Assembly: GCF_014962245.1 (NCBI RefSeq)
Contig: NZ_CP063144.1
Span: 672,582 to 736,581 of the forward strand
From: Thermosphaera aggregans
GTDB taxonomy: Archaea > Thermoproteota > Thermoprotei_A > Sulfolobales > Desulfurococcaceae
DNA: 64,000 bases
Direction: 5' to 3'
Part shown: in pieces, positions 1-64,000 of the stretch
Numbering within the stretch: position 1 is the first letter of the stretch
Layout: every line of letters begins with the position of its first letter
Translations under genes and position numbers: made by a program
Notes under the pieces: generated by a model
Database searches by the model: none
What the model was told of the DNA's origin: nothing
What the model saw: the letters and a program-made list of their open reading frames with translations, nothing else

Positions 1-774
1 GAATACATCCCCTTCTACGACGCCCAGGTTCCGGTGATACCGGTTTCAATGATACGCAAGATTTACGATCCTGTTGAGCGAGCTAGGCAATTGTTATCTA
101 AACCTGTGGATGCCTTGGAAGCGAAGGCTTCATCCCTCATTCAAGCACTACATGATTGCACAGGCTTAACCACCGGGATAGGTGTGACAGGGTCTATCCT
201 GCCAGGAATTCACAATCCAGCTGTTAGCGATATCGACATAGTTATTTACGGTTGGAGAGAGTCGCTGAAAATCATAGAGTGTGTGAAAGAGTTAGACCTG
301 TTTCAACCCTTCACAGAAGGGTTGATGGAAGACTGGTCTTCCAGGATTTCAAAAACATCTGGACTACCTGTGGGAATGGTGAAACACTTATATCGGAAAT
401 ATAGGAGAGGTTTGTTCAATGGAACACCTTACTCAATCATGTTTAACTCCCGTCAAGGAGAGAACGTGTTGCTGAAGCCTCATTTCAAAAGCCTTGGCGA
501 AATCACGTTATCCGGGATTATCAAGGGGGGTTTGGACGCGCTCTCCTATCCTTCACGAGGAGCGCTTGAAAGCTACACGGTTTTATACTCTACTGTGGAA
601 CCGCTTTACGATGTCACTGAGATCACGAGTTTCGAATCACTATATACTTCAATACTATTCGAGGGTGGTGATGTTCTCGTAAAAGGGTTACTTCAGTGCA
701 GTGACAGATTGGAGAGTTGCAGGGTTTTAGTAGGAGGAGTGGAGGGTAAGGGGTTTGTCAAGCCAGTCTCCTAG
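1..774 (+). CDS. Nucleotidyltransferase-like protein, 5' end cut off by the window
   Basis: The reading frame is open from base 1, so the gene probably starts upstream; an internal GTG at 34 could also serve as a start. The motif GSILPG, about 10 residues, then SDIDIVIYG is the G-S...D-x-D signature of the DNA polymerase beta-type nucleotidyltransferase fold, with two acidic metal ligands in DID. The remaining roughly 180 residues show no motif I recognise. The substrate cannot be told from sequence. The end overlaps the next gene by 20 bases, which suggests translational coupling. Fold call is fairly safe, function is not. Confidence 0.6.
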   Translation, partial: EYIPFYDAQVPVIPVSMIRKIYDPVERARQLLSKPVDALEAKASSLIQALHDCTGLTTGIGVTGSILPGIHNPAVSDIDIVIYGWRESLKIIECVKELDLFQPFTEGLMEDWSSRISKTSGLPVGMVKHLYRKYRRGLFNGTPYSIMFNSRQGENVLLKPHFKSLGEITLSGIIKGGLDALSYPSRGALESYTVLYSTVEPLYDVTEITSFESLYTSILFEGGDVLVKGLLQCSDRLESCRVLVGGVEGKGFVKPVS

Positions 775-1348
775 TTTAAAAATAGCTGTTGCATCCTGGC
801 TTTACGGCGACAAGACTATTGGTAGACTCCTCTGCTACTACTTGAAAGAGAGGGGAATACGGCTCGTCGTGCTTGCCGGGAACACTGTTTCACCAAGCCT
901 CGTGGAATGGTTGATCGATAAGTGCGGGGCAACGGTTTTAGGGGTAACAGGCAATCTTGACGATTCTTCACTAGCCTCGGTTCTCGCCTCGAAAGGATCC
1001 TTGCTCGAGACGAAACCCCACCTAATTGATAATTTAAGGTTTATTGGGCTAGGACTTACAGGATCCCAGATGGAATATTCCTGCCGCTCGAACGTGGAAG
1101 CAACAGTATTCGTCTCATTCTTGAACGGGAGATTACACAAGTGTTGCAGTGGTTTATCAACCGGGATCGTTGACGAGGTTTTAGAAAAAACTGAGGCGAA
1201 CCTTGTAATAACGGGAGCGTGCCCGCATCCCTGCGTGAATGGGAAGGTGGTCTCACCGGGCTATGCCTACCTGGGATGGGTCGGAGTGATTGAGTATTTC
1301 ACGGGAAGGTTCAACATCGTATTCGAGAACCTGAGAATGAAGATGTAG
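755..1348 (+). CDS. Degenerate metallophosphoesterase-like protein (tentative)
   Basis: 197 residues from a TTG start preceded by a purine-rich GGAGGGTAAGGG stretch. The N-terminal half alternates short strands and helices, and VTGNLDD (about residues 64-70) resembles the GNxD motif of calcineurin-like phosphoesterases of the YfcE type. The first DxH motif is not seen; ASWLYGD stands at that place, and a GACPHPC segment near residue 153 takes the place of the usual GHTH. It may therefore be an inactive or altered member, or an unrelated fold. It overlaps the preceding nucleotidyltransferase-like gene and is probably co-transcribed with it. Confidence 0.4.
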   Translation: MSSQSPSLKIAVASWLYGDKTIGRLLCYYLKERGIRLVVLAGNTVSPSLVEWLIDKCGATVLGVTGNLDDSSLASVLASKGSLLETKPHLIDNLRFIGLGLTGSQMEYSCRSNVEATVFVSFLNGRLHKCCSGLSTGIVDEVLEKTEANLVITGACPHPCVNGKVVSPGYAYLGWVGVIEYFTGRFNIVFENLRMKM

Positions 1349-1372
1349 CTCACTTAAGCCACTGAATCATAA

Positions 1373-1381
1373 TTTATATAT
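1373..1381 (+). promoter_or_regulatory. TATA box of the acyl-CoA synthetase alpha gene
   Basis: TTTATATAT lies 39 bases before the ATG at 1420, which puts a transcription start near 1400. A GAGGGGTG ribosome binding site at 1405-1412 sits 7 bases before the ATG, so this gene has a short leader with its own Shine-Dalgarno site. Confidence 0.6.
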
Positions 1382-1419
1382 GCGAGGATAAATACGTATG
1401 AATTGAGGGGTGCTTATAA

Positions 1420-2790
1420 ATGGTAAAAGCCTTGTTCGAACCCAAAAGCATAGCGGTAGTGGGAGCAAGCAGGTCTCCCGGAAAGATCGGTCATGTAGTT
1501 CTTAAAAACATAAAATACTTCGGATACTCGGGGAAACTGTACCCGGTCAACCCAAATGCTGATGAAATCCTGGGATTGAAAGCGTATCCTTCAATCTCAA
1601 GCATTCCCGACGAGGTTGACGTAGCGGTTATCACCGTGCCAGCCCAAGAGGTTCCGCCCGTCATAGAGGAGTGTGCGCGTAAAGGTGTCAAAGTAGCGGT
1701 AGTTATAACTGCTGGTTTCTCGGAAGTCGGAAACGTTGAAACCGAGGAGAAAATGGTTGAGACCGCTAGAAAGTATGGTATGAGGATTCTAGGCCCAAAC
1801 ATATTCGGATACGCTTACACCCCGTTAAACATAAACGCGACATTCGGGCCGCTTGAGCTTTCGAAAGGTAACATAGCGTTCATCACTCAGAGCGGGGCGT
1901 TAGGCATTGCGTTAATGGGTTGGACCATAATGAACGAGATAGGCTTGTCGGCTCTCGTAAGCGTTGGCAACATGGCTGACCTGGACGTTATCGAGCTCTC
2001 GGAATACCTTGCAGACGATCCCAACACTAAGGTGATAACCATCTACCTGGAGGGGTTGAAGCCCGGGTATGGTAGAGAGTTCGTTGAGAGAATGAGGAAG
2101 GTGAGTAAGAAAAAGCCTGTAATAGTCATTAAAGCTGGCAGAACCCAGAGAGGTGCGTCCGCAGCGGCTAGTCACACCGGGAGTTTAGCGGGAAGCGACT
2201 CCCTTTACGAGGCGGCTTTCAAGCAGGCGGGAATCATAAGAACATACACTGTTGAAGACATGTTCGATGTTGCAAGGGCTTTCGCTCTACAACCACTACC
2301 TAAAGGTGATAGAACGATCATAATTACGAATGGAGGAGGGGTTGGAGTGCTAGCCACCGATGCAGCCGAGCTGAACAATGTTAAGCTGGTGGACCCGTCC
2401 CCGAAGTTGAAGGAGAAGCTTAAAGCCTCCATGCCCTGGTTCGGCAGTCCTAAGAACCCTGTTGACTTAACGGGACAGGCCGTGGCCGATAATTACTTGA
2501 AAGCTTTGAAGGCTGCACTAGATTCCGATGAGATTGACAATATAGTTTTGCTGTATTGTAGAACTGCGATTCTCGATCCAAGAGAACTCGCTAAGGCAAT
2601 TGTTGAGTTCTACCAGTCAAACGGGGCTTCTAAGCCTATAGTGGCAGGTTTCGTGGGCGGCGAGGACACGTACGAAGCTATAAGGTATTTGAACAGAAAC
2701 GGAATACCAGCCTACGGAGCGCCTGAGAGAGCTGTTTACGCCTTATCTAGGATGATATGGTACAGTAAATACATTTCTTCCTCTCGCTAA
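1420..2790 (+). CDS. acdA: ADP-forming acetate/acyl-CoA ligase, alpha subunit
   Basis: 456 residues, the usual length of a stand-alone archaeal alpha subunit. The order is a CoA-binding Rossmann domain (GASRSPGKIGHVV near residue 10), then ligase-CoA domains. The phosphorylated histidine expected from the Pyrococcus enzyme is His252 in ASHTGSLAGSD. Together with a beta subunit that carries the ATP-grasp domain, it makes acid plus ATP from acyl-CoA, ADP and phosphate, the energy-conserving step of peptide and sugar fermentation. No beta-subunit gene lies next to it. The related GPNCxG motif reads GPNIFG here, so the usual cysteine is replaced by isoleucine. Confidence 0.88.
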   Translation: MVKALFEPKSIAVVGASRSPGKIGHVVLKNIKYFGYSGKLYPVNPNADEILGLKAYPSISSIPDEVDVAVITVPAQEVPPVIEECARKGVKVAVVITAGFSEVGNVETEEKMVETARKYGMRILGPNIFGYAYTPLNINATFGPLELSKGNIAFITQSGALGIALMGWTIMNEIGLSALVSVGNMADLDVIELSEYLADDPNTKVITIYLEGLKPGYGREFVERMRKVSKKKPVIVIKAGRTQRGASAAASHTGSLAGSDSLYEAAFKQAGIIRTYTVEDMFDVARAFALQPLPKGDRTIIITNGGGVGVLATDAAELNNVKLVDPSPKLKEKLKASMPWFGSPKNPVDLTGQAVADNYLKALKAALDSDEIDNIVLLYCRTAILDPRELAKAIVEFYQSNGASKPIVAGFVGGEDTYEAIRYLNRNGIPAYGAPERAVYALSRMIWYSKYISSSR

Positions 2791-2810
2791 GTAGAATCGA
2801 AAATTTTTCC

Positions 2811-3140
2811 TTAAAACAACCTGCTTCCCGGAGCAACTGGTTTTTCAACAGTGGCTATCACGGGCGGATCAGTATCTGTTGCTAGTAGCATGCCTTTGCT
2901 TTCAAGCCCCATCATTTTTTTCGGCTTCAGGTTTGCAACCACAATGATGTATTTACCAATGAAGTATTCGGGTGGGTACCATTTACCCAGGCCCGCTATG
3001 ATCTGCCTCTCGCCCAAGGCCCCGAGGTCAACGACTAGCCTGATAAGCTTCTCACTCCCCTGCACCTTCTCTGCGGATTTGACCAGTCCAACTCTCAGCT
3101 CGATGCGCGAAAAGTCCTCGATCCCTACTTCCTGGCTCAT
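2811..3140 (-). CDS. metG: tRNA-binding domain protein, MetRS beta/C-terminal type
   Basis: 109 residues that match the stand-alone OB-fold tRNA-binding domain found as the C-terminal part or beta subunit of methionyl-tRNA synthetase (also related to CsaA and EMAP-II). Typical segments are FSRIELRVG, GSEKLIRLVVDLG, RQIIAGLG and NLKPKKMMGLESKGMLLA. It likely raises tRNA affinity of the catalytic MetRS, which is not in this window. It converges on acdA with a gap of 20 bases and is divergent from thiI. The symbol refers to the family; it could equally be a free tRNA chaperone. Confidence 0.85.
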   Translation of the reverse strand: MSQEVGIEDFSRIELRVGLVKSAEKVQGSEKLIRLVVDLGALGERQIIAGLGKWYPPEYFIGKYIIVVANLKPKKMMGLESKGMLLATDTDPPVIATVEKPVAPGSRLF

Positions 3141-3195
3141 ATAATCACCTTAATAGAGTCTTTTCGCCTATCACTAATTAAACAGGCTGGTATAA

Positions 3196-4341
3196 ATGTT
3201 TAATGCCATACTCGTGCGACCCGGGGAATACATGGTAAGAGTGAATACTAGGGCTACCTACTTATCTTTCCTGAGAGAAAGCATTGAGAAAGTGTTTGAA
3301 AGGAAAGGCTTAAAGGCGCAATTGAAAGTTGTAGATAATGTTAGAATACTAATAGATCCGTTAGGCTCACCCTTGGATCAATACTTAAGTATTCTGCGAT
3401 ATGTCCCCGGGATCTCTTCTTTCAGCCCTGTCGTGGGAATCGGGAAAGATTATTCCGTTCTTATTGAAACCATTTCTAACATCCTGGTAAGGGATAGGGT
3501 TAGAAGGTTTAAGATAGAGCTCCAGGGAAGTCTCGGCGTTGGTAGAAAAGAGCTTACAGCTCTCATATCTAAAGCAGTAGTTGATGAAACAGGAGCCGTT
3601 GTCGACCTGGTGGAGCCCGAGGCCGTTATAGGAGTCGACGTCAGAACCCGGGTAATGTTTGTTTACAACAAGGTCTACAAGGGGATGGGCGGGCTACCAT
3701 ATGGCATTCAAGGTTGTGGAGTAGTCTTGTTCTCAGGAGGCGTTGACTCCGCGCTGGCATCCATTCAAGCCGTTAAGAGGGGGGTTAGAGTAATTCCTGT
3801 CTTCGTAGACATGTCCCCTTACTGGTCCCCGCAAGCTGTTGAAAGAGCGATGGAGGGTTTAAAGCTTCTTGCTGAGAAAACCCCGTGGGACAGGCTTAAA
3901 GCATATATTGTGAAGAATGCTTCAAGAATCGTTGCAAACGCTGAGATACCTCTAAAGTACAGGTGCTTAGCATGCAAAGCAACCATGTACAGGATTGCTA
4001 GCCTGATAGCTGAGAAGGAAAACTGCGACCTTATCATCACAGGCGAATCACTGGGGCAGGTTGCCAGTCAAACCTCCAGTAATCTTAAAACCTTAACAAG
4101 ACTCGTCGACAAGCCGGTCACGCGTCCGCTGATTTTCATAGACAAGGAAGAAATAATTGAGGCATCGAGGAAAATTGGATTCTCAGTTCTTTCACGAGAA
4201 GTCGGCGAATGCAAGTTGAAACCGGACAGCCCGGCGACATTCTCGGGTAAGGAGGTACGGGATATTCTAGCAGAGTACTTAAAACAGGCTGAGAAAGACT
4301 TGGAAAATATCATTCATGAGTCTGAAGTGGTTTACCTCTGA
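3196..4341 (+). CDS. thiI: ThiI-type tRNA sulfurtransferase (4-thiouridine synthase)
   Basis: 381 residues. The N-terminal 170 residues fit a ferredoxin-like plus THUMP RNA-binding region; the PP-loop SGGVDS is at residues 180-185 and activates the uridine by adenylation. A RCLACK cysteine pair follows, plus a later GECKLKP cysteine. The bacterial C-terminal rhodanese domain is absent, as in most archaeal ThiI proteins, where the cysteines of the PP-loop domain are thought to take over sulfur transfer or bind a cluster. Expected product is s4U at position 8 of tRNA. The 3' end overlaps the convergent taw3 gene by 10 bases. Confidence 0.82.
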   Translation: MFNAILVRPGEYMVRVNTRATYLSFLRESIEKVFERKGLKAQLKVVDNVRILIDPLGSPLDQYLSILRYVPGISSFSPVVGIGKDYSVLIETISNILVRDRVRRFKIELQGSLGVGRKELTALISKAVVDETGAVVDLVEPEAVIGVDVRTRVMFVYNKVYKGMGGLPYGIQGCGVVLFSGGVDSALASIQAVKRGVRVIPVFVDMSPYWSPQAVERAMEGLKLLAEKTPWDRLKAYIVKNASRIVANAEIPLKYRCLACKATMYRIASLIAEKENCDLIITGESLGQVASQTSSNLKTLTRLVDKPVTRPLIFIDKEEIIEASRKIGFSVLSREVGECKLKPDSPATFSGKEVRDILAEYLKQAEKDLENIIHESEVVYL

Positions 4342-5051
4342 GTCATAAAATCCTCGTTTATCCCAGCCAGCTCACAAAACACTTGTAGCGGAGTCACATT
4401 TCCAAGATACATTAGTTTCTTACCGATGTCTTCGTTTACTTCGAGGTCCACTTCTTCAGGGATTATCTGTTTTAAAGAGCTATACAGCTTGTCGAGACGC
4501 TTCTTCCCCTCCAAAAGTATCCTGTTATACTCTTTGACAACAAGGCTTAAACCCTCCTCGGGTACCACAAGATTTTCAACGGTTCGCAAAAGCTGCGAGA
4601 CCCAGATCCCCGTGGACAATTCTAATAAAAACCCTTTCGAACGGCTTAAATGCATGATGCCGCTGTGTTTATAGCCTTCTTTCCTCGCGTGTTCAAGGAT
4701 CCGGAGGGCTAGAGGTATCTGGGAAGAAGAGAGATGGATTATGGGTCCCGTAACAACGATCCATAATTTCCTAGCTACTTTCACCCGGTAAATGCTTGCT
4801 AGTTCATCGAGAGTAATTGGGAGATGCTTTTTAAAAACCACGCTAGTATCCTCCCTGCTCCAAGGATTGTCACCGTCGACAAGGGTGATCCTACCGCTAC
4901 AGCTACTCATCGTGTAAATGCGTGCGTCAAGGTTGAGCAATAGGAGGAGAGGGAGAAGGTCCTTATCCAAATACCCTATTTCCAGATCCTCCAGAATTCG
5001 CCTCCAGAAGGATTTCTTCCTCTTTCTCCAAGATTCAATGTTGAATTTCAT
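4332..5051 (-). CDS. taw3: Wyosine-pathway N4-methyltransferase Taw3 (TYW3 family)
   Basis: 239 residues. The TMSSCSGRI segment near residue 50 is the signature of TYW3/Taw3 proteins, and the N-terminal helix with FWRRILEDLEIGYLD plus a later THISGIMHL-like stretch (KHSGIMHLSRSKGF) fits the family. It methylates N4 of the tricyclic base at G37 of tRNA-Phe using S-adenosylmethionine. A Trm5/Taw2-like methyltransferase of the same pathway occurs at 63103-63963. It is divergent from dtdA across 57 bases and overlaps thiI at its end. Confidence 0.82.
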   Translation of the reverse strand: MKFNIESWRKRKKSFWRRILEDLEIGYLDKDLLPLLLLLNLDARIYTMSSCSGRITLVDGDNPWSREDTSVVFKKHLPITLDELASIYRVKVARKLWIVVTGPIIHLSSSQIPLALRILEHARKEGYKHSGIMHLSRSKGFLLELSTGIWVSQLLRTVENLVVPEEGLSLVVKEYNRILLEGKKRLDKLYSSLKQIIPEEVDLEVNEDIGKKLMYLGNVTPLQVFCELAGINEDFMTQR

Positions 5052-5108
5052 TCCAACCCCTTATTATTAAAAACGAATTCTGCTTATAATTGCAGATTGG
5101 TGTAGGGA

Positions 5109-5930
5109 ATGTACGGTCTTGCTTACAGCATAAACGATCCCGCCGGTGCGGGAATAGCGCGCGCTCTCAGGGATAAGATGGGGCTTTCAGAATCCTCTGT
5201 TTGCAAGAACAGCATAACCTGCTTTCAAGGCGGGAATATTGTTTTAGCAGGATTCAGGGAGGATGTGATATATTTTGATTTTCTAGATGATAGAATGCCT
5301 CCGGAGGTTGAAATATACATCATCTTGTCGAGACACTCCAGCGAGGCACGAGTTAAAAGTTACACGGTCCACCACACAGGCAACTTTGGTGGGAACGCTT
5401 TGTACGGTGGCAACCCAGGGGAACTCGGTATATCATCGCCTATGGTTTCTTGGCTTCTTTTGCGAGCATTGCATGATAGCTGGAGGAATAGTAGTCGAGC
5501 CGAGTACGAGGTTAGCTACGAGGCAACACATCACGGCCCAACCTCCCTATCTAAGCCGCTGGTCTTCGTGGAAATCGGTAGCAGCGTGGACGAGTGGGGA
5601 GACCCGTCAAACCACTTCATTATTGCCTCTTCGATTGTAAAGCTCCTTGAATCGCCACCGGCAGATTGTAAGCCGGTAATCGGGATAGGTGGTGGACATT
5701 ACCCTAGAAAGCACACGGAAATAGCTTTGAAAGAGAATGTTTGCTATGGCCACATTATTCCCAAGTACGCCCTCCAACACCTTTCCCAAGAAATCCTTGA
5801 CAAGATGATTAGTAGGAGCGATATCGACGTAAGAGGGATTATCGTTGAAAAGAAGGGCACTCGCATCGAACATAGGAGTCTTATAGAGGATTACGCGAGC
5901 AGGAGAGGTATAGAAGTAAGATACGTTTGA
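5109..5930 (+). CDS. dtdA: D-aminoacyl-tRNA deacylase, archaeal/plant GEK1 type
   Basis: 273 residues with the conserved blocks of DtdA: YSINDPAGAGIA at the N terminus, HHTGNFGGN and GGNPGELG in the middle, SYEATHHGPTS, FVEIGSS, and IGGGHYPRKHTE followed by GHIIPKYAL. The histidine-rich blocks supply metal ligands. The enzyme hydrolyses D-amino acids mischarged on tRNA and so protects translation. It starts with ATG and is divergent from taw3. The gene ends 5 bases before a convergent gene. Confidence 0.9.
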   Translation: MYGLAYSINDPAGAGIARALRDKMGLSESSVCKNSITCFQGGNIVLAGFREDVIYFDFLDDRMPPEVEIYIILSRHSSEARVKSYTVHHTGNFGGNALYGGNPGELGISSPMVSWLLLRALHDSWRNSSRAEYEVSYEATHHGPTSLSKPLVFVEIGSSVDEWGDPSNHFIIASSIVKLLESPPADCKPVIGIGGGHYPRKHTEIALKENVCYGHIIPKYALQHLSQEILDKMISRSDIDVRGIIVEKKGTRIEHRSLIEDYASRRGIEVRYV

Positions 5931-5934
5931 GCTT

Positions 5935-6984
5935 TTAATTCTTCTTCAAAGAAATCGGCAGGTCTAGAAACCATGTTTTAGTTAATTTACGCCAGATAAT
6001 TCTCAAAGTAGCTTCGTCAACGCCCTCAGGCATCTTAACATGGATTTTCCTGTTGACTAGCATTTGGGGGTCAATCCTCTCCACATCCTTACTAGTGTAG
6101 ATTGCTTGACCCTTGTGGAGAATAGTGTAGACCACGCTGTCAGGGGCAGATTCACCGGTGTTCTTCAAGCTTAGATCAATTACTAGCTCCCTGCCCTCCA
6201 TCCGCACCGAGTCCAGGCTTCCAACTAGAAACGGTGCTTTAAGAGTGCTATTGTAACTGATCACGTTGGCAAGGAAGACCTCTTTAGTTTTCGAACTATT
6301 AACACTCTCCTCAACCTGGATGAACACTGGTTGTTTACCTTCTCTCGTGAACTCGTATTCTTCGAAATCGTTGTGAATACCGAGCCTGATAATTCTATCT
6401 CCAATATGTACTGTAGTTATGAGGTCCTTTGACATCGAGCCGTAGACTATTTTCACATTGGAGTAAGGCTCGTCCTCACCCTTACTTATGTTGAACCTCT
6501 CCCCGGGTCTCAACCGGACCAGCCCTGACCTGTATTCAAGGCTTGTCCTTCCATCCTCGGATTCGTAAATTGAGAGCAAGAGAAGGGTTTTAATGGAGAA
6601 TCCTGTGCCACCTTCATGTTTAATAGTCACGTTAACCCAGTTCCTGCTCATCGACTCTTCAGTGTTCAAAATACTTGTTATGTCGAAAACGAATTTAGAG
6701 TATACTGCTGAATCGGTTTTCGCGGTGAATAACGGTTTGAACTCTTTGGTTATGTTGACCCCGTTGACTTTAACTTTCCAATCAATCCTATTGTCTTGCG
6801 ACTGGACAATCATGTCGAGAATTGCCAGTTGAAGCGGCGTGAAACTCCTGTTTGGAAGGCCTATTGGTATGGTTACTTTTTGATTTATATTTCCCCCCAG
6901 CTTCACCTCTGTGTTTCTAAAGTCAATGTAAAGGTCCCCGTTGAAAGTCTTGTTAAGTATCAATGGTAAGTCATTCAAGCTCAT
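5935..6984 (-). CDS. Conserved hypothetical beta-rich protein
   Basis: I do not recognise this 349-residue protein. It has no signal peptide or membrane segment. Predicted strands dominate throughout, and residues about 255-335 (SLKNTGESAPDSVVYTILHKG onward, with a DPQ and KMPEG tail) look like a CARDB or similar immunoglobulin-like domain of the kind found in archaeal surface proteins. Without a leader it is either cytoplasmic or exported as part of a complex. It stands alone on the minus strand between dtdA and the cysteine-cluster gene, with an AT-rich promoter region upstream. Confidence 0.5.
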   Translation of the reverse strand: MSLNDLPLILNKTFNGDLYIDFRNTEVKLGGNINQKVTIPIGLPNRSFTPLQLAILDMIVQSQDNRIDWKVKVNGVNITKEFKPLFTAKTDSAVYSKFVFDITSILNTEESMSRNWVNVTIKHEGGTGFSIKTLLLLSIYESEDGRTSLEYRSGLVRLRPGERFNISKGEDEPYSNVKIVYGSMSKDLITTVHIGDRIIRLGIHNDFEEYEFTREGKQPVFIQVEESVNSSKTKEVFLANVISYNSTLKAPFLVGSLDSVRMEGRELVIDLSLKNTGESAPDSVVYTILHKGQAIYTSKDVERIDPQMLVNRKIHVKMPEGVDEATLRIIWRKLTKTWFLDLPISLKKN

Positions 6985-7131
6985 TTAACTCCCCGTGTTA
7001 AAATTATTATTGGGAGTAGGGATATTAAATTAAGGGATGAAGAAGCCCTGCCGCGAGAGATTAGAGATGATCAGAGTGAACCCCTGTCTGACCAGACTCC
7101 TTAGAAGAGGATATTGGCAGAGTAGTAACAT

Positions 7132-7671
7132 TCATAGCTCAGAAATTTCCTTGCACACTGTATCTGTAACTTCCTCTAATGCTTTAATCGGTTCATATCC
7201 CTTGTTAAAGATAAAATCGTAAAGTCTCCGGTAGTGATCGGAAACCTCCTCCGAATACTTCTCCAAATCCCCCCATGGAGGATCTATTTCACCTCCCTTC
7301 CCCACGCCTGGGCATATGCTGGAGACATACATCTTGTCAAGCACTTTAGGCCCGTATGGGATGAACGGGAAGAGCCTGCACCTCATGGGTCTTGCAGGGT
7401 AGATGCTGCATGAGGGTAAGCCGTTGACTTTAACAAGGAAGACGCAGCGGTCTCTCTCACCTCTTAGAAATGGTACCGGTATATGGTCTGCTACTACGGC
7501 ATTAACGTACTTGCCAACGAGCTCCCGCCAGTCCACATTCATGTATTTCGCTATTCTGCATATATCGTAGGAGGTTAAAGTCACGTTTGGCCCGCTACTG
7601 CAGCAAACACCACTTCTCTGGCATTTGAAACTGAATTTAGCCCCTTTCACTACTTCACGAGGCAATTCCAA
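7132..7671 (-). CDS. YkgJ-family cysteine cluster protein
   Basis: 179 residues. Cys17 (FKCQ) and the paired Cys23-Cys24 (SGVCC) followed by a later CSIYPARPMRCRLFPF block form the typical YkgJ cluster that binds Zn or an Fe-S cluster. The biochemical role of the family is unknown. The TTG start at 7671 follows directly after the TAG of the 45-residue gene upstream, so the two are almost certainly translated together. nnr lies further upstream on the same strand. Confidence 0.75.
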   Translation of the reverse strand: MELPREVVKGAKFSFKCQRSGVCCSSGPNVTLTSYDICRIAKYMNVDWRELVGKYVNAVVADHIPVPFLRGERDRCVFLVKVNGLPSCSIYPARPMRCRLFPFIPYGPKVLDKMYVSSICPGVGKGGEIDPPWGDLEKYSEEVSDHYRRLYDFIFNKGYEPIKALEEVTDTVCKEISEL

Positions 7672-7809
7672 CTACCCGCACATGCCTCTTAACGGACATT
7701 TCGAGCACTTCGACCCTGTTAACTCGTAGTAGATCTCTTCTGCATCCTCGTCAAGTATAACCCCTGGTATGAGTTTTTCCTCTATATTCTTCTTGTCCTG
7801 TTCACCCAT
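7672..7809 (-). CDS. 45-residue cysteine-containing small protein
   Basis: ATG at 7809, stop at 7672, preceded in frame by a TGA, so the start is fixed. The first 32 residues are acidic and probably helical; the tail carries Cys35, Cys38 and Cys44 as CSKCPLRGMC, which looks like a partial metal or Fe-S site with three cysteines. The stop codon is followed at once by the TTG start of the YkgJ-like gene, and nnr ends 36 bases upstream on the same strand. It may complete a cluster with the YkgJ partner. No homology can be claimed from sequence alone, but operon position and a compact motif support a real gene. Confidence 0.6.
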   Translation of the reverse strand: MGEQDKKNIEEKLIPGVILDEDAEEIYYELTGSKCSKCPLRGMCG

Positions 7810-7845
7810 CTTCCATCATCAATTATAACAATGTTTTAACGGTTT

Positions 7846-9357
7846 TTAATCATATATCTCTTTATGAATCTCTAAGGGCTTGTTCTTAACGATCGGAAGT
7901 ACTTTGAGTATGTTTGAAGCTGAGACGTGTTTGCCGGTTTTAAGCAGGTAGTCCCCGGCCAACCCGTTCAGATATGCCGCTATACACGCAGCGTGGAACA
8001 GGTTTTTAACCTGGGGTATTAACCCTGTCACCAGCCCTGTTAAAACATCCCCGGTGCCTCCTACGGCCATGTACGGGTTCCCGGTCTTATTAAACCGTGT
8101 TTTCTCCCCGTTGCTTATAATGTCGATTGGTGCTTTCAACAGGATCACAGCGTTTAAATCCTTTGCAACGGTTTCAACCATTTGTGAAGCCTCGCGGAGA
8201 TCCTCGCTAACAGTGTAGTCCGTGATGTTCCTGAACTCTCCTCGGTGAGGCGTTAAAACAACCATCCCGTTGAACCTGTCCACTCCTAGCTTAACTGTTT
8301 TGAGCGCGTCTGCGTCCAGAACCAGGGGGATGTTCTTTCCTACCAGGTAGTTGGTTAGTTTTTTCACGGCTTCCAAGGTCTCCAACTCGCTGCCAAGGCC
8401 CGGTCCTATAGCGATAGCGTGCGGTTTCAACTCTTCAATGTATTTAGTGATTACAGGTGTTGCATTGTTTGACAAGTATTCACCCGGATAGGGCAGGGTT
8501 ATCACGTCTGGTGAGAAACCAGCCACTATGTCCCTGATCGCCTCGGGCACCACGAGGAAGGAGAGGTCCACCCCGGCTAGCAAGGAGGCTTGGGCCGCTA
8601 GGTGTGCTGCTCCAGTGTACCTCATGCTTCCGGCAATGATGAGCACCCTCCCAGACGAGCCTTTATGCGCGTCCCTTGGTCGAGGAGGAATTCTATGGAG
8701 GACATCGCCCGGCCCCACGTATTTATCTGCTTCTACAGGGATGCCGATATTTGCGACGATTACCTCACCAGTATACTCAGGGTTTTTCAGCAATCCTGGC
8801 TTAAGATCGTGGAAGGTGACCGTGTAATGTGCTTTAAAAGCTGACCCATGTACTTCCCCTGTGTCAGGGTTAAGTCCTGAAGGCGTGTCAACAGCGATTT
8901 TCAAGTAGGCCTTCTCCTCATTCGCCTTGTCAACAAGTTCTCTTAAAGGAGATTTCAAAGCTCCCTTAACCCCGGTGCCGATTAACGCGTCAATGATCAC
9001 ATCCTTGTTCTCCAGAGCCCTTAGCCGCCCGGGCTCATGGATTACCACACTATCAAGCTTTTTCAGAATTTTCAAGTTGAAAAACGTGTCGGGATGCTCT
9101 ATCTCCGAGAACGGGTAGGCTGGTAGAACCTCAACTCTGTAGCCTTTTGATGAAAGATACCTGGCTGCTACAAGCCCGTCCCCGCCGTTTCCTCCCTTCC
9201 CAACCATTACCACAATGCTTACTTCCTCCCTACTCTTCAACTGTGAATCCACGAAGTCTGCAACGCTCTTACCTGCCGCCTCCATTAAATTGTTAAGTGG
9301 CAAGCCTAGCGCGACCGAGTTTGTTTCAAGGACTTTCATGTCTAAGGTTGTTATCAT
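7846..9357 (-). CDS. nnr: Bifunctional NAD(P)H-hydrate epimerase and dehydratase
   Basis: 503 residues, full length for the fused enzyme. The N-terminal epimerase (YjeF) half carries GKGGNGGDGLVAARYL, and DTPSGLNPDTGEVHG; the C-terminal ribokinase-like dehydratase half starts near residue 230 with HKGSSGRVLIIAGS and has the nucleotide motif GGTGDVLTGL near residue 437. The enzyme repairs damaged NAD(P)H hydrates, which form quickly at high temperature, using ADP or ATP. It seems to have its own promoter at 9358-9426 and to lead an operon with the two cysteine-containing genes downstream. Confidence 0.92.
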   Translation of the reverse strand: MITTLDMKVLETNSVALGLPLNNLMEAAGKSVADFVDSQLKSREEVSIVVMVGKGGNGGDGLVAARYLSSKGYRVEVLPAYPFSEIEHPDTFFNLKILKKLDSVVIHEPGRLRALENKDVIIDALIGTGVKGALKSPLRELVDKANEEKAYLKIAVDTPSGLNPDTGEVHGSAFKAHYTVTFHDLKPGLLKNPEYTGEVIVANIGIPVEADKYVGPGDVLHRIPPRPRDAHKGSSGRVLIIAGSMRYTGAAHLAAQASLLAGVDLSFLVVPEAIRDIVAGFSPDVITLPYPGEYLSNNATPVITKYIEELKPHAIAIGPGLGSELETLEAVKKLTNYLVGKNIPLVLDADALKTVKLGVDRFNGMVVLTPHRGEFRNITDYTVSEDLREASQMVETVAKDLNAVILLKAPIDIISNGEKTRFNKTGNPYMAVGGTGDVLTGLVTGLIPQVKNLFHAACIAAYLNGLAGDYLLKTGKHVSASNILKVLPIVKNKPLEIHKEIYD

Positions 9358-9426
9358 GCAACTCCCTCAAACACTAATATACATATTTATGAATATAAGA
9401 TAGGCGTGATTCCCAGGGGCTTCATG

Positions 9427-10095
9427 TTAAACCTTTACAACATGTCTGAGAGGAGCATTATCGGGGACGACTCTCATCAACTCTTTTCTAGTGATTTCCT
9501 CAGTTGAAACTATTAACTCTCCAACGCTTGTGGGGATGATACATGAGCCGCTACTTCTTCTACCTATTTCAGCACAGCTCTCAAGCATCAAGTCTTTGAG
9601 ACCCTCTCTCATGGAGAGCATGAACAGGCTTAGTTGTTCGAAACCCGACTCCTTAACCGTCTTTTCTCCTTTAGGGTTTATGTAAAACCTGAAAACATCT
9701 CTGTTCACTGGCTCCATGTTCAATAGAATGTGCTCGGTTCCTTGCTCTATGAAAAACGTTAAACCACCGTAAAACATTGATGTCGCAATCACCTTTTCCA
9801 GCCCCTTCTGCTCATGCAACAACCCCTTGGCTATTTGAAGGCATGCATTAACAGTTTCATCAGGGTTTAGCTCTACGGGAATGTTGTGGTAAAGAAACCA
9901 CTCGCTTCCCTTCCTCAATAAGTTAGCCCTGTAGTTTCCAATCGACAAGGTCAGGAGACCAGGATGCTTCCCCACAAAAGCCTTACCTATCAAGACTGTT
10001 TTAGGGCAGCTGTAAAGTTCTTCATAAATCCACAAACCAATCCACCTTGTTGATCGTTTCAACCGGGTGGAACAATCCCTTATGGAACTTATCAA
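9427..10095 (-). CDS. Hypothetical protein
   Basis: I do not recognise this 222-residue protein. It is soluble, mixed alpha/beta, with no signal peptide. Features visible are cysteines at residues 8, 30, 85, 175 and 185, none in a clear metal motif, and a C-terminal segment rich in charged residues. It lies 69 bases upstream of nnr on the same strand, but an AT-rich promoter-like stretch separates them. It is divergent from the exported protein at 10135. Confidence 0.45.
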   Translation of the reverse strand: MISSIRDCSTRLKRSTRWIGLWIYEELYSCPKTVLIGKAFVGKHPGLLTLSIGNYRANLLRKGSEWFLYHNIPVELNPDETVNACLQIAKGLLHEQKGLEKVIATSMFYGGLTFFIEQGTEHILLNMEPVNRDVFRFYINPKGEKTVKESGFEQLSLFMLSMREGLKDLMLESCAEIGRRSSGSCIIPTSVGELIVSTEEITRKELMRVVPDNAPLRHVVKV

Positions 10096-10134
10096 TTAAC
10101 CCTTATTTAAAACGGTCTACATACGATAGACTCG

Positions 10135-11346
10135 GTGGGAAGTATGAAAGGTCTGAAAATACTCCCTATATTCGTGTTAGCCGCTCTATTCGCATCGTTG
10201 ATAACCCCGGTAGCGTTAATTGCTGATGAGACCCCGGTGCAGGATGAGAACATTGTTGAAGACGTAAATGTTGGCGGCACGGCATACGGGTTGTACAGGG
10301 TTGCCATCAACTTCACTGACGCCCTCGATCTCGCTTACACGATGAGAAACCTAACCTACAACCTGCTACAGTGGGAGATCGAGCAGAATGTTCAAGCCGC
10401 TAACATTAGCCTTATAAGAGGGGACTTCTTCCTAGAGAAAGCCATTGAGTTGAGCGTGAACAATACTAAGAGGGCTACGGTGTTCGCAATAGTAGCCGCC
10501 ATCCACTACAGTCATGCTCCAGCTTTCGCGAACCCGGTTTTAGCCAAGGTTATACCTTCAACACTGGATGAAAACAATACAATAACTGCGGCAACGGTTG
10601 AAGCAGTGTTGGGAAAGGCGGGAGAGCTGAAACAACTGCTAGAGGAGGCTGTTGGACAAGTAGAGGCTTGGAATCTGACAATCCCCTTGCTAGTATACTG
10701 GCACATTGAAAGAGGCGACAACTTAACTGCTGTTGCGGGAGAACTGATTGAAACCAACATCACAGAAGCTTTCTGGCACGCTGTTGGAGGATACAGGGCT
10801 TACGTCAGAGGTTTCGCTGTGCTTGTTAAAAGCGTGTTCGCCCAGAAAATAAGGCTGGCCGCATCAGACTATGAAGGGTTAAGCAACAGGTTGATTGTTC
10901 CAAGAGGGCTGAAACTCCAGCTACTCCTGGTTTCCGAAAAACTGCCTCCCGAGTTAAGGGAGAGGATTAGGGCTAAGATAGAGGCCGGGGAGATAAGGAA
11001 TTTCAAAGAACTAGTCCAGTACGTTAGAACGGAGGCTATTCAGCTTAGAGAGAGATATAGGGCAATGCAGATCGATGCTGTGGCTAAGATATTAACGGAT
11101 TACGCTATAAAGCTCGAGTACAGGTTTCCAGTAATAATGCGGACTTGGAGAATTCAGCACGGCATTAACAATTTGACAGAGCTCTACCAATACTGCCGCC
11201 AACTGGTTGGAGAAGTAGCTAACTCGACAAACTCAACAGGTTTACAGCTATTGTATCTAAGCCTATACCAGTTCCAGCTGGAGTTGAGAATGGATATAAG
11301 AAACATGTTCGAGAATGAAATCATAAAGGTTAGAATGGGTCAATAA
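10135..11346 (+). CDS. Exported helical protein of unknown function
   Basis: 403 residues. A signal peptide is clear: short basic start, hydrophobic core about residues 8-28 (ILPIFVLAALFASLI), then an acidic mature start. The mature part is predicted mostly helical, carries about ten N-x-S/T sequons (for example NFTD, NLTY, NISL, NNTK, NLTA) as expected for an archaeal surface glycoprotein, and has no C-terminal anchor. I find no known domain. It precedes a membrane-anchored regulator gene with a T-rich terminator between them, so they are probably separate transcripts. Confidence 0.6.
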   Translation: MGSMKGLKILPIFVLAALFASLITPVALIADETPVQDENIVEDVNVGGTAYGLYRVAINFTDALDLAYTMRNLTYNLLQWEIEQNVQAANISLIRGDFFLEKAIELSVNNTKRATVFAIVAAIHYSHAPAFANPVLAKVIPSTLDENNTITAATVEAVLGKAGELKQLLEEAVGQVEAWNLTIPLLVYWHIERGDNLTAVAGELIETNITEAFWHAVGGYRAYVRGFAVLVKSVFAQKIRLAASDYEGLSNRLIVPRGLKLQLLLVSEKLPPELRERIRAKIEAGEIRNFKELVQYVRTEAIQLRERYRAMQIDAVAKILTDYAIKLEYRFPVIMRTWRIQHGINNLTELYQYCRQLVGEVANSTNSTGLQLLYLSLYQFQLELRMDIRNMFENEIIKVRMGQ

Positions 11347-11356
11347 CCCATTATAC

Positions 11357-11362
11357 TTTTTT
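11357..11362 (+). terminator. T-run terminator after the exported protein
   Basis: Six consecutive T residues lie 10 bases after the stop codon of the exported helical protein. Archaeal RNA polymerase stops at such T-runs on the coding strand; no hairpin is needed. An AT-rich element, CATATAT, follows as the likely TATA box of the next gene. Confidence 0.45.
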
Positions 11363-11399
11363 AAATCCCTAACCATCCATATATCTCCTTAGATGCTAT

Positions 11400-12386
11400 A
11401 TGTTTAACCAGAAAATTTTAGCATTCATAGTTGCTCTTACACTGGTCTCGGCTTTCACACCAGTTTTCAATGGCGAGGCCGCATATTCGATATCAATCAA
11501 TCTTTCCTATGATTTGCTGTCGAATACCGGGTTAATGGAGATAGTGCTCGATATTCATGATTCTTCAAACACTACTATGTTTGAAATACCGTTGGCGTTC
11601 ATTGGTGAAGATGCATGGTTCAACATTGTCAACATCACAGCCACCCCTGAAGCAGGGAGTTTGATATACGAGTACAACGAGCACGATAAGATTTTAAGGC
11701 TAATAGCCTTGAACACCACGCGCGTCACGGCATGGTTGATAGCGGAGAACATCACCGATAATTACGCGCCAGGCGTGTACGGGTTTTTCCTAAACCTGGA
11801 AGAATTCGCTGGCGCGGGCTCTGCGAGCTTTAAACTCTATGTTTACGGAAGCCACGGAGTCATGGTTGAAAATCTAGGTGGTAAAGCATACAATGGAACA
11901 GTCTATTACTCAAATTCTTTCACAGTTCTACAGATCGACCGTCCCGGCTTATACTTTGTACTGCTTCTAACAAATATTGAAGAACCTCCTGTTAACCAGC
12001 CCTCTCCAGCCACAGGCTTCAGCACAATCATCGCTATTATCGTAGCTCTTTTAGCGGTCGGGATTGCAGGGGTCTTCATATACTTATGGAGGAGAAGAGT
12101 ATCGATCGAGCTTGAACCAGTAGCTACAAGGGACTTGTTAACCGATGAAGTAGTAAGAGATATTATAGTGACTCTTGGGAAAGCCGGTGATAAAGGCCTC
12201 CAGCAATCTGAACTAGTAAGCTTAACTGGTAGGCCAAAATCAAGCATAAGCAGGAGAATCAAGAAGCTTGAGGATGAGGGATACGTTAGCGTGTTGAGGT
12301 CGGGCAAGTACAACTACCTTAGACTAACGGAGAAAGGATTTGAGGCTTTCAAGAAAATAACTTCCAAGGAGAAGAGGAATGACTGA
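11400..12386 (+). CDS. Membrane-anchored winged-helix regulator with exported N-terminal domain
   Basis: 328 residues in three parts. A signal peptide (residues 5-25) leads a beta-rich outer domain of about 175 residues with several sequons. One transmembrane helix follows (about 203-226, STIIAIIVALLAVGIAGVFIYLW). The cytoplasmic tail (245-322) is a MarR/IclR-like winged helix: ELVSLTGRPKSSISRRIKKL is the recognition-helix part and RLTEKGFEAF the wing end. The architecture suggests a one-protein sensor that passes an outside signal to DNA. It overlaps the next gene by 8 bases. Domain call is strong; the ligand and targets are unknown. Confidence 0.75.
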   Translation: MFNQKILAFIVALTLVSAFTPVFNGEAAYSISINLSYDLLSNTGLMEIVLDIHDSSNTTMFEIPLAFIGEDAWFNIVNITATPEAGSLIYEYNEHDKILRLIALNTTRVTAWLIAENITDNYAPGVYGFFLNLEEFAGAGSASFKLYVYGSHGVMVENLGGKAYNGTVYYSNSFTVLQIDRPGLYFVLLLTNIEEPPVNQPSPATGFSTIIAIIVALLAVGIAGVFIYLWRRRVSIELEPVATRDLLTDEVVRDIIVTLGKAGDKGLQQSELVSLTGRPKSSISRRIKKLEDEGYVSVLRSGKYNYLRLTEKGFEAFKKITSKEKRND

Positions 12387-12903
12387 GCCTTCTCCCGTCT
12401 TCGCAAACGGGTTCTTCACGGTCCAGGAGAACGGGGTTTTCAACGAATTAATTCTCTTCGAATACTATGACCCAGACGGGTACTATGCCTCAGTAGTTAG
12501 CAATCAAGACCGGCTGGATGTAGAACTAGAAACCCTTTCAAGAAACATGCAGTTCTACCTGGATCTGGAGAAGGTTTTAATCAATGGTTCAGAATCAACC
12601 CCCACCGTTTTAAACGTCAGCATCGGGTTCAGAGGCGATGCTAAGAGACCGTACATTCTCTTCATAGTGAGTTTCAAAGGAGACCTGGTTAAAGGCTTAA
12701 ACACTTATGAGAATTACTATGAGGAAGAGGTTGCAGAATACGATTATGAAGTGGTATGGCTATTCCCCGGTAAAGCCCGAGTCGTGCTAGCAGACCTGGG
12801 TGTTCCATTTAAGGTGGAAGCAGGCGGCAGGGTTTTAAGATTTAATGTTAAAAAAGGAACCCGTATAAGAGGGTTTGAGAAAATATTGTTCGAAATTGAT
12901 TGA
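12379..12903 (+). CDS. Hypothetical protein coupled to the membrane regulator
   Basis: 174 residues, no signal peptide, no membrane segment, mostly predicted strands with aromatic-rich turns (YYDPDGYYASVV, TYENYYEEEVAEYDYEVVW). I recognise no family. Its ATG lies inside the end of the membrane-anchored winged-helix gene (8-base overlap), so the two are very probably made together; it may be a cytoplasmic partner of that regulator. Confidence 0.5.
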   Translation: MTEPSPVFANGFFTVQENGVFNELILFEYYDPDGYYASVVSNQDRLDVELETLSRNMQFYLDLEKVLINGSESTPTVLNVSIGFRGDAKRPYILFIVSFKGDLVKGLNTYENYYEEEVAEYDYEVVWLFPGKARVVLADLGVPFKVEAGGRVLRFNVKKGTRIRGFEKILFEID

Positions 12904-12945
12904 AACCAATACTGTTAAAATCCTGCTTAACCCATATTCTAAAAC

Positions 12946-13023
12946 GGCGGGGTTGATGCATGGGGACCTCCCATGAGGGAGGACCTCTGAAGAATGATGT
13001 GGGGCCAAAGCGCTGAACCCGCC
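12946..13023 (+). ncRNA. Candidate C/D box sRNA with a hairpin in the first guide region
   Basis: The boxes, read in order, are a C-like TTGATGC (12953-12959), D' CTGA (12987-12990), a 3-base spacer, C' ATGATGT (12994-13000), a 12-base guide (13001-13012) and D CTGA (13013-13016). GGCGGG at 12946-12951 pairs with CCCGCC at 13018-13023 to close the terminal stem. The second guide has the canonical 12-base length. The first interval is 27 bases, but it contains the hairpin CCTCCC-ATGA-GGGAGG (12967-12982); without it 11 bases remain. The C box deviates at two positions. Predicted target of the second guide is CGCUUUGGCCCC, with the methylated base being the fifth, a U. Confidence 0.5.
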
Positions 13024-13040
13024 TTGTACGATTTGAAAAC

Positions 13041-13094
13041 CCGTGATGAGTACGCCATCGCGTGAGAAGTGATCGAACCCGATCAGGCTGAGGA
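13041..13094 (+). ncRNA. Candidate C/D box sRNA upstream of priL
   Basis: C box GTGATGA (13043-13049) is perfect. It is followed by a 12-base guide (13050-13061), D' GTGA (13062-13065), a 3-base spacer, C' GTGATCG (13069-13075), a second 12-base guide (13076-13087) and D CTGA (13088-13091), with CC/GG flanks closing the ends. Both guides and the D'-C' spacer have the tight archaeal spacing, which is why I trust it. By the N+5 rule the guides would direct 2'-O-methylation of A5 in CCUGAUCGGGUU and U5 in GCGAUGGCGUAC; I cannot check which rRNA or tRNA carries these. It ends just before the priL ATG. Confidence 0.62.
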
Positions 13095-13096
13095 GG

Positions 13097-14257
13097 ATGT
13101 CCGGGATACCACTATACTGGAAGTATCCGTTTCTCCTTAGGTTAGAAGACGTGGTTCCAAACTCGTACACCGTTCTACCAGTATTGATTGGGAATCCTGA
13201 TGCCCCACTATATGAGAAGCTTCTTTCATATTTGAAGTTAATTGTTGAGAAAACCACGGTACCACAGGATAGGTCATCCTACAATTCTGATCACGAGGTC
13301 ATCGTCTTCTACTCTCTCGGACTGGTTTCTAAAGCTATTAAGGAGCCGCAACTACTAGCTAGGACTGCTGTTGCTTATTCTAAGAGAGCTGGCTTCTTCT
13401 TCAGGAGTGAGAACGATGAACTTCTAATTAATGTTGCCAGAAAAATAGGTATCGGTGTAATCAAATCAGTGCAGCCTCCAAGGCTTTTAAGAATTGTCGA
13501 GGAAGAGAGGGGTAGGAAACAGTTTGGATGGGAGTCCTTGTCGTACGGTATCACACTCACAGGCTTCATAAGACTCGTAGCCGGCAGACTTGAGCAGGAC
13601 TCCTCTTACAATCTATCGAGCCAAATAGTTCACGAAGGGCTTGTATACGTGGATCGCAGACGGTTCACGCGTCTGTTAGAGGAGGCTTGTTTCCACTATA
13701 TTTTGAAAACTTATGAAGACCTTCAGCCCCCATCAACCGAATTTCTAAACGGGATTGAACAATTAATTGCTGAGGTGGAACGATATCTCGAGAATGTAAA
13801 ATGGTGGCGGAGAAGCTTTGTTAAAGATAGAGGTGTTGGCGAAGAAGTATCCGGCGTTGTAGAAGAAGCCTTCCCGCCTTGTATTAAAAAGATTCTCTCA
13901 ACAATCAAATCAGGCGGCAACCCCAGTCACGAGGAAAGATTCAACCTAGCGGCTTTTCTCGTTAACATTGGATATAGTGTTGATGATGTTCTAGCAGTGT
14001 TTAGAACCACGGCGGATTTCGATGAAAAAATTGCGAGGTATCAGGTGGAGCATATTGCCGGGTTAAGGGGTAGCAGGAGGAAGTACACCCCTTACAGTTG
14101 TGACAGGATGAAATCAGTAGGTGCGTGCCCTATTCAGAATTATTGCGCTGGAGGAAGACACCCCTTATCTGCGTACAAGCATAATCTTAAACTTCTTAAG
14201 CAATCCACGGAGAAGTCTGAAACGGGGGGTCCCTCCTCTGCGAGCGAAACCCAGTAG
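13097..14257 (+). CDS. priL: DNA primase large subunit PriL
   Basis: 386 residues. The C-terminal region holds the conserved 4Fe-4S cysteines: the PPCIKKIL cysteine (about residue 260), and CDRMKSVGACPIQNYC (about 334-349) followed by HPLSAYKH. The N-terminal half is helical, as in other archaeal PriL proteins. With PriS, which is not in this window, it makes RNA/DNA primers for replication. GGAGG sits directly before the ATG with almost no spacing, and the C/D sRNA candidate ends 2-3 bases upstream, so the true translation start or transcript processing deserves care. The 3' end overlaps a convergent gene by 93 bases. Confidence 0.85.
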   Translation: MSGIPLYWKYPFLLRLEDVVPNSYTVLPVLIGNPDAPLYEKLLSYLKLIVEKTTVPQDRSSYNSDHEVIVFYSLGLVSKAIKEPQLLARTAVAYSKRAGFFFRSENDELLINVARKIGIGVIKSVQPPRLLRIVEEERGRKQFGWESLSYGITLTGFIRLVAGRLEQDSSYNLSSQIVHEGLVYVDRRRFTRLLEEACFHYILKTYEDLQPPSTEFLNGIEQLIAEVERYLENVKWWRRSFVKDRGVGEEVSGVVEEAFPPCIKKILSTIKSGGNPSHEERFNLAAFLVNIGYSVDDVLAVFRTTADFDEKIARYQVEHIAGLRGSRRKYTPYSCDRMKSVGACPIQNYCAGGRHPLSAYKHNLKLLKQSTEKSETGGPSSASETQ

Positions 14258-15376
14258 CTTGCTTACCACGGCGTATACAAGATATGCGGTAGCTGCATTG
14301 AAGACCAGGGTTGTTGCGATCACGTCGACTGAAGGGGGAACGTACTTAGGGTTGACTCCTTTCTCAGGAAACTCTGGTTTAAAGAGGAGTGTAACATTCT
14401 TGTTAAACCGGAATAACACGCTTGAACAATTAGCTGGTTTAGTTGAATAATAAATTGTCGACCCTATGCTTGTATAATTCTTAAGCTCTACGTTAGAATA
14501 GGAGATTTCAACCCCGTAAGGGGCTTCCACTATAATGAAGCAGGTAACGGGTTTTCCCAGGTTGATAGCTATAGTCTCGTTATCCACTATCTCGGCAGTC
14601 ACATTTATCGCGTTCTCGCCTAAGCTGTGAATAAGGACAAGGCTACCCGTGTATGACTCCCCTTGGATTATGAAGTCGTAGACTACTCGTCCAAGAATTT
14701 CCCTAAAAGTTTGCCTGGCATTTTCCATATAGATTACGGAGTGCATTGTTAGAGTGTTAACCCCTTCTACTTCTTGCTGCTCATCGAAGCTAACCAAGAT
14801 AGGTAGCTTTGACAGAGGCTCAACGTAAATGCTCCATCCTTGATCCCTTGTTTCATTGAACATCATTACTGTCAGGAAGTAGATGTAGTGAGCGGCGTCA
14901 ACATCCATTCGCGTGAATCCTTGAAGGTGGAGTGTTCCCGGATAGTTCCTGAATTCGAAACTACCGTTTGTGAAAACAATGATGAAGGGTTCGCTAGAGC
15001 ATTCGGCTTCGAAAATTATTGGTGGGGAAGGAGGTGTGAAGGTAGAGTTTTCTGGGTGAATCGTTACTGTCATGCTTGTAATGTTAATTATTCCTTCACA
15101 TCTCCCTCTTTTTAAATTGTCAATGTTGAAAGTAGTATTGAGAATGACCAAATACTCGTATGTTAATGAAACATGCTCGATATCGTCAACGCCTGCTACT
15201 TTCCTAGCCCCTTCCATGGACGCGGTGATAGTAGTGTATCCTTTGTATGTCAGGATGATAGTTTTTTCCTGGCTTCCTTCTGCTCTTAGAATCGCCGCGC
15301 CCTCCGCTAGGATCAAGAAGACTAAGGCAATACCCAGTAGTTTCATGCGGCTCAAGGTTGAAGGCATTATTGACAC
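14165..15376 (-). CDS. Exported, C-terminally anchored membrane protein of unknown function
   Basis: 403 residues. A signal peptide (LLGIALVFLILAEGAAIL, about residues 13-30) leads a beta-rich outer domain with many sequons (NTTF, NITS, NETR, NVTA, NYTS, NCSS, NVTL), then a hydrophobic helix near residues 354-377 and a strongly basic cytoplasmic tail (RRGGTPRFRLLRGLLKKFK). I recognise no domain. The last 93 bases run through the 3' end of priL on the other strand. Confidence 0.55.
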   Translation of the reverse strand: MSIMPSTLSRMKLLGIALVFLILAEGAAILRAEGSQEKTIILTYKGYTTITASMEGARKVAGVDDIEHVSLTYEYLVILNTTFNIDNLKRGRCEGIINITSMTVTIHPENSTFTPPSPPIIFEAECSSEPFIIVFTNGSFEFRNYPGTLHLQGFTRMDVDAAHYIYFLTVMMFNETRDQGWSIYVEPLSKLPILVSFDEQQEVEGVNTLTMHSVIYMENARQTFREILGRVVYDFIIQGESYTGSLVLIHSLGENAINVTAEIVDNETIAINLGKPVTCFIIVEAPYGVEISYSNVELKNYTSIGSTIYYSTKPANCSSVLFRFNKNVTLLFKPEFPEKGVNPKYVPPSVDVIATTLVFNAATAYLVYAVVSKLLGFARRGGTPRFRLLRGLLKKFKIMLVRR

Positions 15377-15437
15377 TTTGAAATTATTATAAGGATTCTA
15401 TCTAATAAGCATCACCGAGGATGCTCAGGGTGTTTCA

Positions 15438-15794
15438 ATGGAGATAGAGATTGGTCACACTTCATCCGTTATATATGCTAGGTTGAAAGGAAGTGAGGAA
15501 AAAGCCTTTCTGAGATATAGTGTTGAAAACAACTCCATGTTGTTGCTGGAGACTTACACACCACCGGTTTTCAGAGGACAGGGTATTGCTAAGCGTTTAG
15601 TAGAGTATGCTATTGAGCTGGCGAGACAGAGAGGTTTAGCGATAATTCCGATATGTAGCTACACAGTATATTTCTTCATGAAGAACAGGGAGTATCGAAG
15701 CATACTACACCCGGATTACAGGGATTTAAGCGATGAGGAGTGGAAAAAACTGTTTGATGAAGCTTTTTCACGTGAGAAATCAAAGCCTTCCTAG
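15438..15794 (+). CDS. Small GNAT-family N-acetyltransferase (YjdJ/GTLF-like)
   Basis: 118 residues. TYTPPVFRGQGIAKRLVEYAIELARQRGL (positions about 40-68 of the protein) is the acetyl-CoA binding signature R-G-x-G-x-A with the following helix; IPICSYTVYFF and a terminal helix complete the compact fold seen in small YjdJ-type acetyltransferases. The substrate is unknown. It is divergent from the exported protein and lies 13 bases before the MoaD-like gene, so the two are probably co-transcribed. Confidence 0.75.
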   Translation: MEIEIGHTSSVIYARLKGSEEKAFLRYSVENNSMLLLETYTPPVFRGQGIAKRLVEYAIELARQRGLAIIPICSYTVYFFMKNREYRSILHPDYRDLSDEEWKKLFDEAFSREKSKPS

Positions 15795-15807
15795 GGATGA
15801 GGAGGGA

Positions 15808-16077
15808 ATGGTGAAGGTCAGAGTCAAGTATTTCCTATGGCTAGCTGAAAAAGCAGGTTGCTCCTTGGAGGAAGTCTCACTTAGTAACTCATCTCTTCTA
15901 AGCCTATTAGAACACATCAAGGCCTCTCGTCCAAGACTTTCGAGAATTATTGAAAGCATTATTCAGAGTAGGTCGGAAGTCATTGTTCTCGTCAACAACG
16001 TCTCACCTAAAACCCTTACCGTAGAGCTTAAAGAAGGGGACGAGGTCGTCTTTATGCCTCCTGTATCCGGGGGTTAA
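15808..16077 (+). CDS. MoaD/ThiS-like ubiquitin-fold sulfur carrier
   Basis: 89 residues from the ATG at 15808, which has GGAGGG one base away at 15801-15806; a longer frame from 15733 exists but runs through the acetyltransferase gene and is less likely. The beta-grasp pattern VKVRVKYFLWLAEKAG ... VIVLVNN ... LKEGDEVVFMPPVSGG ends in the diglycine that is adenylated and thiocarboxylated by an E1-like partner. Roles could be molybdopterin, thiamine or tRNA thiolation, or a SAMP-type protein modifier. The ThiI gene at 3196 is another sulfur-transfer protein in the window but not adjacent. Confidence 0.82.
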   Translation: MVKVRVKYFLWLAEKAGCSLEEVSLSNSSLLSLLEHIKASRPRLSRIIESIIQSRSEVIVLVNNVSPKTLTVELKEGDEVVFMPPVSGG

Positions 16078-16079
16078 AG

Positions 16080-16088
16080 TTAAAAATC
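16080..16088 (+). promoter_or_regulatory. TATA box of the tRNA-Thr gene
   Basis: TTAAAAATC lies about 27-35 bases before the first base of the tRNA at 16115, the expected spacing for an archaeal promoter that starts transcription at or just before the mature 5' end. Confidence 0.5.
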
Positions 16089-16114
16089 TATTACTATGTT
16101 TAAGAATTATTGAC

Positions 16115-16214
16115 GCCGCCGTAGCTCAGCCCGGTGGAGCGCCGGCCTTGTAAGCGTTTTGAGTAGGCCCGTCGAGAAAGCCGGTGGACGCGGGTTCAAA
16201 TCCCGCCGGCGGCT
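16115..16214 (+). tRNA. tRNA-Thr (anticodon TGT) with a 26-base intron
   Basis: All stems can be paired by eye: acceptor GCCGCCG with CGGCGGC (16207-16213), D stem GCTC/GAGC, anticodon stem CCGGC/GCCGG, T stem GCGGG/CCCGC around TTCAAAT. The discriminator base is T and CCA is not encoded. The anticodon loop CTTGTA-A is interrupted after position 37 by 26 bases (16153-16178), the canonical archaeal intron place that the splicing endonuclease cuts in a bulge-helix-bulge. A short T-run follows the gene. Confidence 0.93.
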
Positions 16215-16279
16215 TTTAAAAAGCTGTAAGATAGAAATTTAAGTTTTACCTTCATAGATAATAATTAGGTATTCTCAAT

Positions 16280-17095
16280 ATGCCTGGCCTAATCGAGAGG
16301 AAACAGGTAGGCTCTGATACGATCTCTCCCATAGGTTTAGGGACCTATGGGATAAAGAATTACTCAAAGGCTTTCGAAGCTTATGTTTATGGTTTGACAA
16401 ACGGGATCGACCACGTTGACACGGCAGAGATGTATGACATGGGGAGAGCGGAGGAGTTTGTGGGAGAGGTTTTAAAGCAGGTAGGCAGGGATGGCGTATT
16501 TATCACCACTAAGATGCTACCCAATAGGCTGGACGATAGGGAGAAGATAGTTAGAGCAGCCCAGGAAAGCCTGAGAAGGATTGGCGTAAGCTATGTTGAC
16601 TTATACCTTATACACTGGCCTAATGAAAGGCTGTCTATCACACAGCAGGTTCAGAATTTTGAGGTACTTGTTGACAAGGGCTTAACTAGGTATATAGGTG
16701 TTAGCAACTTCTCTCTTAGCCAGCTGAAAGAAGCTGTTTACGCTACCAAGAAAGCCCCTATTGTAGCTCTACAAGTCCATTATAGTGTGCTAAACAGGAG
16801 AGAGGTGGAGGAGCAGTTGCTACCTTACTGCGCGTTCCAGAAAATATTGCTTCAGGCCTACACTCCTATAGAGAGAGGCTCCGTTAAGGATAATCCCTGC
16901 GTTAGAGCAGTCAGCGAGAAAACGGGTAGGACACCAATACAGGTTGCGCTGAACTATCTAATTTCTCATGAAAACGTGGTAGCAATTCCTAAAGCTGAAA
17001 GAGTTGAACACGTTAAGGAATTGATAGGTGCAATGGGCTGGAGAATTCCAGAAGCCCATATAAACTATCTTAGAAAATGCCTTGAAGAACATTGA
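16280..17095 (+). CDS. Aldo/keto reductase
   Basis: 271 residues, a typical (beta/alpha)8 AKR. IGLGTYGI, then GIDHVDTAEMYDMG with the catalytic Asp and Tyr, TTKML with the catalytic Lys, and YLIHWP with the His are all present, so the tetrad is intact. VALNYLISHENVVAIPKAERVEHVKE is the NADP-binding end. It reduces aldehydes or ketones; the natural substrate cannot be read from sequence. It stands alone between the tRNA gene and an Lrp-like regulator. Confidence 0.88.
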   Translation: MPGLIERKQVGSDTISPIGLGTYGIKNYSKAFEAYVYGLTNGIDHVDTAEMYDMGRAEEFVGEVLKQVGRDGVFITTKMLPNRLDDREKIVRAAQESLRRIGVSYVDLYLIHWPNERLSITQQVQNFEVLVDKGLTRYIGVSNFSLSQLKEAVYATKKAPIVALQVHYSVLNRREVEEQLLPYCAFQKILLQAYTPIERGSVKDNPCVRAVSEKTGRTPIQVALNYLISHENVVAIPKAERVEHVKELIGAMGWRIPEAHINYLRKCLEEH

Positions 17096-17156
17096 TATTA
17101 GCCAAGGAAGTAATTCGTGAAAAATATAAGAGTCTTTTCTCTTAAAATCGTCATGA

Positions 17157-17684
17157 ATGGTGGTTATTGTATTGGATGATGTAGAGTTAAAACTGACCAG
17201 CATGATGATTAAAAACCCGCGAATGAGCCTCCTCAAGCTTTCACGCGAGCTTGGGCTTAACTATATCTCGCTAAGGGAGAGGTTCAGGAAGCTTCAGAGA
17301 AACGGTCTCATAGATTTCAGGCTCGCAGTATCCCCAGCTCTTTTAGGAGACGTGGCAGGGGTTGTAAGGGTTAGGTGTAGCGAGGTAGACAAGATTGTTG
17401 GTAAAGCTTTAACCTGCAACAGAGTTATCTCGGCTGTAACGCTCAATGGTAGCGAGGCATTGCTCATACTCTACGGCAGGTCGAAGGATGAAATCGCAAC
17501 CTTAGTCTCGGTTTTAACCTCCGAGCTTGCGGAGAAGGTTGAAGTAAACATTGAGTATGGCAAGATACCATTCGGGGAGAAAATATCGTTGAAGAACCCG
17601 GAGCCGGGGTGTAGCGGAGTATTGAAGTGTAGCAACTGTATACCCGTGCTAAGAAACAGGGGTAAGAACAATCACCAGCACTGA
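17157..17684 (+). CDS. Lrp/AsnC-like regulator with a C-terminal cysteine cluster
   Basis: 175 residues. The N-terminal 60 residues form a winged helix-turn-helix (MSLLKLSRELGLNYISLRERFRKL), and the middle has the alternating strands of an Lrp ligand domain. The C terminus carries CSGVLKCSNC (about residues 150-159) and a His-rich tail, not part of a standard Lrp protein; this could bind a metal, as TRASH domains do in archaeal metal-responsive regulators. A TATA-like AAAATATAAG stands 30-40 bases upstream. The aldo/keto reductase before it and adk-linked genes after it are possible targets, by position only. Confidence 0.6.
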   Translation: MVVIVLDDVELKLTSMMIKNPRMSLLKLSRELGLNYISLRERFRKLQRNGLIDFRLAVSPALLGDVAGVVRVRCSEVDKIVGKALTCNRVISAVTLNGSEALLILYGRSKDEIATLVSVLTSELAEKVEVNIEYGKIPFGEKISLKNPEPGCSGVLKCSNCIPVLRNRGKNNHQH

Positions 17685-17944
17685 TGCTTCTCACCAATAT
17701 CGCTGAGAAGGGAGGCAACCTCCTCCTTAGAACCCTTCTTCCTCACCATGGTTATTCGCTTACTATACTCAGGGTTCAATTCGAGAATGATTTCAACAAT
17801 TCTCTCGAACAGTTTTCTACCCTCGCTGTTCAAGTAGTCATCGCTGAAAAAGTCGTTATCATTCTCGAGCAAGAAGGAGATTAGCCGGCACAGGTTTTTC
17901 GACAAAGATGTTTGATTTCTACCGGTTTTCGAATTCGCGGTCAC
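17672..17944 (-). CDS. Small hypothetical protein downstream of adk
   Basis: 90 residues from the GTG at 17944, which overlaps the adk stop as GTGA; a start at 17959 would give 95 residues. It is charged and helical, with two central helices (LCRLISFLLE and KLFERIVEIILELN), no membrane segment and no motif I know. The 4-base overlap with adk is the best sign that it is real. Its last 13 bases overlap the convergent Lrp-like gene. Confidence 0.45.
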   Translation of the reverse strand: MTANSKTGRNQTSLSKNLCRLISFLLENDNDFFSDDYLNSEGRKLFERIVEIILELNPEYSKRITMVRKKGSKEEVASLLSDIGEKHQCW

Positions 17945-18615
17945 AAGTCCTCGCGGCACGGGGGTTTGTTCAGTATTCCATTCTCCCTGAGCACTTTTTC
18001 AAGTAGGGGCATGACGAAGGAGATACCTCCTTCACCGTTAATCTCAATAAGCTTTCTCTTCTCCCTGTAATACTCAATGATTGGTGTGAATGTTTGATAG
18101 AAAACCCTGTACCTGTTCCTAACTATTTCTGGATCGTCGTCAGGACGCCGCACAAGCTTTGAACCATCGTAGTCGCAAATCTCATCATTCTTTGGCTTGG
18201 GTTCATAGTAAATGTTGTAAACCCTTCCGCAGACGGGACATATGACTCTGCCGCTAAGCCTCCTGACAGCTACCTCCTCTGAAACCAGCACATGTACTAC
18301 TGCATCAACGGGAATGACCTCCTCTAGTGCTTTAGCCTGGTTGAGGGTTCTGGGGAATCCGTCGAGGATGAAGCCGTTTTCAACATCTTTTTCCTGAAGC
18401 CTTTTCTTAACAATCTCTATGACGATATCGTCGGGTACTAGTTCCCCTCTATCCATATATTGCTTAGCGATGAGCCCGAGCTGAGTACCTTTCCTTACTT
18501 CCTCCCTGAAAATATCTCCCGTACTTATGTGGGGGATGCAGTACTTATCCCTTAAATACTGAGCGTACGTTCCCTTGCCAGCGCCCGGTGCGCCTATCAT
18601 GATTATTTTCAACAT
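17941..18615 (-). CDS. adk: Adenylate kinase
   Basis: 224 residues from the ATG at 18615, chosen because GGTGGAG lies just before it and the protein then begins LKIIMIGAPGAGKGT with the P-loop at once; the frame extends 11 codons further without need. HISTGDIFR, GFILDGFPRT and the LID (CPVCG ... CDYDG) are all present. The LID has three Cys plus Asp, the same zinc ligands as in Bacillus adenylate kinase. It equilibrates ATP, ADP and AMP. It lies 64 bases downstream of ino1 on the same strand. Confidence 0.93.
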   Translation of the reverse strand: MLKIIMIGAPGAGKGTYAQYLRDKYCIPHISTGDIFREEVRKGTQLGLIAKQYMDRGELVPDDIVIEIVKKRLQEKDVENGFILDGFPRTLNQAKALEEVIPVDAVVHVLVSEEVAVRRLSGRVICPVCGRVYNIYYEPKPKNDEICDYDGSKLVRRPDDDPEIVRNRYRVFYQTFTPIIEYYREKRKLIEINGEGGISFVMPLLEKVLRENGILNKPPCREDL

Positions 18616-18679
18616 ACTCCACCTGCATTTATGGGATATCGTCTCCAAGAATGGTGTTAATAGTTTTCAAGGTTAAAAA

Positions 18680-19825
18680 TTAAAATCTGGGATCTTTAAC
18701 CCCAGCCCACTCCAGAAGCTTCATGTATGCATGATACTTTGAAACCGCCTTGAAACCCGGTGGACCAGGCTTTTTCATGTAGAAAGCGTTCACCTCGTAA
18801 ACTGTTCCATAACTCTCCCTGTCCAGAGCCATCTTGCCCAGCCTCACAAGGTCTACTAGCAGTCCCGCGAGAGCAGGGCTATCGTTTATCCTTGCAACAA
18901 TGTAGAGTTCATCCTTGAATTCTCCGAAGCTGAGATATTCTATGATCATTGCCACGAATTTCTTATCGCCAAGCGGTTCGAGATAGCCTGTGGGACGGAT
19001 ATAGTTGGGCGCCTCATATCCCAGGATGTCTTCTACAATGCTGCTCTTAGTCTTCTTCTTCATAATGTTCCTCTCGGGAAGGTTTAGCGCGAGAAAGTCT
19101 GTATTCCCGCCGATGTTGAACTGGGCGATGTCGAGAACCCTCCTATTCCTCTCATACAAGTGTTCCAGCAGGTCAGCCGTCAACGGCGTGGCCCCTGTTG
19201 AACCATCATCGCCGAATACGACTCCCTTCTTCTGCTTGTAAAACTCTATGAAAGCGGGATCGTTCGCTATGGGTGAAGGAATCGCGTTGACAAATACTGC
19301 TGGCTTCACTTTTTCACAGTACAGTCCAACAGCGTAAGCGTATGCTTGCGAGGCGGTTACATCCTCCTCCATAACTCTTTTCTCAAGGTTTCCAAGCCTG
19401 CCAACGGGCTCAACGGGTTCTGTGGTCATAACGTTGATGAAGACGTCGATTTTCATGGATTTCCACTCATCTATTAACTCGAGAAGGGCTTGCTGCAGGT
19501 CTTTCTCCTCTTCTCTCCCTCTTGCCTTAATGGGCAAGCCTTTCAGGCTGTTTAAGTGGATTCCTCTCCTAATCACAATATCTCTTAAACTGCCGGGTAT
19601 GTTGTTGCCTGGGTAATCTCTTAAGGCTATGTCAAATACTGTTCTACCTATCTTTGATTCGTCCACGTCGTAGGACGCGACTATTTCAACATCCGTGTAC
19701 TTGTATGGTAGCCAGTTTCTCAGCGGAACTCCATGATCCGGTATTTCATTATACTTCAGCTTCTCTAATCCAACCGCAAAATGGGTCGCCACAAGACCTT
19801 GACCGATTATTCCAACTCTTATCAT
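18680..19825 (-). CDS. ino1: myo-Inositol-1-phosphate synthase
   Basis: 381 residues. Rossmann motif GIIGQGLVATHF at the start; GDDGSTGATPLTADLLEH and FNIGGNTDFLAL, then KKKTKSSIVEDIL with catalytic lysines, are the conserved blocks of archaeal inositol-phosphate synthases. The enzyme converts glucose 6-phosphate to inositol 1-phosphate with NAD, for archaeal lipid headgroups and for the thermoprotectant di-myo-inositol phosphate. It lies 9 bases after the padR gene and is very likely co-transcribed with it. Confidence 0.93.
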   Translation of the reverse strand: MIRVGIIGQGLVATHFAVGLEKLKYNEIPDHGVPLRNWLPYKYTDVEIVASYDVDESKIGRTVFDIALRDYPGNNIPGSLRDIVIRRGIHLNSLKGLPIKARGREEEKDLQQALLELIDEWKSMKIDVFINVMTTEPVEPVGRLGNLEKRVMEEDVTASQAYAYAVGLYCEKVKPAVFVNAIPSPIANDPAFIEFYKQKKGVVFGDDGSTGATPLTADLLEHLYERNRRVLDIAQFNIGGNTDFLALNLPERNIMKKKTKSSIVEDILGYEAPNYIRPTGYLEPLGDKKFVAMIIEYLSFGEFKDELYIVARINDSPALAGLLVDLVRLGKMALDRESYGTVYEVNAFYMKKPGPPGFKAVSKYHAYMKLLEWAGVKDPRF

Positions 19826-19834
19826 TTTCCCACC

Positions 19835-20161
19835 CTAGATTTTGAGCTTCGCAAGCGTTTCCTCAATGAAGAGAACGCCTTGTTTGAAGGCCTCTACCCC
19901 CTTGCTGGTTGGTTCGTAGAGGGCTTCTTCCTTCACAGTTTTCTTGGCGAGCAACCCTTCCCTGTTCATCCTATAGATCACCGTGTAGACGGTGACAGCC
20001 GGGGGGTTGATGCTGAATCTCTCCCTAAGCCTTACCTTGACATCGTAGGCTTTAAGCGGCTTCGCCTCATCCAGCATGATCTTGATGATGTAAAGCCAAA
20101 GGTTTTCAAGGGTTAGTTTCTTCTTAAGTCTCACCAATGCTTTGGTATCGGACAAAAACAC
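19835..20161 (-). CDS. PadR-family transcriptional regulator
   Basis: 108 residues, GTG start. A winged helix with the PadR pattern: LYIIKIMLDEAKPLKAYDVKVRL, then NPPAVTVYTVIYRMNREGLLAKK and YEPTSKGVEAFKQG, ended by a dimerisation helix. It heads the ino1-adk direction genes with 9 bases to ino1. A perfect 20-bp palindrome covers its promoter and is the obvious candidate operator, implying autoregulation and control of inositol-phosphate synthesis. Confidence 0.82.
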   Translation of the reverse strand: MFLSDTKALVRLKKKLTLENLWLYIIKIMLDEAKPLKAYDVKVRLRERFSINPPAVTVYTVIYRMNREGLLAKKTVKEEALYEPTSKGVEAFKQGVLFIEETLAKLKI

Positions 20162-20174
20162 TCACCGTTTACAA

Positions 20175-20194
20175 ATATTTGTGATCACAAATAT
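20175..20194. promoter_or_regulatory. 20-bp perfect palindrome, candidate PadR operator
   Basis: ATATTTGTGATCACAAATAT reads the same on both strands. It lies 14-33 bases upstream of the padR GTG and overlaps the TATA-like TTTATATTT of that promoter (minus strand), so a bound dimer would block transcription. It also sits within the 41-base gap after aspS. Confidence 0.6.
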
Positions 20195-20202
20195 AAAGAT
20201 TA

Positions 20203-21468
20203 TTAAGGAAGGAGCCTGGTCCTATCTCTCACGAAGAGGATTGCTTCTCTCACGTTCTCAAGGTTCAGCATTTTCATCAGCAATCTCTCAACACCTAATC
20301 CAAATCCCCCGTGCGGGGGTATTCCATACTTGAATGATTCAAGGTAGAATTGGAAATCATCCGGGTTTAACCCTTTCAGGATTATCGCCTCAACGAGTTT
20401 ATCATACCTGTGCTCCCTCTGACCGCCGCTGGCTATTTCAAGACCCTCAAAGTCCAGGTCGAACTTCCTCGTGTACATGCCATCCTCCTCTCTCATATAG
20501 TAGAAGCCTGTGGCGTTCCAAGGGAAGCCTGTGATGAAGTAGAGCCTATGTCCCTTGCTTTTCATGATTTCTCCAAGTTTCCTCTCGGCGTGATCTGGAA
20601 GGTCCTCTTTCTCTGATACCTCGATTCCCTCGTTTTTCAACAGGTCTACGACTTCTGTGAATCTAAGTCTTTTGAACGGTGGGTTAACCTTCTCAAGGTT
20701 TACCCCTAGTGTCTCAAGATCTTCCTTATTGTTGTCTACCACGTAGTTCACGATATATGATACGAGGTTTTCCAGGGTTTCTAAAACATCCTCAACCCCA
20801 TTTATGAATCCTTGCTCGACATCTATCCCCCACGATTCGTTTAAATGTCTCGGAGTGTTAAACTTCTCGGCTCTGAAGTACGGGGTTATCTCGTAGACGC
20901 GCGGATACGCGTTCATAAGTATCTGCTTATAGAGTTGCGGGCTCTGGCTCAGGTAAGCCTGGTACTCAAAGTATTCTACTTTGAAAAGAGTGGCACCTCC
21001 CTCAGCACCTGCTGCAACAATCTTAGGGGTTTGAACCTCGTGGAACCCGTTCCTCCTTAGATACTCTCGGGCAGCATGGAAAACCGATTCCCTGATGTTG
21101 AATATGGCTTTCTCAACAGGATTCCTGAGCAACAGCCACCTGTACTTTATGCGCGTGTCAAGCAGTGATGGGACCTTCCCGGAAACCTCCACAGGTAACG
21201 GTGACACAGGTTTTGAGTAGACTTCGATTTTCGACACTGTGTACTCGATGCCTCTCTTACTCTTCTGCTCAGCAGCTATTTCGCCCTCAAAGCACAGCGC
21301 GGTTCCAACGTCGAGTGTTTTCGAAACAGCGTATAGATCGGGCTCGCGCTCCTCCTTCAACACCAGCACACTGGGCTTCGACCGGGAGCTGACTACTTCT
21401 ACGATTACCACCCTACCTATTTCTTTTTTTCTTAAAACCCATCCGCAGACGCGCATGCACCACACCAT
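20203..21468 (-). CDS. aspS: Aspartyl-tRNA synthetase, archaeal type
   Basis: 421 residues. An N-terminal OB fold (VCGWVLRKKEIGRVVIVEV) is followed by the class II core: motif 1 region EVQTPKIVAAGAEGGATLF, LSQSPQLYKQ, motif 2 YFRAEKFNTPRHLNE, and motif 3 GFGLGVERLLMKML. QSPQLYK rather than SGQLY argues for AspRS over AsnRS. The protein may begin at the Met of MRVCGWV, four residues into the frame. Archaeal enzymes of this kind are often non-discriminating and also charge tRNA-Asn; sequence alone does not settle that. Confidence 0.88.
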   Translation of the reverse strand: MVWCMRVCGWVLRKKEIGRVVIVEVVSSRSKPSVLVLKEEREPDLYAVSKTLDVGTALCFEGEIAAEQKSKRGIEYTVSKIEVYSKPVSPLPVEVSGKVPSLLDTRIKYRWLLLRNPVEKAIFNIRESVFHAAREYLRRNGFHEVQTPKIVAAGAEGGATLFKVEYFEYQAYLSQSPQLYKQILMNAYPRVYEITPYFRAEKFNTPRHLNESWGIDVEQGFINGVEDVLETLENLVSYIVNYVVDNNKEDLETLGVNLEKVNPPFKRLRFTEVVDLLKNEGIEVSEKEDLPDHAERKLGEIMKSKGHRLYFITGFPWNATGFYYMREEDGMYTRKFDLDFEGLEIASGGQREHRYDKLVEAIILKGLNPDDFQFYLESFKYGIPPHGGFGLGVERLLMKMLNLENVREAILFVRDRTRLLP

Positions 21469-21562
21469 GCTAAGAGTTATTTAGAAGAACAGAGTTTTTA
21501 AACAGGAGTATTTACATCACTATATGTAAAATTAATAAGTCGGGTTTTCTAGATATATGATA

Positions 21563-21710
21563 AGGGCCAGATGCCTACGCTCTGCCCGCCAGACCCCCGG
21601 TTTAGTTGGATCACTCAGCATGATCCAGCGTGACCGGGTACCCTAGGGCAGAGCGGTGAGGGACGTCCCCGGGCGAGTCTGGAGGGACGTCCGTAGGCAG
21701 GCCACACCCC
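21563..21710 (+). ncRNA. Candidate structured non-coding RNA with a pseudoknot
   Basis: This stretch lies in the 327-base gap between aspS and the gene at 21796, has no ORF and is far more GC-rich than its flanks. By-eye pairings: GGCC 21565-21568/21700-21703, GCCTACG 21573-21579/CGTAGGC 21692-21698, CTCTGCCC 21580-21587/GGGCAGAG 21646-21653, CCAGAC 21589-21594/GTCTGG 21677-21682, CCCGGT 21596-21601/ACCGGG 21633-21638, TGGATCA 21607-21613/TGATCCA 21621-21627. The CTCTGCCC and CCAGAC helices cross, giving an H-type pseudoknot inside a closing stem. Strand is tentative; a TATA-like AAATTAATAAG near 21530 favours plus. I see no RNase P, SRP or 5S signature. Confidence 0.6.
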
Positions 21711-21795
21711 CTCAACACTTCTAAGAGTTTATCCACGTGGAGAATTGCGATTTTAATACAAGTGGTTGCTTCAAATATTTCATGAGGTATTCAAC

Positions 21796-22638
21796 ATGAC
21801 TGTGAAAATGAAAAAATGCTTTAAGGCTTTAAGGAAGAAGATAGTTCTTCTAGCATTGCTTAATTTAATAGTAATAGGAATATCCTACTATCTCCCTTCG
21901 CTTCAAGCAGGGGGTTATGATTTCCAGGCCGATTACACTCCAACGCAATGGGTTTTAAGATTCAGGCTGTTGAACATTACACTATTCGTTACCCCTCCAA
22001 CAGAGGAGGTTACTGTTAGGCTGATCATCCCCGGAGTTTTGAACGAGACTGTTGCCTCATTCGAATACGTCCCCGGGCTATTGTTCTACGAGCCGAATGC
22101 TCTTCTCGAGAAAACATTGGATGAGCTGAGGAAGGATTTCTCACCAAACATTGATGTCAGGTTGGATTTAAGCGTGCCGGGATACCATCCAGCGATCCCA
22201 ACATACGCCTATCACAGGAGGGACGGGGTTTGGGAGTTAAGGCTTCAATCACCCGGTTACTTAGATGCTTACGCCGAGTTAGAGGTTCTGATGAAGGATC
22301 CCTTTGTTTCTATAACTAACAATGGAGGGTTAACAGGCATTGTCAGGCTGACTGGAAAATCCCCCAACCAGTCGAAGGGCTTAGAGGTTGAGGTTCCACC
22401 TCACGGGGTAGCTGACTCGGTAATGGAAGGAGTTTTTACTAATGTAGAAGCGGATGTAAGGCTCTACTTGATTAACAGGTTATTATGCTTCAGCTACTTT
22501 GACGGTACCTTGTATTTTGCTTTGAGAGACAACATGATCCTTGTGATTCCACCCTTGTTACTAGCCGATTCCATATACCTGCTTCAAGCATGCAGAAAAA
22601 CCATAAAGGGGGCTAAAAAAAGGACTAAAAAGATTTAA
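21796..22638 (+). CDS. Membrane protein with outer beta-rich domain
   Basis: 280 residues from ATG 21796, which has GAGGT 9 bases before it and an ATTTTAATAC promoter element at 21749-21758; a TTG at 21766 would add ten residues. Two hydrophobic segments, at about residues 15-35 (KIVLLALLNLIVIGISYYL) and 240-265 (MILVIPPLLLADSIYLLQA), bracket an outer domain of about 190 residues with NITL, NETV and NQSK sequons. The tail is basic and cytoplasmic. I recognise no family. It precedes the ABC-transporter binding-protein gene by 40 bases. Confidence 0.5.
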   Translation: MTVKMKKCFKALRKKIVLLALLNLIVIGISYYLPSLQAGGYDFQADYTPTQWVLRFRLLNITLFVTPPTEEVTVRLIIPGVLNETVASFEYVPGLLFYEPNALLEKTLDELRKDFSPNIDVRLDLSVPGYHPAIPTYAYHRRDGVWELRLQSPGYLDAYAELEVLMKDPFVSITNNGGLTGIVRLTGKSPNQSKGLEVEVPPHGVADSVMEGVFTNVEADVRLYLINRLLCFSYFDGTLYFALRDNMILVIPPLLLADSIYLLQACRKTIKGAKKRTKKI

Positions 22639-22678
22639 ATATGAAACACCTATAACATTATATCGGTTGGTGTAACAT

Positions 22679-25435
22679 ATGAAGAAGTTAATATTAGCCC
22701 TACTAATCCCACTATTGGTACTATCAATAATATATGTCCCAGCTCTTGCAGAGGCACAGGCTCCTGTAAAAGGTCCAGCGAGCGATAAAGTAATAATGAA
22801 AAGGGTTCCGATCGAACAGGTGCCGTCTGCTATCCGAAACCAGGAGATCGATTTATACATGTACAGTCTGAGGCCTGCCCAGGCCGAGCAGTTGAAGGAT
22901 ATTGAGGGGGTTGTATTCTACCAGGCTCCTGCTGGTTTGATCGACATTATTATGAACCCGGCTCCTGTAGCTGTTGAAGTCTTAAATGGTACGTACGATG
23001 CCATTGGCGCGGCTGCAAGAATAGAAGTTCCTAAGGATGCTGTGGTAGGCTTAAAGTACAATGGGACCCACACTTTCGTGTATCTTGGAGCTAAACCAGG
23101 TGTAGGGATTAACCCGTTTGCGTTTAGGGAAGTGAGGTTTGCAATGAACTACTTGATCGATAGGGATACAGCTGCTTACACGATATTGAAGGGCTATGCA
23201 GTCCCAATGTACACCTTCCTCAGCCAGTTCGACCCCGACTACTCGGTGATCGCTGACATTATCGCCATGAACGAGTTCAGGTACGACCCTGCCTATGCTG
23301 ATCAACTGATCACGCAGACTTTACAGAGGATCGGTGCATCGAAATCAGGCGGCAAGTGGTTCTACAATGGAACACCCATCTCCTTGAAATTCATCATCCG
23401 TATTGAGGATGAAAGATACGATATCGGAAACATGATTGCGACCGACCTAGACATGCTAGGGTTCGATGTTCAGAGAATCTACATGAGGTTTGCAGACGCA
23501 ATAGGAGTATTATATGGAACAGACCCTATGGAGTTCCAGTGGCACATGTACACTGAGGGTTGGGGTAAGAGCGGTATTGACAAGTATGATAGTGGAACCA
23601 TAGCCCAGTTCTGTGCTCCCTGGGTCGGCTACATGCCTGGTTGGCAGGAGCCTACATTTTGGAATTACGAGCACCCAGAGATAGACGAGATCACCTTAAA
23701 GATTTACCAGGCCCAGTACAAGAGTAAGGAGGAAAGGGATGAGCTCTACAGGAATGGTACCCGGTTATGTATTGAGGAGTCTGTTAGAGCATGGGTTGTA
23801 ACCAGGCTCGACACCTGGGTGGCTTGGGACTATGTCAAGGGACTTACCAAGGACTTGGGTGCCGGTCTCCGCGGTATATGGAACCTTCGCGAAGCATATG
23901 TTGAGGGGAGAGCTGATAAAACGCTGAAGGTTGGACACTTATGGGTTTGGACATCAACTAGTGAGTGGAACATTTGGGGCGGTTTCACAGACGTGTACAG
24001 TGTTGACTGGGAGAGGGTTACCTACGACCCCTCTGTTTGGAACCACCCGTTCAACGGTCTTCCAATACCGTTTAGGTCTAGCTATGTTGTCTTGACAGCA
24101 GGTCCTGACGGCAACATGACCGTGCCCACGACCGCTAAGATATTCGATGCAGCAACAGACACCTGGAAGAATGTACCGGAGAATACGACAGCGGTTAGTA
24201 AAGTAGTATTCGATTTGAGCAAGTATATTGGTGCTAAATGGCACAATGGAGTAGAAATAACGATGGCAGACGTGATCGGCTATGTTGCAATGATATATGA
24301 CTTAGTCTACGATGATTACTACAAGACCTTAGAGTCCCGTATAGTGTCGAGCACGAAGCCGTGGCTTGACACTGTGAAGGGTTGGGAGTTCGATGTTCAG
24401 AACAAGAGGATGACTGTTTACGTTGACTACTGGCACTTCGATGAAAACTACATTGCATCATGGGCGACCGTCACCCCTATTAATCCGTTGGAGATTCACA
24501 TCGCCACCTTCGAGCTAGCCTTGGACAGGAGGAATGAGACCAACCTGGTGCTCTACAGGAGAGAAGGCTATCAGACATTCAGCCTCGTCTACCCGAATCA
24601 TGTAACCCTTGTCAAGAACACATTGGCAACGTACTCAGACAACAGCGCGGTGCTTGCGAAAGCGAACAAGTATGCTAACGGATTATTGACGATGACAGAG
24701 TGGAACCAGAGAATACAGGCTGATCTAAACTGGATAAACACCTACAACCTGGCTTGGATAAGCAATGGGCCGTTCATGCTGACCAAGATGGATACTGTTG
24801 CAAACGAGGGTGAGATGACAGCGTTCAGAGACCCAACCTACCCGTTCAAGCCTGGCGACTGGTACTTTGGCTCCCCCACCCCGTCTGCGGTGAAAAGCGT
24901 TACGATAGTTTCAGACATTCCCAACAAGATAGTACCAGGCAGGGAAGCAGTTGTAAACGTTGAAGTCTCCGGTATTCCACCGCTATACCTCAAGTACATG
25001 TTAAGAGACCCCTCGGACCAAATACTAGTCTTTGCCGAAGCTACAAAGTTAGATGACTTCCACTTCAAGATTGACATGGAGCCGGAGCTTACCGCAGGAT
25101 TAGAGTACGGTGCTAAATACACCTTGCAGTTAATAGTAACCTCTGAGGTGGTAGCTACACCTGAGATCGCGAAGATACCCGTTGATATTGCAACCTACGC
25201 TGAAGTGTTGAACTTGCAGCAAGAAGCATTCCAGAGGGCCATAGGTGAGTTGAGGAGTGCGATTCAAACATTAAGCAACAAGGTTGATGCGTTACCAAAG
25301 AACCCTGCCACCCCAGAAGATGTTTCAGCTTTGAAGAGCACTGTCGACTCACTCAGCACGATAGTGTACGCGACACTAGGATTAGTTGTCATAACTCTGA
25401 TAGTGTCTGTAATACCCTTAATAAGGAAGAAGTAA
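22679..25435 (+). CDS. ABC transporter substrate-binding protein, peptide family 5, membrane-anchored
   Basis: 918 residues, longer than the usual 500-600. Signal peptide at residues 3-25. The body shows the family 5 pattern (NPFAFREVRFAMNYLIDR; KWHNGVEITMADVIGY), after which come an Ig-like domain (about 740-845), a coiled coil (about 850-888, LQQEAFQRAIGELRSAIQTL) and a C-terminal transmembrane helix (about 893-915). It thus stands on a stalk at the cell surface, the way archaeal binding proteins are commonly tethered. It probably captures peptides or oligosaccharides for the permeases at 25513-28565. Confidence 0.85.
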   Translation: MKKLILALLIPLLVLSIIYVPALAEAQAPVKGPASDKVIMKRVPIEQVPSAIRNQEIDLYMYSLRPAQAEQLKDIEGVVFYQAPAGLIDIIMNPAPVAVEVLNGTYDAIGAAARIEVPKDAVVGLKYNGTHTFVYLGAKPGVGINPFAFREVRFAMNYLIDRDTAAYTILKGYAVPMYTFLSQFDPDYSVIADIIAMNEFRYDPAYADQLITQTLQRIGASKSGGKWFYNGTPISLKFIIRIEDERYDIGNMIATDLDMLGFDVQRIYMRFADAIGVLYGTDPMEFQWHMYTEGWGKSGIDKYDSGTIAQFCAPWVGYMPGWQEPTFWNYEHPEIDEITLKIYQAQYKSKEERDELYRNGTRLCIEESVRAWVVTRLDTWVAWDYVKGLTKDLGAGLRGIWNLREAYVEGRADKTLKVGHLWVWTSTSEWNIWGGFTDVYSVDWERVTYDPSVWNHPFNGLPIPFRSSYVVLTAGPDGNMTVPTTAKIFDAATDTWKNVPENTTAVSKVVFDLSKYIGAKWHNGVEITMADVIGYVAMIYDLVYDDYYKTLESRIVSSTKPWLDTVKGWEFDVQNKRMTVYVDYWHFDENYIASWATVTPINPLEIHIATFELALDRRNETNLVLYRREGYQTFSLVYPNHVTLVKNTLATYSDNSAVLAKANKYANGLLTMTEWNQRIQADLNWINTYNLAWISNGPFMLTKMDTVANEGEMTAFRDPTYPFKPGDWYFGSPTPSAVKSVTIVSDIPNKIVPGREAVVNVEVSGIPPLYLKYMLRDPSDQILVFAEATKLDDFHFKIDMEPELTAGLEYGAKYTLQLIVTSEVVATPEIAKIPVDIATYAEVLNLQQEAFQRAIGELRSAIQTLSNKVDALPKNPATPEDVSALKSTVDSLSTIVYATLGLVVITLIVSVIPLIRKK

Positions 25436-25450
25436 TAATTTCAAACCCAC

Positions 25451-25457
25451 TTTTTTT
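25451..25457 (+). terminator. T-run terminator after the binding-protein gene
   Basis: Seven T residues lie 16 bases after the stop. A TTTATAAGG promoter element follows before the permease start, so the binding protein and the permeases can be made at different levels. Confidence 0.5.
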
Positions 25458-25512
25458 CACGAAAACTTTTTATTTCCCTTCTTTATAAGGTTTAAAGGTA
25501 ATGTGTTAATCG

Positions 25513-26625
25513 GTGAAAACCATGCCTGGCGCAGGCTATGTTATCGCGAGAAGGGGTTTGATCCTCCTGTTTTCATACGTTATGATCATTATCATCGTAG
25601 CCGTCATTATGGAGGTTACGGGTTATACTCAAAGAATATATGAAGCAATAGTTAAAGAATCTGTTCAGGCTGAGATACAGGCTTTGGTAAGGGCTGGACG
25701 CCAGTTCTCACCAACAGAGCTAGAGCAGCTTAGAAAAGACTTAACGATATACTACAGTAAAATGTATGGACTAATAGATGAAAACGGTAACCCCATACCT
25801 CCATACGTGAGAATGTGGATACTGGTCGGGAACGCCTTAACCTTCAACCTTGGGAAAGCAACAAAAGAAAGCGTTGCGCAGCTTGCCAGCAAGCTACCAC
25901 CCGTGCCTGTTGCAGAGCTTATCGCCATCGTTCTCCCGAGAACAATAATAATGATCACTGTGGCCGACATAATAATGGCGTCGATAGCGCTGATGTTAGC
26001 ACCCAGGATCGCATACAGGCATGGCGGTTTTCTCGACAGGGCTATAATAACTTACTTCGCGGTCTTCAACGCTATACCGCTATGGTGGCTCGCAATGATT
26101 TTCATACTCGTCTTGGGCTATCAATTGAAAATATTTCCGACAAACCTGAGGCCGGTTTCAACATACATGATGAACTTCTGGAACGACCCTCTAGGTAATT
26201 TCACACAGATCGCATACTACGCCGCTCTGCCTATCATAACCATAGTGGTGGCAGGACTTGGCGGATGGCTTTACAGTGTGCGAGCAATGGTGTTGAGAAT
26301 AGTTAGGGAGGATTACGTTGTCGTAGCCAAGGCTAAAGGGCTTCCTGAACGCGACATCGCTAGGAAGTACATTCTACGAGTAGCGATATCCCCAGTGCTC
26401 ACCTCGGTCATTCTCTCACTGGCTTACTCCCTCGGCGGATTCATAATCACGGAGTCAGTGTTTGACTGGCCCGGGATGGGCTCGCTGTACTACGCTGCTT
26501 TAACAACCGGTGATACTCCGACCGTTATCGGATTATTCGTGGTTACGGTAGGTGTCTACATTATTGCGAGGTTCGTACTCGAGATATTGTACATTGTTTT
26601 AGATCCACGTGTTAGGGCTAGGTAG
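25513..26625 (+). CDS. Peptide-type ABC transporter permease (DppB-like)
   Basis: 370 residues, GTG start. One N-terminal transmembrane helix (RGLILLFSYVMIIIIVAVIM), an outer loop of about 90 residues, then five further helices. The EAA loop that contacts the ATPase is REDYVVVAKAKGLPERDIARKY, followed by FIITESVFDWPGMGSLYY, a motif of DppB/OppB proteins. It pairs with the permease immediately downstream (2-base gap) to form the channel. Confidence 0.9.
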   Translation: MKTMPGAGYVIARRGLILLFSYVMIIIIVAVIMEVTGYTQRIYEAIVKESVQAEIQALVRAGRQFSPTELEQLRKDLTIYYSKMYGLIDENGNPIPPYVRMWILVGNALTFNLGKATKESVAQLASKLPPVPVAELIAIVLPRTIIMITVADIIMASIALMLAPRIAYRHGGFLDRAIITYFAVFNAIPLWWLAMIFILVLGYQLKIFPTNLRPVSTYMMNFWNDPLGNFTQIAYYAALPIITIVVAGLGGWLYSVRAMVLRIVREDYVVVAKAKGLPERDIARKYILRVAISPVLTSVILSLAYSLGGFIITESVFDWPGMGSLYYAALTTGDTPTVIGLFVVTVGVYIIARFVLEILYIVLDPRVRAR

Positions 26626-26627
26626 GG

Positions 26628-28565
26628 GTGGTTGAGATGGCTGGGAAGAAAGAGCTAACTCTGGCAGACAAGTTAACTCTTAAGGTAATCAGGCCGTTGA
26701 AGAATGTATTCAGAGACCTTTTAAGGTATTGGGCAGGTAGGGTTGGCATAGCTATAATCATATTCCTGATCGCTACGTCAATATACGCAGCCCTAACATT
26801 GCCTGCAGGATTTATTGCGAGATGGGAGAACGCAGCGTACTGGGATGAAAACCCGCAGTGGGCTCCTCCCACATGGGTTTCGATGTTCGGTTCTCCGGTG
26901 GCTGAGTCGTTGGTGATCTCTAAGACAAGGCCTGACGAGCCCTTGGTTCTCGACAGCGGAAGGTTCGTGATTAAGTATATAGGAACATACAGGCTTGAAC
27001 AGCCGGCTTTCCCGCAGGACTTAGTGTTAAAGCTCTTCCGGCTGAAAGTAGTGAACGTGTCAGGAACAATATATGTACCCCATATTGTAATGGTTGTGAC
27101 AAGACCGGATGGATGCGTTATCCAAATGTTTGAGTCAGACATCGCGTTAGGAGGAAACGAAACAGTCGAGTTCATTGCTACAAGAGACTTGAAACCAGAT
27201 ATTTTCGACTTGTGGAGAATATCGAACTTCCTGGCAACATACTATAACTTCACCGTACCCTTGGAGATAGTGGGCAGCAATGTAACGCTACAGAGAATAG
27301 GAGAGTCGATAATTGTTAGTAAGCTCAGGGATGAGGTTAGGCTGAAAAGGTCATCCTTCCTGTTCGGACTACCAGTATTGGAAGTTGGAAAGAAGGATCA
27401 AACCCCCCAGTTGAACTCGATCACGAGTTCGCTAAACTTCCTGATTGAGAGGATAAATGTTACTAACGAGCAGGTCGCGGATATCAAGCAGAGATTAGTA
27501 GACGTGAGGGACCTCATAGACTCGCTACGTAGTGAAAACAAAACCCTAACGGACTTCCTCAGAACCCTGGAGAAGGCTCAGGCAAACTTGACGCTTACGT
27601 GGAAGATAGCCTTCGTCAATCTCTTACTACCTGGAGAACAGTTGGACATGCTCAACAGTATTATAAAAGATGTGTCAAAGTATATTGAGCAACTGTACAC
27701 CACGGACGCCTTCTACAATATAAAGATCACCACCACTCCTTTAACAGGGAAGTATGAGTTTATCTTGACGATTTCATATACTGCTAGGGATGAGTTAAGG
27801 GATATAGTGAGCTCTCCAGCTGACGAAGTTAGGATAATCGTAAAGGGGAACGCGTATGGGTTTTCAGGAACCGATGACCTAGGTAGAGACTTGCTACAGG
27901 TGCTTCTATATGGAACCCCGATCGCTCTCGCGATCGGTTTAACCACGGCGATAATAACAACTTTCATAGGAGTATTCGCTGGAATAGCTAGCGGTTATTA
28001 TGGAGGTATCATAGATGAGGTCATCCAGAGAATAGCAGATATTATTGGCAACATACCCACACTGCCTATATTGATTATTCTAGCGCAGATAGCTCAGACA
28101 GAATACGCACAGTACGGTACAGAAGTAAAGGCTTTAATGACTATATTGACCATAATCGGAGTACTGATCATCTTTGGATGGGGAGGCTTAGCCATCACTG
28201 TGAGAGCGATGACTTTATCGATTAAGGAGGAGCCGTACATCGACGCAGCCAGGGCTTTAGGAGCCAGCAATTCAAGAATCATCTTCAAACATATATTCCC
28301 GCAGGTAGCAATGTACGCTAGTGCATCACTCGTAGCCAGCGTTCCCGGCGCAATCCTGAGTGAGGCTGGTTTGAGCGTTCTAGGTATAAGGCACGGATGG
28401 CCTACATGGGGCGCCATCCTCTCCAGAGCCAGAGACACTGGGAGATATGATATCTGGTGGTGGATTGTGCCGCCTGGAGTAATGCTGTCAATAACATCGC
28501 TCGCCTTCATACTGCTGGGCTTAGCGATCGAGAAGATAGTTGAGCCAAGGCTGAGAACACTCTAA
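26628..28565 (+). CDS. Peptide-type ABC transporter permease (DppC-like) with large outer insert
   Basis: 645 residues against about 300 for ordinary DppC. Helix 1 is at about residues 40-62; then comes an inserted outer domain of roughly 350 residues that contains a coiled coil (about 265-330, INVTNEQVADIKQRLVDVRD onward) and sequons. The channel part resumes near 425 with the LLQVLLYGTPIALAIGL segment, and the EAA loop is EEPYIDAARALGASNSRIIF. Two more helices end the protein. The insert may contact the stalked binding protein. The stop overlaps the opposite-strand radical SAM gene by 4 bases. Confidence 0.88.
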   Translation: MVEMAGKKELTLADKLTLKVIRPLKNVFRDLLRYWAGRVGIAIIIFLIATSIYAALTLPAGFIARWENAAYWDENPQWAPPTWVSMFGSPVAESLVISKTRPDEPLVLDSGRFVIKYIGTYRLEQPAFPQDLVLKLFRLKVVNVSGTIYVPHIVMVVTRPDGCVIQMFESDIALGGNETVEFIATRDLKPDIFDLWRISNFLATYYNFTVPLEIVGSNVTLQRIGESIIVSKLRDEVRLKRSSFLFGLPVLEVGKKDQTPQLNSITSSLNFLIERINVTNEQVADIKQRLVDVRDLIDSLRSENKTLTDFLRTLEKAQANLTLTWKIAFVNLLLPGEQLDMLNSIIKDVSKYIEQLYTTDAFYNIKITTTPLTGKYEFILTISYTARDELRDIVSSPADEVRIIVKGNAYGFSGTDDLGRDLLQVLLYGTPIALAIGLTTAIITTFIGVFAGIASGYYGGIIDEVIQRIADIIGNIPTLPILIILAQIAQTEYAQYGTEVKALMTILTIIGVLIIFGWGGLAITVRAMTLSIKEEPYIDAARALGASNSRIIFKHIFPQVAMYASASLVASVPGAILSEAGLSVLGIRHGWPTWGAILSRARDTGRYDIWWWIVPPGVMLSITSLAFILLGLAIEKIVEPRLRTL

Positions 28566-29626
28566 GCTTCTCCCACTATTTTTCCAACATAAATTCCATC
28601 CTTGTTTTCAACAATTTTTGCAATATACTTTCGACCAATCGCGGCTACACTTTTCTCTCGGATCAGAGTTATCAAGCGGGGTTCACCATGAAGGGTAACA
28701 CCCAGGAACTCGCCCTTGAGCCAGCCCTCTGCAACGATCATGGCTCCAACTAATTCTCCTCTACGGTAAAGGATTGGAATTCGCCTATCGTAAGTCATAC
28801 CCCACTCGTTCATATCCCATCGCAGTCTAGCACCTATTTTTCTCTCAAGTTTTTCAAGCCACTTGTAAAACTCGCTCCATGATACTTGCTTGACCCCGAG
28901 ACGGTTTCGCCCGTGTCTGTGCACGTTGAATTTTTGAACAGTAGTGGGGGGCCACTTCTTGCCTGCCCCAATCTTCAACGCCCAGTTTAAAACATCCTCG
29001 ATGTCTTGATCGTTTAATCCTGGAAGCCATAACGGGGTAACGTGGAGGTCAATGCTTGTCTCCTTAACCATGTACTCAGCCAGCTCAGCAACTCTCGCCG
29101 GATCATATGATTCCAGACCGTAGAGCATCTTTGCCTTCTCTCTGTTGAAAGTGTCGAGGCTTAGATTAACTCTGTCAAGCCCTGCTTCCCAGAGCTTGTT
29201 GATAACTTGCTTGGAGAGCGGTGCGCCATGGGTTTCCAGTGCTACGCTTTTAACTCTTGGATGTTTTTTCAAGGATTTTATCAAGGAATAGATGTATGGA
29301 TATGTTAATCCTTCTCCAACTGTGTCGATAAGAGCCTCAACCATGGCGGTTTTAACTGAAGCAACCTGGTTGAACGCTTCCAGCAACGCCTCCAGATCCA
29401 TAAAGTACTCTGCATGTCTCCTACTTGATAGGGGTCCTGCGTCGACGCTGCAGAATGCGCAGTTCATTGGGCAAAGGGTTGTTGGGCGAACCTGAACTAC
29501 GTTCGTCCCTCTGTCGATCACGCCTGCAGCTATGAAACCGAGACCCGGCATGCTCCTGGGCAAGTAGTAAAGAGGCTTCTCGGCAAACCTTCCTATCAAC
29601 AAAGGCTTATCCATTCCGGTATTCAT
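28562..29626 (-). CDS. Radical SAM protein of unknown substrate
   Basis: 354 residues. The CxxxCxxC motif is TLCPMNCAFCSVDAG near residue 52, which binds the 4Fe-4S cluster that cleaves S-adenosylmethionine; the following segments (EALIDTVGEGLTYPY, ALETHGAPLSK, VNLSLDTFN) fit the TIM-barrel core. About 50 residues at the C terminus (RKYIAKIVENKDGIYVGKIV) may form a small added beta domain. It is transcribed against the transporter genes on both sides. I cannot name the substrate; archaeal members of this type are mostly uncharacterised. Confidence 0.75.
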   Translation of the reverse strand: MNTGMDKPLLIGRFAEKPLYYLPRSMPGLGFIAAGVIDRGTNVVQVRPTTLCPMNCAFCSVDAGPLSSRRHAEYFMDLEALLEAFNQVASVKTAMVEALIDTVGEGLTYPYIYSLIKSLKKHPRVKSVALETHGAPLSKQVINKLWEAGLDRVNLSLDTFNREKAKMLYGLESYDPARVAELAEYMVKETSIDLHVTPLWLPGLNDQDIEDVLNWALKIGAGKKWPPTTVQKFNVHRHGRNRLGVKQVSWSEFYKWLEKLERKIGARLRWDMNEWGMTYDRRIPILYRRGELVGAMIVAEGWLKGEFLGVTLHGEPRLITLIREKSVAAIGRKYIAKIVENKDGIYVGKIVGEA

Positions 29627-29714
29627 GGTTCATACTTACCTGGAGAAATATTTAAAACTGGTGGGTTGTTTTTATAATATTGTGCTCCCTGACTAATAAA
29701 GAGGTGCCTTATGT

Positions 29715-30680
29715 TTGCCAGAAGTATTGCTTGAAGCAAGGAATTTGAAAACATACTTTTACACAGCTAAAGGTATTGTGAAAGCTGTTGACAACGTGTC
29801 CTTCGAGCTTTACAAGGGGGAGGCCTTAGGGATTGCCGGGGAATCTGGGTGTGGGAAGAGCACACTAGCCTACTCCTTGATGAGACTTGTACCGCCCCCG
29901 GGCAAACTAGTTTCCGGGGAAATAATTTTCCAGGGCAGGGATATCACCAAGCTTAGTGAGGAGGAGTTCAGGAGAGAGGTTCGGTGGAAAGGGATTTCAA
30001 TGGTTTTCCAGGGTGCGATGAACGCTTTGAACCCTGTCTACAACATAGGTGACCAGCTCGCTGAGGTGTTAATGCTTCATCAAAACTACACTAAGAAGGA
30101 GGCCCTGGAAACAGCCAAGAAACTGCTGGAAATGGTTGGTATCGAACCCAGGAGGATCAAAAGCTACCCGCACGAGCTAAGCGGTGGTATGAAGCAGAGA
30201 GTTGTAATAGCGATGGCCCTTGCCTTAATGCCTCCACTAGTCATAGCTGACGAGCCAACCACAGCTTTAGACGTGGTTGTTCAGGCCCAGGTAATGAATC
30301 TCTTGAAGCGTTTAAGACGGGAGCTTGGATTATCGGTAATACTGATCTCTCACGACTTAAGCTTGATAGCTGAAATAGCTGATAAAATTGCTATAATGTA
30401 TGGCGGCAAGATCGTTGAGTACGGGACTTCCGAACAGATTTACAATAATCCGCAACACCCATACACCAAGGGATTGTTGAACAGTATTCCGAGACTTCAC
30501 GGTGAAATCAAGGATTTAACATGGATTCCCGGAGTGCCGCCAGACCTGATTAATCCCCCTCCGGGTTGCAGGTTTGAACCAAGGTGTCCATTCGCCCATG
30601 AAAGATGCAAGGAGGAGCCTCCAGTTGTTGAAGTAGAGCCTGGACACAAGGTTGCATGTTGGTTGTATGTTCAGAGGTGA
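29715..30680 (+). CDS. Peptide-type ABC transporter ATPase (DppD-like)
   Basis: 321 residues, TTG start with GAGGTG 8 bases before it and a TTTTATAATATT promoter element near 29669. Walker A GESGCGKST, signature LSGGMKQRV, Walker B LVIADEPTTALD, then the HisH-loop HDL. The C-terminal oligopeptide-transporter domain shows GCRFEPRCPFAHERC. It overlaps the second ATPase gene by 25 bases and forms a heterodimer with it. Confidence 0.93.
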   Translation: MPEVLLEARNLKTYFYTAKGIVKAVDNVSFELYKGEALGIAGESGCGKSTLAYSLMRLVPPPGKLVSGEIIFQGRDITKLSEEEFRREVRWKGISMVFQGAMNALNPVYNIGDQLAEVLMLHQNYTKKEALETAKKLLEMVGIEPRRIKSYPHELSGGMKQRVVIAMALALMPPLVIADEPTTALDVVVQAQVMNLLKRLRRELGLSVILISHDLSLIAEIADKIAIMYGGKIVEYGTSEQIYNNPQHPYTKGLLNSIPRLHGEIKDLTWIPGVPPDLINPPPGCRFEPRCPFAHERCKEEPPVVEVEPGHKVACWLYVQR

Positions 30681-31804
30681 TCTGGATGAGCGAGGAGCAT
30701 GTCTATCAACCAGAAGTAACCAGTGAGACAATATTGTTTGCGCGAAACTTGAAAATGTACTTCCCGGTTAGGAGAACATTCATAGACGTGTTGAAGAAAA
30801 GTCCAAAGCTGACCTTAAAAGCAGTTGACGGGGTATCGTTCGATGTTAAATACGGGGAAGTCTTCACTCTTGCAGGAGAGTCAGGTTGTGGTAAGACTAC
30901 AACTGGGAAGCTAGTGATAAGGCTTCACACGCCGACCGAGGGCATCGTTGGGTATAGGGTGTCGAAGGAGATTGCTGAAGAACTAGGACCAATTGTCGAA
31001 AAGGCGAAGGTCAGCGAGTACGGGCACGTCAACATTGGAGCTATCCCGCTTAAAAGCTACAAGCCGATTAGAAAGGAAATTCAAATGATATGGCAGGACC
31101 CATACGGTAGCTTGAACCCTAGGAGGACAATATATGAGATTCTTGAAGAACCCTTAGCAATCCACGATATAGGTGTGAGCAAAGAAGACAGGTACGATAT
31201 CGTGGCGAAGGCTCTTGAAGCAGTGAAGCTAACTCCCCCAGAAGACTTCATGGAGAGATACCCGCACATGCTCTCTGGCGGGCAAAGACAGCGTGTCGTT
31301 ATCGCGAGAGCGCTGATTCTCAACCCTAAGTTCTTGGTTGCCGACGAACCTGTCTCGATGCTTGATGTATCCATTCGTGCTGAAATACTTCAGTTAATGA
31401 TGGAGTTGAAGAACAAGCTCGGGTTGACATACCTGTTCATAACTCACGACCTCGCTGTTGCAAGATATATTTCCAATAGGCTCGCTATAATGTATCTAGG
31501 CAAAATCGTTGAGCTCGGGGATGCGAGAAGGGTTATCGAGAACCCGTACCACCCGTATACGAAAGCGTTGATAGAGGCCATACCGGAGGCAGACCCGACG
31601 AGGAGGCTGAGCATTCGTGAGATACCTATCAAAGGCGAGGTACCATCACCCATAAACGTCCCTCCAGGTTGCAGATTCCATCCGAGATGCGTAGCGTTGG
31701 ATGAACATCCAGAAATAAGAGATTTATGCACGAAGAAGGAGCCCCCGTTGATCGAGGTCGAGAAGGGTCATTACGTGGCTTGCTGGCTCTACGCTAGAAG
31801 GTAG
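30656..31804 (+). CDS. Peptide-type ABC transporter ATPase (DppF-like)
   Basis: 382 residues. Walker A GESGCGKTT, an inserted stretch of about 50 residues before the Q-loop (MIWQDPYGSLNPRRT), signature LSGGQRQRV, Walker B FLVADEPVSMLD, and the C-terminal GCRFHPRCVALDE. The frame starts upstream of MSEEHVYQPE, which may be the real start at 30686. With the upstream ATPase and the two permeases it completes the transporter. Confidence 0.9.
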   Translation: MLVVCSEVIWMSEEHVYQPEVTSETILFARNLKMYFPVRRTFIDVLKKSPKLTLKAVDGVSFDVKYGEVFTLAGESGCGKTTTGKLVIRLHTPTEGIVGYRVSKEIAEELGPIVEKAKVSEYGHVNIGAIPLKSYKPIRKEIQMIWQDPYGSLNPRRTIYEILEEPLAIHDIGVSKEDRYDIVAKALEAVKLTPPEDFMERYPHMLSGGQRQRVVIARALILNPKFLVADEPVSMLDVSIRAEILQLMMELKNKLGLTYLFITHDLAVARYISNRLAIMYLGKIVELGDARRVIENPYHPYTKALIEAIPEADPTRRLSIREIPIKGEVPSPINVPPGCRFHPRCVALDEHPEIRDLCTKKEPPLIEVEKGHYVACWLYARR

Positions 31805-31859
31805 AAGGTAAAGGTTTTATTTTTAAAAACATATCTCTCTTTTCCGAGGGCTGGATTTC

Positions 31860-32921
31860 ATGAATCCTGAAGAGAAAACTGGAATATTGGGGTGGGGCTC
31901 CTATATTCCCAGGTGGCGCCTGCCCTTAGCCGACATTGCAAGAGTTTGGGGTTTCAACCCGAAGGAGCCGGAGGAATTGAATGTTTTAGAAAAAAGCGTT
32001 GCAGGCGTGGACGAGGACTCTGTGACCATGGGCTGGGAGGCAGCTAGAAACGCTTTGAAACGCGCAGGGATTAACCCGCGGGAGATAGGACTGGTGTGGT
32101 TTGGAACCGAGAGCAAGCCCTACGCTGTCAAGCCCTCTGCCACAATCATAGCTGAAGCATTAGACATAACGCCTGATACCATGGCTACTGACTGGGAGTT
32201 TGCGTGCCGAGCAGCTAGCGAGGCCTTGCGGGCTAGCATTGGCGTAGTAGCTTCTGGGATGGTTAAATACGCGCTAATAATAGGCTCAGACACGGCTCAA
32301 GCCAATCCAGGCGACGTGCTAGAGTTTACAGCATCCTCTGCTGCAACAGCTTTAATAGTTGGTCCGCGAGAAGGGGCTGCAGCGTTCTTCGAGGCAAGCT
32401 ACACTTACGTCACGGATACCCCGGATTTCTGGAGGAGGGCGCACGCCCACTATCCCCTCCACGGCGAGGCATTTACGGGAGAGCCTGCTTACTTCCACCA
32501 CATAACCAATGCGGTTAAAGGCTTGTTCGAGAGGACTGGGTTGAAACCGGATGATTTCGACTACGCCATCTTCCACCAGCCAAACGGAACCTTCCCATTG
32601 AGAGTGGGGCGTATGCTAGGGTTCCCTAAGGAGAAGATCCTTCCAGGCTTGGTGACACCCTACATCGGTAACAGCTATAATTCGTCGGCACTCATAGGAT
32701 TGTCTAAAGTGCTTGACGAAGCTAAGCCGGGGCAGAGGATACTCCTAGCTCCATTCGGTAGCGGTGCCGGTAGTGACGCGTACAGCATAGTTGTGACTGA
32801 GGAGGTTGTTCATAGAAGGGAAAGAGCTCCTAAAGTAAGTGATTACCTGCAGAGGAAACAATTAATAGATTACGCATTGTACGCGAAGTATAGGGGGTTA
32901 ATCGACAGGATTAAGGGGTGA
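31860..32921 (+). CDS. Hydroxymethylglutaryl-CoA synthase
   Basis: 353 residues, the size of archaeal HMG-CoA synthases. Catalytic Cys116 in [13 protein letters not shown], Glu region in [13 protein letters not shown], and His in [12 protein letters not shown] and FHQPNGTFP are all conserved. It condenses acetoacetyl-CoA with acetyl-CoA at the start of the mevalonate pathway to archaeal lipids. In many archaea a thiolase gene sits between this gene and the DUF35 gene and the three products form a complex; here DUF35 follows at 4 bases with no thiolase. Confidence 0.93.
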
Positions 32922-32924
32922 TGC

Positions 32925-33347
32925 ATGGTGAGAATTTCTATACCTCCTACGTGGAGAACTCGCGTTGACAGGTACAGGTTAAAGGCTACTCGTTGCAGGG
33001 ATTGTGGAAGAACGGGGTATCCGCCTTCAGAACTCTGTAGGTTTTGCGGGTCCAGGAATACTGAAACCGTTGAGCTCATAGATGAGCGGGCGAAGCTTAT
33101 TACTTGGACAGTGATTTACAATGCAATGGATGGTTTCGAAGAGAGAAGACCGGTTATTATAGGAATATTGGAAACCCTGCATCATAAGACCAGAATCTTG
33201 GCACCCTTAACGGATGTGTTGCCTGAGGAGCTAAGGTCTGGAATGGAGATGGAGCCGGTTCTCAGAAGAATAACCGAGGAAGGAGAGTCAGGATTAATAA
33301 ATTATGGAATCGCTTACCGCCCGGTGCTGAAGAAGGTTGAGCAATGA
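32925..33347 (+). CDS. DUF35 OB-fold Zn-ribbon partner of HMG-CoA synthase
   Basis: 140 residues. Zn ribbon CRDCGRTGYPPSELCRFCG (about residues 23-42), then an OB fold. In methanogens this family bridges thiolase and HMG-CoA synthase and lets acetoacetyl-CoA pass between them. Position directly after the synthase gene agrees. It overlaps the next gene by 11 bases. Confidence 0.88.
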   Translation: MVRISIPPTWRTRVDRYRLKATRCRDCGRTGYPPSELCRFCGSRNTETVELIDERAKLITWTVIYNAMDGFEERRPVIIGILETLHHKTRILAPLTDVLPEELRSGMEMEPVLRRITEEGESGLINYGIAYRPVLKKVEQ

Positions 33348-34143
33348 ACTAATTTTTATTCTAGAAGAACTTAAGAAGACCCAGCGCCCCTTCGAAAAAA
33401 TAGATGGGTTGGAACTTAATGAAAACCTGAAGGCTTTTTTACGCCGCAGAATTCTCGAGGAATCTTTTAACACTCCAACCCCCTTTATTTCATCAACAAT
33501 CACCGACTTCGCGGAAAATCCCGTGTACAAGGATCTTAAACCAATCGGGTCTATGGAAAAACCCATTGGCTACTTGGGAAGCATTGTAATAAAAACTAAT
33601 AGTGGAAGTATAACTTCTCACTTGATCCTGGATTTAAACCTTGCCACTCACGCCAGAGAGATCCGAGAAGCCGTTAAGATGCTTGAGAAGGGAACGATCA
33701 CTGTGATAGGGAAACAATTCCGCTATGGCGATGAAGAACTAAACCATTTGCGAATGCTTGTTGGGAATGCTTACAAAGCAGAAGTAGGAATAGTTTTCGA
33801 ATCCCACGGCGCAAGACTTGAAAACTTCTCCAAGCTCCTTCGATTCAAGGAGACATTCTTATACAAACTCTACCATTGGCTCATCTTATTTGAGATATAT
33901 TCAATGCTTGAAATCCCTGTGGCGACGGCAGTTTTCAACAGAATCCTCGACGCCCGCCTTGACTCAGGGGATGATAAAACCGTATTGTATGTTGCGTTTT
34001 CAACATATTTTACTAAACCCAGCTACAACCCGTTCGTTGAAGAGTTGTTGAAAATTCTTGGAGTAAGCGGCGTAGAGGATATCCCCGTAATAATAGGAGT
34101 CTACTCCCTGCTCAGCCTCCTAGCCTTTTCCATGAAAGAGTAA
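33337..34143 (+). CDS. Hypothetical protein following the HMG-CoA synthase pair
   Basis: 268 residues, TTG start, 11-base overlap with the DUF35 gene, so probably coupled to it. I recognise no family. It is soluble; a helical end (residues 170-268) follows a mixed region with ITSHLILDLNLATHAREIREAV. Its last 43 bases run into the convergent radical SAM gene. A role near mevalonate synthesis is only a guess from position. Confidence 0.5.
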   Translation: MSNELIFILEELKKTQRPFEKIDGLELNENLKAFLRRRILEESFNTPTPFISSTITDFAENPVYKDLKPIGSMEKPIGYLGSIVIKTNSGSITSHLILDLNLATHAREIREAVKMLEKGTITVIGKQFRYGDEELNHLRMLVGNAYKAEVGIVFESHGARLENFSKLLRFKETFLYKLYHWLILFEIYSMLEIPVATAVFNRILDARLDSGDDKTVLYVAFSTYFTKPSYNPFVEELLKILGVSGVEDIPVIIGVYSLLSLLAFSMKE

Positions 34144-35693
34144 ATTATCTCCGCCTGGATACGGCTGGGGACGCTCTTCTCGTAAGGAATTTTTATGAAG
34201 GACCATGGTAAGGTCTCCTCGAATCTGTATCCATTGAAAACTCTTGATAAATCAATGTTAAACCCCTTGGCAACCTTTTTGAAACCGTGTAGGCCTCCTC
34301 CTTCTTCAGCCCATGTTGCGATAAGTTTTCCGAGAGGTTTTTCAGATAGTGAGAGAAAAGCCTGCATCAATGACCATTCGATATCGTATGCTCTGCTCTC
34401 GACAAGACCTTTTAGATTTTCCTTGTAAATCTTGAAAACCTGTTTCAACTCCTTCATGTTCTTCATTCCGAAATACTGGAAAGGTGTATGAGGCTTAGGT
34501 ATGAGAGGGTTTAACGACACCACGGCTCTCCAACGCTTCCCCTTTGCCTTGCTTATTACGCGCTTTAAACATTCAATGTTCTCCTTTATCGATTCCAGGC
34601 CTTCCCATGGAGCACCATAGACCAAGTATATTTTCACATTAAATCCTTTGCTCAAGGCCGCTCCAATTTTCTCTTCAAACCATTCACAAGGTTTGACGTA
34701 CTTGAAAAACAATTTTTGAGTGGTTAAACTGAAGGATTCGGGGGCAATAGTTATGGTTTTCTGGTTTAAAGCCCTTAGAAGTTCGAGCAATTCCTCATTT
34801 ATCAAGTCTAGTCTTATGGAGGGCTGTGATGCTATTAAATTGTTTTCTACCATAAACTCTAAAATTCTCAAATGATCTTTTCTAACCGGAAATGACAGGG
34901 AGTAAAGCACCACCCTTTTCTCCCCTGGATTGTAGGTTAAGTGTTCTTCTATTAGCTTCTTCAATAAACCAAGGCTCCTCTCCCTGTAGGGAGCCATGAC
35001 CCTTGTTTCCATGCAGAAAGAGCATGCGAACATGCATCCTCTATTAACTTCTAGCTTAAAACCTCTCCCAAAAACGGGTTCAATCTTCGTGTTCACTATC
35101 TGTCTAACCGGGTAGAAGCACGCGTTTAGATCGGCAGGATAAGATTTAACCACTTCGCCCTCTGTTAAACCTGGGACATAAACATAGCTTAGCTTGCTTA
35201 CTTCTTCGAGAAATGCTTTCTTATCCCCCTTAAACTGAAGCCAGATCTCGACGATTTTATCGAGACTGCTTTCAACCTCCCCTATGACGAATACGTCTAT
35301 CAAGTCTGAAAACGGGATCGGATTCGCCATTACCACGGGTCCTCCAGCGATGATGGGAGTTTGCCGAGCCTCCCTGAAAGGATTCACCCCGCTCGCCTGG
35401 AGAAGTCTTACAAGGTTAACTATATCGGGCTCGTAATGTATCGAGGTAATTATCAGGTCGAAATCTCTCAGGGGAGAGCGGGTTTCAATAGACCTAGCCT
35501 CCTCCTCAGCCCCTGTCAACCTTTTGTTGCAAAATCTCTCAGCATATATTTCAGGATTGTTATTAAGAGTGAAATATATGAGGTCGGAGGCCAGGCTGGA
35601 GATCATCACTTCGTATAAACTAGGATAAATAAATGCTACTCGCGAGGATGCTTTTAAAGGGTTTTTATATACCGTATTTAATTCCATTTTCAC
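34101..35693 (-). CDS. Radical SAM protein with cobalamin-binding-like N-terminal domain
   Basis: 530 residues. The N-terminal 190 residues look like the Rossmann-type domain of B12-binding radical SAM proteins (VAFIYPSLYEVMISSLASDL, IIAGGPVVMANP); the cluster motif is NRGCMFACSFC near residue 220, followed by a TIM barrel with TIAPESFSLTTQ and VSLNPLIPKPHTPFQYFG. The latter resembles proteins annotated as MiaB-like or YgiQ-like. Substrate is not known. Two other radical SAM or SAM-related enzymes in this window do not adjoin it. Confidence 0.7.
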   Translation of the reverse strand: MKMELNTVYKNPLKASSRVAFIYPSLYEVMISSLASDLIYFTLNNNPEIYAERFCNKRLTGAEEEARSIETRSPLRDFDLIITSIHYEPDIVNLVRLLQASGVNPFREARQTPIIAGGPVVMANPIPFSDLIDVFVIGEVESSLDKIVEIWLQFKGDKKAFLEEVSKLSYVYVPGLTEGEVVKSYPADLNACFYPVRQIVNTKIEPVFGRGFKLEVNRGCMFACSFCMETRVMAPYRERSLGLLKKLIEEHLTYNPGEKRVVLYSLSFPVRKDHLRILEFMVENNLIASQPSIRLDLINEELLELLRALNQKTITIAPESFSLTTQKLFFKYVKPCEWFEEKIGAALSKGFNVKIYLVYGAPWEGLESIKENIECLKRVISKAKGKRWRAVVSLNPLIPKPHTPFQYFGMKNMKELKQVFKIYKENLKGLVESRAYDIEWSLMQAFLSLSEKPLGKLIATWAEEGGGLHGFKKVAKGFNIDLSRVFNGYRFEETLPWSFIKIPYEKSVPSRIQAEIIYSFMEKARRLSRE

Positions 35694-35741
35694 TTACCTA
35701 AAAGTTTATATTCTATCTATACGTATATATCGAAACGGTGT

Positions 35742-36968
35742 ATGGTTTTGCCCGATTTCACAAAATACTACAGTGAACTAGCTAAAAAAGTTAAAGCATC
35801 GGAAATTAGAGAACTACTCGCTCTGATAAGGGAGAGAAAAGACGTGATAAGCTTCGCTGGAGGAATCCCCGACCCAGCTATTTTCCCCAAGGAGAAGCTG
35901 GCCGAGATTGCCAAGTTCGTTATTGAAGTATACGGTGATGACGCGTTACAGTATAGTGAGACTAAAGGGATCATAGAGGTAAGGGAGACGCTGAGCGACT
36001 TTGTCTTAAGATACAGGCATATCATCGCTGACGCTGAGGATATCATAATTACAACAGGTAGTCAATCAGCACTGGACATCATATCTAGGACGTTCATCAA
36101 CCCTGGCGATGTAGTGATAACGGAGAACCCAACATACCTGGCTGCGCTTGGAGCTTTCAAGAATAATGGTGCTAAAGTAGTTGGAATACCCATTGATGAT
36201 AAAGGAATTAAAACAGATGTATTGGAGCGAAAGTTGAAAACGCTTGTAGAAAACGGGGAGCGAGTTAAATTCATATACGTAATACCGGTCGGGCAGAACC
36301 CTGCTGGCACAACCATGGATAAGGACAGAAAGCAGCACCTTCTAGAGATTGCTTCAAAGTACGACGTCCTCGTTGTCGAGGACGATCCCTACAGCTACAT
36401 CATCTTTGAACCAAACGTTGAGGTGGCATCGCTTAAAAGCATGGACTCCGAGAACAGAGTCATATACATGAGCACGGTTAGCAAGATCCTGGCGCCAGGC
36501 TTAAGGATAGGTTGGATTATAGCACACCCTGAGCTGATCCGCAAGTTTGAATTAATAAAACAGTACATCGACCTCCACTCTCCTACATTAAACCAGTACA
36601 TTGTGGCTGAAGCCATCAAGAGAGGTATTATAATGGAGACCGTGACCAAGGCAGTGCCACGGTACAGGAGGAAGCGGGACACAATGATCAAGGCCATAGA
36701 AGAGGAGATGGGCGAGCTGGTTAGCTTCTACAAGCCGGTTGGTGGCCTCTTTATATTTACATATGTTATGAACGAGAAGTTTTACGCAGACTCACTGCTT
36801 GAGAAAGCGTTGAAAGAATACAAGGTAGCCTACGTCCCAGGCGGGAGCTTCCACCCAGACGGTAGTGGAAGGAATAGCATGAGGCTCAACTTCAGCTATC
36901 CAAGCGAGGATCAGATTATAGAAGGGATTAGGAGATTGGGCTCATTCGTTAGGAGTAGCATAAAATAA
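35742..36968 (+). CDS. PLP-dependent aminotransferase, class I/II (2-aminoadipate/aromatic type)
   Basis: 408 residues. ISFAGGIPDPAIFP, YSETKGIIEVRETL, NPTYLAALGAF, VIPVGQNPAGTTMDKDRK, VVEDDPYSYIIF and the PLP-binding Lys248 in STVSKILAPGLRIGW mark the fold-type I branch of LysN, KAT and archaeal multi-substrate aminotransferases. Likely acts on aromatic, branched or 2-aminoadipate substrates. TATA-like elements lie at 35700-35731. Its end overlaps a convergent gene by 27 bases. Confidence 0.88.
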   Translation: MVLPDFTKYYSELAKKVKASEIRELLALIRERKDVISFAGGIPDPAIFPKEKLAEIAKFVIEVYGDDALQYSETKGIIEVRETLSDFVLRYRHIIADAEDIIITTGSQSALDIISRTFINPGDVVITENPTYLAALGAFKNNGAKVVGIPIDDKGIKTDVLERKLKTLVENGERVKFIYVIPVGQNPAGTTMDKDRKQHLLEIASKYDVLVVEDDPYSYIIFEPNVEVASLKSMDSENRVIYMSTVSKILAPGLRIGWIIAHPELIRKFELIKQYIDLHSPTLNQYIVAEAIKRGIIMETVTKAVPRYRRKRDTMIKAIEEEMGELVSFYKPVGGLFIFTYVMNEKFYADSLLEKALKEYKVAYVPGGSFHPDGSGRNSMRLNFSYPSEDQIIEGIRRLGSFVRSSIK

Positions 36969-37859
36969 TTTAGAGTATTTGACAACCACTCCAAATCCCC
37001 TGGGCGGTATGAGTCCCAGGGTTTTTTCAACATCGTCCACTTCAACCACTCTTATATCATTCCTAACTTCTCGCAAGCCTTTTTCAACCTCATTGAAGCT
37101 TTCAACCCTGAAACTTGTAACCCTTTCTATTAACACCTTCTCCTTCAAGGGAAGCCTTAGGAAGCTTGTGAACGATAAGGGGGAGACAATGATGTGCTGT
37201 GGATGGGTTTTCTCGATGACGGCTCCTGTAAGTATAGGGTTATAGGAGGTCACTACCAATGATTTAACTGTTCCCGGTATTTCGCCAAGGTTTTTATATA
37301 CTTTAAACCCAAGCTTGCAGGCCTCTCTTGAATCCTCTACGCAGATAAACGCTGGCTCGAACCCCCTGTTCCTTGAGAAAACCCCGGCAAGGATTGAAAG
37401 TAGTTCACAGCCTAGTATTAAGGGATTATCATGTAGTTTTTCCGCGATCGCGTACGCGTGATGAACAAGAGGGGTCAATGCTTGTAGAGCATGTGGTTTT
37501 TCAACCGTGCTGTGAACATATCCCGTGGGAAGCGTGACAAAGTTGCCTAATAATCCATTCCTATCGACTCCTAAGACTTCATCGTTGTGGAAAGGGGAGA
37601 TCACTATGTTCTTACCTGTAATGCTAGAGTCATCATTGTAGGTCTCAACGACTTTCCCAATCCCCATGGATCCCGGCGTGACAGGTATCTTCAAAGGCAT
37701 TAAGCCTGAGGTGACTAATTTCTCGGAGAATCCAAGGTATATTGTTAAAGGCTTCACTAGCATGTGCCCTGGGGTTAACGCGATAGCGGGATTTTCCACG
37801 ATTCTCAGCGAACCATCGAAAACTACAACCTTCTGCTTCAAACCCTTAGCACCAAGCAA
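36942..37859 (-). CDS. Degenerate MDR (zinc-type dehydrogenase) superfamily protein
   Basis: 305 residues. The first 110 residues follow the GroES-like fold of medium-chain dehydrogenases (GHMLVKPLTIYLG, PVTPGSMGIGKVVE, GLLGNFVTLPTGYVHS), followed by a Rossmann-like half. The usual zinc-ligand cysteine and histidine positions are absent and the nucleotide GxGxxG is weak (ILGCELLSILAG), so it is probably not a standard alcohol dehydrogenase. A reduced or moonlighting member is possible. It is divergent from the unknown operon at 37926. Confidence 0.45.
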   Translation of the reverse strand: MLGAKGLKQKVVVFDGSLRIVENPAIALTPGHMLVKPLTIYLGFSEKLVTSGLMPLKIPVTPGSMGIGKVVETYNDDSSITGKNIVISPFHNDEVLGVDRNGLLGNFVTLPTGYVHSTVEKPHALQALTPLVHHAYAIAEKLHDNPLILGCELLSILAGVFSRNRGFEPAFICVEDSREACKLGFKVYKNLGEIPGTVKSLVVTSYNPILTGAVIEKTHPQHIIVSPLSFTSFLRLPLKEKVLIERVTSFRVESFNEVEKGLREVRNDIRVVEVDDVEKTLGLIPPRGFGVVVKYSKLFYATPNE

Positions 37860-37925
37860 ATAATTATGGTCATAATCCTATAAATAGTGGAATACCACAA
37901 AATAATCCTTGTTTGAGGGTCGAAG

Positions 37926-38297
37926 TTGAACAAGGATATCGATACAGAGGATTATGAGATAGAAGAGAAAGCACTACTAATCCCGGTTGAATGGCTCAGC
38001 AAGGAGGCACGGTTTAAAATAATTGAAACGTTGATATCTACGAGAAGCTTAGTTGATTTAGCGAGGAATTTAGGGGTTACACCAACTGCTATAAGGAAGT
38101 ATTTGAAGAGAGATACCCACCCGAGCAATGAAGTTATTAGAAGAGCACTAGCCATAATGGAGCCTTACGAGGAGGAAAAGATTCATATGATAATAATTCA
38201 AGACATTCTTTCCGCTTTGAAAATGTTGTACGATAGTCTTGATGAAACCTATAAGGAGCGGATACGTAAAATCATAAAGGAAACAATTCTACAGTAA
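37926..38297 (+). CDS. HTH-domain protein heading a four-gene operon
   Basis: 123 residues, TTG start with GAGGG 9 bases before. A helix-turn-helix of the XRE/recombinase type stands at residues 35-65 (SLVDLARNLGVTPTAIRKYLKR), followed by an all-helical half (IIQDILSALKMLYDSLDETYKERIRKII). The stop overlaps the start of the next gene in TAATGG. It likely regulates or binds DNA. The three genes after it are unrecognised. Confidence 0.6.
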   Translation: MNKDIDTEDYEIEEKALLIPVEWLSKEARFKIIETLISTRSLVDLARNLGVTPTAIRKYLKRDTHPSNEVIRRALAIMEPYEEEKIHMIIIQDILSALKMLYDSLDETYKERIRKIIKETILQ

Positions 38298-38692
38298 TGG
38301 TGGGATTATTGAATCACATCCCTTTTATGGCTTCTGGGAAAATTGTAAACTCCTACGAGCTCTTATACAAATACTATGATGCCTGCAGGGAGTTGAAAGG
38401 TGAGACCTGCGGGCCAATTCCCTCATCTGATGATTTGAAAGAGCTTGAAACCCTAGTTAAACAGCAGGAAGTAGCAAACCTAGGGGTATTAATCGATCAT
38501 TTTTCGAAGAAATACTTGGAGAAAATCCAGGAGACCCCTGCACAGATCGCCTGCAAAAGTTTTTTCGGCAAGGAAGTGGATACTGTTCACTGCATGACCA
38601 AGATTGCCCAGCTAGTAGCATCATGGCTGATTGAGATAGCGGACAACCTGGGTATAATCAGTTTAAAGTTCGCCTGGCGGGAAGGTGCTTAG
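38297..38692 (+). CDS. Hypothetical helical protein
   Basis: 131 residues, all-helical by eye, with cysteines at about positions 31, 39, 86 and 98 (CRELKGETC; ACKSFFG; VHCMTK). The start overlaps the previous stop by one base, and the next gene begins 8 bases before this stop. I know no family; membership in a compact operon is the evidence that it is real. Confidence 0.5.
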   Translation: MVGLLNHIPFMASGKIVNSYELLYKYYDACRELKGETCGPIPSSDDLKELETLVKQQEVANLGVLIDHFSKKYLEKIQETPAQIACKSFFGKEVDTVHCMTKIAQLVASWLIEIADNLGIISLKFAWREGA

Positions 38693-38963
38693 CTGTTTGA
38701 AAGACGAGAAATTAACCCAAGCTCTGGCACGGATTATTCGAGTATTGAATAATGAGTATGGAAAAGTAGTGCACACCTTTATAAAGAAGGGCGTTAAAAA
38801 CACGACAATCATTATTAAGCTTGAGAAAAATATTTCTAGTATCAGAACCGTTAAGATAAAAGTAAGCAGTGACGGATCCAAGATAAGGGTTTACACAGGG
38901 GCTACAAGCTTGGATCTGCGGCTTAAAAGATTGTTGAGAACCGAGCTCTTGAAGGGTGATTAG
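38685..38963 (+). CDS. Hypothetical small alpha/beta protein
   Basis: 92 residues from GTG 38685; a TTG at 38697 is also possible. A helix (ALARIIRVLNNEYGK) is followed by four strands (VVHTFIKKG, TTIIIKLEKN, TVKIKVSSD, IRVYTG) and a basic end helix, a pattern consistent with a small nucleic-acid or protein-binding fold. No family recognised. It ends directly before the next start with no gap. Confidence 0.5.
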   Translation: MLSCLKDEKLTQALARIIRVLNNEYGKVVHTFIKKGVKNTTIIIKLEKNISSIRTVKIKVSSDGSKIRVYTGATSLDLRLKRLLRTELLKGD

Positions 38964-39719
38964 ATGCGGGAGAGATCTCCTTATAAGAGGAGAATTCAAA
39001 TAGCAGTTAGCATCTTAAGCGAGTTGTCCAAGAGAACTGGCGAGTTGAACCGGCCATACGTCGTAGATTTTTTGAGAAAAACATATGAAAGGCAAGGGCT
39101 ACAGCCTATAAGAGGGAAAGCTCTACCGCAGGACATATATGATAAGGAAATGGCAACGATATATGTCGTGGGGAAACACGGGCTAAACCTACATGAAGAG
39201 TATCCGGAGCTTTTTGAGAAAGTATTCTATCTTGAGGAATCATATGAGAAAGCTGTGGAAAATGTTTTGAAAGGAGACTTCGAAACAGCTAGAAAAATAT
39301 TGAAAGAAGTCTCATCAACAGGCGTTATCGATAGCAACACTGTTGCTCGAATGCTGAGAATACCTTTAACGAAGTTGGTACTGGGGTTCGCGAAAGAGGA
39401 AGAGTTTGCCACCATCCTTAGAAAAACCATGGAAGCTTTCCCAGAGGAAGAGGCGACGGTGTTGAAATATGCTAGGTTTTACGTTGCTTTCAAGCTTGCC
39501 GAAATGATATTTCGCGGTGAGGTGAAATCGAGAGAGTATAAAGAGGCTTTGAAAAAAGCATTAGCTATTAGAATAGGCTTTCCAAAGGCTACTCCAAGCG
39601 ATGATTATGTGAAGGCAATAGCGGAATCAGTGTTCGAGCTATCGGATCAAGATTTAAAGGATATTTTAAAGAAGCCTAGTGAAGCGGCAAACACTAGTGA
39701 TAAGGAGAAGAGCAGTTAG
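38964..39719 (+). CDS. DUF2192-like crenarchaeal helical protein
   Basis: 251 residues, helical throughout. The N-terminal KRRIQIAVSILSELSKRTGELNR and LPQDIYDKEMATIYVVGKHGL resemble proteins I associate with the crenarchaeal DUF2192 family, though I cannot verify the match. The start follows the previous stop without a gap. It is the last gene of the four-gene run and converges on the Lhr-type helicase gene. Confidence 0.5.
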   Translation: MRERSPYKRRIQIAVSILSELSKRTGELNRPYVVDFLRKTYERQGLQPIRGKALPQDIYDKEMATIYVVGKHGLNLHEEYPELFEKVFYLEESYEKAVENVLKGDFETARKILKEVSSTGVIDSNTVARMLRIPLTKLVLGFAKEEEFATILRKTMEAFPEEEATVLKYARFYVAFKLAEMIFRGEVKSREYKEALKKALAIRIGFPKATPSDDYVKAIAESVFELSDQDLKDILKKPSEAANTSDKEKSS

Positions 39720-39726
39720 TGCTTTA

Positions 39727-42366
39727 TTAAGAATAGTCATGGAGTTTCTCCAAAACTTTCTCGTGAAGCCTTCTCAGAAGCTTCCTCATATCCTCCATTA
39801 GCACGACGTCACTGTATCCGTGCACGACGATGCTGTGAGCGAAAGGCGATGGCACGTCTAACGGACCAATTTCAACAACTCCTATTTCACCACTCCTTAT
39901 TTTCTCCAAAATCTCGATAGCCTCGTCTAGATGCATATAATCCATGAGAATTTCTCTATAAGTCTCCTTTAACACTGGGAAATTCTCTATCTCCTCCACT
40001 GCCTTGAGCAGTTCTTCAGCGTTAACCTGGAGCTTGGATAAGCTTTTCTCCGAGTCCCTATATTTTCTGAGGAGCATGAAACTTCTAACGGCAACATGTC
40101 TAAACCGTCTCTTGATCAACTCTGTTTTCCTCAGAACTTTAACTAAATCAGCATATATGTTTTCAGGGTCAGTGGGTAGCTCAGCGAAAATCCCAGCCCA
40201 GTTAAGCACCGGGTGTCCAGGTATCGAAATCATGAATCCGTTATCGGTAACTGTTAATTTAACGTTTACACCTAGCTTTTTCCCGACATAATATGCATAA
40301 ATTCTTGACAATGCATCATTAGCTCTTCTTCCAAATAATGAGTGTACAATAACGTTTCTCCTATCCGGTTCATCGTAAACTTCTATTAAAACCGTTTTAT
40401 CTGACGGTACTGGAGCCTTAGTGTATGCTTTCTGAAGCTTAACATACTCGTAAATCGTTTCAGCTGCACTTTTTGTTAAATAATAGTTTTTCATGATCTC
40501 TTCCACGACTTTCTCTTTATCCCACATGTCAATCCAATCCGACACCAGTCTCCTAAACTTTCCTACCTCCAGGGATGAGTCATAGGCTAAGGGGAGCATT
40601 TCGCTGAACCAGCTTGGCACTGTCGGTCTTAATCCGTCTGCAGGTCGTACTTTAACCTTGAAACCCTTGCTCCCGAGATACTCGTATACTCTGCCACCAA
40701 GCACGAATAAGTCTCCTGGAGCAAGGTACTCTACAAACCCTTCTTCCAGATCACCAACGTATTTCCCTTCTGTAGTGAAGACGTGGGCTTTAGACTCGTC
40801 TGGGATAACCCCTATGTTTTGATAGTATATCATTCTCGAGGTCTTTTTACGCCCGAAAACCCCTTCCTTCTCATCCAACCATATTTTCGAATATACTCGT
40901 TGATACTCGTAGAAATCTCCCAGCTCTCCTGCAAGATATTTCAACACGCTTAGAAAATCCTCGAGGGGTAGTGAGTGAAAGCTGTATGATCTTTTAACCA
41001 GCCTGAATGCTTCTTCAACACTCCATTTCTTTTCTAATGAAAGCCCTACTATATGTTGCGCCAGCACGTCTAGCGGGTTTTTAGGAATCCTGATCCTGTC
41101 TATCTTCCTTTCCAAGGCCAGCTTGGCGAGCACGGTACACTCCACGAGATCATCCCTGTCAACTACTATGATCCTACCCTTGCTGACTTCGCGAATATGG
41201 TGTCCTGCACGCCCCACTCTCTGCAGAAGCCTAGTAACGCTCTTAGGGCTGCTGAGCAGGACGACCACGTCAATGTAGCCTATGTCTATTCCCAGTTCCA
41301 AGGATGTAGAGCTAACCACAGCTTTAAGTAAGCCGTTTTTCAGCTTATTCTCGATATCCAACCTAACATCCCGGCTTAAGCTACTGTGGTGTGCTTCAAT
41401 ATCATCTATGTCGAGAATCCTGCTCTTCTCCATGGTCTTTTTCAACTTGAAGACAACCCTTTCAGTCGCGCTCCTCGTGTTAGTAAATATGAGGGTGGTC
41501 TTATGCCTTTTAATCACTTTCAATAGCTGATTATAAATGGCTTCATTTAGCTCTTCAGCGCTCGAATGGATGAGGTCTTCAACAGGCATTAACACTTTTA
41601 TGTCTAGTTTTTTATCGAAACGTGCGTCGACGATGACGCAATCTCTAAGAGTACCATCATCCTTATATCCTACCAGGAACGATGCAACCTCCTCTAACGG
41701 GGAGATAGTTGCGCTTAAACCCACTCTCTGAATACTTTTCCCTGTAATGTTTTCAAGCCTCTCAATGCTTAGTGAGAGATGGCTCCCCCTCTTGCTTGAA
41801 GCAAGCTCGTGGATCTCATCGATAATGACTACTTGCATGTTTCTCAACTTTTCTCTAAACTTCGGAGCATTCAACGCGATAGCGAGGGACTCAGGCGTGG
41901 TTATCAGTATATGTGGAGGCTTCCTAACCATCCTTTGCTTCTCGTTAGCTGGGGTGTCGCTCGTCCTAACCGCCACTTCAATCTCGGGTAACTCTACTCC
42001 CTGGAGTCTCGCAATCTCCCTGATCCCCTTAATGGGCTCTATCAAATTCTTCCTCATATCATTGTTAAGCGCTCTCAAGGGGCTTACGTAAACCACATAT
42101 ACTCCCTCGGGCAATGTACCATGGGTAAGGTAGAATCGATAGAGGTTGTCAATAATCCCGAGGAAAACGGCGAGAGTTTTCCCTGTGCCTGTGGGGCTGG
42201 ATACTAGTACATTCTTCCCTTCCTTCACGAGGGGAATAGTTTTCCTCTGAACAGGGGTTAAATCGCCGTATTGTTGGATTAACCACTCTCTAACGAAAGG
42301 CAGAAGGAGGTTGTAAACTTCTTCCTTAGTGAAATCCTTATCCGCGTATGTAATCACTAATGCCAA
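39727..42366 (-). CDS. Lhr-type superfamily 2 helicase
   Basis: 879 residues. Q motif LTPVQRKTIP, Walker A SSPTGTGKTLA near residue 55, DEIHELASSKRG, SATISPLEE, FTNTRSATERV, TSLELGIDIGYIDVV and QRVGRAGHH are the motifs of archaeal Lhr-core helicases. After the RecA pair come a winged-helix and a C-terminal domain typical of the family. Roles known for relatives are DNA unwinding in recombination and repair. It stands alone on the minus strand. Confidence 0.88.
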   Translation of the reverse strand: MALVITYADKDFTKEEVYNLLLPFVREWLIQQYGDLTPVQRKTIPLVKEGKNVLVSSPTGTGKTLAVFLGIIDNLYRFYLTHGTLPEGVYVVYVSPLRALNNDMRKNLIEPIKGIREIARLQGVELPEIEVAVRTSDTPANEKQRMVRKPPHILITTPESLAIALNAPKFREKLRNMQVVIIDEIHELASSKRGSHLSLSIERLENITGKSIQRVGLSATISPLEEVASFLVGYKDDGTLRDCVIVDARFDKKLDIKVLMPVEDLIHSSAEELNEAIYNQLLKVIKRHKTTLIFTNTRSATERVVFKLKKTMEKSRILDIDDIEAHHSSLSRDVRLDIENKLKNGLLKAVVSSTSLELGIDIGYIDVVVLLSSPKSVTRLLQRVGRAGHHIREVSKGRIIVVDRDDLVECTVLAKLALERKIDRIRIPKNPLDVLAQHIVGLSLEKKWSVEEAFRLVKRSYSFHSLPLEDFLSVLKYLAGELGDFYEYQRVYSKIWLDEKEGVFGRKKTSRMIYYQNIGVIPDESKAHVFTTEGKYVGDLEEGFVEYLAPGDLFVLGGRVYEYLGSKGFKVKVRPADGLRPTVPSWFSEMLPLAYDSSLEVGKFRRLVSDWIDMWDKEKVVEEIMKNYYLTKSAAETIYEYVKLQKAYTKAPVPSDKTVLIEVYDEPDRRNVIVHSLFGRRANDALSRIYAYYVGKKLGVNVKLTVTDNGFMISIPGHPVLNWAGIFAELPTDPENIYADLVKVLRKTELIKRRFRHVAVRSFMLLRKYRDSEKSLSKLQVNAEELLKAVEEIENFPVLKETYREILMDYMHLDEAIEILEKIRSGEIGVVEIGPLDVPSPFAHSIVVHGYSDVVLMEDMRKLLRRLHEKVLEKLHDYS

Positions 42367-42411
42367 CCCATTTTTTCGAATGTTTAAAACAACTTTTAAG
42401 ACTCACTAGTT

Positions 42412-43824
42412 TCAGCTTTTGAAAACGCTACCTGGCCACCTATATGAAACATACAGATAACCCAGTGATTGCAGCAAAACCCAAAGCCCTGTCAGAACCG
42501 CTCCTGAGAATAGAAGATATATCGATACCGTCAAGAATGCTGAACCAGTTATGAACTCGACTGGAACCCTAGCACGGGATCCCGCCCTCTCAAACACGCC
42601 CTTAGGAGTCCGTTTATATGTTATTTTCATCCGAAGGAAGGCTTTAATCATGCTCCATGATAGGTAGGGAGTGAGAGCCGTCACCACCGCGGCGTTTCGG
42701 CCGAGGTTAACAATCGCAGCCCATTTATTATTCAGGACAGCGTTGATTTTCGAGTAGAGAATGTACCCGTAAACCCCTTGGAAACCGATCCATGCAACGA
42801 AGACATAATAATATATTGAAAGGTAGTCGATTTTTGTCAACGAGTAGAGCGTTGCGAGAATAATAGTGCCGAAGAATGCAAGCATCGCGGGGAGATACTG
42901 AAGAAGGAACATTAAACTTTCAATTTTCCCGAGAAGCCTCTGAGGGGATTTTACCAGCTGTTTAAATCTTGACATGAAAACATCTGTTGCCCCGTAGGCC
43001 CATCTAGCTTGCTGGATTCTCAGGCCTTTGTAGGAGCTCGGAACCTCTACATATGCTTTACAATCATCAAAGTATTCTATCCTATACCCTTTACCGATCA
43101 TTCGACAACCAATCTCCATGTCGTCTTGAATTCTTTCAACATCCCATCCCCTCAGCTCTTCCTTCAGATGTTTCGACTTGAAGATTGTTCCCGTTCCTAA
43201 CGGGAAAACACTCAGCCCTAATACAGACCTACCCTTGAAAAGTGTTTCAACCATAACCTTCATTGTTAAGCCAATGGCCTGACTCAATCTATCTTCTATG
43301 TTTAAAGGCTCCCATCTCCCAACAACTCCTACTACGGAAGGGTTTTTCTCCATCAAGCTTATTGATTTTCCGAGAAGGCATTTCTCAGGCCTGCAATCCA
43401 CATCTAGCGGGAAGACGTAATCTCCTATTGAAGCATATAATCCTGTGTTTAACGCCCCGGATTTAAACCCCACGGGATGCTTCCTCCATATGAGCCATAC
43501 ATTATACCTTTTACTCCTCCATTCGTGAAGTTTCCTGAATAACTCTTCTTTTACGTTTTCGTCATCGTCTGAAACTATTAAGATCTCATACTCGGGGAGA
43601 TTAAACCCCCCAATGTACTCCAGTAATTTCTCAATATAATCTAAAGGCTCATTCCTAATTGGTACTATGAAGCTTACCGACTTGTAATTCTCCTCAATCT
43701 TTTCAAAAGAACTTTTGAACCTCCTGGAAATAATGTAGAAGAAGCTATGGGATATGTAGAACAAAATCTGGGGTACGAAAGTAGCTACCACTGCAAGCAA
43801 TCCTATTAGATCGGAAACGCTCAT
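42412..43824 (-). CDS. Membrane glycosyltransferase, family 2 (cellulose/hyaluronan-synthase-like)
   Basis: 470 residues. One N-terminal transmembrane helix, then the GT2 core: SFIVPIRNEP, VSDDDE, PLDVDCR for the D-x-D, QDDMEIGCRM, and QQARWAYG (the QxxRW of processive synthases). Four or five helices follow. QxxRW together with the membrane part suggests a processive enzyme that makes and exports a polysaccharide. The divergent promoter region with the next gene is short. Confidence 0.88.
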   Translation of the reverse strand: MSVSDLIGLLAVVATFVPQILFYISHSFFYIISRRFKSSFEKIEENYKSVSFIVPIRNEPLDYIEKLLEYIGGFNLPEYEILIVSDDDENVKEELFRKLHEWRSKRYNVWLIWRKHPVGFKSGALNTGLYASIGDYVFPLDVDCRPEKCLLGKSISLMEKNPSVVGVVGRWEPLNIEDRLSQAIGLTMKVMVETLFKGRSVLGLSVFPLGTGTIFKSKHLKEELRGWDVERIQDDMEIGCRMIGKGYRIEYFDDCKAYVEVPSSYKGLRIQQARWAYGATDVFMSRFKQLVKSPQRLLGKIESLMFLLQYLPAMLAFFGTIILATLYSLTKIDYLSIYYYVFVAWIGFQGVYGYILYSKINAVLNNKWAAIVNLGRNAAVVTALTPYLSWSMIKAFLRMKITYKRTPKGVFERAGSRARVPVEFITGSAFLTVSIYLLFSGAVLTGLWVLLQSLGYLYVSYRWPGSVFKS

Positions 43825-43884
43825 TTCAAACCCCGGTTGAAATCCATATATAGGTTTTACAATATAATTTTAAACGTGAGTTAT

Positions 43885-44526
43885 ATGAAAGTCACGTGGC
43901 ATGGGCATGCTTGCGTATCCCTCGAGTTGAGCAACGGCTATACGATAGTATTCGATCCTCATGACGGTGGAAGTATTGGGTTGGAGAAGCCGAATGTTAA
44001 GGCTGACCTTGTTCTCGTGAGCCACGAGCATTTCGATCACAACGCGGTAGAAGTTGTCAAGAAAGACAAGACCCGCGTCTTCAAGGAATTCGTGGGCGAG
44101 GCTGTGGTGGATAATGTACACGTAAAAGGGTTTGAATCATTTCACGATAAAGCCGGGGGGAAGAGAAGGGGTAGAAACACTATTTACATGGTTGATGTGG
44201 AAGGCAGGAGGGTTTCTCACATGGGTGATTTAGGCGATAAACCCTCCTCCGAGGTTGTATCGAAGCTCAGAGGAGTTGACTTACTGATAATACCGGTAGG
44301 CGGGTTTTACACTATTGAGCCTCATGAAGCCTGGGAGGTCGCTGAGTCGGTAGAGCCGCGGAATATTTTACCAATACATTACTGGGTTAAAGGATTGAAC
44401 CTGCCGATAAAACCTGTTGACGAGTTCTTGAAGCACGTTAGAGGCTTCAACATTGTTAGGCTTGATTCAAGATCTTTCACTCTAGAGAGCTATGAGAAAT
44501 CAGTACTACTGCCCAAGTATGGATGA
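43885..44526 (+). CDS. Metallo-beta-lactamase-fold hydrolase
   Basis: 213 residues from the ATG at 43885 (MKVTWHGHACV); the frame also continues upstream to 43837, but the promoter element near 43850 and the usual start of the family favour the downstream ATG. SHEHFDHN is the HxHxDH zinc motif. IPVGGFYTIEPHEAWEVAE and ILPIHYWVKG complete the active site. It resembles UPF0173 proteins (L-ascorbate-6-phosphate-lactonase-like hydrolases). The substrate is unknown. Confidence 0.85.
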   Translation: MKVTWHGHACVSLELSNGYTIVFDPHDGGSIGLEKPNVKADLVLVSHEHFDHNAVEVVKKDKTRVFKEFVGEAVVDNVHVKGFESFHDKAGGKRRGRNTIYMVDVEGRRVSHMGDLGDKPSSEVVSKLRGVDLLIIPVGGFYTIEPHEAWEVAESVEPRNILPIHYWVKGLNLPIKPVDEFLKHVRGFNIVRLDSRSFTLESYEKSVLLPKYG

Positions 44527-44555
44527 CTTAATCTGTTTGTAAAGTGGTGAAGTAA

Positions 44556-44846
44556 TTGGCATATACTTGGGAGCCTAAATGGGAAGCCATTAGATTGGAG
44601 GGAAATGGAATAGTCCTAACCACGTGCAGAGATAAAGTAACAGGACTCATAGCCTGCCCGATTTGTTTAAACGCTAACTCCACATGCCTGGGCAAGAGCG
44701 AAGCTCATACAGAAGTAAAGGGCGAGATATCCTTATTCTTCTCTATGGACGACTTAATAGAGCATATAAAGAATTTCCACAGTAGGGGACTCTCCAGCAA
44801 GCTTGAGGAAATACGTAAGAGAATGGGTGAAGCAAGGTCTGACTGA
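44556..44846 (+). CDS. Small protein with one zinc-finger-like motif
   Basis: 96 residues, TTG start. Cysteines in TTCRDKVTGLIACPIC (about residues 23-37) and a later IEHIKNFHSRG (about 69-79) give a C-x2-C plus H-x3-5-H pattern of a C2H2-like finger, with an extra Cys44. A helical tail ends in EEIRKRMG. A single zinc finger in an archaeon often marks a small DNA or protein binder. The end overlaps the PfkB gene by about 20-44 bases, depending on its start. Confidence 0.5.
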   Translation: MAYTWEPKWEAIRLEGNGIVLTTCRDKVTGLIACPICLNANSTCLGKSEAHTEVKGEISLFFSMDDLIEHIKNFHSRGLSSKLEEIRKRMGEARSD

Positions 44847-45705
44847 GGAAATATGCATATATGGTAACCCGACGCTGGATATTATTGAGGATGATCGGGG
44901 AATAAGATGGAGCTATGGTGGAGGCGTATACTACACTAGCCTACCTCTAATTGCGAGAGGCTTTAAATTAAAAGTCTACTCCACAGTATCTCACCCGATC
45001 ATAAATCACCCCGTGTATAAGCACGTTATTCCTTTACAATACTCCACCAGGTATAATGTTTTCCATATAAGATACTATGGAAAAGGCTCGAGAACTTTGG
45101 CTCTCTTACAGGAAGCCCCACCTCTGTACAACTGGAACATGAGCGAAGACTTGTGCGTCAGCATAGTGAACCCTGTCTACAGGGAAATCCTCCCTAGCTT
45201 TTTAAAGCAGTTATCGAACAGGTCAACAATTCTCGTAGGGGATATTCAAGGATTCTTGAGATTAAGGAAAAACCATTCAATACTATTGTCTCCGGACAAG
45301 CAGGTGTTTGAATCTGTGAAAATGCTGCAGCTTATTCACATGGATGTTGAGGAGGCAAGGGCGTTAACAGGTGAGGAGAATACAAAAAATTTATCTCTCA
45401 AGCTTCAGAGTGTTTTGAAAGATCAGATTGTAATAGTGACGAATGGTCCTTTCAACATTCTTCTCATTTATGCTGGAAACATTGAGGAAATACATCATGT
45501 TGGGGAATCGTACCCGGATACTACGGGAGCAGGCGATTTCTTCTTGGGTTCCTTAACATACTACTATCTAGTAACAAACGATATTGTTGAATCTATTTTT
45601 AAGAGCATTGTGGCCACTGAGAAGTGGTTGGTGAAAAAAGGCTTCATCGCCGCCAACCACCTGGTTGAAAACACTGTTCAAAGTTCGGCTAAAGATATGT
45701 TATGA
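44803..45705 (+). CDS. PfkB-family carbohydrate or nucleoside kinase
   Basis: 300 residues from TTG 44803; the GTG at 44827 is an alternative that trims eight residues and leaves a natural start before EEICIYGNPTLDI. SYGGGVYYTSL is the N-terminal G-rich motif and PDTTGAGDFFLGSL the PfkB catalytic motif with the Asp base. A small kinase such as this phosphorylates a sugar, nucleoside or ADP-dependent substrate; the substrate is not apparent. It starts inside the zinc-finger-like gene. Confidence 0.85.
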   Translation: MRKYVREWVKQGLTEEICIYGNPTLDIIEDDRGIRWSYGGGVYYTSLPLIARGFKLKVYSTVSHPIINHPVYKHVIPLQYSTRYNVFHIRYYGKGSRTLALLQEAPPLYNWNMSEDLCVSIVNPVYREILPSFLKQLSNRSTILVGDIQGFLRLRKNHSILLSPDKQVFESVKMLQLIHMDVEEARALTGEENTKNLSLKLQSVLKDQIVIVTNGPFNILLIYAGNIEEIHHVGESYPDTTGAGDFFLGSLTYYYLVTNDIVESIFKSIVATEKWLVKKGFIAANHLVENTVQSSAKDML

Positions 45706-45878
45706 TTCATTGTTTACTTATTCTGTTGAGATTTCAAAAATACTGTTTGCCAAATATTTCTAACCACTACGCGCTGAAATCTTACGGATTTTTCGCATCC
45801 CACGGTGGTGGGCGGCTCTGCAATTTAAAATTTGTTAAAAATCCCTTATAAACTTTCAAATAGTAGGAGAATAATTTT
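45706..45878. other. Long convergent gap with GC-rich inverted repeats
   Basis: The PfkB gene and the thioredoxin-like gene converge with 173 bases between them, long for this dense region. Bases 45763-45821 are GC-rich amid AT-rich flanks and include the hairpin CCCAC-GGTG-GTGGG (45799-45812) and the alternative ACCAC/GTGGT pairing (45763-45767 with 45805-45809). No C/D or H/ACA box pattern is convincing, and there is no ORF. It may be a terminator or a small RNA. Confidence 0.3.
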
Positions 45879-46250
45879 TCATGTCGAGACGAAGGCTACC
45901 TCTTTAAAACCCCCGTCGAAAAACCTGATGCTCTCTAACTCCACATCCTCGCTTTTCACGGCTGGTGCTCCTATCCTCTCCATTATTGCTGACTTAACCT
46001 CGTTTTTCTCCGGTGCTCTCCCTATGAATCTTATCTTTCCATTGATAACAATCCTGGGGAGATCCATTGCTTCTGCTTCGAGCGGGTCTGAAAACCAGAC
46101 ATGGTGTGGTATTACGTCAACCCATATGTGCTGGTCCAGCAGTTCCTCAGCAACTGTGAGAAGAGTTTTCAATGCTTTATCGCTCTCCTCGCTGAAGTCC
46201 AGGAAAACCTCAACTATGACCTTGGTAACCTCTGGTAACTCCTGCTCCAT
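45879..46250 (-). CDS. Thioredoxin-like fold protein without the CxxC site
   Basis: 123 residues. VTKVIVEVFLDFSEESDKALKTLL gives the first strand and helix where CxxC would be expected, and LPRIVINGKIRFIGRAPEKNEV holds the cis-Pro loop and end of the fold. DFSEESDK replaces the redox pair and no cysteine is present in the protein at all. It may be a structural or substrate-binding member. It is the last gene of the leftward run after serS. Confidence 0.55.
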   Translation of the reverse strand: MEQELPEVTKVIVEVFLDFSEESDKALKTLLTVAEELLDQHIWVDVIPHHVWFSDPLEAEAMDLPRIVINGKIRFIGRAPEKNEVKSAIMERIGAPAVKSEDVELESIRFFDGGFKEVAFVST

Positions 46251-46320
46251 TTAAGCACCCTTTTTCAGAATCCAACATGATCAATGTTTTAAACCATAGG
46301 GTGAGAGGAAATTTAAAAGA

Positions 46321-47712
46321 TTATTTAACATTCTCCTTCTTAACAGGGTGCAGATAGTCTTTTGGAGCGGCTTTGAAGACTTCTAGGTATTTCCTCAGAA
46401 CCCTTGGTATGTAAACTGTCCCGTCTTCCTGCTGGTGATTCTCAAGTATGGCTGTGATGGTTCTAGTACTGGCGATTGCGGTACTGTTAAGTGTGTGAAC
46501 ATATTCTTTAACCATTCCTTTCCGCCTTATGAGCCTTGTCCTCAACCTATAGGACTGCCAATCAGTGGTGTTGCTACAGCTCACCATTTCTCTGAACAAT
46601 CCCTGCGCAGGCATCCAGGTCTCCAGGTCATACTTCTTTGCGGCTGGTGCTCCTAAATCCCCGCTTGCAATATTCACGATTCTATAGGGGAGCTCTAAAC
46701 CCTTGAACAACTCCTCCGCATTCCCTATGAGCTCCTCCATTAAATCCCAGCTCTCCTCGGGTTTAGCGTAGACATACTGCTCTATCTTATGGAACTGGTG
46801 CACTCTGAATATCCCTTTTAAATCCCGGCTTCCCGCTCCAGCCTCCTTCCTAAAACACGGGCTTATCCCGGCATATTTCAATGGTAGGGCTTCTTCCTCT
46901 AAATCCTCATTGTAGTGGAGTGCGGCAAGGGAGTGTTCTGCTGTAGCAATCAAATATAAGTCTTCCCCTTCTATCTTATAGATCGCATCTTTAAATGTTG
47001 CTAAATCTATTACGCCGGACATGACCTCGTGGCGTAGCATATACGGGGGTAGAACTAGGGTGTATCCCTTGCTAGTCAAGTAGTCTATAGCGTACATTAG
47101 AAGGGCTAGGTCCAGAAACACTATATCGTTGAACAAGTAGTAGAACCTGCTTCCAGCAACCTCTCCTGCTTTTAATGTATCGCCCAGCTTTAACACATTC
47201 TCCAGCATGTCGGCATGCCCAACCGGTTTCCAATCTATCTCGACGTAGTCAACTTTAAAACCATACTTCTCCGTCTGTTGCTTAAACTGTTCAACATATT
47301 CTCTCCATACTTTTGGCCTACCCCAAAACCTTATCGGGACGTTGTATGAGTCGTCAGGACCTATGGGAACGCTCTCGTGTACAGTGTTTGGAAGCCTTCT
47401 CAAAGCATCCTCCCTCAGGGCTTCCAGCTCCCTGAGCTTTGCCTCAAATACTTCCAGCTGGCTCAACAGCTGTTTAGCCTGTTTAAGCAATTCCTCTTTT
47501 AACTCGGCCGGGGCTTTAGAAACTTCCCTGCTTATTACGTTGTGCTTATGCCTGAGTTCTTGTACCTCGGTTAAGAGTTTTCTCCATTCCTGGTCAAGCC
47601 TGAAAGCCTCGTCCACGATAGATTCATCCATGAATCGTTTTCTCACATGCTCCTTCAGCATCTCAGGGTTTTCACGAAGTAATGTTAAAATACTCCACGA
47701 CAATTCTCCCAC
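46321..47712 (-). CDS. serS: Seryl-tRNA synthetase
   Basis: 463 residues. A long N-terminal coiled coil (about residues 25-105, which grips the tRNA arm), then class II motifs: motif 1 near [16 protein letters not shown], motif 2 [16 protein letters not shown] and [11 protein letters not shown], and motif 3 with [11 protein letters not shown] and ALASTRTI-like [14 protein letters not shown]. It has the bacterial-like architecture used by most archaea apart from methanogens. It sits on the minus strand between the MIP18-type gene and the thioredoxin-like gene. Confidence 0.93.
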
Positions 47713-47773
47713 CTTCTAATAGCTTATATATCATAAATGATTGTTCGAATATTTAAAAGGAAATTTGCCGTGC

Positions 47774-48136
47774 TCACTCCTGGCGGGGGTTAAGTGTTTT
47801 CTCATACTGTTCTACAATGTCGTAGCCGAATTTCTCCTTGAACATCTCTCTTCCTTTAGGAGTCATTCTCAAGGGCGTCCAAGCCGGTTCGTATACTATG
47901 TTTATGTCGGCATCCATGTTTAACACCTCCTTCAGCTGATCAATAACCATGAGCGGGAGGGTTGTTGCTAATGGGCAGAACATCGTAGTTAAACCCATGT
48001 CTATTTTAACCTTTTTCTCATCGACTATTTCAATATTGTAAATCAATCCTAGGTTATAGATGTCTATGCCTATTTCAGGGTCCATAATTGTTTCTAGGAC
48101 CTTGATTATTTTCTCTTTCAAATCCTGGTTTTCCAA
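47774..48136 (-). CDS. MIP18/DUF59-family protein (Fe-S assembly factor type)
   Basis: 120 residues. LETIMDPEIGIDIYNLGLIYNIEI is the signature, and TMFCPLATTLPLMV holds the conserved cysteine of the family (T-x3-C-P). Members such as SufT and PaaD act in Fe-S cluster assembly or delivery. It lies 28 bases after the 110-residue gene, in the same leftward run. Confidence 0.85.
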   Translation of the reverse strand: MENQDLKEKIIKVLETIMDPEIGIDIYNLGLIYNIEIVDEKKVKIDMGLTTMFCPLATTLPLMVIDQLKEVLNMDADINIVYEPAWTPLRMTPKGREMFKEKFGYDIVEQYEKTLNPRQE

Positions 48137-48164
48137 TTGACATCCCTATAACAGAGTTATTGGC

Positions 48165-48497
48165 TCACGCTTTTTTAAATAATCTCTTCCAACCGCTCTT
48201 CTTCTCCTCTGTTTTCTCCGGCAATCCCATAGCTCTTCTCATCCTACTTCTAGACAACTCCTCGTGAGGAGAGTTTACAACCTTTTTTGCCACTTTATGA
48301 AGCAGTAACAACTCCTCGTACGTGGCGTAATCCAGGGGGATTCCGGCGTGATTATTGCTCTCCCACTGTTCGTAGAGTTTCTCCATAACGGCTTCAACAT
48401 CAGGGTTTGAATAGAAAGCTTCCTTAATTACTGGAAGCGTGGACTCATCTATTAGACTAATTATTTCCTTTTTCAATTTTTCAATATCTTTCTCCAT
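48165..48497 (-). CDS. Hypothetical charged helical protein
   Basis: 110 residues, predicted helical, with a basic C terminus (KKSGWKRLFKKA). SPHEELSRSRMRRAMGLPEK is the most distinctive piece. No family recognised. It is 6 bases from the ribose-1,5-bisphosphate isomerase-like gene and so probably co-transcribed. Confidence 0.45.
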   Translation of the reverse strand: MEKDIEKLKKEIISLIDESTLPVIKEAFYSNPDVEAVMEKLYEQWESNNHAGIPLDYATYEELLLLHKVAKKVVNSPHEELSRSRMRRAMGLPEKTEEKKSGWKRLFKKA

Positions 48498-48503
48498 AAA
48501 CCT

Positions 48504-49505
48504 CTACTCCGTGTAGTCTTCAAACTTAATCTTTGTTAATCCACCCTGTTTAATCTTATCTAAAGCCCAACCTAATCTCTCCATAAGCACGAGTATTGCT
48601 GCTTGCGGAGGTATCACCCCTATCTCAGTTATTATAGCATCAATGTATTCCGGAGGCGTTACATCGAATGAAGGATTCAATACCTTAATCCTGGGATGTT
48701 TTTGAAGCCATGAATCGGGGACTACCTCGGTTGGATCCCTGAATTCTATTGGAACGGGTTCCCCAATCAATGTAGTGGGAGAGAACTTGTAGGTTTCGGC
48801 CACGACGTAAACCCTCACCCTTGCTTCCTTAGCCGCGAGCGCTACCTGGCTTGTCCCAATCTTGTTTACAACGGCTCCGTTGCTTGCCACGGTGTCTGCA
48901 CCTATGACCACGTGGTCGACTTCGTGCATCACGTATCTTACAGCGCTATCCGGTATCTGGACGACTGGCACTCCATTTTCAAGCAACTGCTTAGCGGTTA
49001 TCCTGCCTTGGTAGAAGGGACGGGTTTCAGTGCTGTATACTTTCACTACTCTTCCCAGCTTGTAGGCCTCAGTGATCGCGCTAACAGCAACAGAGCTGTG
49101 GCAGTGGGTAAGGATGATTGAATTTTCTCTTATTCTTCTCGCGGCGGTTTCACTTATAACCTTCACAGCGTTGATGCTTTCTTCAATGAATTTTTCGGCA
49201 GTGAGCACTACTGTGTTCACGGCATCCTCAAATGTTCCAGGATTAGCCCTGTGTAAAGAGCTTAAAACATACATCACAGCGTTCGGAAGGCTCACCGCGG
49301 TTGGTCGGGTAGCTATTAGTAAGTCAGCCACTTTTCCCATATATCTCTTGAAAGGAGCAACCTCTTTGACGCCGCCGTATTCCAGTGCCGCAATTTTCAA
49401 CGCCTCTGCTGCGGCCCGGGCGATCTTCCCCGCGCCTCTTATCCGCATAGTTTTGATTCCTTCCGCTATTTCGAGAACTTTTGGAGGAATCCCCTGCTCC
49501 GTCAT
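48504..49505 (-). CDS. Ribose-1,5-bisphosphate isomerase / eIF2B-alpha-like protein
   Basis: 333 residues. MRIRGAGKIARAAAEAL, ILTHCHSSV, VYSTETRPFYQG, IGADTVASNGAVVNKIGTSQVA and the C-terminal DVTPPEYIDAIITEIG are the conserved blocks of archaeal R15P isomerase, which acts in AMP salvage to feed type III RuBisCO. A 4-base overlap (49502-49505) links it to a second family member upstream. Confidence 0.82.
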   Translation of the reverse strand: MTEQGIPPKVLEIAEGIKTMRIRGAGKIARAAAEALKIAALEYGGVKEVAPFKRYMGKVADLLIATRPTAVSLPNAVMYVLSSLHRANPGTFEDAVNTVVLTAEKFIEESINAVKVISETAARRIRENSIILTHCHSSVAVSAITEAYKLGRVVKVYSTETRPFYQGRITAKQLLENGVPVVQIPDSAVRYVMHEVDHVVIGADTVASNGAVVNKIGTSQVALAAKEARVRVYVVAETYKFSPTTLIGEPVPIEFRDPTEVVPDSWLQKHPRIKVLNPSFDVTPPEYIDAIITEIGVIPPQAAILVLMERLGWALDKIKQGGLTKIKFEDYTE

Positions 49506-50458
49506 ATATGATACACCTCTTCGAGCTGTTTAACAAGTTTTGGCAGGGGCGAGATGCTCGGCGGGTATGAGCCGTATATCTCCTTCAGTAAAATGGGGAT
49601 GGCTTGAGGAGAGAAAATCCCGTATTCCGTGGCGATAGCATCTATGTACTCGGGCGGGGTCACATCGTATAATGGGGCTCTTGCAGCATAGTTCACCGGT
49701 AACATATTTCTTGTTTCATCATCCATTAAGAGCTCCCATCCTCCCTCAGGGAGTTTTATCATTTCCCCGTAGACTGACTCAAAACTGAATTTAAGGAGCG
49801 GAGCTATCACGTAGACTCTCACCCTAGCCTCCTTGGCGGCGAGAGCCATCAGGCTAGACCCGGCCTTACTTACCACAGCTCCATTAGCAGCAACGGCCTC
49901 AGCTCCCAGGAAAACCTTATCCACGTTCTTCATGAAATATCTCATTGCGGAATCAACAATAAGGTTCACATTGAAGCCTAACTCTTCTAAATATTCCGCC
50001 AGCAATAAACCTTCAAGACCCGGCCTCGACTCAGGAACGTATACTTCTACCTCGATATTTTCCTCTCTAAGCTTGGCGAAGAATCTTCTAACAGCTAGAC
50101 TATTGCTACTGGTCATCAATACGTCTCCTTTGGAAACTCTTTTGCAAGCGACCTCGGCAGCAGCCCACAGAGCTTTCTCATAACCGGATTTCAAATCCGT
50201 TATTAGATTCGGAATGGTTTGTAACCCGGTTTTTAAGAAGGACTCGATTACTACTCTAAGAATGTTGAGTACTCCCGCAGAGGCAGGCCTTTCCGCAATA
50301 ATTTTCTCGTAAGTGTTTAAAAGATGTTTCGCAAAAGATTTCTCGTCGCTAGAAACCGAATACTCTTTCAACGCGTCAAGCGTTGCGAAAACTATCTCGG
50401 ATCCTGTGTAACGTTGTTTAAATCCATGCTTGATAAGTTCCCTCTCCAAGAAGCTCAC
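49502..50458 (-). CDS. eIF2B/R15P isomerase paralogue
   Basis: 318 residues, clearly the same fold as its neighbour: LMTSSNSLAV, VYVPESRPGLEG, FLGAEAVAANGAVVSKAGSSLMA and YDVTPPEYIDAIATEYG. The N-terminal GxGxIARA segment (RIRGAGKIARA in the neighbour) is not conserved here, which suggests different function; it may be a translation-factor-like or methylthioribose-phosphate-isomerase-like member, or a partner subunit. A 4-base overlap with the downstream gene suggests translation together. Confidence 0.75.
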   Translation of the reverse strand: MSFLERELIKHGFKQRYTGSEIVFATLDALKEYSVSSDEKSFAKHLLNTYEKIIAERPASAGVLNILRVVIESFLKTGLQTIPNLITDLKSGYEKALWAAAEVACKRVSKGDVLMTSSNSLAVRRFFAKLREENIEVEVYVPESRPGLEGLLLAEYLEELGFNVNLIVDSAMRYFMKNVDKVFLGAEAVAANGAVVSKAGSSLMALAAKEARVRVYVIAPLLKFSFESVYGEMIKLPEGGWELLMDDETRNMLPVNYAARAPLYDVTPPEYIDAIATEYGIFSPQAIPILLKEIYGSYPPSISPLPKLVKQLEEVYHI

Positions 50459-50546
50459 CGCAAGCTAGGTTTAAGATCAATACTATTTCAACATTATTTA
50501 AAGCTTTACAACATGTGGTATACTTTTAAGCTAAGCCCGAAATAAC

Positions 50547-52256
50547 ATGTTTAACATGGTGGATAGGATGCTGAAGGGTTTAGGCAGAACACTCATATTA
50601 GCTGTATTCATCACATTGCTGACTACTCCATTATTTACACATGGAAACGACCTGGATGAACTCCTCGTAATGTATTTGCCGGGTATGTCGATGGATGATG
50701 CATCATACGTTGCAACTCTTCTAAACACTACCGATTACGGGGTGGCTGAATTAAACCCAACCCCTCCTTACGATTACATCTTGTTCATGTACGGCATACT
50801 TACGGGTGAAATATACACGTATGATAAAATCCCGTTTAACGAGTCTCACGTTCTGTTTCAAGGGGTTCCACACCCGTGGGTTGAAATGGTTGACCAGGAT
50901 TGGCTGAACGCTACATGGGGCAATGTCAGCCTTATTAATATTCCAATGATTAATCCTTCAAACCACTCCAACGCGTTAAACCCATTGTACAACGCCATGG
51001 TGAGAACGCTGAAGCCATTCATTGCTATTGTCGGTGTTAATGAGAGTATTGAATGGGTTGAGCTCAACACATCGCTGAGAGTAATCGTTGAGAACGAGAA
51101 GGTGAAAATTCTTCTTGATTCTTACAACATAACCCTCTCGATAACTCAGTCTGCGAAAGCATCGAATGAGGTAAGGGTTAGCGTTAATCAGACAATCGGG
51201 GTTGAACCGGGAGATTACTATGTTAAATTCTACTTGCTGAGTAAAAATGACACGCATATCACAATATTCTTCCCTGGAACAATCTCGTCAGCAGGGTGGC
51301 TTTCAACACCTCTAGGCGAGGTTACAGGTACTTTACCCTTATGGTTCCTTTACCAAGAATGGTTTAGCGATAGACTAGACGGTGAAGCATTGAAATGGTG
51401 GTTTAACGAATCTCTCACGGCATTCGAAAAGGTCCTTAACACAACGTTATCTAGAAGCAATCTACACGTACACTTAATCTATCACCCATACTTCACGCTG
51501 GCTGAAAAAATGAGTGGTCAATTAAACTCTACGGAGTTGAGAACCATGGTGTGCAACTCCGTGGCAAGGATGATCAGCGGGTTCTCAGCTAGGAAACCTT
51601 CCGCGTTAATCATTCTACTTAACCCGTTTCAAATAATTGGTGAGCCCTCAATTAGTCCGCCGGGCGTCAGGCTCATGCCAGGGGTTTACAACGTGACAGG
51701 TAATTTAACCAATCTTTACGAATATCTTTCTAGCGTTGGAGGAATCAATTACACCCTCATCAACAATGGTGCTGAACAATACTTCGTAGTAAACACTCCC
51801 GAGCTGGAAGGTGTTGGTAATGGACTAGTCTTCTACACTCCCAGGGCTCTCCTGGCTGGGCAGAATACGGGAAGTATCAAAGCCTCAAACCTAGCACACT
51901 ACTTGTTCATGATGAGCACTAATTACAATCCGAGCATCGGGATCCTCATAGACCTCTTGAATTTGAAAAACAGCGTTATCTCAGGGTTGAACGCTACCAT
52001 CGATGAGCTAAAGCTAAGAGTCACCGAGTTAAACTCTACACTCACGAATCTTAGGGAGGAATTAAGCACTTGTCAGTCCGTTAACGCTAACTTGTCAACC
52101 CGGATCTTAGTGGTTGAGGAGGAGTTGAAAAGAGCGGAAGAGCTTAGAAACCAGGCATACATTTTCATAACCACAGGGCTGGTTGGGCTTATTATAATAG
52201 CGGCCGGTTTATCCCTTATTGTGGGGAGAGCCATCTTCTCAAGGCAGAAGCCCTAG
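50547..52256 (+). CDS. Exported protein with coiled-coil stalk and C-terminal anchor
   Basis: 569 residues. Signal peptide at about 9-30; a large outer domain of more than 400 residues with over 20 sequons; a coiled coil at about 470-538 (LNATIDELKLRVTELNSTL, LREELSTCQSVNAN); and an anchoring helix at about 541-563. The design matches the binding protein at 22679. I find no catalytic motif, so it could be an S-layer or stalk protein. The start could also be the Met at residue 4. It overlaps a convergent gene by 18 bases. Confidence 0.55.
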   Translation: MFNMVDRMLKGLGRTLILAVFITLLTTPLFTHGNDLDELLVMYLPGMSMDDASYVATLLNTTDYGVAELNPTPPYDYILFMYGILTGEIYTYDKIPFNESHVLFQGVPHPWVEMVDQDWLNATWGNVSLINIPMINPSNHSNALNPLYNAMVRTLKPFIAIVGVNESIEWVELNTSLRVIVENEKVKILLDSYNITLSITQSAKASNEVRVSVNQTIGVEPGDYYVKFYLLSKNDTHITIFFPGTISSAGWLSTPLGEVTGTLPLWFLYQEWFSDRLDGEALKWWFNESLTAFEKVLNTTLSRSNLHVHLIYHPYFTLAEKMSGQLNSTELRTMVCNSVARMISGFSARKPSALIILLNPFQIIGEPSISPPGVRLMPGVYNVTGNLTNLYEYLSSVGGINYTLINNGAEQYFVVNTPELEGVGNGLVFYTPRALLAGQNTGSIKASNLAHYLFMMSTNYNPSIGILIDLLNLKNSVISGLNATIDELKLRVTELNSTLTNLREELSTCQSVNANLSTRILVVEEELKRAEELRNQAYIFITTGLVGLIIIAAGLSLIVGRAIFSRQKP

Positions 52257-52718
52257 TACTGTTGAGAGGAATTTTTCACCTATTAATTCATATACTCTCC
52301 ATAAAATCATTACCGTTGAAGCGAGGACAAGTAGAGCGTTAGCTAAAAAGCTATTGCTCTTGAAAATTCCAGCTGATAAGGACTTGTTGCTGACCGGGTA
52401 TAATAAGAAAACCCCCTTGGGGGTTAAAGCATCGAGAAACAAGTGGGACAGGTATCCAAGCATGAAGGATTTCCATATAACGCTTTGATCAGGTATCATC
52501 CATAGGTTAATCCGGTTCAACATTGTCCAGGCTATAAGAGTTAGTAGAAGGGCTGAGAAAAGATTGTGTAAAAGTTTACGGTGACGATAGTGTAAATCAA
52601 AATCCGGGATATAGGCTCCCATGATGCTCGGCGCCACGGAGTATACACATAGTGCAGGTGATTGACAGTAGAGAAAACCTATTGCAGCCCCCATGAAAAG
52701 ATGCGTCACACGCTTCAA
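52239..52718 (-). CDS. YdjM/DUF457-type membrane-bound metal-dependent hydrolase
   Basis: 159 residues, four hydrophobic segments. MKRVTHLFMGAAIGFL at the start, IPDFDLHYRHRKLLHNL with the metal-binding His and Asp, and GYLSHLFLDALTPKGV are the family motifs. The reaction is not established; relatives are tied to membrane or phage-defence phenotypes. It lies 10 bases after rpiA on the same strand. Confidence 0.78.
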   Translation of the reverse strand: MKRVTHLFMGAAIGFLYCQSPALCVYSVAPSIMGAYIPDFDLHYRHRKLLHNLFSALLLTLIAWTMLNRINLWMIPDQSVIWKSFMLGYLSHLFLDALTPKGVFLLYPVSNKSLSAGIFKSNSFLANALLVLASTVMILWRVYELIGEKFLSTVLGLLP

Positions 52719-52728
52719 ACAAATCTAC

Positions 52729-53442
52729 CTAAACACTCCTTTGAAGTAGAATTGATTTATCAGGATAACCTACTACTACATAGTCAACAAGGAATGATGG
52801 AAATATCCCTGTTTCCACTACCCCGTGAATTCTCTTAATTCTTTCATGCATAACAGCTGGTTCTTGAATAGGAGAAGTAAATTTTAAGTCAACAATAAAG
52901 TTTCCATTATCAGTTACCACAGGCCCGTCTTTGGATGAATCCATTCTTAAAACAGCTTCAACGTTCTCCAAGGATTTGATATAGTCGAGGACCACTGGCA
53001 AAGCCACAGGGACTATTTCGATGGGTACTGGTTTTAGGTAGAGATACGGTTTCCCTGTAAACTTGGATTGATCAATAACGTAAATCCTTGTCTTAGCTCT
53101 TAAGGCAATCGATTTCTCTCTTAGAAAGGCGCCGCCTCTCCCTTTAACCATATCGAGTTTCACACTAACCTCGTCAGCCCCATCAATGTACACATCCACG
53201 GCGCTGGCTGTGACAGGGTCAAGTATTTTACTAAACCCCAGGTTTTTCAAGTGGAGGGCCGTGTCGAAGGATGAGGGTACCAGGATCTTGTTTTCAAGGA
53301 AGTTTTCGCAGGCGTTAATAAAGTGTTTAACGGTTGACCCGGTGCCTAGGCCAACAATTCTAACGTCGTTGAAGCTAAGTTGTATAAGTTCGCAGGCTTT
53401 AACCGCGGCATTAATTTTTGCCTGATAACTTAGATCATCCAA
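52729..53442 (-). CDS. rpiA: Ribose-5-phosphate isomerase A
   Basis: 237 residues. VGLGTGSTVKHFI, DGADEV and KGRGGAFLREKSIA are the hallmark motifs, with the catalytic Glu in the last block. The enzyme interconverts ribose 5-phosphate and ribulose 5-phosphate. It sits close to the R15P isomerase genes at 48504-50458, in line with a nucleotide/ribose-phosphate theme, but the exported-protein gene separates them. Confidence 0.92.
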   Translation of the reverse strand: MDDLSYQAKINAAVKACELIQLSFNDVRIVGLGTGSTVKHFINACENFLENKILVPSSFDTALHLKNLGFSKILDPVTASAVDVYIDGADEVSVKLDMVKGRGGAFLREKSIALRAKTRIYVIDQSKFTGKPYLYLKPVPIEIVPVALPVVLDYIKSLENVEAVLRMDSSKDGPVVTDNGNFIVDLKFTSPIQEPAVMHERIKRIHGVVETGIFPSFLVDYVVVGYPDKSILLQRSV

Positions 53443-53452
53443 GATTCACACC

Positions 53453-54007
53453 TTACTCCTCGCTAACTGTTACAAATCCATTCCTACTCACAATGCTTAC
53501 TCCTTTCTCAAAATCCTCCGGGTTTCTAAAGTAAATGGTTAATTCCAGGTCTTGACTAGAATAGGACTTCATCGCTCCAAGCATCGCGCTTAGGGATTCC
53601 TCGACCGATAATCCCCCTGTGCCCGCTCCCATTAAGGGGAAAGCAATAGTTCTTAAACCGAGTTGGATAGCCTTCTTCAAGGATGCCTCCACGGCCTTTA
53701 ACACGTATTCTACGCTAGACCTTCCTCCCGGTTGAATCACCGTGGGAGCATGAATTATTTTCCTGCATTTCAGCCTGTGAGCATTCGTCACAACTGCCTC
53801 GCCAATCCCTATTGGTGCTTGTGCAACCGCTTCTTTCTCGATTTCATCCCCGCCCTTTCTTTTGATGGCGAGTGCCACTCCACCCCCCATTAAACCAAGC
53901 GTATTTGCCGGGTTCACGATAGCGTCTCCTGTGAAACCTGTTATATCGCCAATGGTTAAACACAATATCAAACGATCCTTCCTATAACACTTCATCGGGA
54001 AAACCAT
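53453..54007 (-). CDS. Macrodomain protein (ADP-ribose-binding)
   Basis: 184 residues. DAIVNPANTLGLMGGGVALAI is the macrodomain loop with the adenine/distal-ribose-binding pattern, and PLMGAGTGGLSVEESL the second binding loop. It may hydrolyse O-acetyl-ADP-ribose or remove ADP-ribose from proteins. It lies 10 bases before rpiA. Confidence 0.88.
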   Translation of the reverse strand: MVFPMKCYRKDRLILCLTIGDITGFTGDAIVNPANTLGLMGGGVALAIKRKGGDEIEKEAVAQAPIGIGEAVVTNAHRLKCRKIIHAPTVIQPGGRSSVEYVLKAVEASLKKAIQLGLRTIAFPLMGAGTGGLSVEESLSAMLGAMKSYSSQDLELTIYFRNPEDFEKGVSIVSRNGFVTVSEE

Positions 54008-54043
54008 CTTGATCTATGCCGGTTGGATTTTAAAACGATTCCA

Positions 54044-55117
54044 CTACTTACCCAGGTTCTCTAAGTAATTCGCTAATTGTGTAATCGATCCGGTTTTCAA
54101 GTAAACGTTTAAACCGACCAGCCTGTACTCAACAGGGCTCTCTCCCAGCCTAACCCAGTAAGCAACCCATTCTTGGAGAAGCGTTTTTAAATCAACTCCA
54201 TCTAGCTCACGCTGTCCTGGGGGTAAGGAAACATCTATGGTTGCATAATTGTTCCTTACCAACCAGTCTTTCACATCTGGGTGTAGGGATAAGGGCGGGA
54301 GCTTCAAATCATAGGTAGTGCCCTCTTTTAGAATCTTCGTGTAAACATACAGTTTTAATCCATTAAACCAGTTGCCTGCCACATCGATCAAATACCATCT
54401 TCCCATAATACGTGTAAGCACTGCCACATGCCCTACATCATCGCTAAGCCACTCGACAAGGTATGTGTTATTGTAACCGCTTCTAACGAGGATAGAGTAT
54501 GTAAGTAGTGATAGGTCTTCGCAGTCACCGCCCAGATCCTGCAAGGTCTCGTTTGGGAGTTTCCAATACTCCTTAGCCGACACCGGATCCGGCTGATAGT
54601 AAGTCGTAAGAGACACGTACACATGTATACCTAGAGGTATCCCATACTTTTCAACGTATTGTGAGAAGTTAAGATTAAGGGGTAAGCTGTTTACCGCTTT
54701 CTGGAGGAAGAGATTTCTCTCCTGCTGAGTCAAATCCTCCAAGTACTCGAGGCCGTTAGGGATACCTATAACATTAGCATACTCTGATAGCTTGGTTCTC
54801 AAATACGTGATTTTTTCTATGAGAACAGAGATCTCGCTAGAGTTCCCTTCAAGCCATGATTGATACATGGTGATGATAGCGGTATAATACAATTCCATGC
54901 TGGTTAAATTACTCTTTAACCACTCATTCTCCATTTGAAGAAGGCTCAGATTGCTCACCAGTTCAGAGTTCTTTACCTCTAATTCACGATATCCGTTAAG
55001 TAAATTCTCATATTTTTCTTCAAGATCCTCGTACGCGCGTTGGATTGAGTAGTAGCTTAACCCTAAGAAGAGAGAGCAAGCTAGAAGTACGGCCACTAGT
55101 ATTTTCGAAACCTCCAC
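54044..55117 (-). CDS. Signal-anchored transglutaminase-like protein with coiled-coil stalk
   Basis: 357 residues. An N-terminal hydrophobic helix (about 5-25) anchors the protein; a coiled coil spans about 28-118 (YEDLEEKYENLLNGYRELE onward). The transglutaminase core follows, with Cys in GGDCEDLSLLTYSIL (about 198), His in GHVAVL (about 228) and Asp in YLIDVAGNW (about 242), so the catalytic triad is intact. Proteins of this kind cross-link or cleave proteins at the cell surface; the reaction here is unknown. It is 36 bases before the macrodomain gene. Confidence 0.75.
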   Translation of the reverse strand: MEVSKILVAVLLACSLFLGLSYYSIQRAYEDLEEKYENLLNGYRELEVKNSELVSNLSLLQMENEWLKSNLTSMELYYTAIITMYQSWLEGNSSEISVLIEKITYLRTKLSEYANVIGIPNGLEYLEDLTQQERNLFLQKAVNSLPLNLNFSQYVEKYGIPLGIHVYVSLTTYYQPDPVSAKEYWKLPNETLQDLGGDCEDLSLLTYSILVRSGYNNTYLVEWLSDDVGHVAVLTRIMGRWYLIDVAGNWFNGLKLYVYTKILKEGTTYDLKLPPLSLHPDVKDWLVRNNYATIDVSLPPGQRELDGVDLKTLLQEWVAYWVRLGESPVEYRLVGLNVYLKTGSITQLANYLENLGK

Positions 55118-55197
55118 TTAAACCTCACCCTCTATCTTAATGCGGAGTATTCTGGAAATATATATGTCTTCAAACAGAGAATAAAACCGAGAAAGGG

Positions 55198-56055
55198 ATG
55201 ACCCTGATGAAAGCCTTCATATCCCTCGATGTTGAGGGCCTTCCAGGAGTATCGTCTCTTACTATGCTAAATCCATGGAGTTCCCAGTTCGAGAGAACCG
55301 TTAGAGTGGCTACTAAAATTGTTAACACTCTTATTGAAGAACTCTCTAATAATGGGTTTTCAGAAATAATTGTTGCTGACAGCCACGGATTAATGACCAA
55401 CCTGGATTACTCTGAAATTAAAGGAAATGCTAAAATCATACAAGGATATCCTAGACCGTTGAGCATGGTTACAACTCTTGACTCAACCTTTAACGCATCA
55501 ATCTTCATAGGCTACCACTCCGCCGCGGGAACGGTACACGGCATACTAGATCACACCATGAGCGGTAGAACGTTTTCCGAGATAAGAGTAAACGGGGTTC
55601 GGGCAAGCGAATTCCTTTTGAACGGGCTCTACTCATCTGAGAACAATGTCCCGGTAGCCCTTGTTGCAGGGGACGAGTATTTAGAAGCTGAAGTAAACTC
55701 ATTCTCTCCGGGCACGGTTTTCGTGCCTTTGAAGAAAGGGGTTTCACGATACTCTGCAATAAACCCATCTATCGAAATCATTATTGATCAACTGAGGCAC
55801 AGGGTTCGCGAGGCTGTTAAGAGGCTTAGCGAGGGGAAGATAGGGTTGATAAGCTTGGGAAAACCATACGTGGTTGAAACAGTTTTCCGCGACTCCTTAA
55901 TAGCTGATGTTGTCGAATCATATGATAAGTTCCAGCGATTGAATGCTTACACTGTAAGGTTCGTTGCTGAAAACGCTCGGGAACTTATAGGATTGATTGA
56001 GCTATTAGCAATGGTTGGCTATGGGGTTGACGCTTTAAAAAACAGTATTAAATAG
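55198..56055 (+). CDS. M55-family peptidase (DppA-like D-aminopeptidase)
   Basis: 285 residues. AFISLDVEGLPGVSS, VADSHGLMTN, GYHSAAGTVHG and DHTMSG carry the zinc-binding residues of DppA. The start may be the second Met (MKAFIS), nine bases downstream. In Bacillus, DppA releases D-amino acids from peptides. The window has a peptide-type ABC transporter, but it is 24 kb away, so a link is only a possibility. Confidence 0.82.
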   Translation: MTLMKAFISLDVEGLPGVSSLTMLNPWSSQFERTVRVATKIVNTLIEELSNNGFSEIIVADSHGLMTNLDYSEIKGNAKIIQGYPRPLSMVTTLDSTFNASIFIGYHSAAGTVHGILDHTMSGRTFSEIRVNGVRASEFLLNGLYSSENNVPVALVAGDEYLEAEVNSFSPGTVFVPLKKGVSRYSAINPSIEIIIDQLRHRVREAVKRLSEGKIGLISLGKPYVVETVFRDSLIADVVESYDKFQRLNAYTVRFVAENARELIGLIELLAMVGYGVDALKNSIK

Positions 56056-56067
56056 TGAAGTCGAAAC

Positions 56068-56640
56068 CTAATTTTTCAGCATGTTCATGACCGTTTTTTC
56101 AACAACGTTTTTGAGTTCTAAATTGTTTAAGGATTCAAGAATGTTTTTAACCAGGTTTTCCATGTTCTCAACAATCTCACGGACATCGCTATATCCCAGC
56201 GCGATCAGCCTTCTCCCCTCTATGATTGTAGCTAAATAGTCTGATAACTTAACAATTATAGATTCTAAGCTTTTCCTTTCCTCGAATTCTCTATACAAAT
56301 CGATATATTTCTCCATCCCTAGACTCTCTAGGCTTTTCTCCTCAACCATTTTAAAGTAAGAAGGCTCCTTCTCCTTAACATATCTAACGATGTCGCCTGT
56401 CACAGCTTCAGGAAGATCGTGAACTAGGCTCATCACGAGGGTTTTAGCAACATCTACTTTAAACCCGCTCTCCATTAAGTCTTCCGAAATCTTCAAAGAC
56501 ACCAATGTTACTAGGAAAATGTGATCCGAGATAGTCTCGGCTACTGCTGGTGGAACCCCTCTCAGCACCCACCCGGTTCTAGGTACGTGTCTAATATTTA
56601 TTATTCCAGATATTTTCAAAAAACCACCTTTCATAATCAT
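56068..56640 (-). CDS. HD-domain phosphohydrolase (5'-deoxynucleotidase YfbR/HDDC2-like)
   Basis: 190 residues. ETISDHIFLVTLVSLKI gives the first His, SLVHDLPEAVTGDI the HD pair, and a downstream Asp completes the metal site (KLSDYLATII). It resembles YfbR, which removes the 5'-phosphate from dNMPs. It lies 16 bases from the aminotransferase gene on the same strand. Confidence 0.8.
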   Translation of the reverse strand: MIMKGGFLKISGIINIRHVPRTGWVLRGVPPAVAETISDHIFLVTLVSLKISEDLMESGFKVDVAKTLVMSLVHDLPEAVTGDIVRYVKEKEPSYFKMVEEKSLESLGMEKYIDLYREFEERKSLESIIVKLSDYLATIIEGRRLIALGYSDVREIVENMENLVKNILESLNNLELKNVVEKTVMNMLKN

Positions 56641-56655
56641 TGTATGGTCCGGTTA

Positions 56656-57897
56656 TTAACCAGCCTTGCTAATCCAATCCGCCATCAGCTCAATGCCTTT
56701 GACCAAGTCGTCCTCGCTCATTGTAACGAAGGTTATTCTTAAATGGTTTCGGCCGGAAGGACCGAATATCGAGCCGGGAAGGGTGATAACGGCTGCCTCC
56801 TCAGCTAGTTTCATAGTGAAGCTGAAATCGTCAAGCCTCAGCTTTTCGAGATAGGCAGTCATATCGGGGAATAAGTACATGCTTGCCAAGGGCTTCTCCA
56901 CCTTTGCCTCCGGCAGGTTCTTTATCAAGGCTTCGTAGGCGGTGTCACGCCTCTTCTTGTATACTGGTAGAACATTTCTCAAGTATTCCTCTTTAAACCC
57001 TTTATCGAGATAGTAGTATGCAAGCCATTGGCTGGGAACAGGAGCCACTATTCCTAATGCTCCCTTAAGCTTTACAAGCTCTTTTATCGCCGTCTTCGAC
57101 GTGTATACGTAGCCTAATCTTCCCCCCGGTATCGCGATGTCCTTGCTGAACGATCCCACCACTATCAGGTTGTCTAGCGGCATGTATTTTTCAAGCCAAA
57201 CATGCTGTCCCTCGTAAACAATATGCTTGTATGCTACGTCATATATAACCCAAATGTTTTTCTCGACAGCAATATCTGCTATGGTCTTGGCAACCTCCTC
57301 GCTTATTATACGGGAGGTTGGATTATCAGGGCTTGCAAACAGGATGGCCTTTGTTTTACTCGATATCTTTTTCTTAATGCATTCAGGGTCAGGATTAAAC
57401 CCTTTCTCATGGATCTGTGCGCAGGAGACAGGCTTTAACCCTGCGAATTTCGCGAGATCCCAGTACACACTGTAGCATGGTTCTAAAAGCAAAATTTCGT
57501 CGCCAGGGTCAGTGGTGGTGTAAATTGATAATACTAGTCCGTCCGCACCACCGGAAGCGATCATTATTTCATCCGGCGATACGTCAATACCACCGTACTT
57601 TTTCAAGTCTTGAGAAATCGCCTGCCTCAACTCAGGAAGTCCTTGGGTTGGAATATACCTGAAATGTTTGAAGGGGTCTTCCCTTAATTTCTCGATAAAA
57701 TAATCCAGTGCTCTTCTATCCGGGGGGAGGCCTGGTTGCCCAGCCGTGTAGTTGTATACTTTCAAACCCTTCCGGGCTAGTTCGTCAGCTTTCGCGATGA
57801 GAATTCTCTGAGGGTTTTGCTCGAGGTTTTTAACTCTTGAGGATACCTGCATTCCCAACCCCTTTAGCATTAATACATACATATAAGTATTTAACAA
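56656..57897 (-). CDS. PLP-dependent aminotransferase, class I (aspartate aminotransferase-like)
   Basis: 413 residues. YTAGQPGLPPDRRAL, GADGLVLSIYTTTDPGDEI, FASPDNPTSRIIS, and GSFSKDIAIPGGRLGYV with the PLP-binding Lys, plus GRNHLRITFV with the terminal Arg, mark the aspartate/broad-range type. The 16 extra residues before MQVSSRVKNLE may not be translated; a later start is possible. It is the middle gene of a leftward run with the HD gene, and its neighbour tiaS starts after a 23-base gap. Confidence 0.88.
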   Translation of the reverse strand: MLNTYMYVLMLKGLGMQVSSRVKNLEQNPQRILIAKADELARKGLKVYNYTAGQPGLPPDRRALDYFIEKLREDPFKHFRYIPTQGLPELRQAISQDLKKYGGIDVSPDEIMIASGGADGLVLSIYTTTDPGDEILLLEPCYSVYWDLAKFAGLKPVSCAQIHEKGFNPDPECIKKKISSKTKAILFASPDNPTSRIISEEVAKTIADIAVEKNIWVIYDVAYKHIVYEGQHVWLEKYMPLDNLIVVGSFSKDIAIPGGRLGYVYTSKTAIKELVKLKGALGIVAPVPSQWLAYYYLDKGFKEEYLRNVLPVYKKRRDTAYEALIKNLPEAKVEKPLASMYLFPDMTAYLEKLRLDDFSFTMKLAEEAAVITLPGSIFGPSGRNHLRITFVTMSEDDLVKGIELMADWISKAG

Positions 57898-57920
57898 TAA
57901 AATATTAAATCATACATAGC

Positions 57921-59264
57921 TTACATTACGAAAACGGTTTCTATATGTGTGTAGTTGAATTCCCGCTTCTCCCGCCCAACCCTTTTCAACGGCTTCATAA
58001 CGTGTTTAAAAGCACTGTATGGTGGCTGATACCATCCCTCGCTTATACCCCTCTCCAATATTTTGATTTTTCTGGCAATATCTTTAGACTTAAACCCGCA
58101 ATTCCTACACTTGAATCCCTTGCCCCTTCCGGCGCTGGTTAACCTCTTGCCGCATACCGGGCATAAGGGGTTCTCGTAAACAATTACGGGTTTCAACCAA
58201 ATCACGTGGAGTTTCTCAAGGTTTAAAGTCATGCCGTGGGAAGTGGAAGGAGGTCTCACACATCCTTGAACCTCAACCACGTCGCCAGGGATTAGAAGCT
58301 CGGCAATGTTTCTAAACCATTTAGTCGGTTCGTAAACGCCCACGTCAATGCAGCAACTATCATCACAAATCTTGAAAAACACGTGCCCTCCAACGTCCCT
58401 GAACGGTTTTGTAGCAACTGTGCCTCGAAGCCTTAAGCACATGTAGGGGTGGGCTTCGCATATGGTTTCAGCAAGCCTAATGTGTGGGTCGGTGTGCTGG
58501 TTAGTCCTGAATATTGCTGCGAAATCTGGTTCTTCGCAAAGCTTAAGCATCTTGTAAGCCTTTATAAGGATCGACGGGTTTTCTCCACGTATCCCGAGAA
58601 GAACAGGGTCGGGCCCTCTTGGCGTGATTAGTATCCTGTCTTCAACCGGGTCGTAGTTGAGTATGGTCTCATCTCCATATACCCGGTCCATTTCTTTAAC
58701 GCTATCCTTGTCAACACAGCGTTCCCTGCCCAGGTTTTCAACTCTTCTATAAGCGATCAGCTCAAACGTGTAGTCTTCTGTGGTCATGGTATTTCCAACC
58801 GCGCCTAAGGCACCGACTATGCCTCGAGTCCCATTGAAACATTTGAAGATGTGAGGAGTTCCTTCAAGGGCTTTCAACGCGAGATCCGGGGGGATAATAT
58901 CGTATAGGGCTTTCCTAGCTAGTAATGCGATTTTGTTAGGGACTTCCCCCTCTACGATCAATAAGCACGGTTGATGTTTAGGGTTTTCGAACTCTTCCAC
59001 GTATTTCTTGAAAATGCCCTCCACTATCCCGTATATCTCGCCTAATTCCATGTTCGTGATGAACCTTAAAGCAACCGCGCCGTTCCCCCTAGTCTTCCAT
59101 GGAACCCCCGGGTTAAGCCTTACAAGATTAGGATAGTCTACTAGGGTAATACTATGCTTCAATAATTCCTTAAGCATTAACAGGGCTAAATGTGTCGTGC
59201 ATCCTCCCGCAGGGGAATCAACATCGTCTATGCCTATGTGGAAAATTCTCTCAGCTTTCGTCAC
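57921..59264 (-). CDS. tiaS: tRNA(Ile2) 2-agmatinylcytidine synthetase
   Basis: 447 residues. HIGIDDVDSPAGGCTTHL at the start is the kinase-like domain signature of TiaS. NPGVPWKTRGNGAVAL and TMTTEDYTFELIAYR follow, then an OB fold (about 295-350), and a zinc ribbon CPVCGKRLTSAG with CRNCG near 390. The enzyme attaches agmatine to C34 of tRNA-Ile2 so that it reads AUA. It overlaps dys by 4 bases. Confidence 0.9.
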   Translation of the reverse strand: MTKAERIFHIGIDDVDSPAGGCTTHLALLMLKELLKHSITLVDYPNLVRLNPGVPWKTRGNGAVALRFITNMELGEIYGIVEGIFKKYVEEFENPKHQPCLLIVEGEVPNKIALLARKALYDIIPPDLALKALEGTPHIFKCFNGTRGIVGALGAVGNTMTTEDYTFELIAYRRVENLGRERCVDKDSVKEMDRVYGDETILNYDPVEDRILITPRGPDPVLLGIRGENPSILIKAYKMLKLCEEPDFAAIFRTNQHTDPHIRLAETICEAHPYMCLRLRGTVATKPFRDVGGHVFFKICDDSCCIDVGVYEPTKWFRNIAELLIPGDVVEVQGCVRPPSTSHGMTLNLEKLHVIWLKPVIVYENPLCPVCGKRLTSAGRGKGFKCRNCGFKSKDIARKIKILERGISEGWYQPPYSAFKHVMKPLKRVGREKREFNYTHIETVFVM

Positions 59265-60259
59265 GTCCCACCAACTGGGCCTTCATTCTTACGAAGCAAG
59301 CATTTGAATCCAGCCACTATTAAAGGTAGCAATACCGTGGCATCCCCGTAAACCGTTACCGTCCTTCCGCTTGGCTTAATCTTCCCCCAGCTTACAGCCT
59401 CCCTTGGATGAGCACCGCTCAGGCTACCATCGTATTCAACCGCGGTTGTCAAGTAGACAGCGTAGTCCAAGCCCTCCTTGAACTGCGCCCACCATATAGT
59501 GTGATGCTTACTTATCCCTCCTCCGATGACTAAAGCACCAAGTTTTTCACTCGAGAACACTATTTCGACAAGCTTTTTCTCATCCTCAGCAAGATCTACT
59601 TCCAAACCTATTGTCGACAAATTGAATATGATCTGAGACCCAAAAGCACCGTCATATAGCCCGGGCACGAAAACCGGAATTTTCCTCTCGAAAGCCGCTT
59701 TCAAAATACTGTTATCATCGCTTATCCTTCTCCCAGCCTCCCATAAGAGCTCATAACCGCTCCAACGCTTCCTCTGAGCAACTAATTCCTCAAACATTTT
59801 TCGCGAAAACTTCTCAACAGCTAAACCATAGTTTTCCATTGGTATGAGAACGTTTCCTAGCCTGTGAACGTCTATTGCTTTGAGGAGTGCGTCATCAAAG
59901 CCCCAATCCCCTTTGTAGTAGGCGGCCCCCACGCCTCTGGCAATATCATGGTCTACCGCTCCACAAGTAGTTATCACGGCATTGAAAAACCCTTCTCTCA
60001 AAAGCTGAGCTATAACACCTCTTAAACCCGTGGCGACGAGGTTGCCTGTGAATGAAAATATTTTGAAAACATTCTTATCCAACACCATCTCGCTGATAAT
60101 CCTGGAGGCACGTGCAACATGCCCTGCCATGAACCCGTGGGCTTTCTCGAAATTCTCGATTAGCTCGCAGACCGATTCCCTGCCGGTTACCGTATAATCT
60201 TGGACTTTCTCCTTGAGAATCGATCTCCTAGCCTCCTCCATAAAGTCTTTCTCAGCCAA
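59261..60259 (-). CDS. dys: Deoxyhypusine synthase
   Basis: 332 residues. FTGNLVATGLRGVI, TTCGAVDHDIARGVG, KHHTIWWAQFKEGLDYAVYLT and GSLSGAHPREAVSWGKI are conserved active-site blocks. The enzyme makes deoxyhypusine on aIF5A from spermidine. It ends in a 4-base overlap with tiaS, so tRNA and translation-factor modification genes are co-transcribed. Confidence 0.92.
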   Translation of the reverse strand: MAEKDFMEEARRSILKEKVQDYTVTGRESVCELIENFEKAHGFMAGHVARASRIISEMVLDKNVFKIFSFTGNLVATGLRGVIAQLLREGFFNAVITTCGAVDHDIARGVGAAYYKGDWGFDDALLKAIDVHRLGNVLIPMENYGLAVEKFSRKMFEELVAQRKRWSGYELLWEAGRRISDDNSILKAAFERKIPVFVPGLYDGAFGSQIIFNLSTIGLEVDLAEDEKKLVEIVFSSEKLGALVIGGGISKHHTIWWAQFKEGLDYAVYLTTAVEYDGSLSGAHPREAVSWGKIKPSGRTVTVYGDATVLLPLIVAGFKCLLRKNEGPVGGT

Positions 60260-60323
60260 GGCATCCTCACCTTATCCATTATAAAGCATTATCAGGTATA
60301 TTTGTTATAAGGAAGATGGTGTA

Positions 60324-60989
60324 ATGCCTTCGGAGGACTTAATAGTATCTCTGCTGAAACATAGGCGGCTTTTCCTTGACGAATTAGCTAGGCTTTCAGG
60401 ACTCAGTAGGCATGTTCTTCTGGAAAAACTACGTGAGCTGGACGACTTGATCGAAATCCATGGTGAGGAAGTTGTTGTGAGAGAGGTTTTCAAATTACTG
60501 GAACACGGGCTCGAAAAAGGTTTAGAGATTGGAAAGCTCAGTAGTCTGGTCGACTGGAAAGAATTCGAGAAGCTTTCTTCAGAGGTTTTCTCACTCCATG
60601 GGTATGAAACCATCAATAACGTTTCAATATTTTCCCCCCAAAGGCTCCAAGTAGATGTTGTAGCGATTAACGCGTCAACTGGTTTAAGCTTCGTAGTAGA
60701 CTGTAAGCACTGGTCTGCATCATCGAAGAGCAGGCTTGCGCAGGCAGCCTCTTCGCATTATGAGAGAACTGTGAGGCTGTCTAAGATGGTTCCACAAGCA
60801 ATTCCTAAATATCCCTTGCTGAAGAAAACCCGGTTTTTAATACCACTACTTGTTACACTGCTAACCCCATCGCTCAGGTCTCATAGAAACGTTTTAATAG
60901 TTAGCATTAGGGAATTGAACAATGTGTTGCGAGAGGCATATTATGTTCTCGAAGAATTTAACATAAAACCTATTCCAGTGGTGAAATAA
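60324..60989 (+). CDS. Winged-helix plus Mrr-like PD-(D/E)xK nuclease domain protein
   Basis: 221 residues. The N-terminal 60 residues look like a winged helix (LDELARLSGLSRHVLLEKLRELDDLIEI). From about residue 75 comes WKEFEKLSSEVFSLHGY, then LQVDVVAI and SFVVDCKHW, which give the D...(D/E)xK pattern (VDC-K) of restriction-endonuclease-like folds such as Mrr. It may act in DNA repair or restriction; there is no methyltransferase nearby. It stands alone before pcn. Confidence 0.6.
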   Translation: MPSEDLIVSLLKHRRLFLDELARLSGLSRHVLLEKLRELDDLIEIHGEEVVVREVFKLLEHGLEKGLEIGKLSSLVDWKEFEKLSSEVFSLHGYETINNVSIFSPQRLQVDVVAINASTGLSFVVDCKHWSASSKSRLAQAASSHYERTVRLSKMVPQAIPKYPLLKKTRFLIPLLVTLLTPSLRSHRNVLIVSIRELNNVLREAYYVLEEFNIKPIPVVK

Positions 60990-61059
60990 TTTTCGTGTAA
61001 ATCAATAATTATATATGATGTAGTGATTATTTTAAATAGGAGTGGTTCAGGGTGGTTAA

Positions 61060-61800
61060 ATGATTAAGATAGTGATTCCGGAAGCTAAAATATTGAAGGA
61101 ACTGTTTGAAGCGGTTGGAAAACTCGTTGATGAGGTTTCCTTAAGCATTACAAGCGAGGGAGTATTTCTGAGAGCTATGGATATTTCACAGATTGCTTTA
61201 ATAGAGGTTAACCTTCCTAGAGACATGTTTCTCGAATACACGGTAGAGAAGGAAGGATCCCTAGGCTTTTCAACCTCCAATATCCAGAAGGTTTTGAAGC
61301 ATGTGAAGAAAGGAGAAAACCTAGTGGTGTGGTCAGATGGAAACTATGTTAATTTCAGGATCGAAGGACTTGTCAGAAGGGAGTACAGGTTTAGGAACCT
61401 CGAGGTACCCGTTATAGATATTCCCTCTACCGGGCTTCAGACTAATGTAAGGGCGCAGTTAATAGCCAGCGTTGTTAACCACGCTATTCAGGATGCGGAG
61501 GTTGTTGGAACCATTATTGAAATTGAGGCTCCTTCAACGGAGGAACTGGTGTTCAGAGGCCGGGGTACAGGTGTTAACGAGACAAGGCTTAAAATAGGAT
61601 CCGTTGGACTGGTCTCGCTTGAGGTCGATGAGCCCTCAAAATCACAGTACGATATATCGTATTTGAGAAGCGTAATGAAACTGTGCAGGGTCTCCGATGT
61701 GGTCTTTCTCGGATTCTCAAGCGACTCACCATTGCTGCTAGACTTTCAAATCGGAGGAACAGGCAAAGTAAGATATATCATGGCCCCGGTCTCCATGTAG
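61060..61800 (+). CDS. pcn: DNA sliding clamp PCNA
   Basis: 246 residues, the standard length. FEAVGKLVDEVSLSITSEGVFLRAMD and VRRE-like YRFRNLE at the interdomain region, then the second half with YDISYLRSVMKL and LDFQIGGTGKVRYIMAPVSM. It rings DNA and tethers polymerases, ligase and nucleases. Crenarchaea often carry several clamps that form heterotrimers; the others are not in this window. Confidence 0.9.
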   Translation: MIKIVIPEAKILKELFEAVGKLVDEVSLSITSEGVFLRAMDISQIALIEVNLPRDMFLEYTVEKEGSLGFSTSNIQKVLKHVKKGENLVVWSDGNYVNFRIEGLVRREYRFRNLEVPVIDIPSTGLQTNVRAQLIASVVNHAIQDAEVVGTIIEIEAPSTEELVFRGRGTGVNETRLKIGSVGLVSLEVDEPSKSQYDISYLRSVMKLCRVSDVVFLGFSSDSPLLLDFQIGGTGKVRYIMAPVSM

Positions 61801-61816
61801 CTTTTCTCAGAAAAAG
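61801..61816 (+). terminator. Hairpin after pcn
   Basis: CTTTTCTCAGAAAAAG is a near-perfect inverted repeat with one extra A, directly after the pcn stop codon. Confidence 0.35.
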
Positions 61817-61843
61817 AAATACCTCTTCTACTATTTACGTCAC

Positions 61844-61859
61844 AGTTGTTTCAACAACT
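61844..61859. repeat. Inverted repeat between pcn and the PhoH gene
   Basis: AGTTGTT-TC-AACAACT, a perfect 7-bp inverted repeat, lies between pcn and the next gene. It may be part of a terminator or a protein-binding site. Confidence 0.4.
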
Positions 61860-61865
61860 TAACCG

Positions 61866-61882
61866 AATTTCACGGTGAAATT
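61866..61882. promoter_or_regulatory. 17-bp palindrome next to the PhoH promoter
   Basis: AATTTCAC-G-GTGAAATT is a perfect 8-bp inverted repeat with a one-base center. It adjoins and overlaps an AAATTTAATAAG stretch that could be the TATA element of the gene at 61936, so it is a candidate operator. Confidence 0.45.
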
Positions 61883-61935
61883 TAATAAGAATTCTCTGAA
61901 TGTAAATGTTGACTGAGAAATAACGGTGACGGCTA

Positions 61936-63081
61936 ATGGGCATTTCACTACTAAACATGGTTAAACCGAAAACCCCTGGACAGGTTGAGATCGTTGATGC
62001 CTTAAAGAATGCCAAGTACAGCATAGTAGGGATTTTCGGCCCAACTGGGTCAGGGAAAAGCTTGTTCAGCATCCTGTACGGAGTAGAAAGCGTTCTAAAC
62101 GAGAAGTATAGGAGATTCATTATAGCGCGTCCCCTGGTTGACGTTACATCGGGGAGCGAGCTCACACCCGCAGACCTTGGCGAGCTTTACTACGAGCTCG
62201 CCTCTTCATACTTGAGGGATATTTTATACGGGTATATTGAATGGGCCAAGGTAGAGGAGATGATCAAAAACTACAAAATAGTAATAGCAGACTCCCATTA
62301 TCTGAGAGGGAGAACCTTTGACGATTCACTGATATTTCTAGACGATGTTCAAAGTATTCCGGTGGAGAGCGCTATAGAGGTTGTTACAAGAATAGGAAAT
62401 AATAGCAGGCTTGTAATAGCCGGGGACCCTATCTTCCAGAGGGCTCACACGGTTAAAGACTCCACAATCATGTTAAGGGAGCTCCTGCTTAACGAGGAGT
62501 CAGCCAGAGTGGTTGATCTCGGGTTGAAAGATATTGTTAGGCCTGGGGCAAAGATGGGGATAAAGTTATTGTTCGAGTCGAAGATGCGCTCTAGAAAGCT
62601 AACTGAGACAGAGAAGCAGATAGTTGAAACAGCTAGATTACACGCTCCTGACGCTGACTTAGTAACTGCGGTAGAGTTTGTTGAACTCAAAAAGAAACTA
62701 GGCGTGACAACTGAGAGCGTTCCCGACGCGTTAATAGTTGTTAAAGAAGGGCATCTTGGAAGAATCATTGGGAAGAAAGGCGAAAGAATAGAAGCGGTAG
62801 AGAAAGACTTAGGCTTGAAAATAAGGGCTTGCCAGCTCTCACTGGATTTCACTCCGTTCATAAGGGCTCTTCACCCTGTTGCATGGATTACAAAGCATGT
62901 GAAGGAAGTGGATTTCGCAGGGCCGGTTCTGGCCGTGAAGATAAGTGAAGAAGGCTATGGGGCTTTCGTAGGACAGAAAGGTGTTTATATCAGGCTTATC
63001 GACGGCGTGTTCAGCAAGCTCCTGGGAGTTTCCGTGAGGGTTTACGAGGTTAAGAGTGATCGCTCGGAAAGAGAGAAGTGA
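61936..63081 (+). CDS. PhoH-type ATPase with two KH-like motifs
   Basis: 381 residues. Walker A GPTGSGKS near residue 36, ARPLVDVTSGSELTPADLG, LRGRTFDDSLIFLDDVQ as Walker B, and VTRIGNNSRLVIAGDP are PhoH-fold blocks. The last 110 residues contain RIIGKKGERI and AFVGQKGVYI, two GxxG loops of KH domains, so the protein very likely binds RNA or ssDNA. It resembles the archaeal PINA ATPase but has no N-terminal PIN domain. ATG with a GACGG-like upstream stretch. No operon partner is adjacent. Confidence 0.7.
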   Translation: MGISLLNMVKPKTPGQVEIVDALKNAKYSIVGIFGPTGSGKSLFSILYGVESVLNEKYRRFIIARPLVDVTSGSELTPADLGELYYELASSYLRDILYGYIEWAKVEEMIKNYKIVIADSHYLRGRTFDDSLIFLDDVQSIPVESAIEVVTRIGNNSRLVIAGDPIFQRAHTVKDSTIMLRELLLNEESARVVDLGLKDIVRPGAKMGIKLLFESKMRSRKLTETEKQIVETARLHAPDADLVTAVEFVELKKKLGVTTESVPDALIVVKEGHLGRIIGKKGERIEAVEKDLGLKIRACQLSLDFTPFIRALHPVAWITKHVKEVDFAGPVLAVKISEEGYGAFVGQKGVYIRLIDGVFSKLLGVSVRVYEVKSDRSEREK

Positions 63082-63102
63082 AATATTCAAGGTCTTTTAA
63101 GG

Positions 63103-63963
63103 TTACTCGACATACAAATCCACTACAACTTGAACCAGTCGAGGGCCAACGTTTCTCACTATTCTCGAGTTTTCAATAACGTACTTCCCCACGCCCACGC
63201 TTGAAGCTGTTTTTACAACAGCCTCTTCAGCTTCTTTAAGGGGATTCTTCCCCTTAAGGGATTTCACGTGGAGGTAAACATGTATCCATCCAGCACGTTG
63301 TTTTAGCGCTTTAACAGCTGTTTCAAAATATTCCAAGGCTAGCTCCGGATAAGGCATCAAAACCCTGTCCGCGGTATTCAGCAGGTGTTTCTCGATAATT
63401 TCCTTAGCGTCACCTAGGTAGGGGATAACAATGTTTTCAACTTTGTTGAGCCTTATGTTTTCAACCATGTATTCAAACGCGTATGGATTTATGTCGATAC
63501 TGTGGACTTTATCAGGCTTCGAATATTTCGCAATAATTATGCTGAACAATCCAATGCCTGCGAACATGTTTACAACAGTCTCGCCCTGCCTAACCAGTTT
63601 AGCAATTCTTTTATGCTCGTAGTTTAAAGCCGGGGAAACATAGGCCTTGTTTATGTCAACCTTAAAGACACATCCGTGTTCCCTGTATATGGTCTCGCTT
63701 CGAACCTCGCCTGCGAGATGAACATGACGCCTAAGCCTGTACGGTCCTTCGACGCCCGGCAATCCAGCCCACACGCTTTTAACCATGGGGAATTTTGAAA
63801 GAATCGATTCAGCCAGAGGCTTCAACTCCTCCGGCGTCATTTTCAGAGGGCACCGTATAATGGCTAAATCACCTACGAATTCAATCCGCTTCCACACCTC
63901 CATGGCTTTTTCAGGGCCGTAAATCTTTAATGCCAATTCCCGTAGAATTTTACCCCTTCCCAT
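63103..63963 (-). CDS. Trm5/Taw2-like tRNA G37 methyltransferase-fold enzyme
   Basis: 286 residues. VVNMFAGIGLFSIIIAKYSKP is the SAM-binding loop, and the preceding GCVFKVDINKAYVSPALNYEHKRIA is diagnostic for Trm5/TYW2 proteins. MPYPELALEYFETA lies at the N-P-x-x position where Trm5 usually has NLP. The family either methylates G37 N1 or, as Taw2, adds the aminocarboxypropyl group in wyosine formation; the motif here is not typical of either, so I leave the symbol blank. It converges on the PhoH gene with a gap of 21 bases. Confidence 0.75.
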   Translation of the reverse strand: MGRGKILRELALKIYGPEKAMEVWKRIEFVGDLAIIRCPLKMTPEELKPLAESILSKFPMVKSVWAGLPGVEGPYRLRRHVHLAGEVRSETIYREHGCVFKVDINKAYVSPALNYEHKRIAKLVRQGETVVNMFAGIGLFSIIIAKYSKPDKVHSIDINPYAFEYMVENIRLNKVENIVIPYLGDAKEIIEKHLLNTADRVLMPYPELALEYFETAVKALKQRAGWIHVYLHVKSLKGKNPLKEAEEAVVKTASSVGVGKYVIENSRIVRNVGPRLVQVVVDLYVE

Positions 63964-64000
63964 TTTAAACCACTCTCTTCCCGTGCTCGCAGAAACTGGT

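Follow-up and report, generated by a model that had tools for sequence, protein, structure and literature searches.

Archaeal tRNA and rRNA introns are marked by a bulge-helix-bulge (BHB), in which a 4-bp helix is combined with 3-nt bulges and an inner helix lies in the excised part (PMC4090602, PMC7714728); crenarchaeal splicing endonucleases also accept relaxed forms of the BHB (PMC4090602, PMC6379350). In Thermoproteus, a structured RNA is excised and circularised via such a motif: the leader and trailer of the circular permuted SRP RNA of Thermoproteus tenax form a BHB that is cut by the tRNA-splicing endonuclease, and a TATA element is located close upstream (PMC4731332). HgcG (Pab40, RF00064) of Thermococcales, a GC-rich non-coding RNA (ncRNA) of AT-rich hyperthermophiles, starts with an H/ACA hairpin. 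The RNA described here occupies positions 21565-21703 (+) of the window, i.e., of the whole 64,000-nt stretch of DNA analysed. It shares with the introns the 4-bp helix, a 3-nt inner bulge together with a candidate outer one, and the inner helix, with the T. tenax RNA a candidate leader/trailer BHB on a structured ncRNA and a TATA-like element close upstream, and with HgcG its GC-rich composition in an AT-rich hyperthermophile. Unlike the introns, it has no tRNA or rRNA exons, and the conserved structured element would be the excised part and not the exon; unlike the permuted SRP RNA, it has another fold, is not an SRP RNA, and its circularity is predicted only; HgcG, in turn, is without the enclosing helices P0 and P1 and the arrangement of loop L4 found here. 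The locus represents an uncatalogued family of structured RNA with a well covarying double pseudoknot, in hyperthermophiles whose ncRNAs are little studied.

Confident matches in DNA searches were limited to the three genomes of the window genus (g1), among which the element stays constant while its flanks drift apart, so that by sequence alone the RNA would seem genus-specific. The covariance model R1, built from this genus only, failed to reach distant homologues. These were reached via aspS synteny; the aspS-flanking regions, suggested as a place to look in the initial annotation, proved the key to them. Gaps adjacent to aspS elsewhere in the family hold the same RNA architecture in very different sequence. 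We segmented 19 homologues by hand, and their helices pair almost completely. Both pseudoknot helices are present in 16 of them, and the other three, all from genus g5, are reduced (PK1 of at most 4 bp and unseen in G058; PK2 unseen). The model R2, built from 15 of the 19 sequences, recovered the held-out genomes G130 (7e-5), G193 (1.4e-3), G200 (3.6e-7), G158 (5.1e-7) and G191 (1e-8); the reduced g5 forms scored 26-30 bits with R2 in a search of the aspS loci and were missed by the genome-wide search. Altogether, the RNA of the window has at least 23 homologues, and at least 24 genomes carry it; they span 12 genera, all within a single archaeal family that is probably Desulfurococcaceae. We regard it as virtually certain from these comparisons that the homologues form a real family of structured RNA.

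Outside the family, searches of 229 genomes from the class and of 398 sampled from the phylum gave no convincing R2 match; the best out-of-family candidate (G037) sits within an ORF and was rejected. Two weak matches were likewise set aside, one within the family (G170) and one outside it (G154), which by eye resemble SRP RNA and a tRNA, respectively. Phage records searched with the element gave no match, and none of the open-access papers to which the literature survey was confined describes the RNA. Within the family, searches of g4, g10, g11 and g12 yielded no copy; some of the genomes concerned are incomplete. At seven g4 loci (L047, L048, L051, L052, L055, L056 and L062) a tRNA gene holds its place upstream of aspS. 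Those of L048 and L056 apparently carry insertions, and none of these g4 genomes yielded the RNA at another position.

Rfam 15 gave no match to the RNA in the window region, even at a relaxed threshold, and no family above the gathering threshold at the RNA in 12 homologous loci. RNase P RNA and SRP RNA are ruled out by strong matches for both elsewhere in the same genome. A weak HgcG match in one homologue reaches 16.7 bits against a cut-off of 77 and covers largely AT-rich upstream DNA; R2 does not match an HgcG homologue, and the trinucleotide after GGCY, which an H/ACA guide would keep as ACA or ANA, varies (ACA, ACT, ATG, AGG, AGT). HDV-like ribozymes are nested double pseudoknots in which P4 stands apart and a conserved catalytic C precedes the 3' strand of P2. 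In the window, the last pseudoknot strand is preceded by CGA, which is reminiscent of HDV J4/2, and the initial annotation had noted a loose likeness for GGGCGA; it does not hold, as P4 here encloses the pseudoknot strands, a different topology, and CGA is not conserved (TTG, TGA, T, AT and others replace it). A diverged member of any of these known classes is thus extremely unlikely.

The family shares one layout: P0, a 3-nt bulge and P1 are followed by a junction of P2/P3 and P4, and each strand of the P2/P3 internal loop is base-paired to loop L4, giving PK1 and PK2. In the window, with all features on the + strand, P1 pairs TGCCTAC (21572-21578) with GTAGGCA (21693-21699) and covaries. P2 (GCTCTGCCC, 21579-21587, with GGGCAGAGC, 21646-21654) has double-sided changes in 9/9 modelled pairs. 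The P3 hairpin (21596-21638) has a lower stem CCCGGT/ACCGGG, with double-sided changes in six of seven modelled pairs, and a variable upper stem, here TTGGATCA/TGATCCAG. J2/4 (GGTGAG, 21655-21660), in whose place several genera have an extra hairpin, leads to P4 (GGACGTCCC, 21661-21669, with GGGACGTCC, 21684-21692; double-sided changes in 6/8 modelled pairs). PK1 is formed by CCAGAC (21589-21594) and GTCTGG (21677-21682), the latter within L4, and shows double-sided changes in four of its six pairs. PK2, of just 3 bp in the window species, joins CCC (21641-21643) to GGG (21671-21673), also within L4; three of four modelled pairs changed on both sides.

Several of these helices had been read correctly from the window by eye: CTCTGCCC (21580-21587) with GGGCAGAG (21646-21653), the PK1 strands and a closing stem GCCTACG/CGTAGGC all lie exactly where the initial annotation placed them. 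That annotation overlooked PK2 as well as the end helix of 4 bp and the 3-nt bulge beside it (21565-21571 / 21700-21703), and left P4, which encloses the 3' pseudoknot strands, undescribed. The crossing helices themselves stand; their assignment to a simple H-type pseudoknot does not, since the two strands of one internal loop are both paired to a single hairpin loop. The broader proposal, that this is a functional RNA whose structure includes two crossing helices, is supported by conservation in relatives, by covariation of the crossing helices with compensating changes in other genera, and by the lack of a clear Rfam match to a known class.

The nested fold of 21555-21720 (+) has an energy of -84.4 kcal/mol, against -60.6 +/- 4.5 in dinucleotide shuffles (z = -5.3), with none of 200 shuffles as good; the folds of two sister species beat their shuffles too (z of -6.2 and -3.8). 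Compensating changes in P2 are visible already within the genus (T-A to C-G, G-C to A-T). Across the aligned core, 99.1% of cells are paired, against 29-54% when partners were slid by 1-3 columns, and double-sided changes occur in 32 of 45 pairs. Since the alignment (A8) had been adjusted manually to match the structure, the covariation table is biased towards it. A permutation check in which L4 was swapped between genera needs no column alignment, with the segments hand-picked: the observed complementarity was reached in 0/20000 permutations for PK1 and 20/20000 for PK2. The homologues contain 50 GU pairs and no AC mismatches, which places the RNA on the + strand; the minus strand is ruled out, since the GU pairs would turn into AC mismatches. 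On this comparative evidence, both crossing helices are very probably genuine.

That PK1 and PK2 form at the same time as the nested helices is what we infer from the arm lengths: those of P2 and P4 change jointly (rho 0.73 among 19 related sequences), as would suit an arrangement in which the two arms lie alongside each other and L4 folds down on the P2/P3 internal loop. Alternatively, P2/P4 and PK1/PK2 might alternate in a conformational switch, with a ligand, a protein or temperature selecting the state. In favour of a switch, both helix sets covary, and in the nested minimum of G041 and G009 PK1 replaces P2; the joint change in length, on the other hand, is expected if both arms stand while L4 docks, and no constant target gene follows the RNA. 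We consider switching improbable. In junction riboswitch aptamers, such as the purine class, a hairpin loop docks on a neighbouring arm, as is proposed here. They differ from the present RNA, in which one loop pairs with both internal-loop strands and no consistent gene lies downstream.

The RNA is divergent from aspS at nearly all loci; in G009 it follows the 3' end of aspS. Its downstream neighbour varies: a gene linked to an ABC transporter in the window genus, an L35Ae-like ORF in g3, and in both g5 and g9 an ORF that is roughly 200 aa long. In G030 a tRNA comes first and a convergent gene lies beyond it, and in G130 the neighbour is a convergent 327-aa ORF, so that these last two homologues have no same-strand protein gene directly after the RNA. 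A cis-acting leader (riboswitch, attenuator or 5'-UTR intron) would agree with the many genomes in which a same-strand gene begins 50-100 nt downstream, and Haloferax offers a precedent for a BHB-bearing 5'-UTR intron (PMC7714728). Such a leader is nevertheless very unlikely, given the changing and in part convergent neighbours and the TATA-like element that the downstream gene of the window has for itself; the riboswitch variant, which should invariably precede the gene or pathway that it regulates, was rejected on the same ground. Since the downstream gene varies between genomes, the RNA is not the leader of one gene, and we are confident that it is an independent ncRNA gene.

A TATA-like candidate promoter element, TTAATAAG (21532-21539 (+)), matches the consensus about 26 nt upstream of the end helix; it is preserved in all three genomes of the genus, whereas adjacent bases drift. 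Most homologues have a similar element some 30-45 nt upstream of the RNA. As the surrounding DNA is AT-rich, these elements are supportive only.

Some further features of the neighbourhood deserve mention. The gene after the RNA in the window (21766-22638; 290 aa, no Pfam match) precedes a solute-binding protein gene; within the family it is confined to g1, g2 and a single g5 genome. Two g2 genomes have a strong GC-rich hairpin directly 3' of the RNA with a T-rich stretch behind it (L039, about 2977-3012, - strand; L037, about 1728-1757, +), for which a terminator or an extra domain may be suggested. Just past the window, at G000:C1:737238-738473, a further class II synthetase-like gene, present in nearly every genome of the family, shares about 37% identity with aspS.

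The ends of the RNA deserve special attention. P0 pairs GGCC (21565-21568) with GGCC (21700-21703), and this central helix has 4 bp of the GGCY type in all sequences checked, the 3' strand being GGCY in 23/23 homologues and followed by an invariant A. On the 5' side, P0 is followed by an A-rich inner bulge (AGA, 21569-21571) and then by P1 as inner helix; the bulge has 3 nt in 23 homologues (AAC, AAA, AGA, AAT, GAA or AGC), that of G135 being alternatively readable as 4 nt. Both the helix and the inner bulge are as a BHB or its relaxed form HBh' requires. A second 3-nt bulge and an outer helix are needed for a full BHB, and not for HBh'. The proposed outer bulge is ACA (21704-21706), of which the first A is invariant. 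When spacings of 0 to 8 nt after P0 were compared with shuffled flanks, outer pairing was enriched at the 3-nt spacing only (sum 37 vs 13.8 in shuffled flanks, reached in 0/3000); permutation between genomes at this spacing gave 1/5000, and sampling one genome per genus a mean p of 0.004. The outer helix has 3-5 pairs in 5/23 homologues, is absent from six and amounts to just one pair in the window species; many of these ends are therefore at best relaxed HBh' motifs.

The proposed cuts, between 21570 and 21571 and between 21705 and 21706, fall two nucleotides into each bulge and would yield a product of 135 nt (21571-21705 (+)), which the BHB geometry predicts to be circular. In the predicted circle, P1 is capped by the 7-nt loop GGCYANN. 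We consider it reasonably likely, judging from the sequence, that the RNA is processed at a BHB and circular. The same fold could instead belong to a linear independent ncRNA that is never cut or circularised, with P0 and its bulge serving as a protein-binding or end-protecting element. The near-universal P0 and 3-nt bulge, set beside an outer helix that is weak or absent in many homologues, speak for it, and the enrichment of outer pairing solely at the spacing that a BHB requires speaks against it. We regard a linear RNA as unlikely, though a serious contender.

Under the favoured reading of a BHB-excised circle, a promoter just upstream would drive a short precursor, whose body would fold compactly around the junction of P1, P2-P3 and P4, with P2 beside P4 and L4 paired to both internal-loop strands. 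The ends would form the BHB, in which two A-rich 3-nt bulges flank the 4-bp GGCY:GGCY helix and are followed outwards by a helix that varies. We infer that the tRNA-splicing endonuclease would cut both bulges and that an RNA ligase would join the ends of the excised body, giving a stable circle with the conserved GGCYA exposed in the 7-nt hairpin loop. Shape is conserved and unpaired sequence hardly so, which suggests that the circular RNA would most likely act as a protein-binding scaffold and not as an antisense guide. This explanation as a whole (independent ncRNA, double pseudoknot, BHB-excised circle and protein scaffold) has in our view a little better than an even chance. If the BHB reading is true, the product of the tRNA-splicing machinery here is a dedicated circular RNA, distinct both from introns and from permuted SRP RNA. 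More tentatively, at somewhat under an even chance, the family may constitute a new, family-wide class of archaeal ncRNA, a double pseudoknot circularised through that machinery, in which the conserved GGCYA would initially belong to the cutting signal and later serve as the functional hairpin loop of a circular RNP.

An A-rich motif of the AUGA / GA type occupies the internal loop of P3 in L058, L060, L061, L065-L068 and L072 and sets them apart from g1, g2 and g5. It is possibly a protein-binding motif and not a regular kink-turn; a kink-turn was rejected for these loops, present in several genera, because GA is not consistently beside the stem.

Elsewhere in the window, a tRNA gene with an intron (16115-16214) was missed by ARAGORN in its default mode; its anticodon is probably UGU (Thr). 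The intron has a regular BHB, CUUG/CGAG with the bulges UAA and AAA, which is of the geometry proposed for the ends of the RNA.
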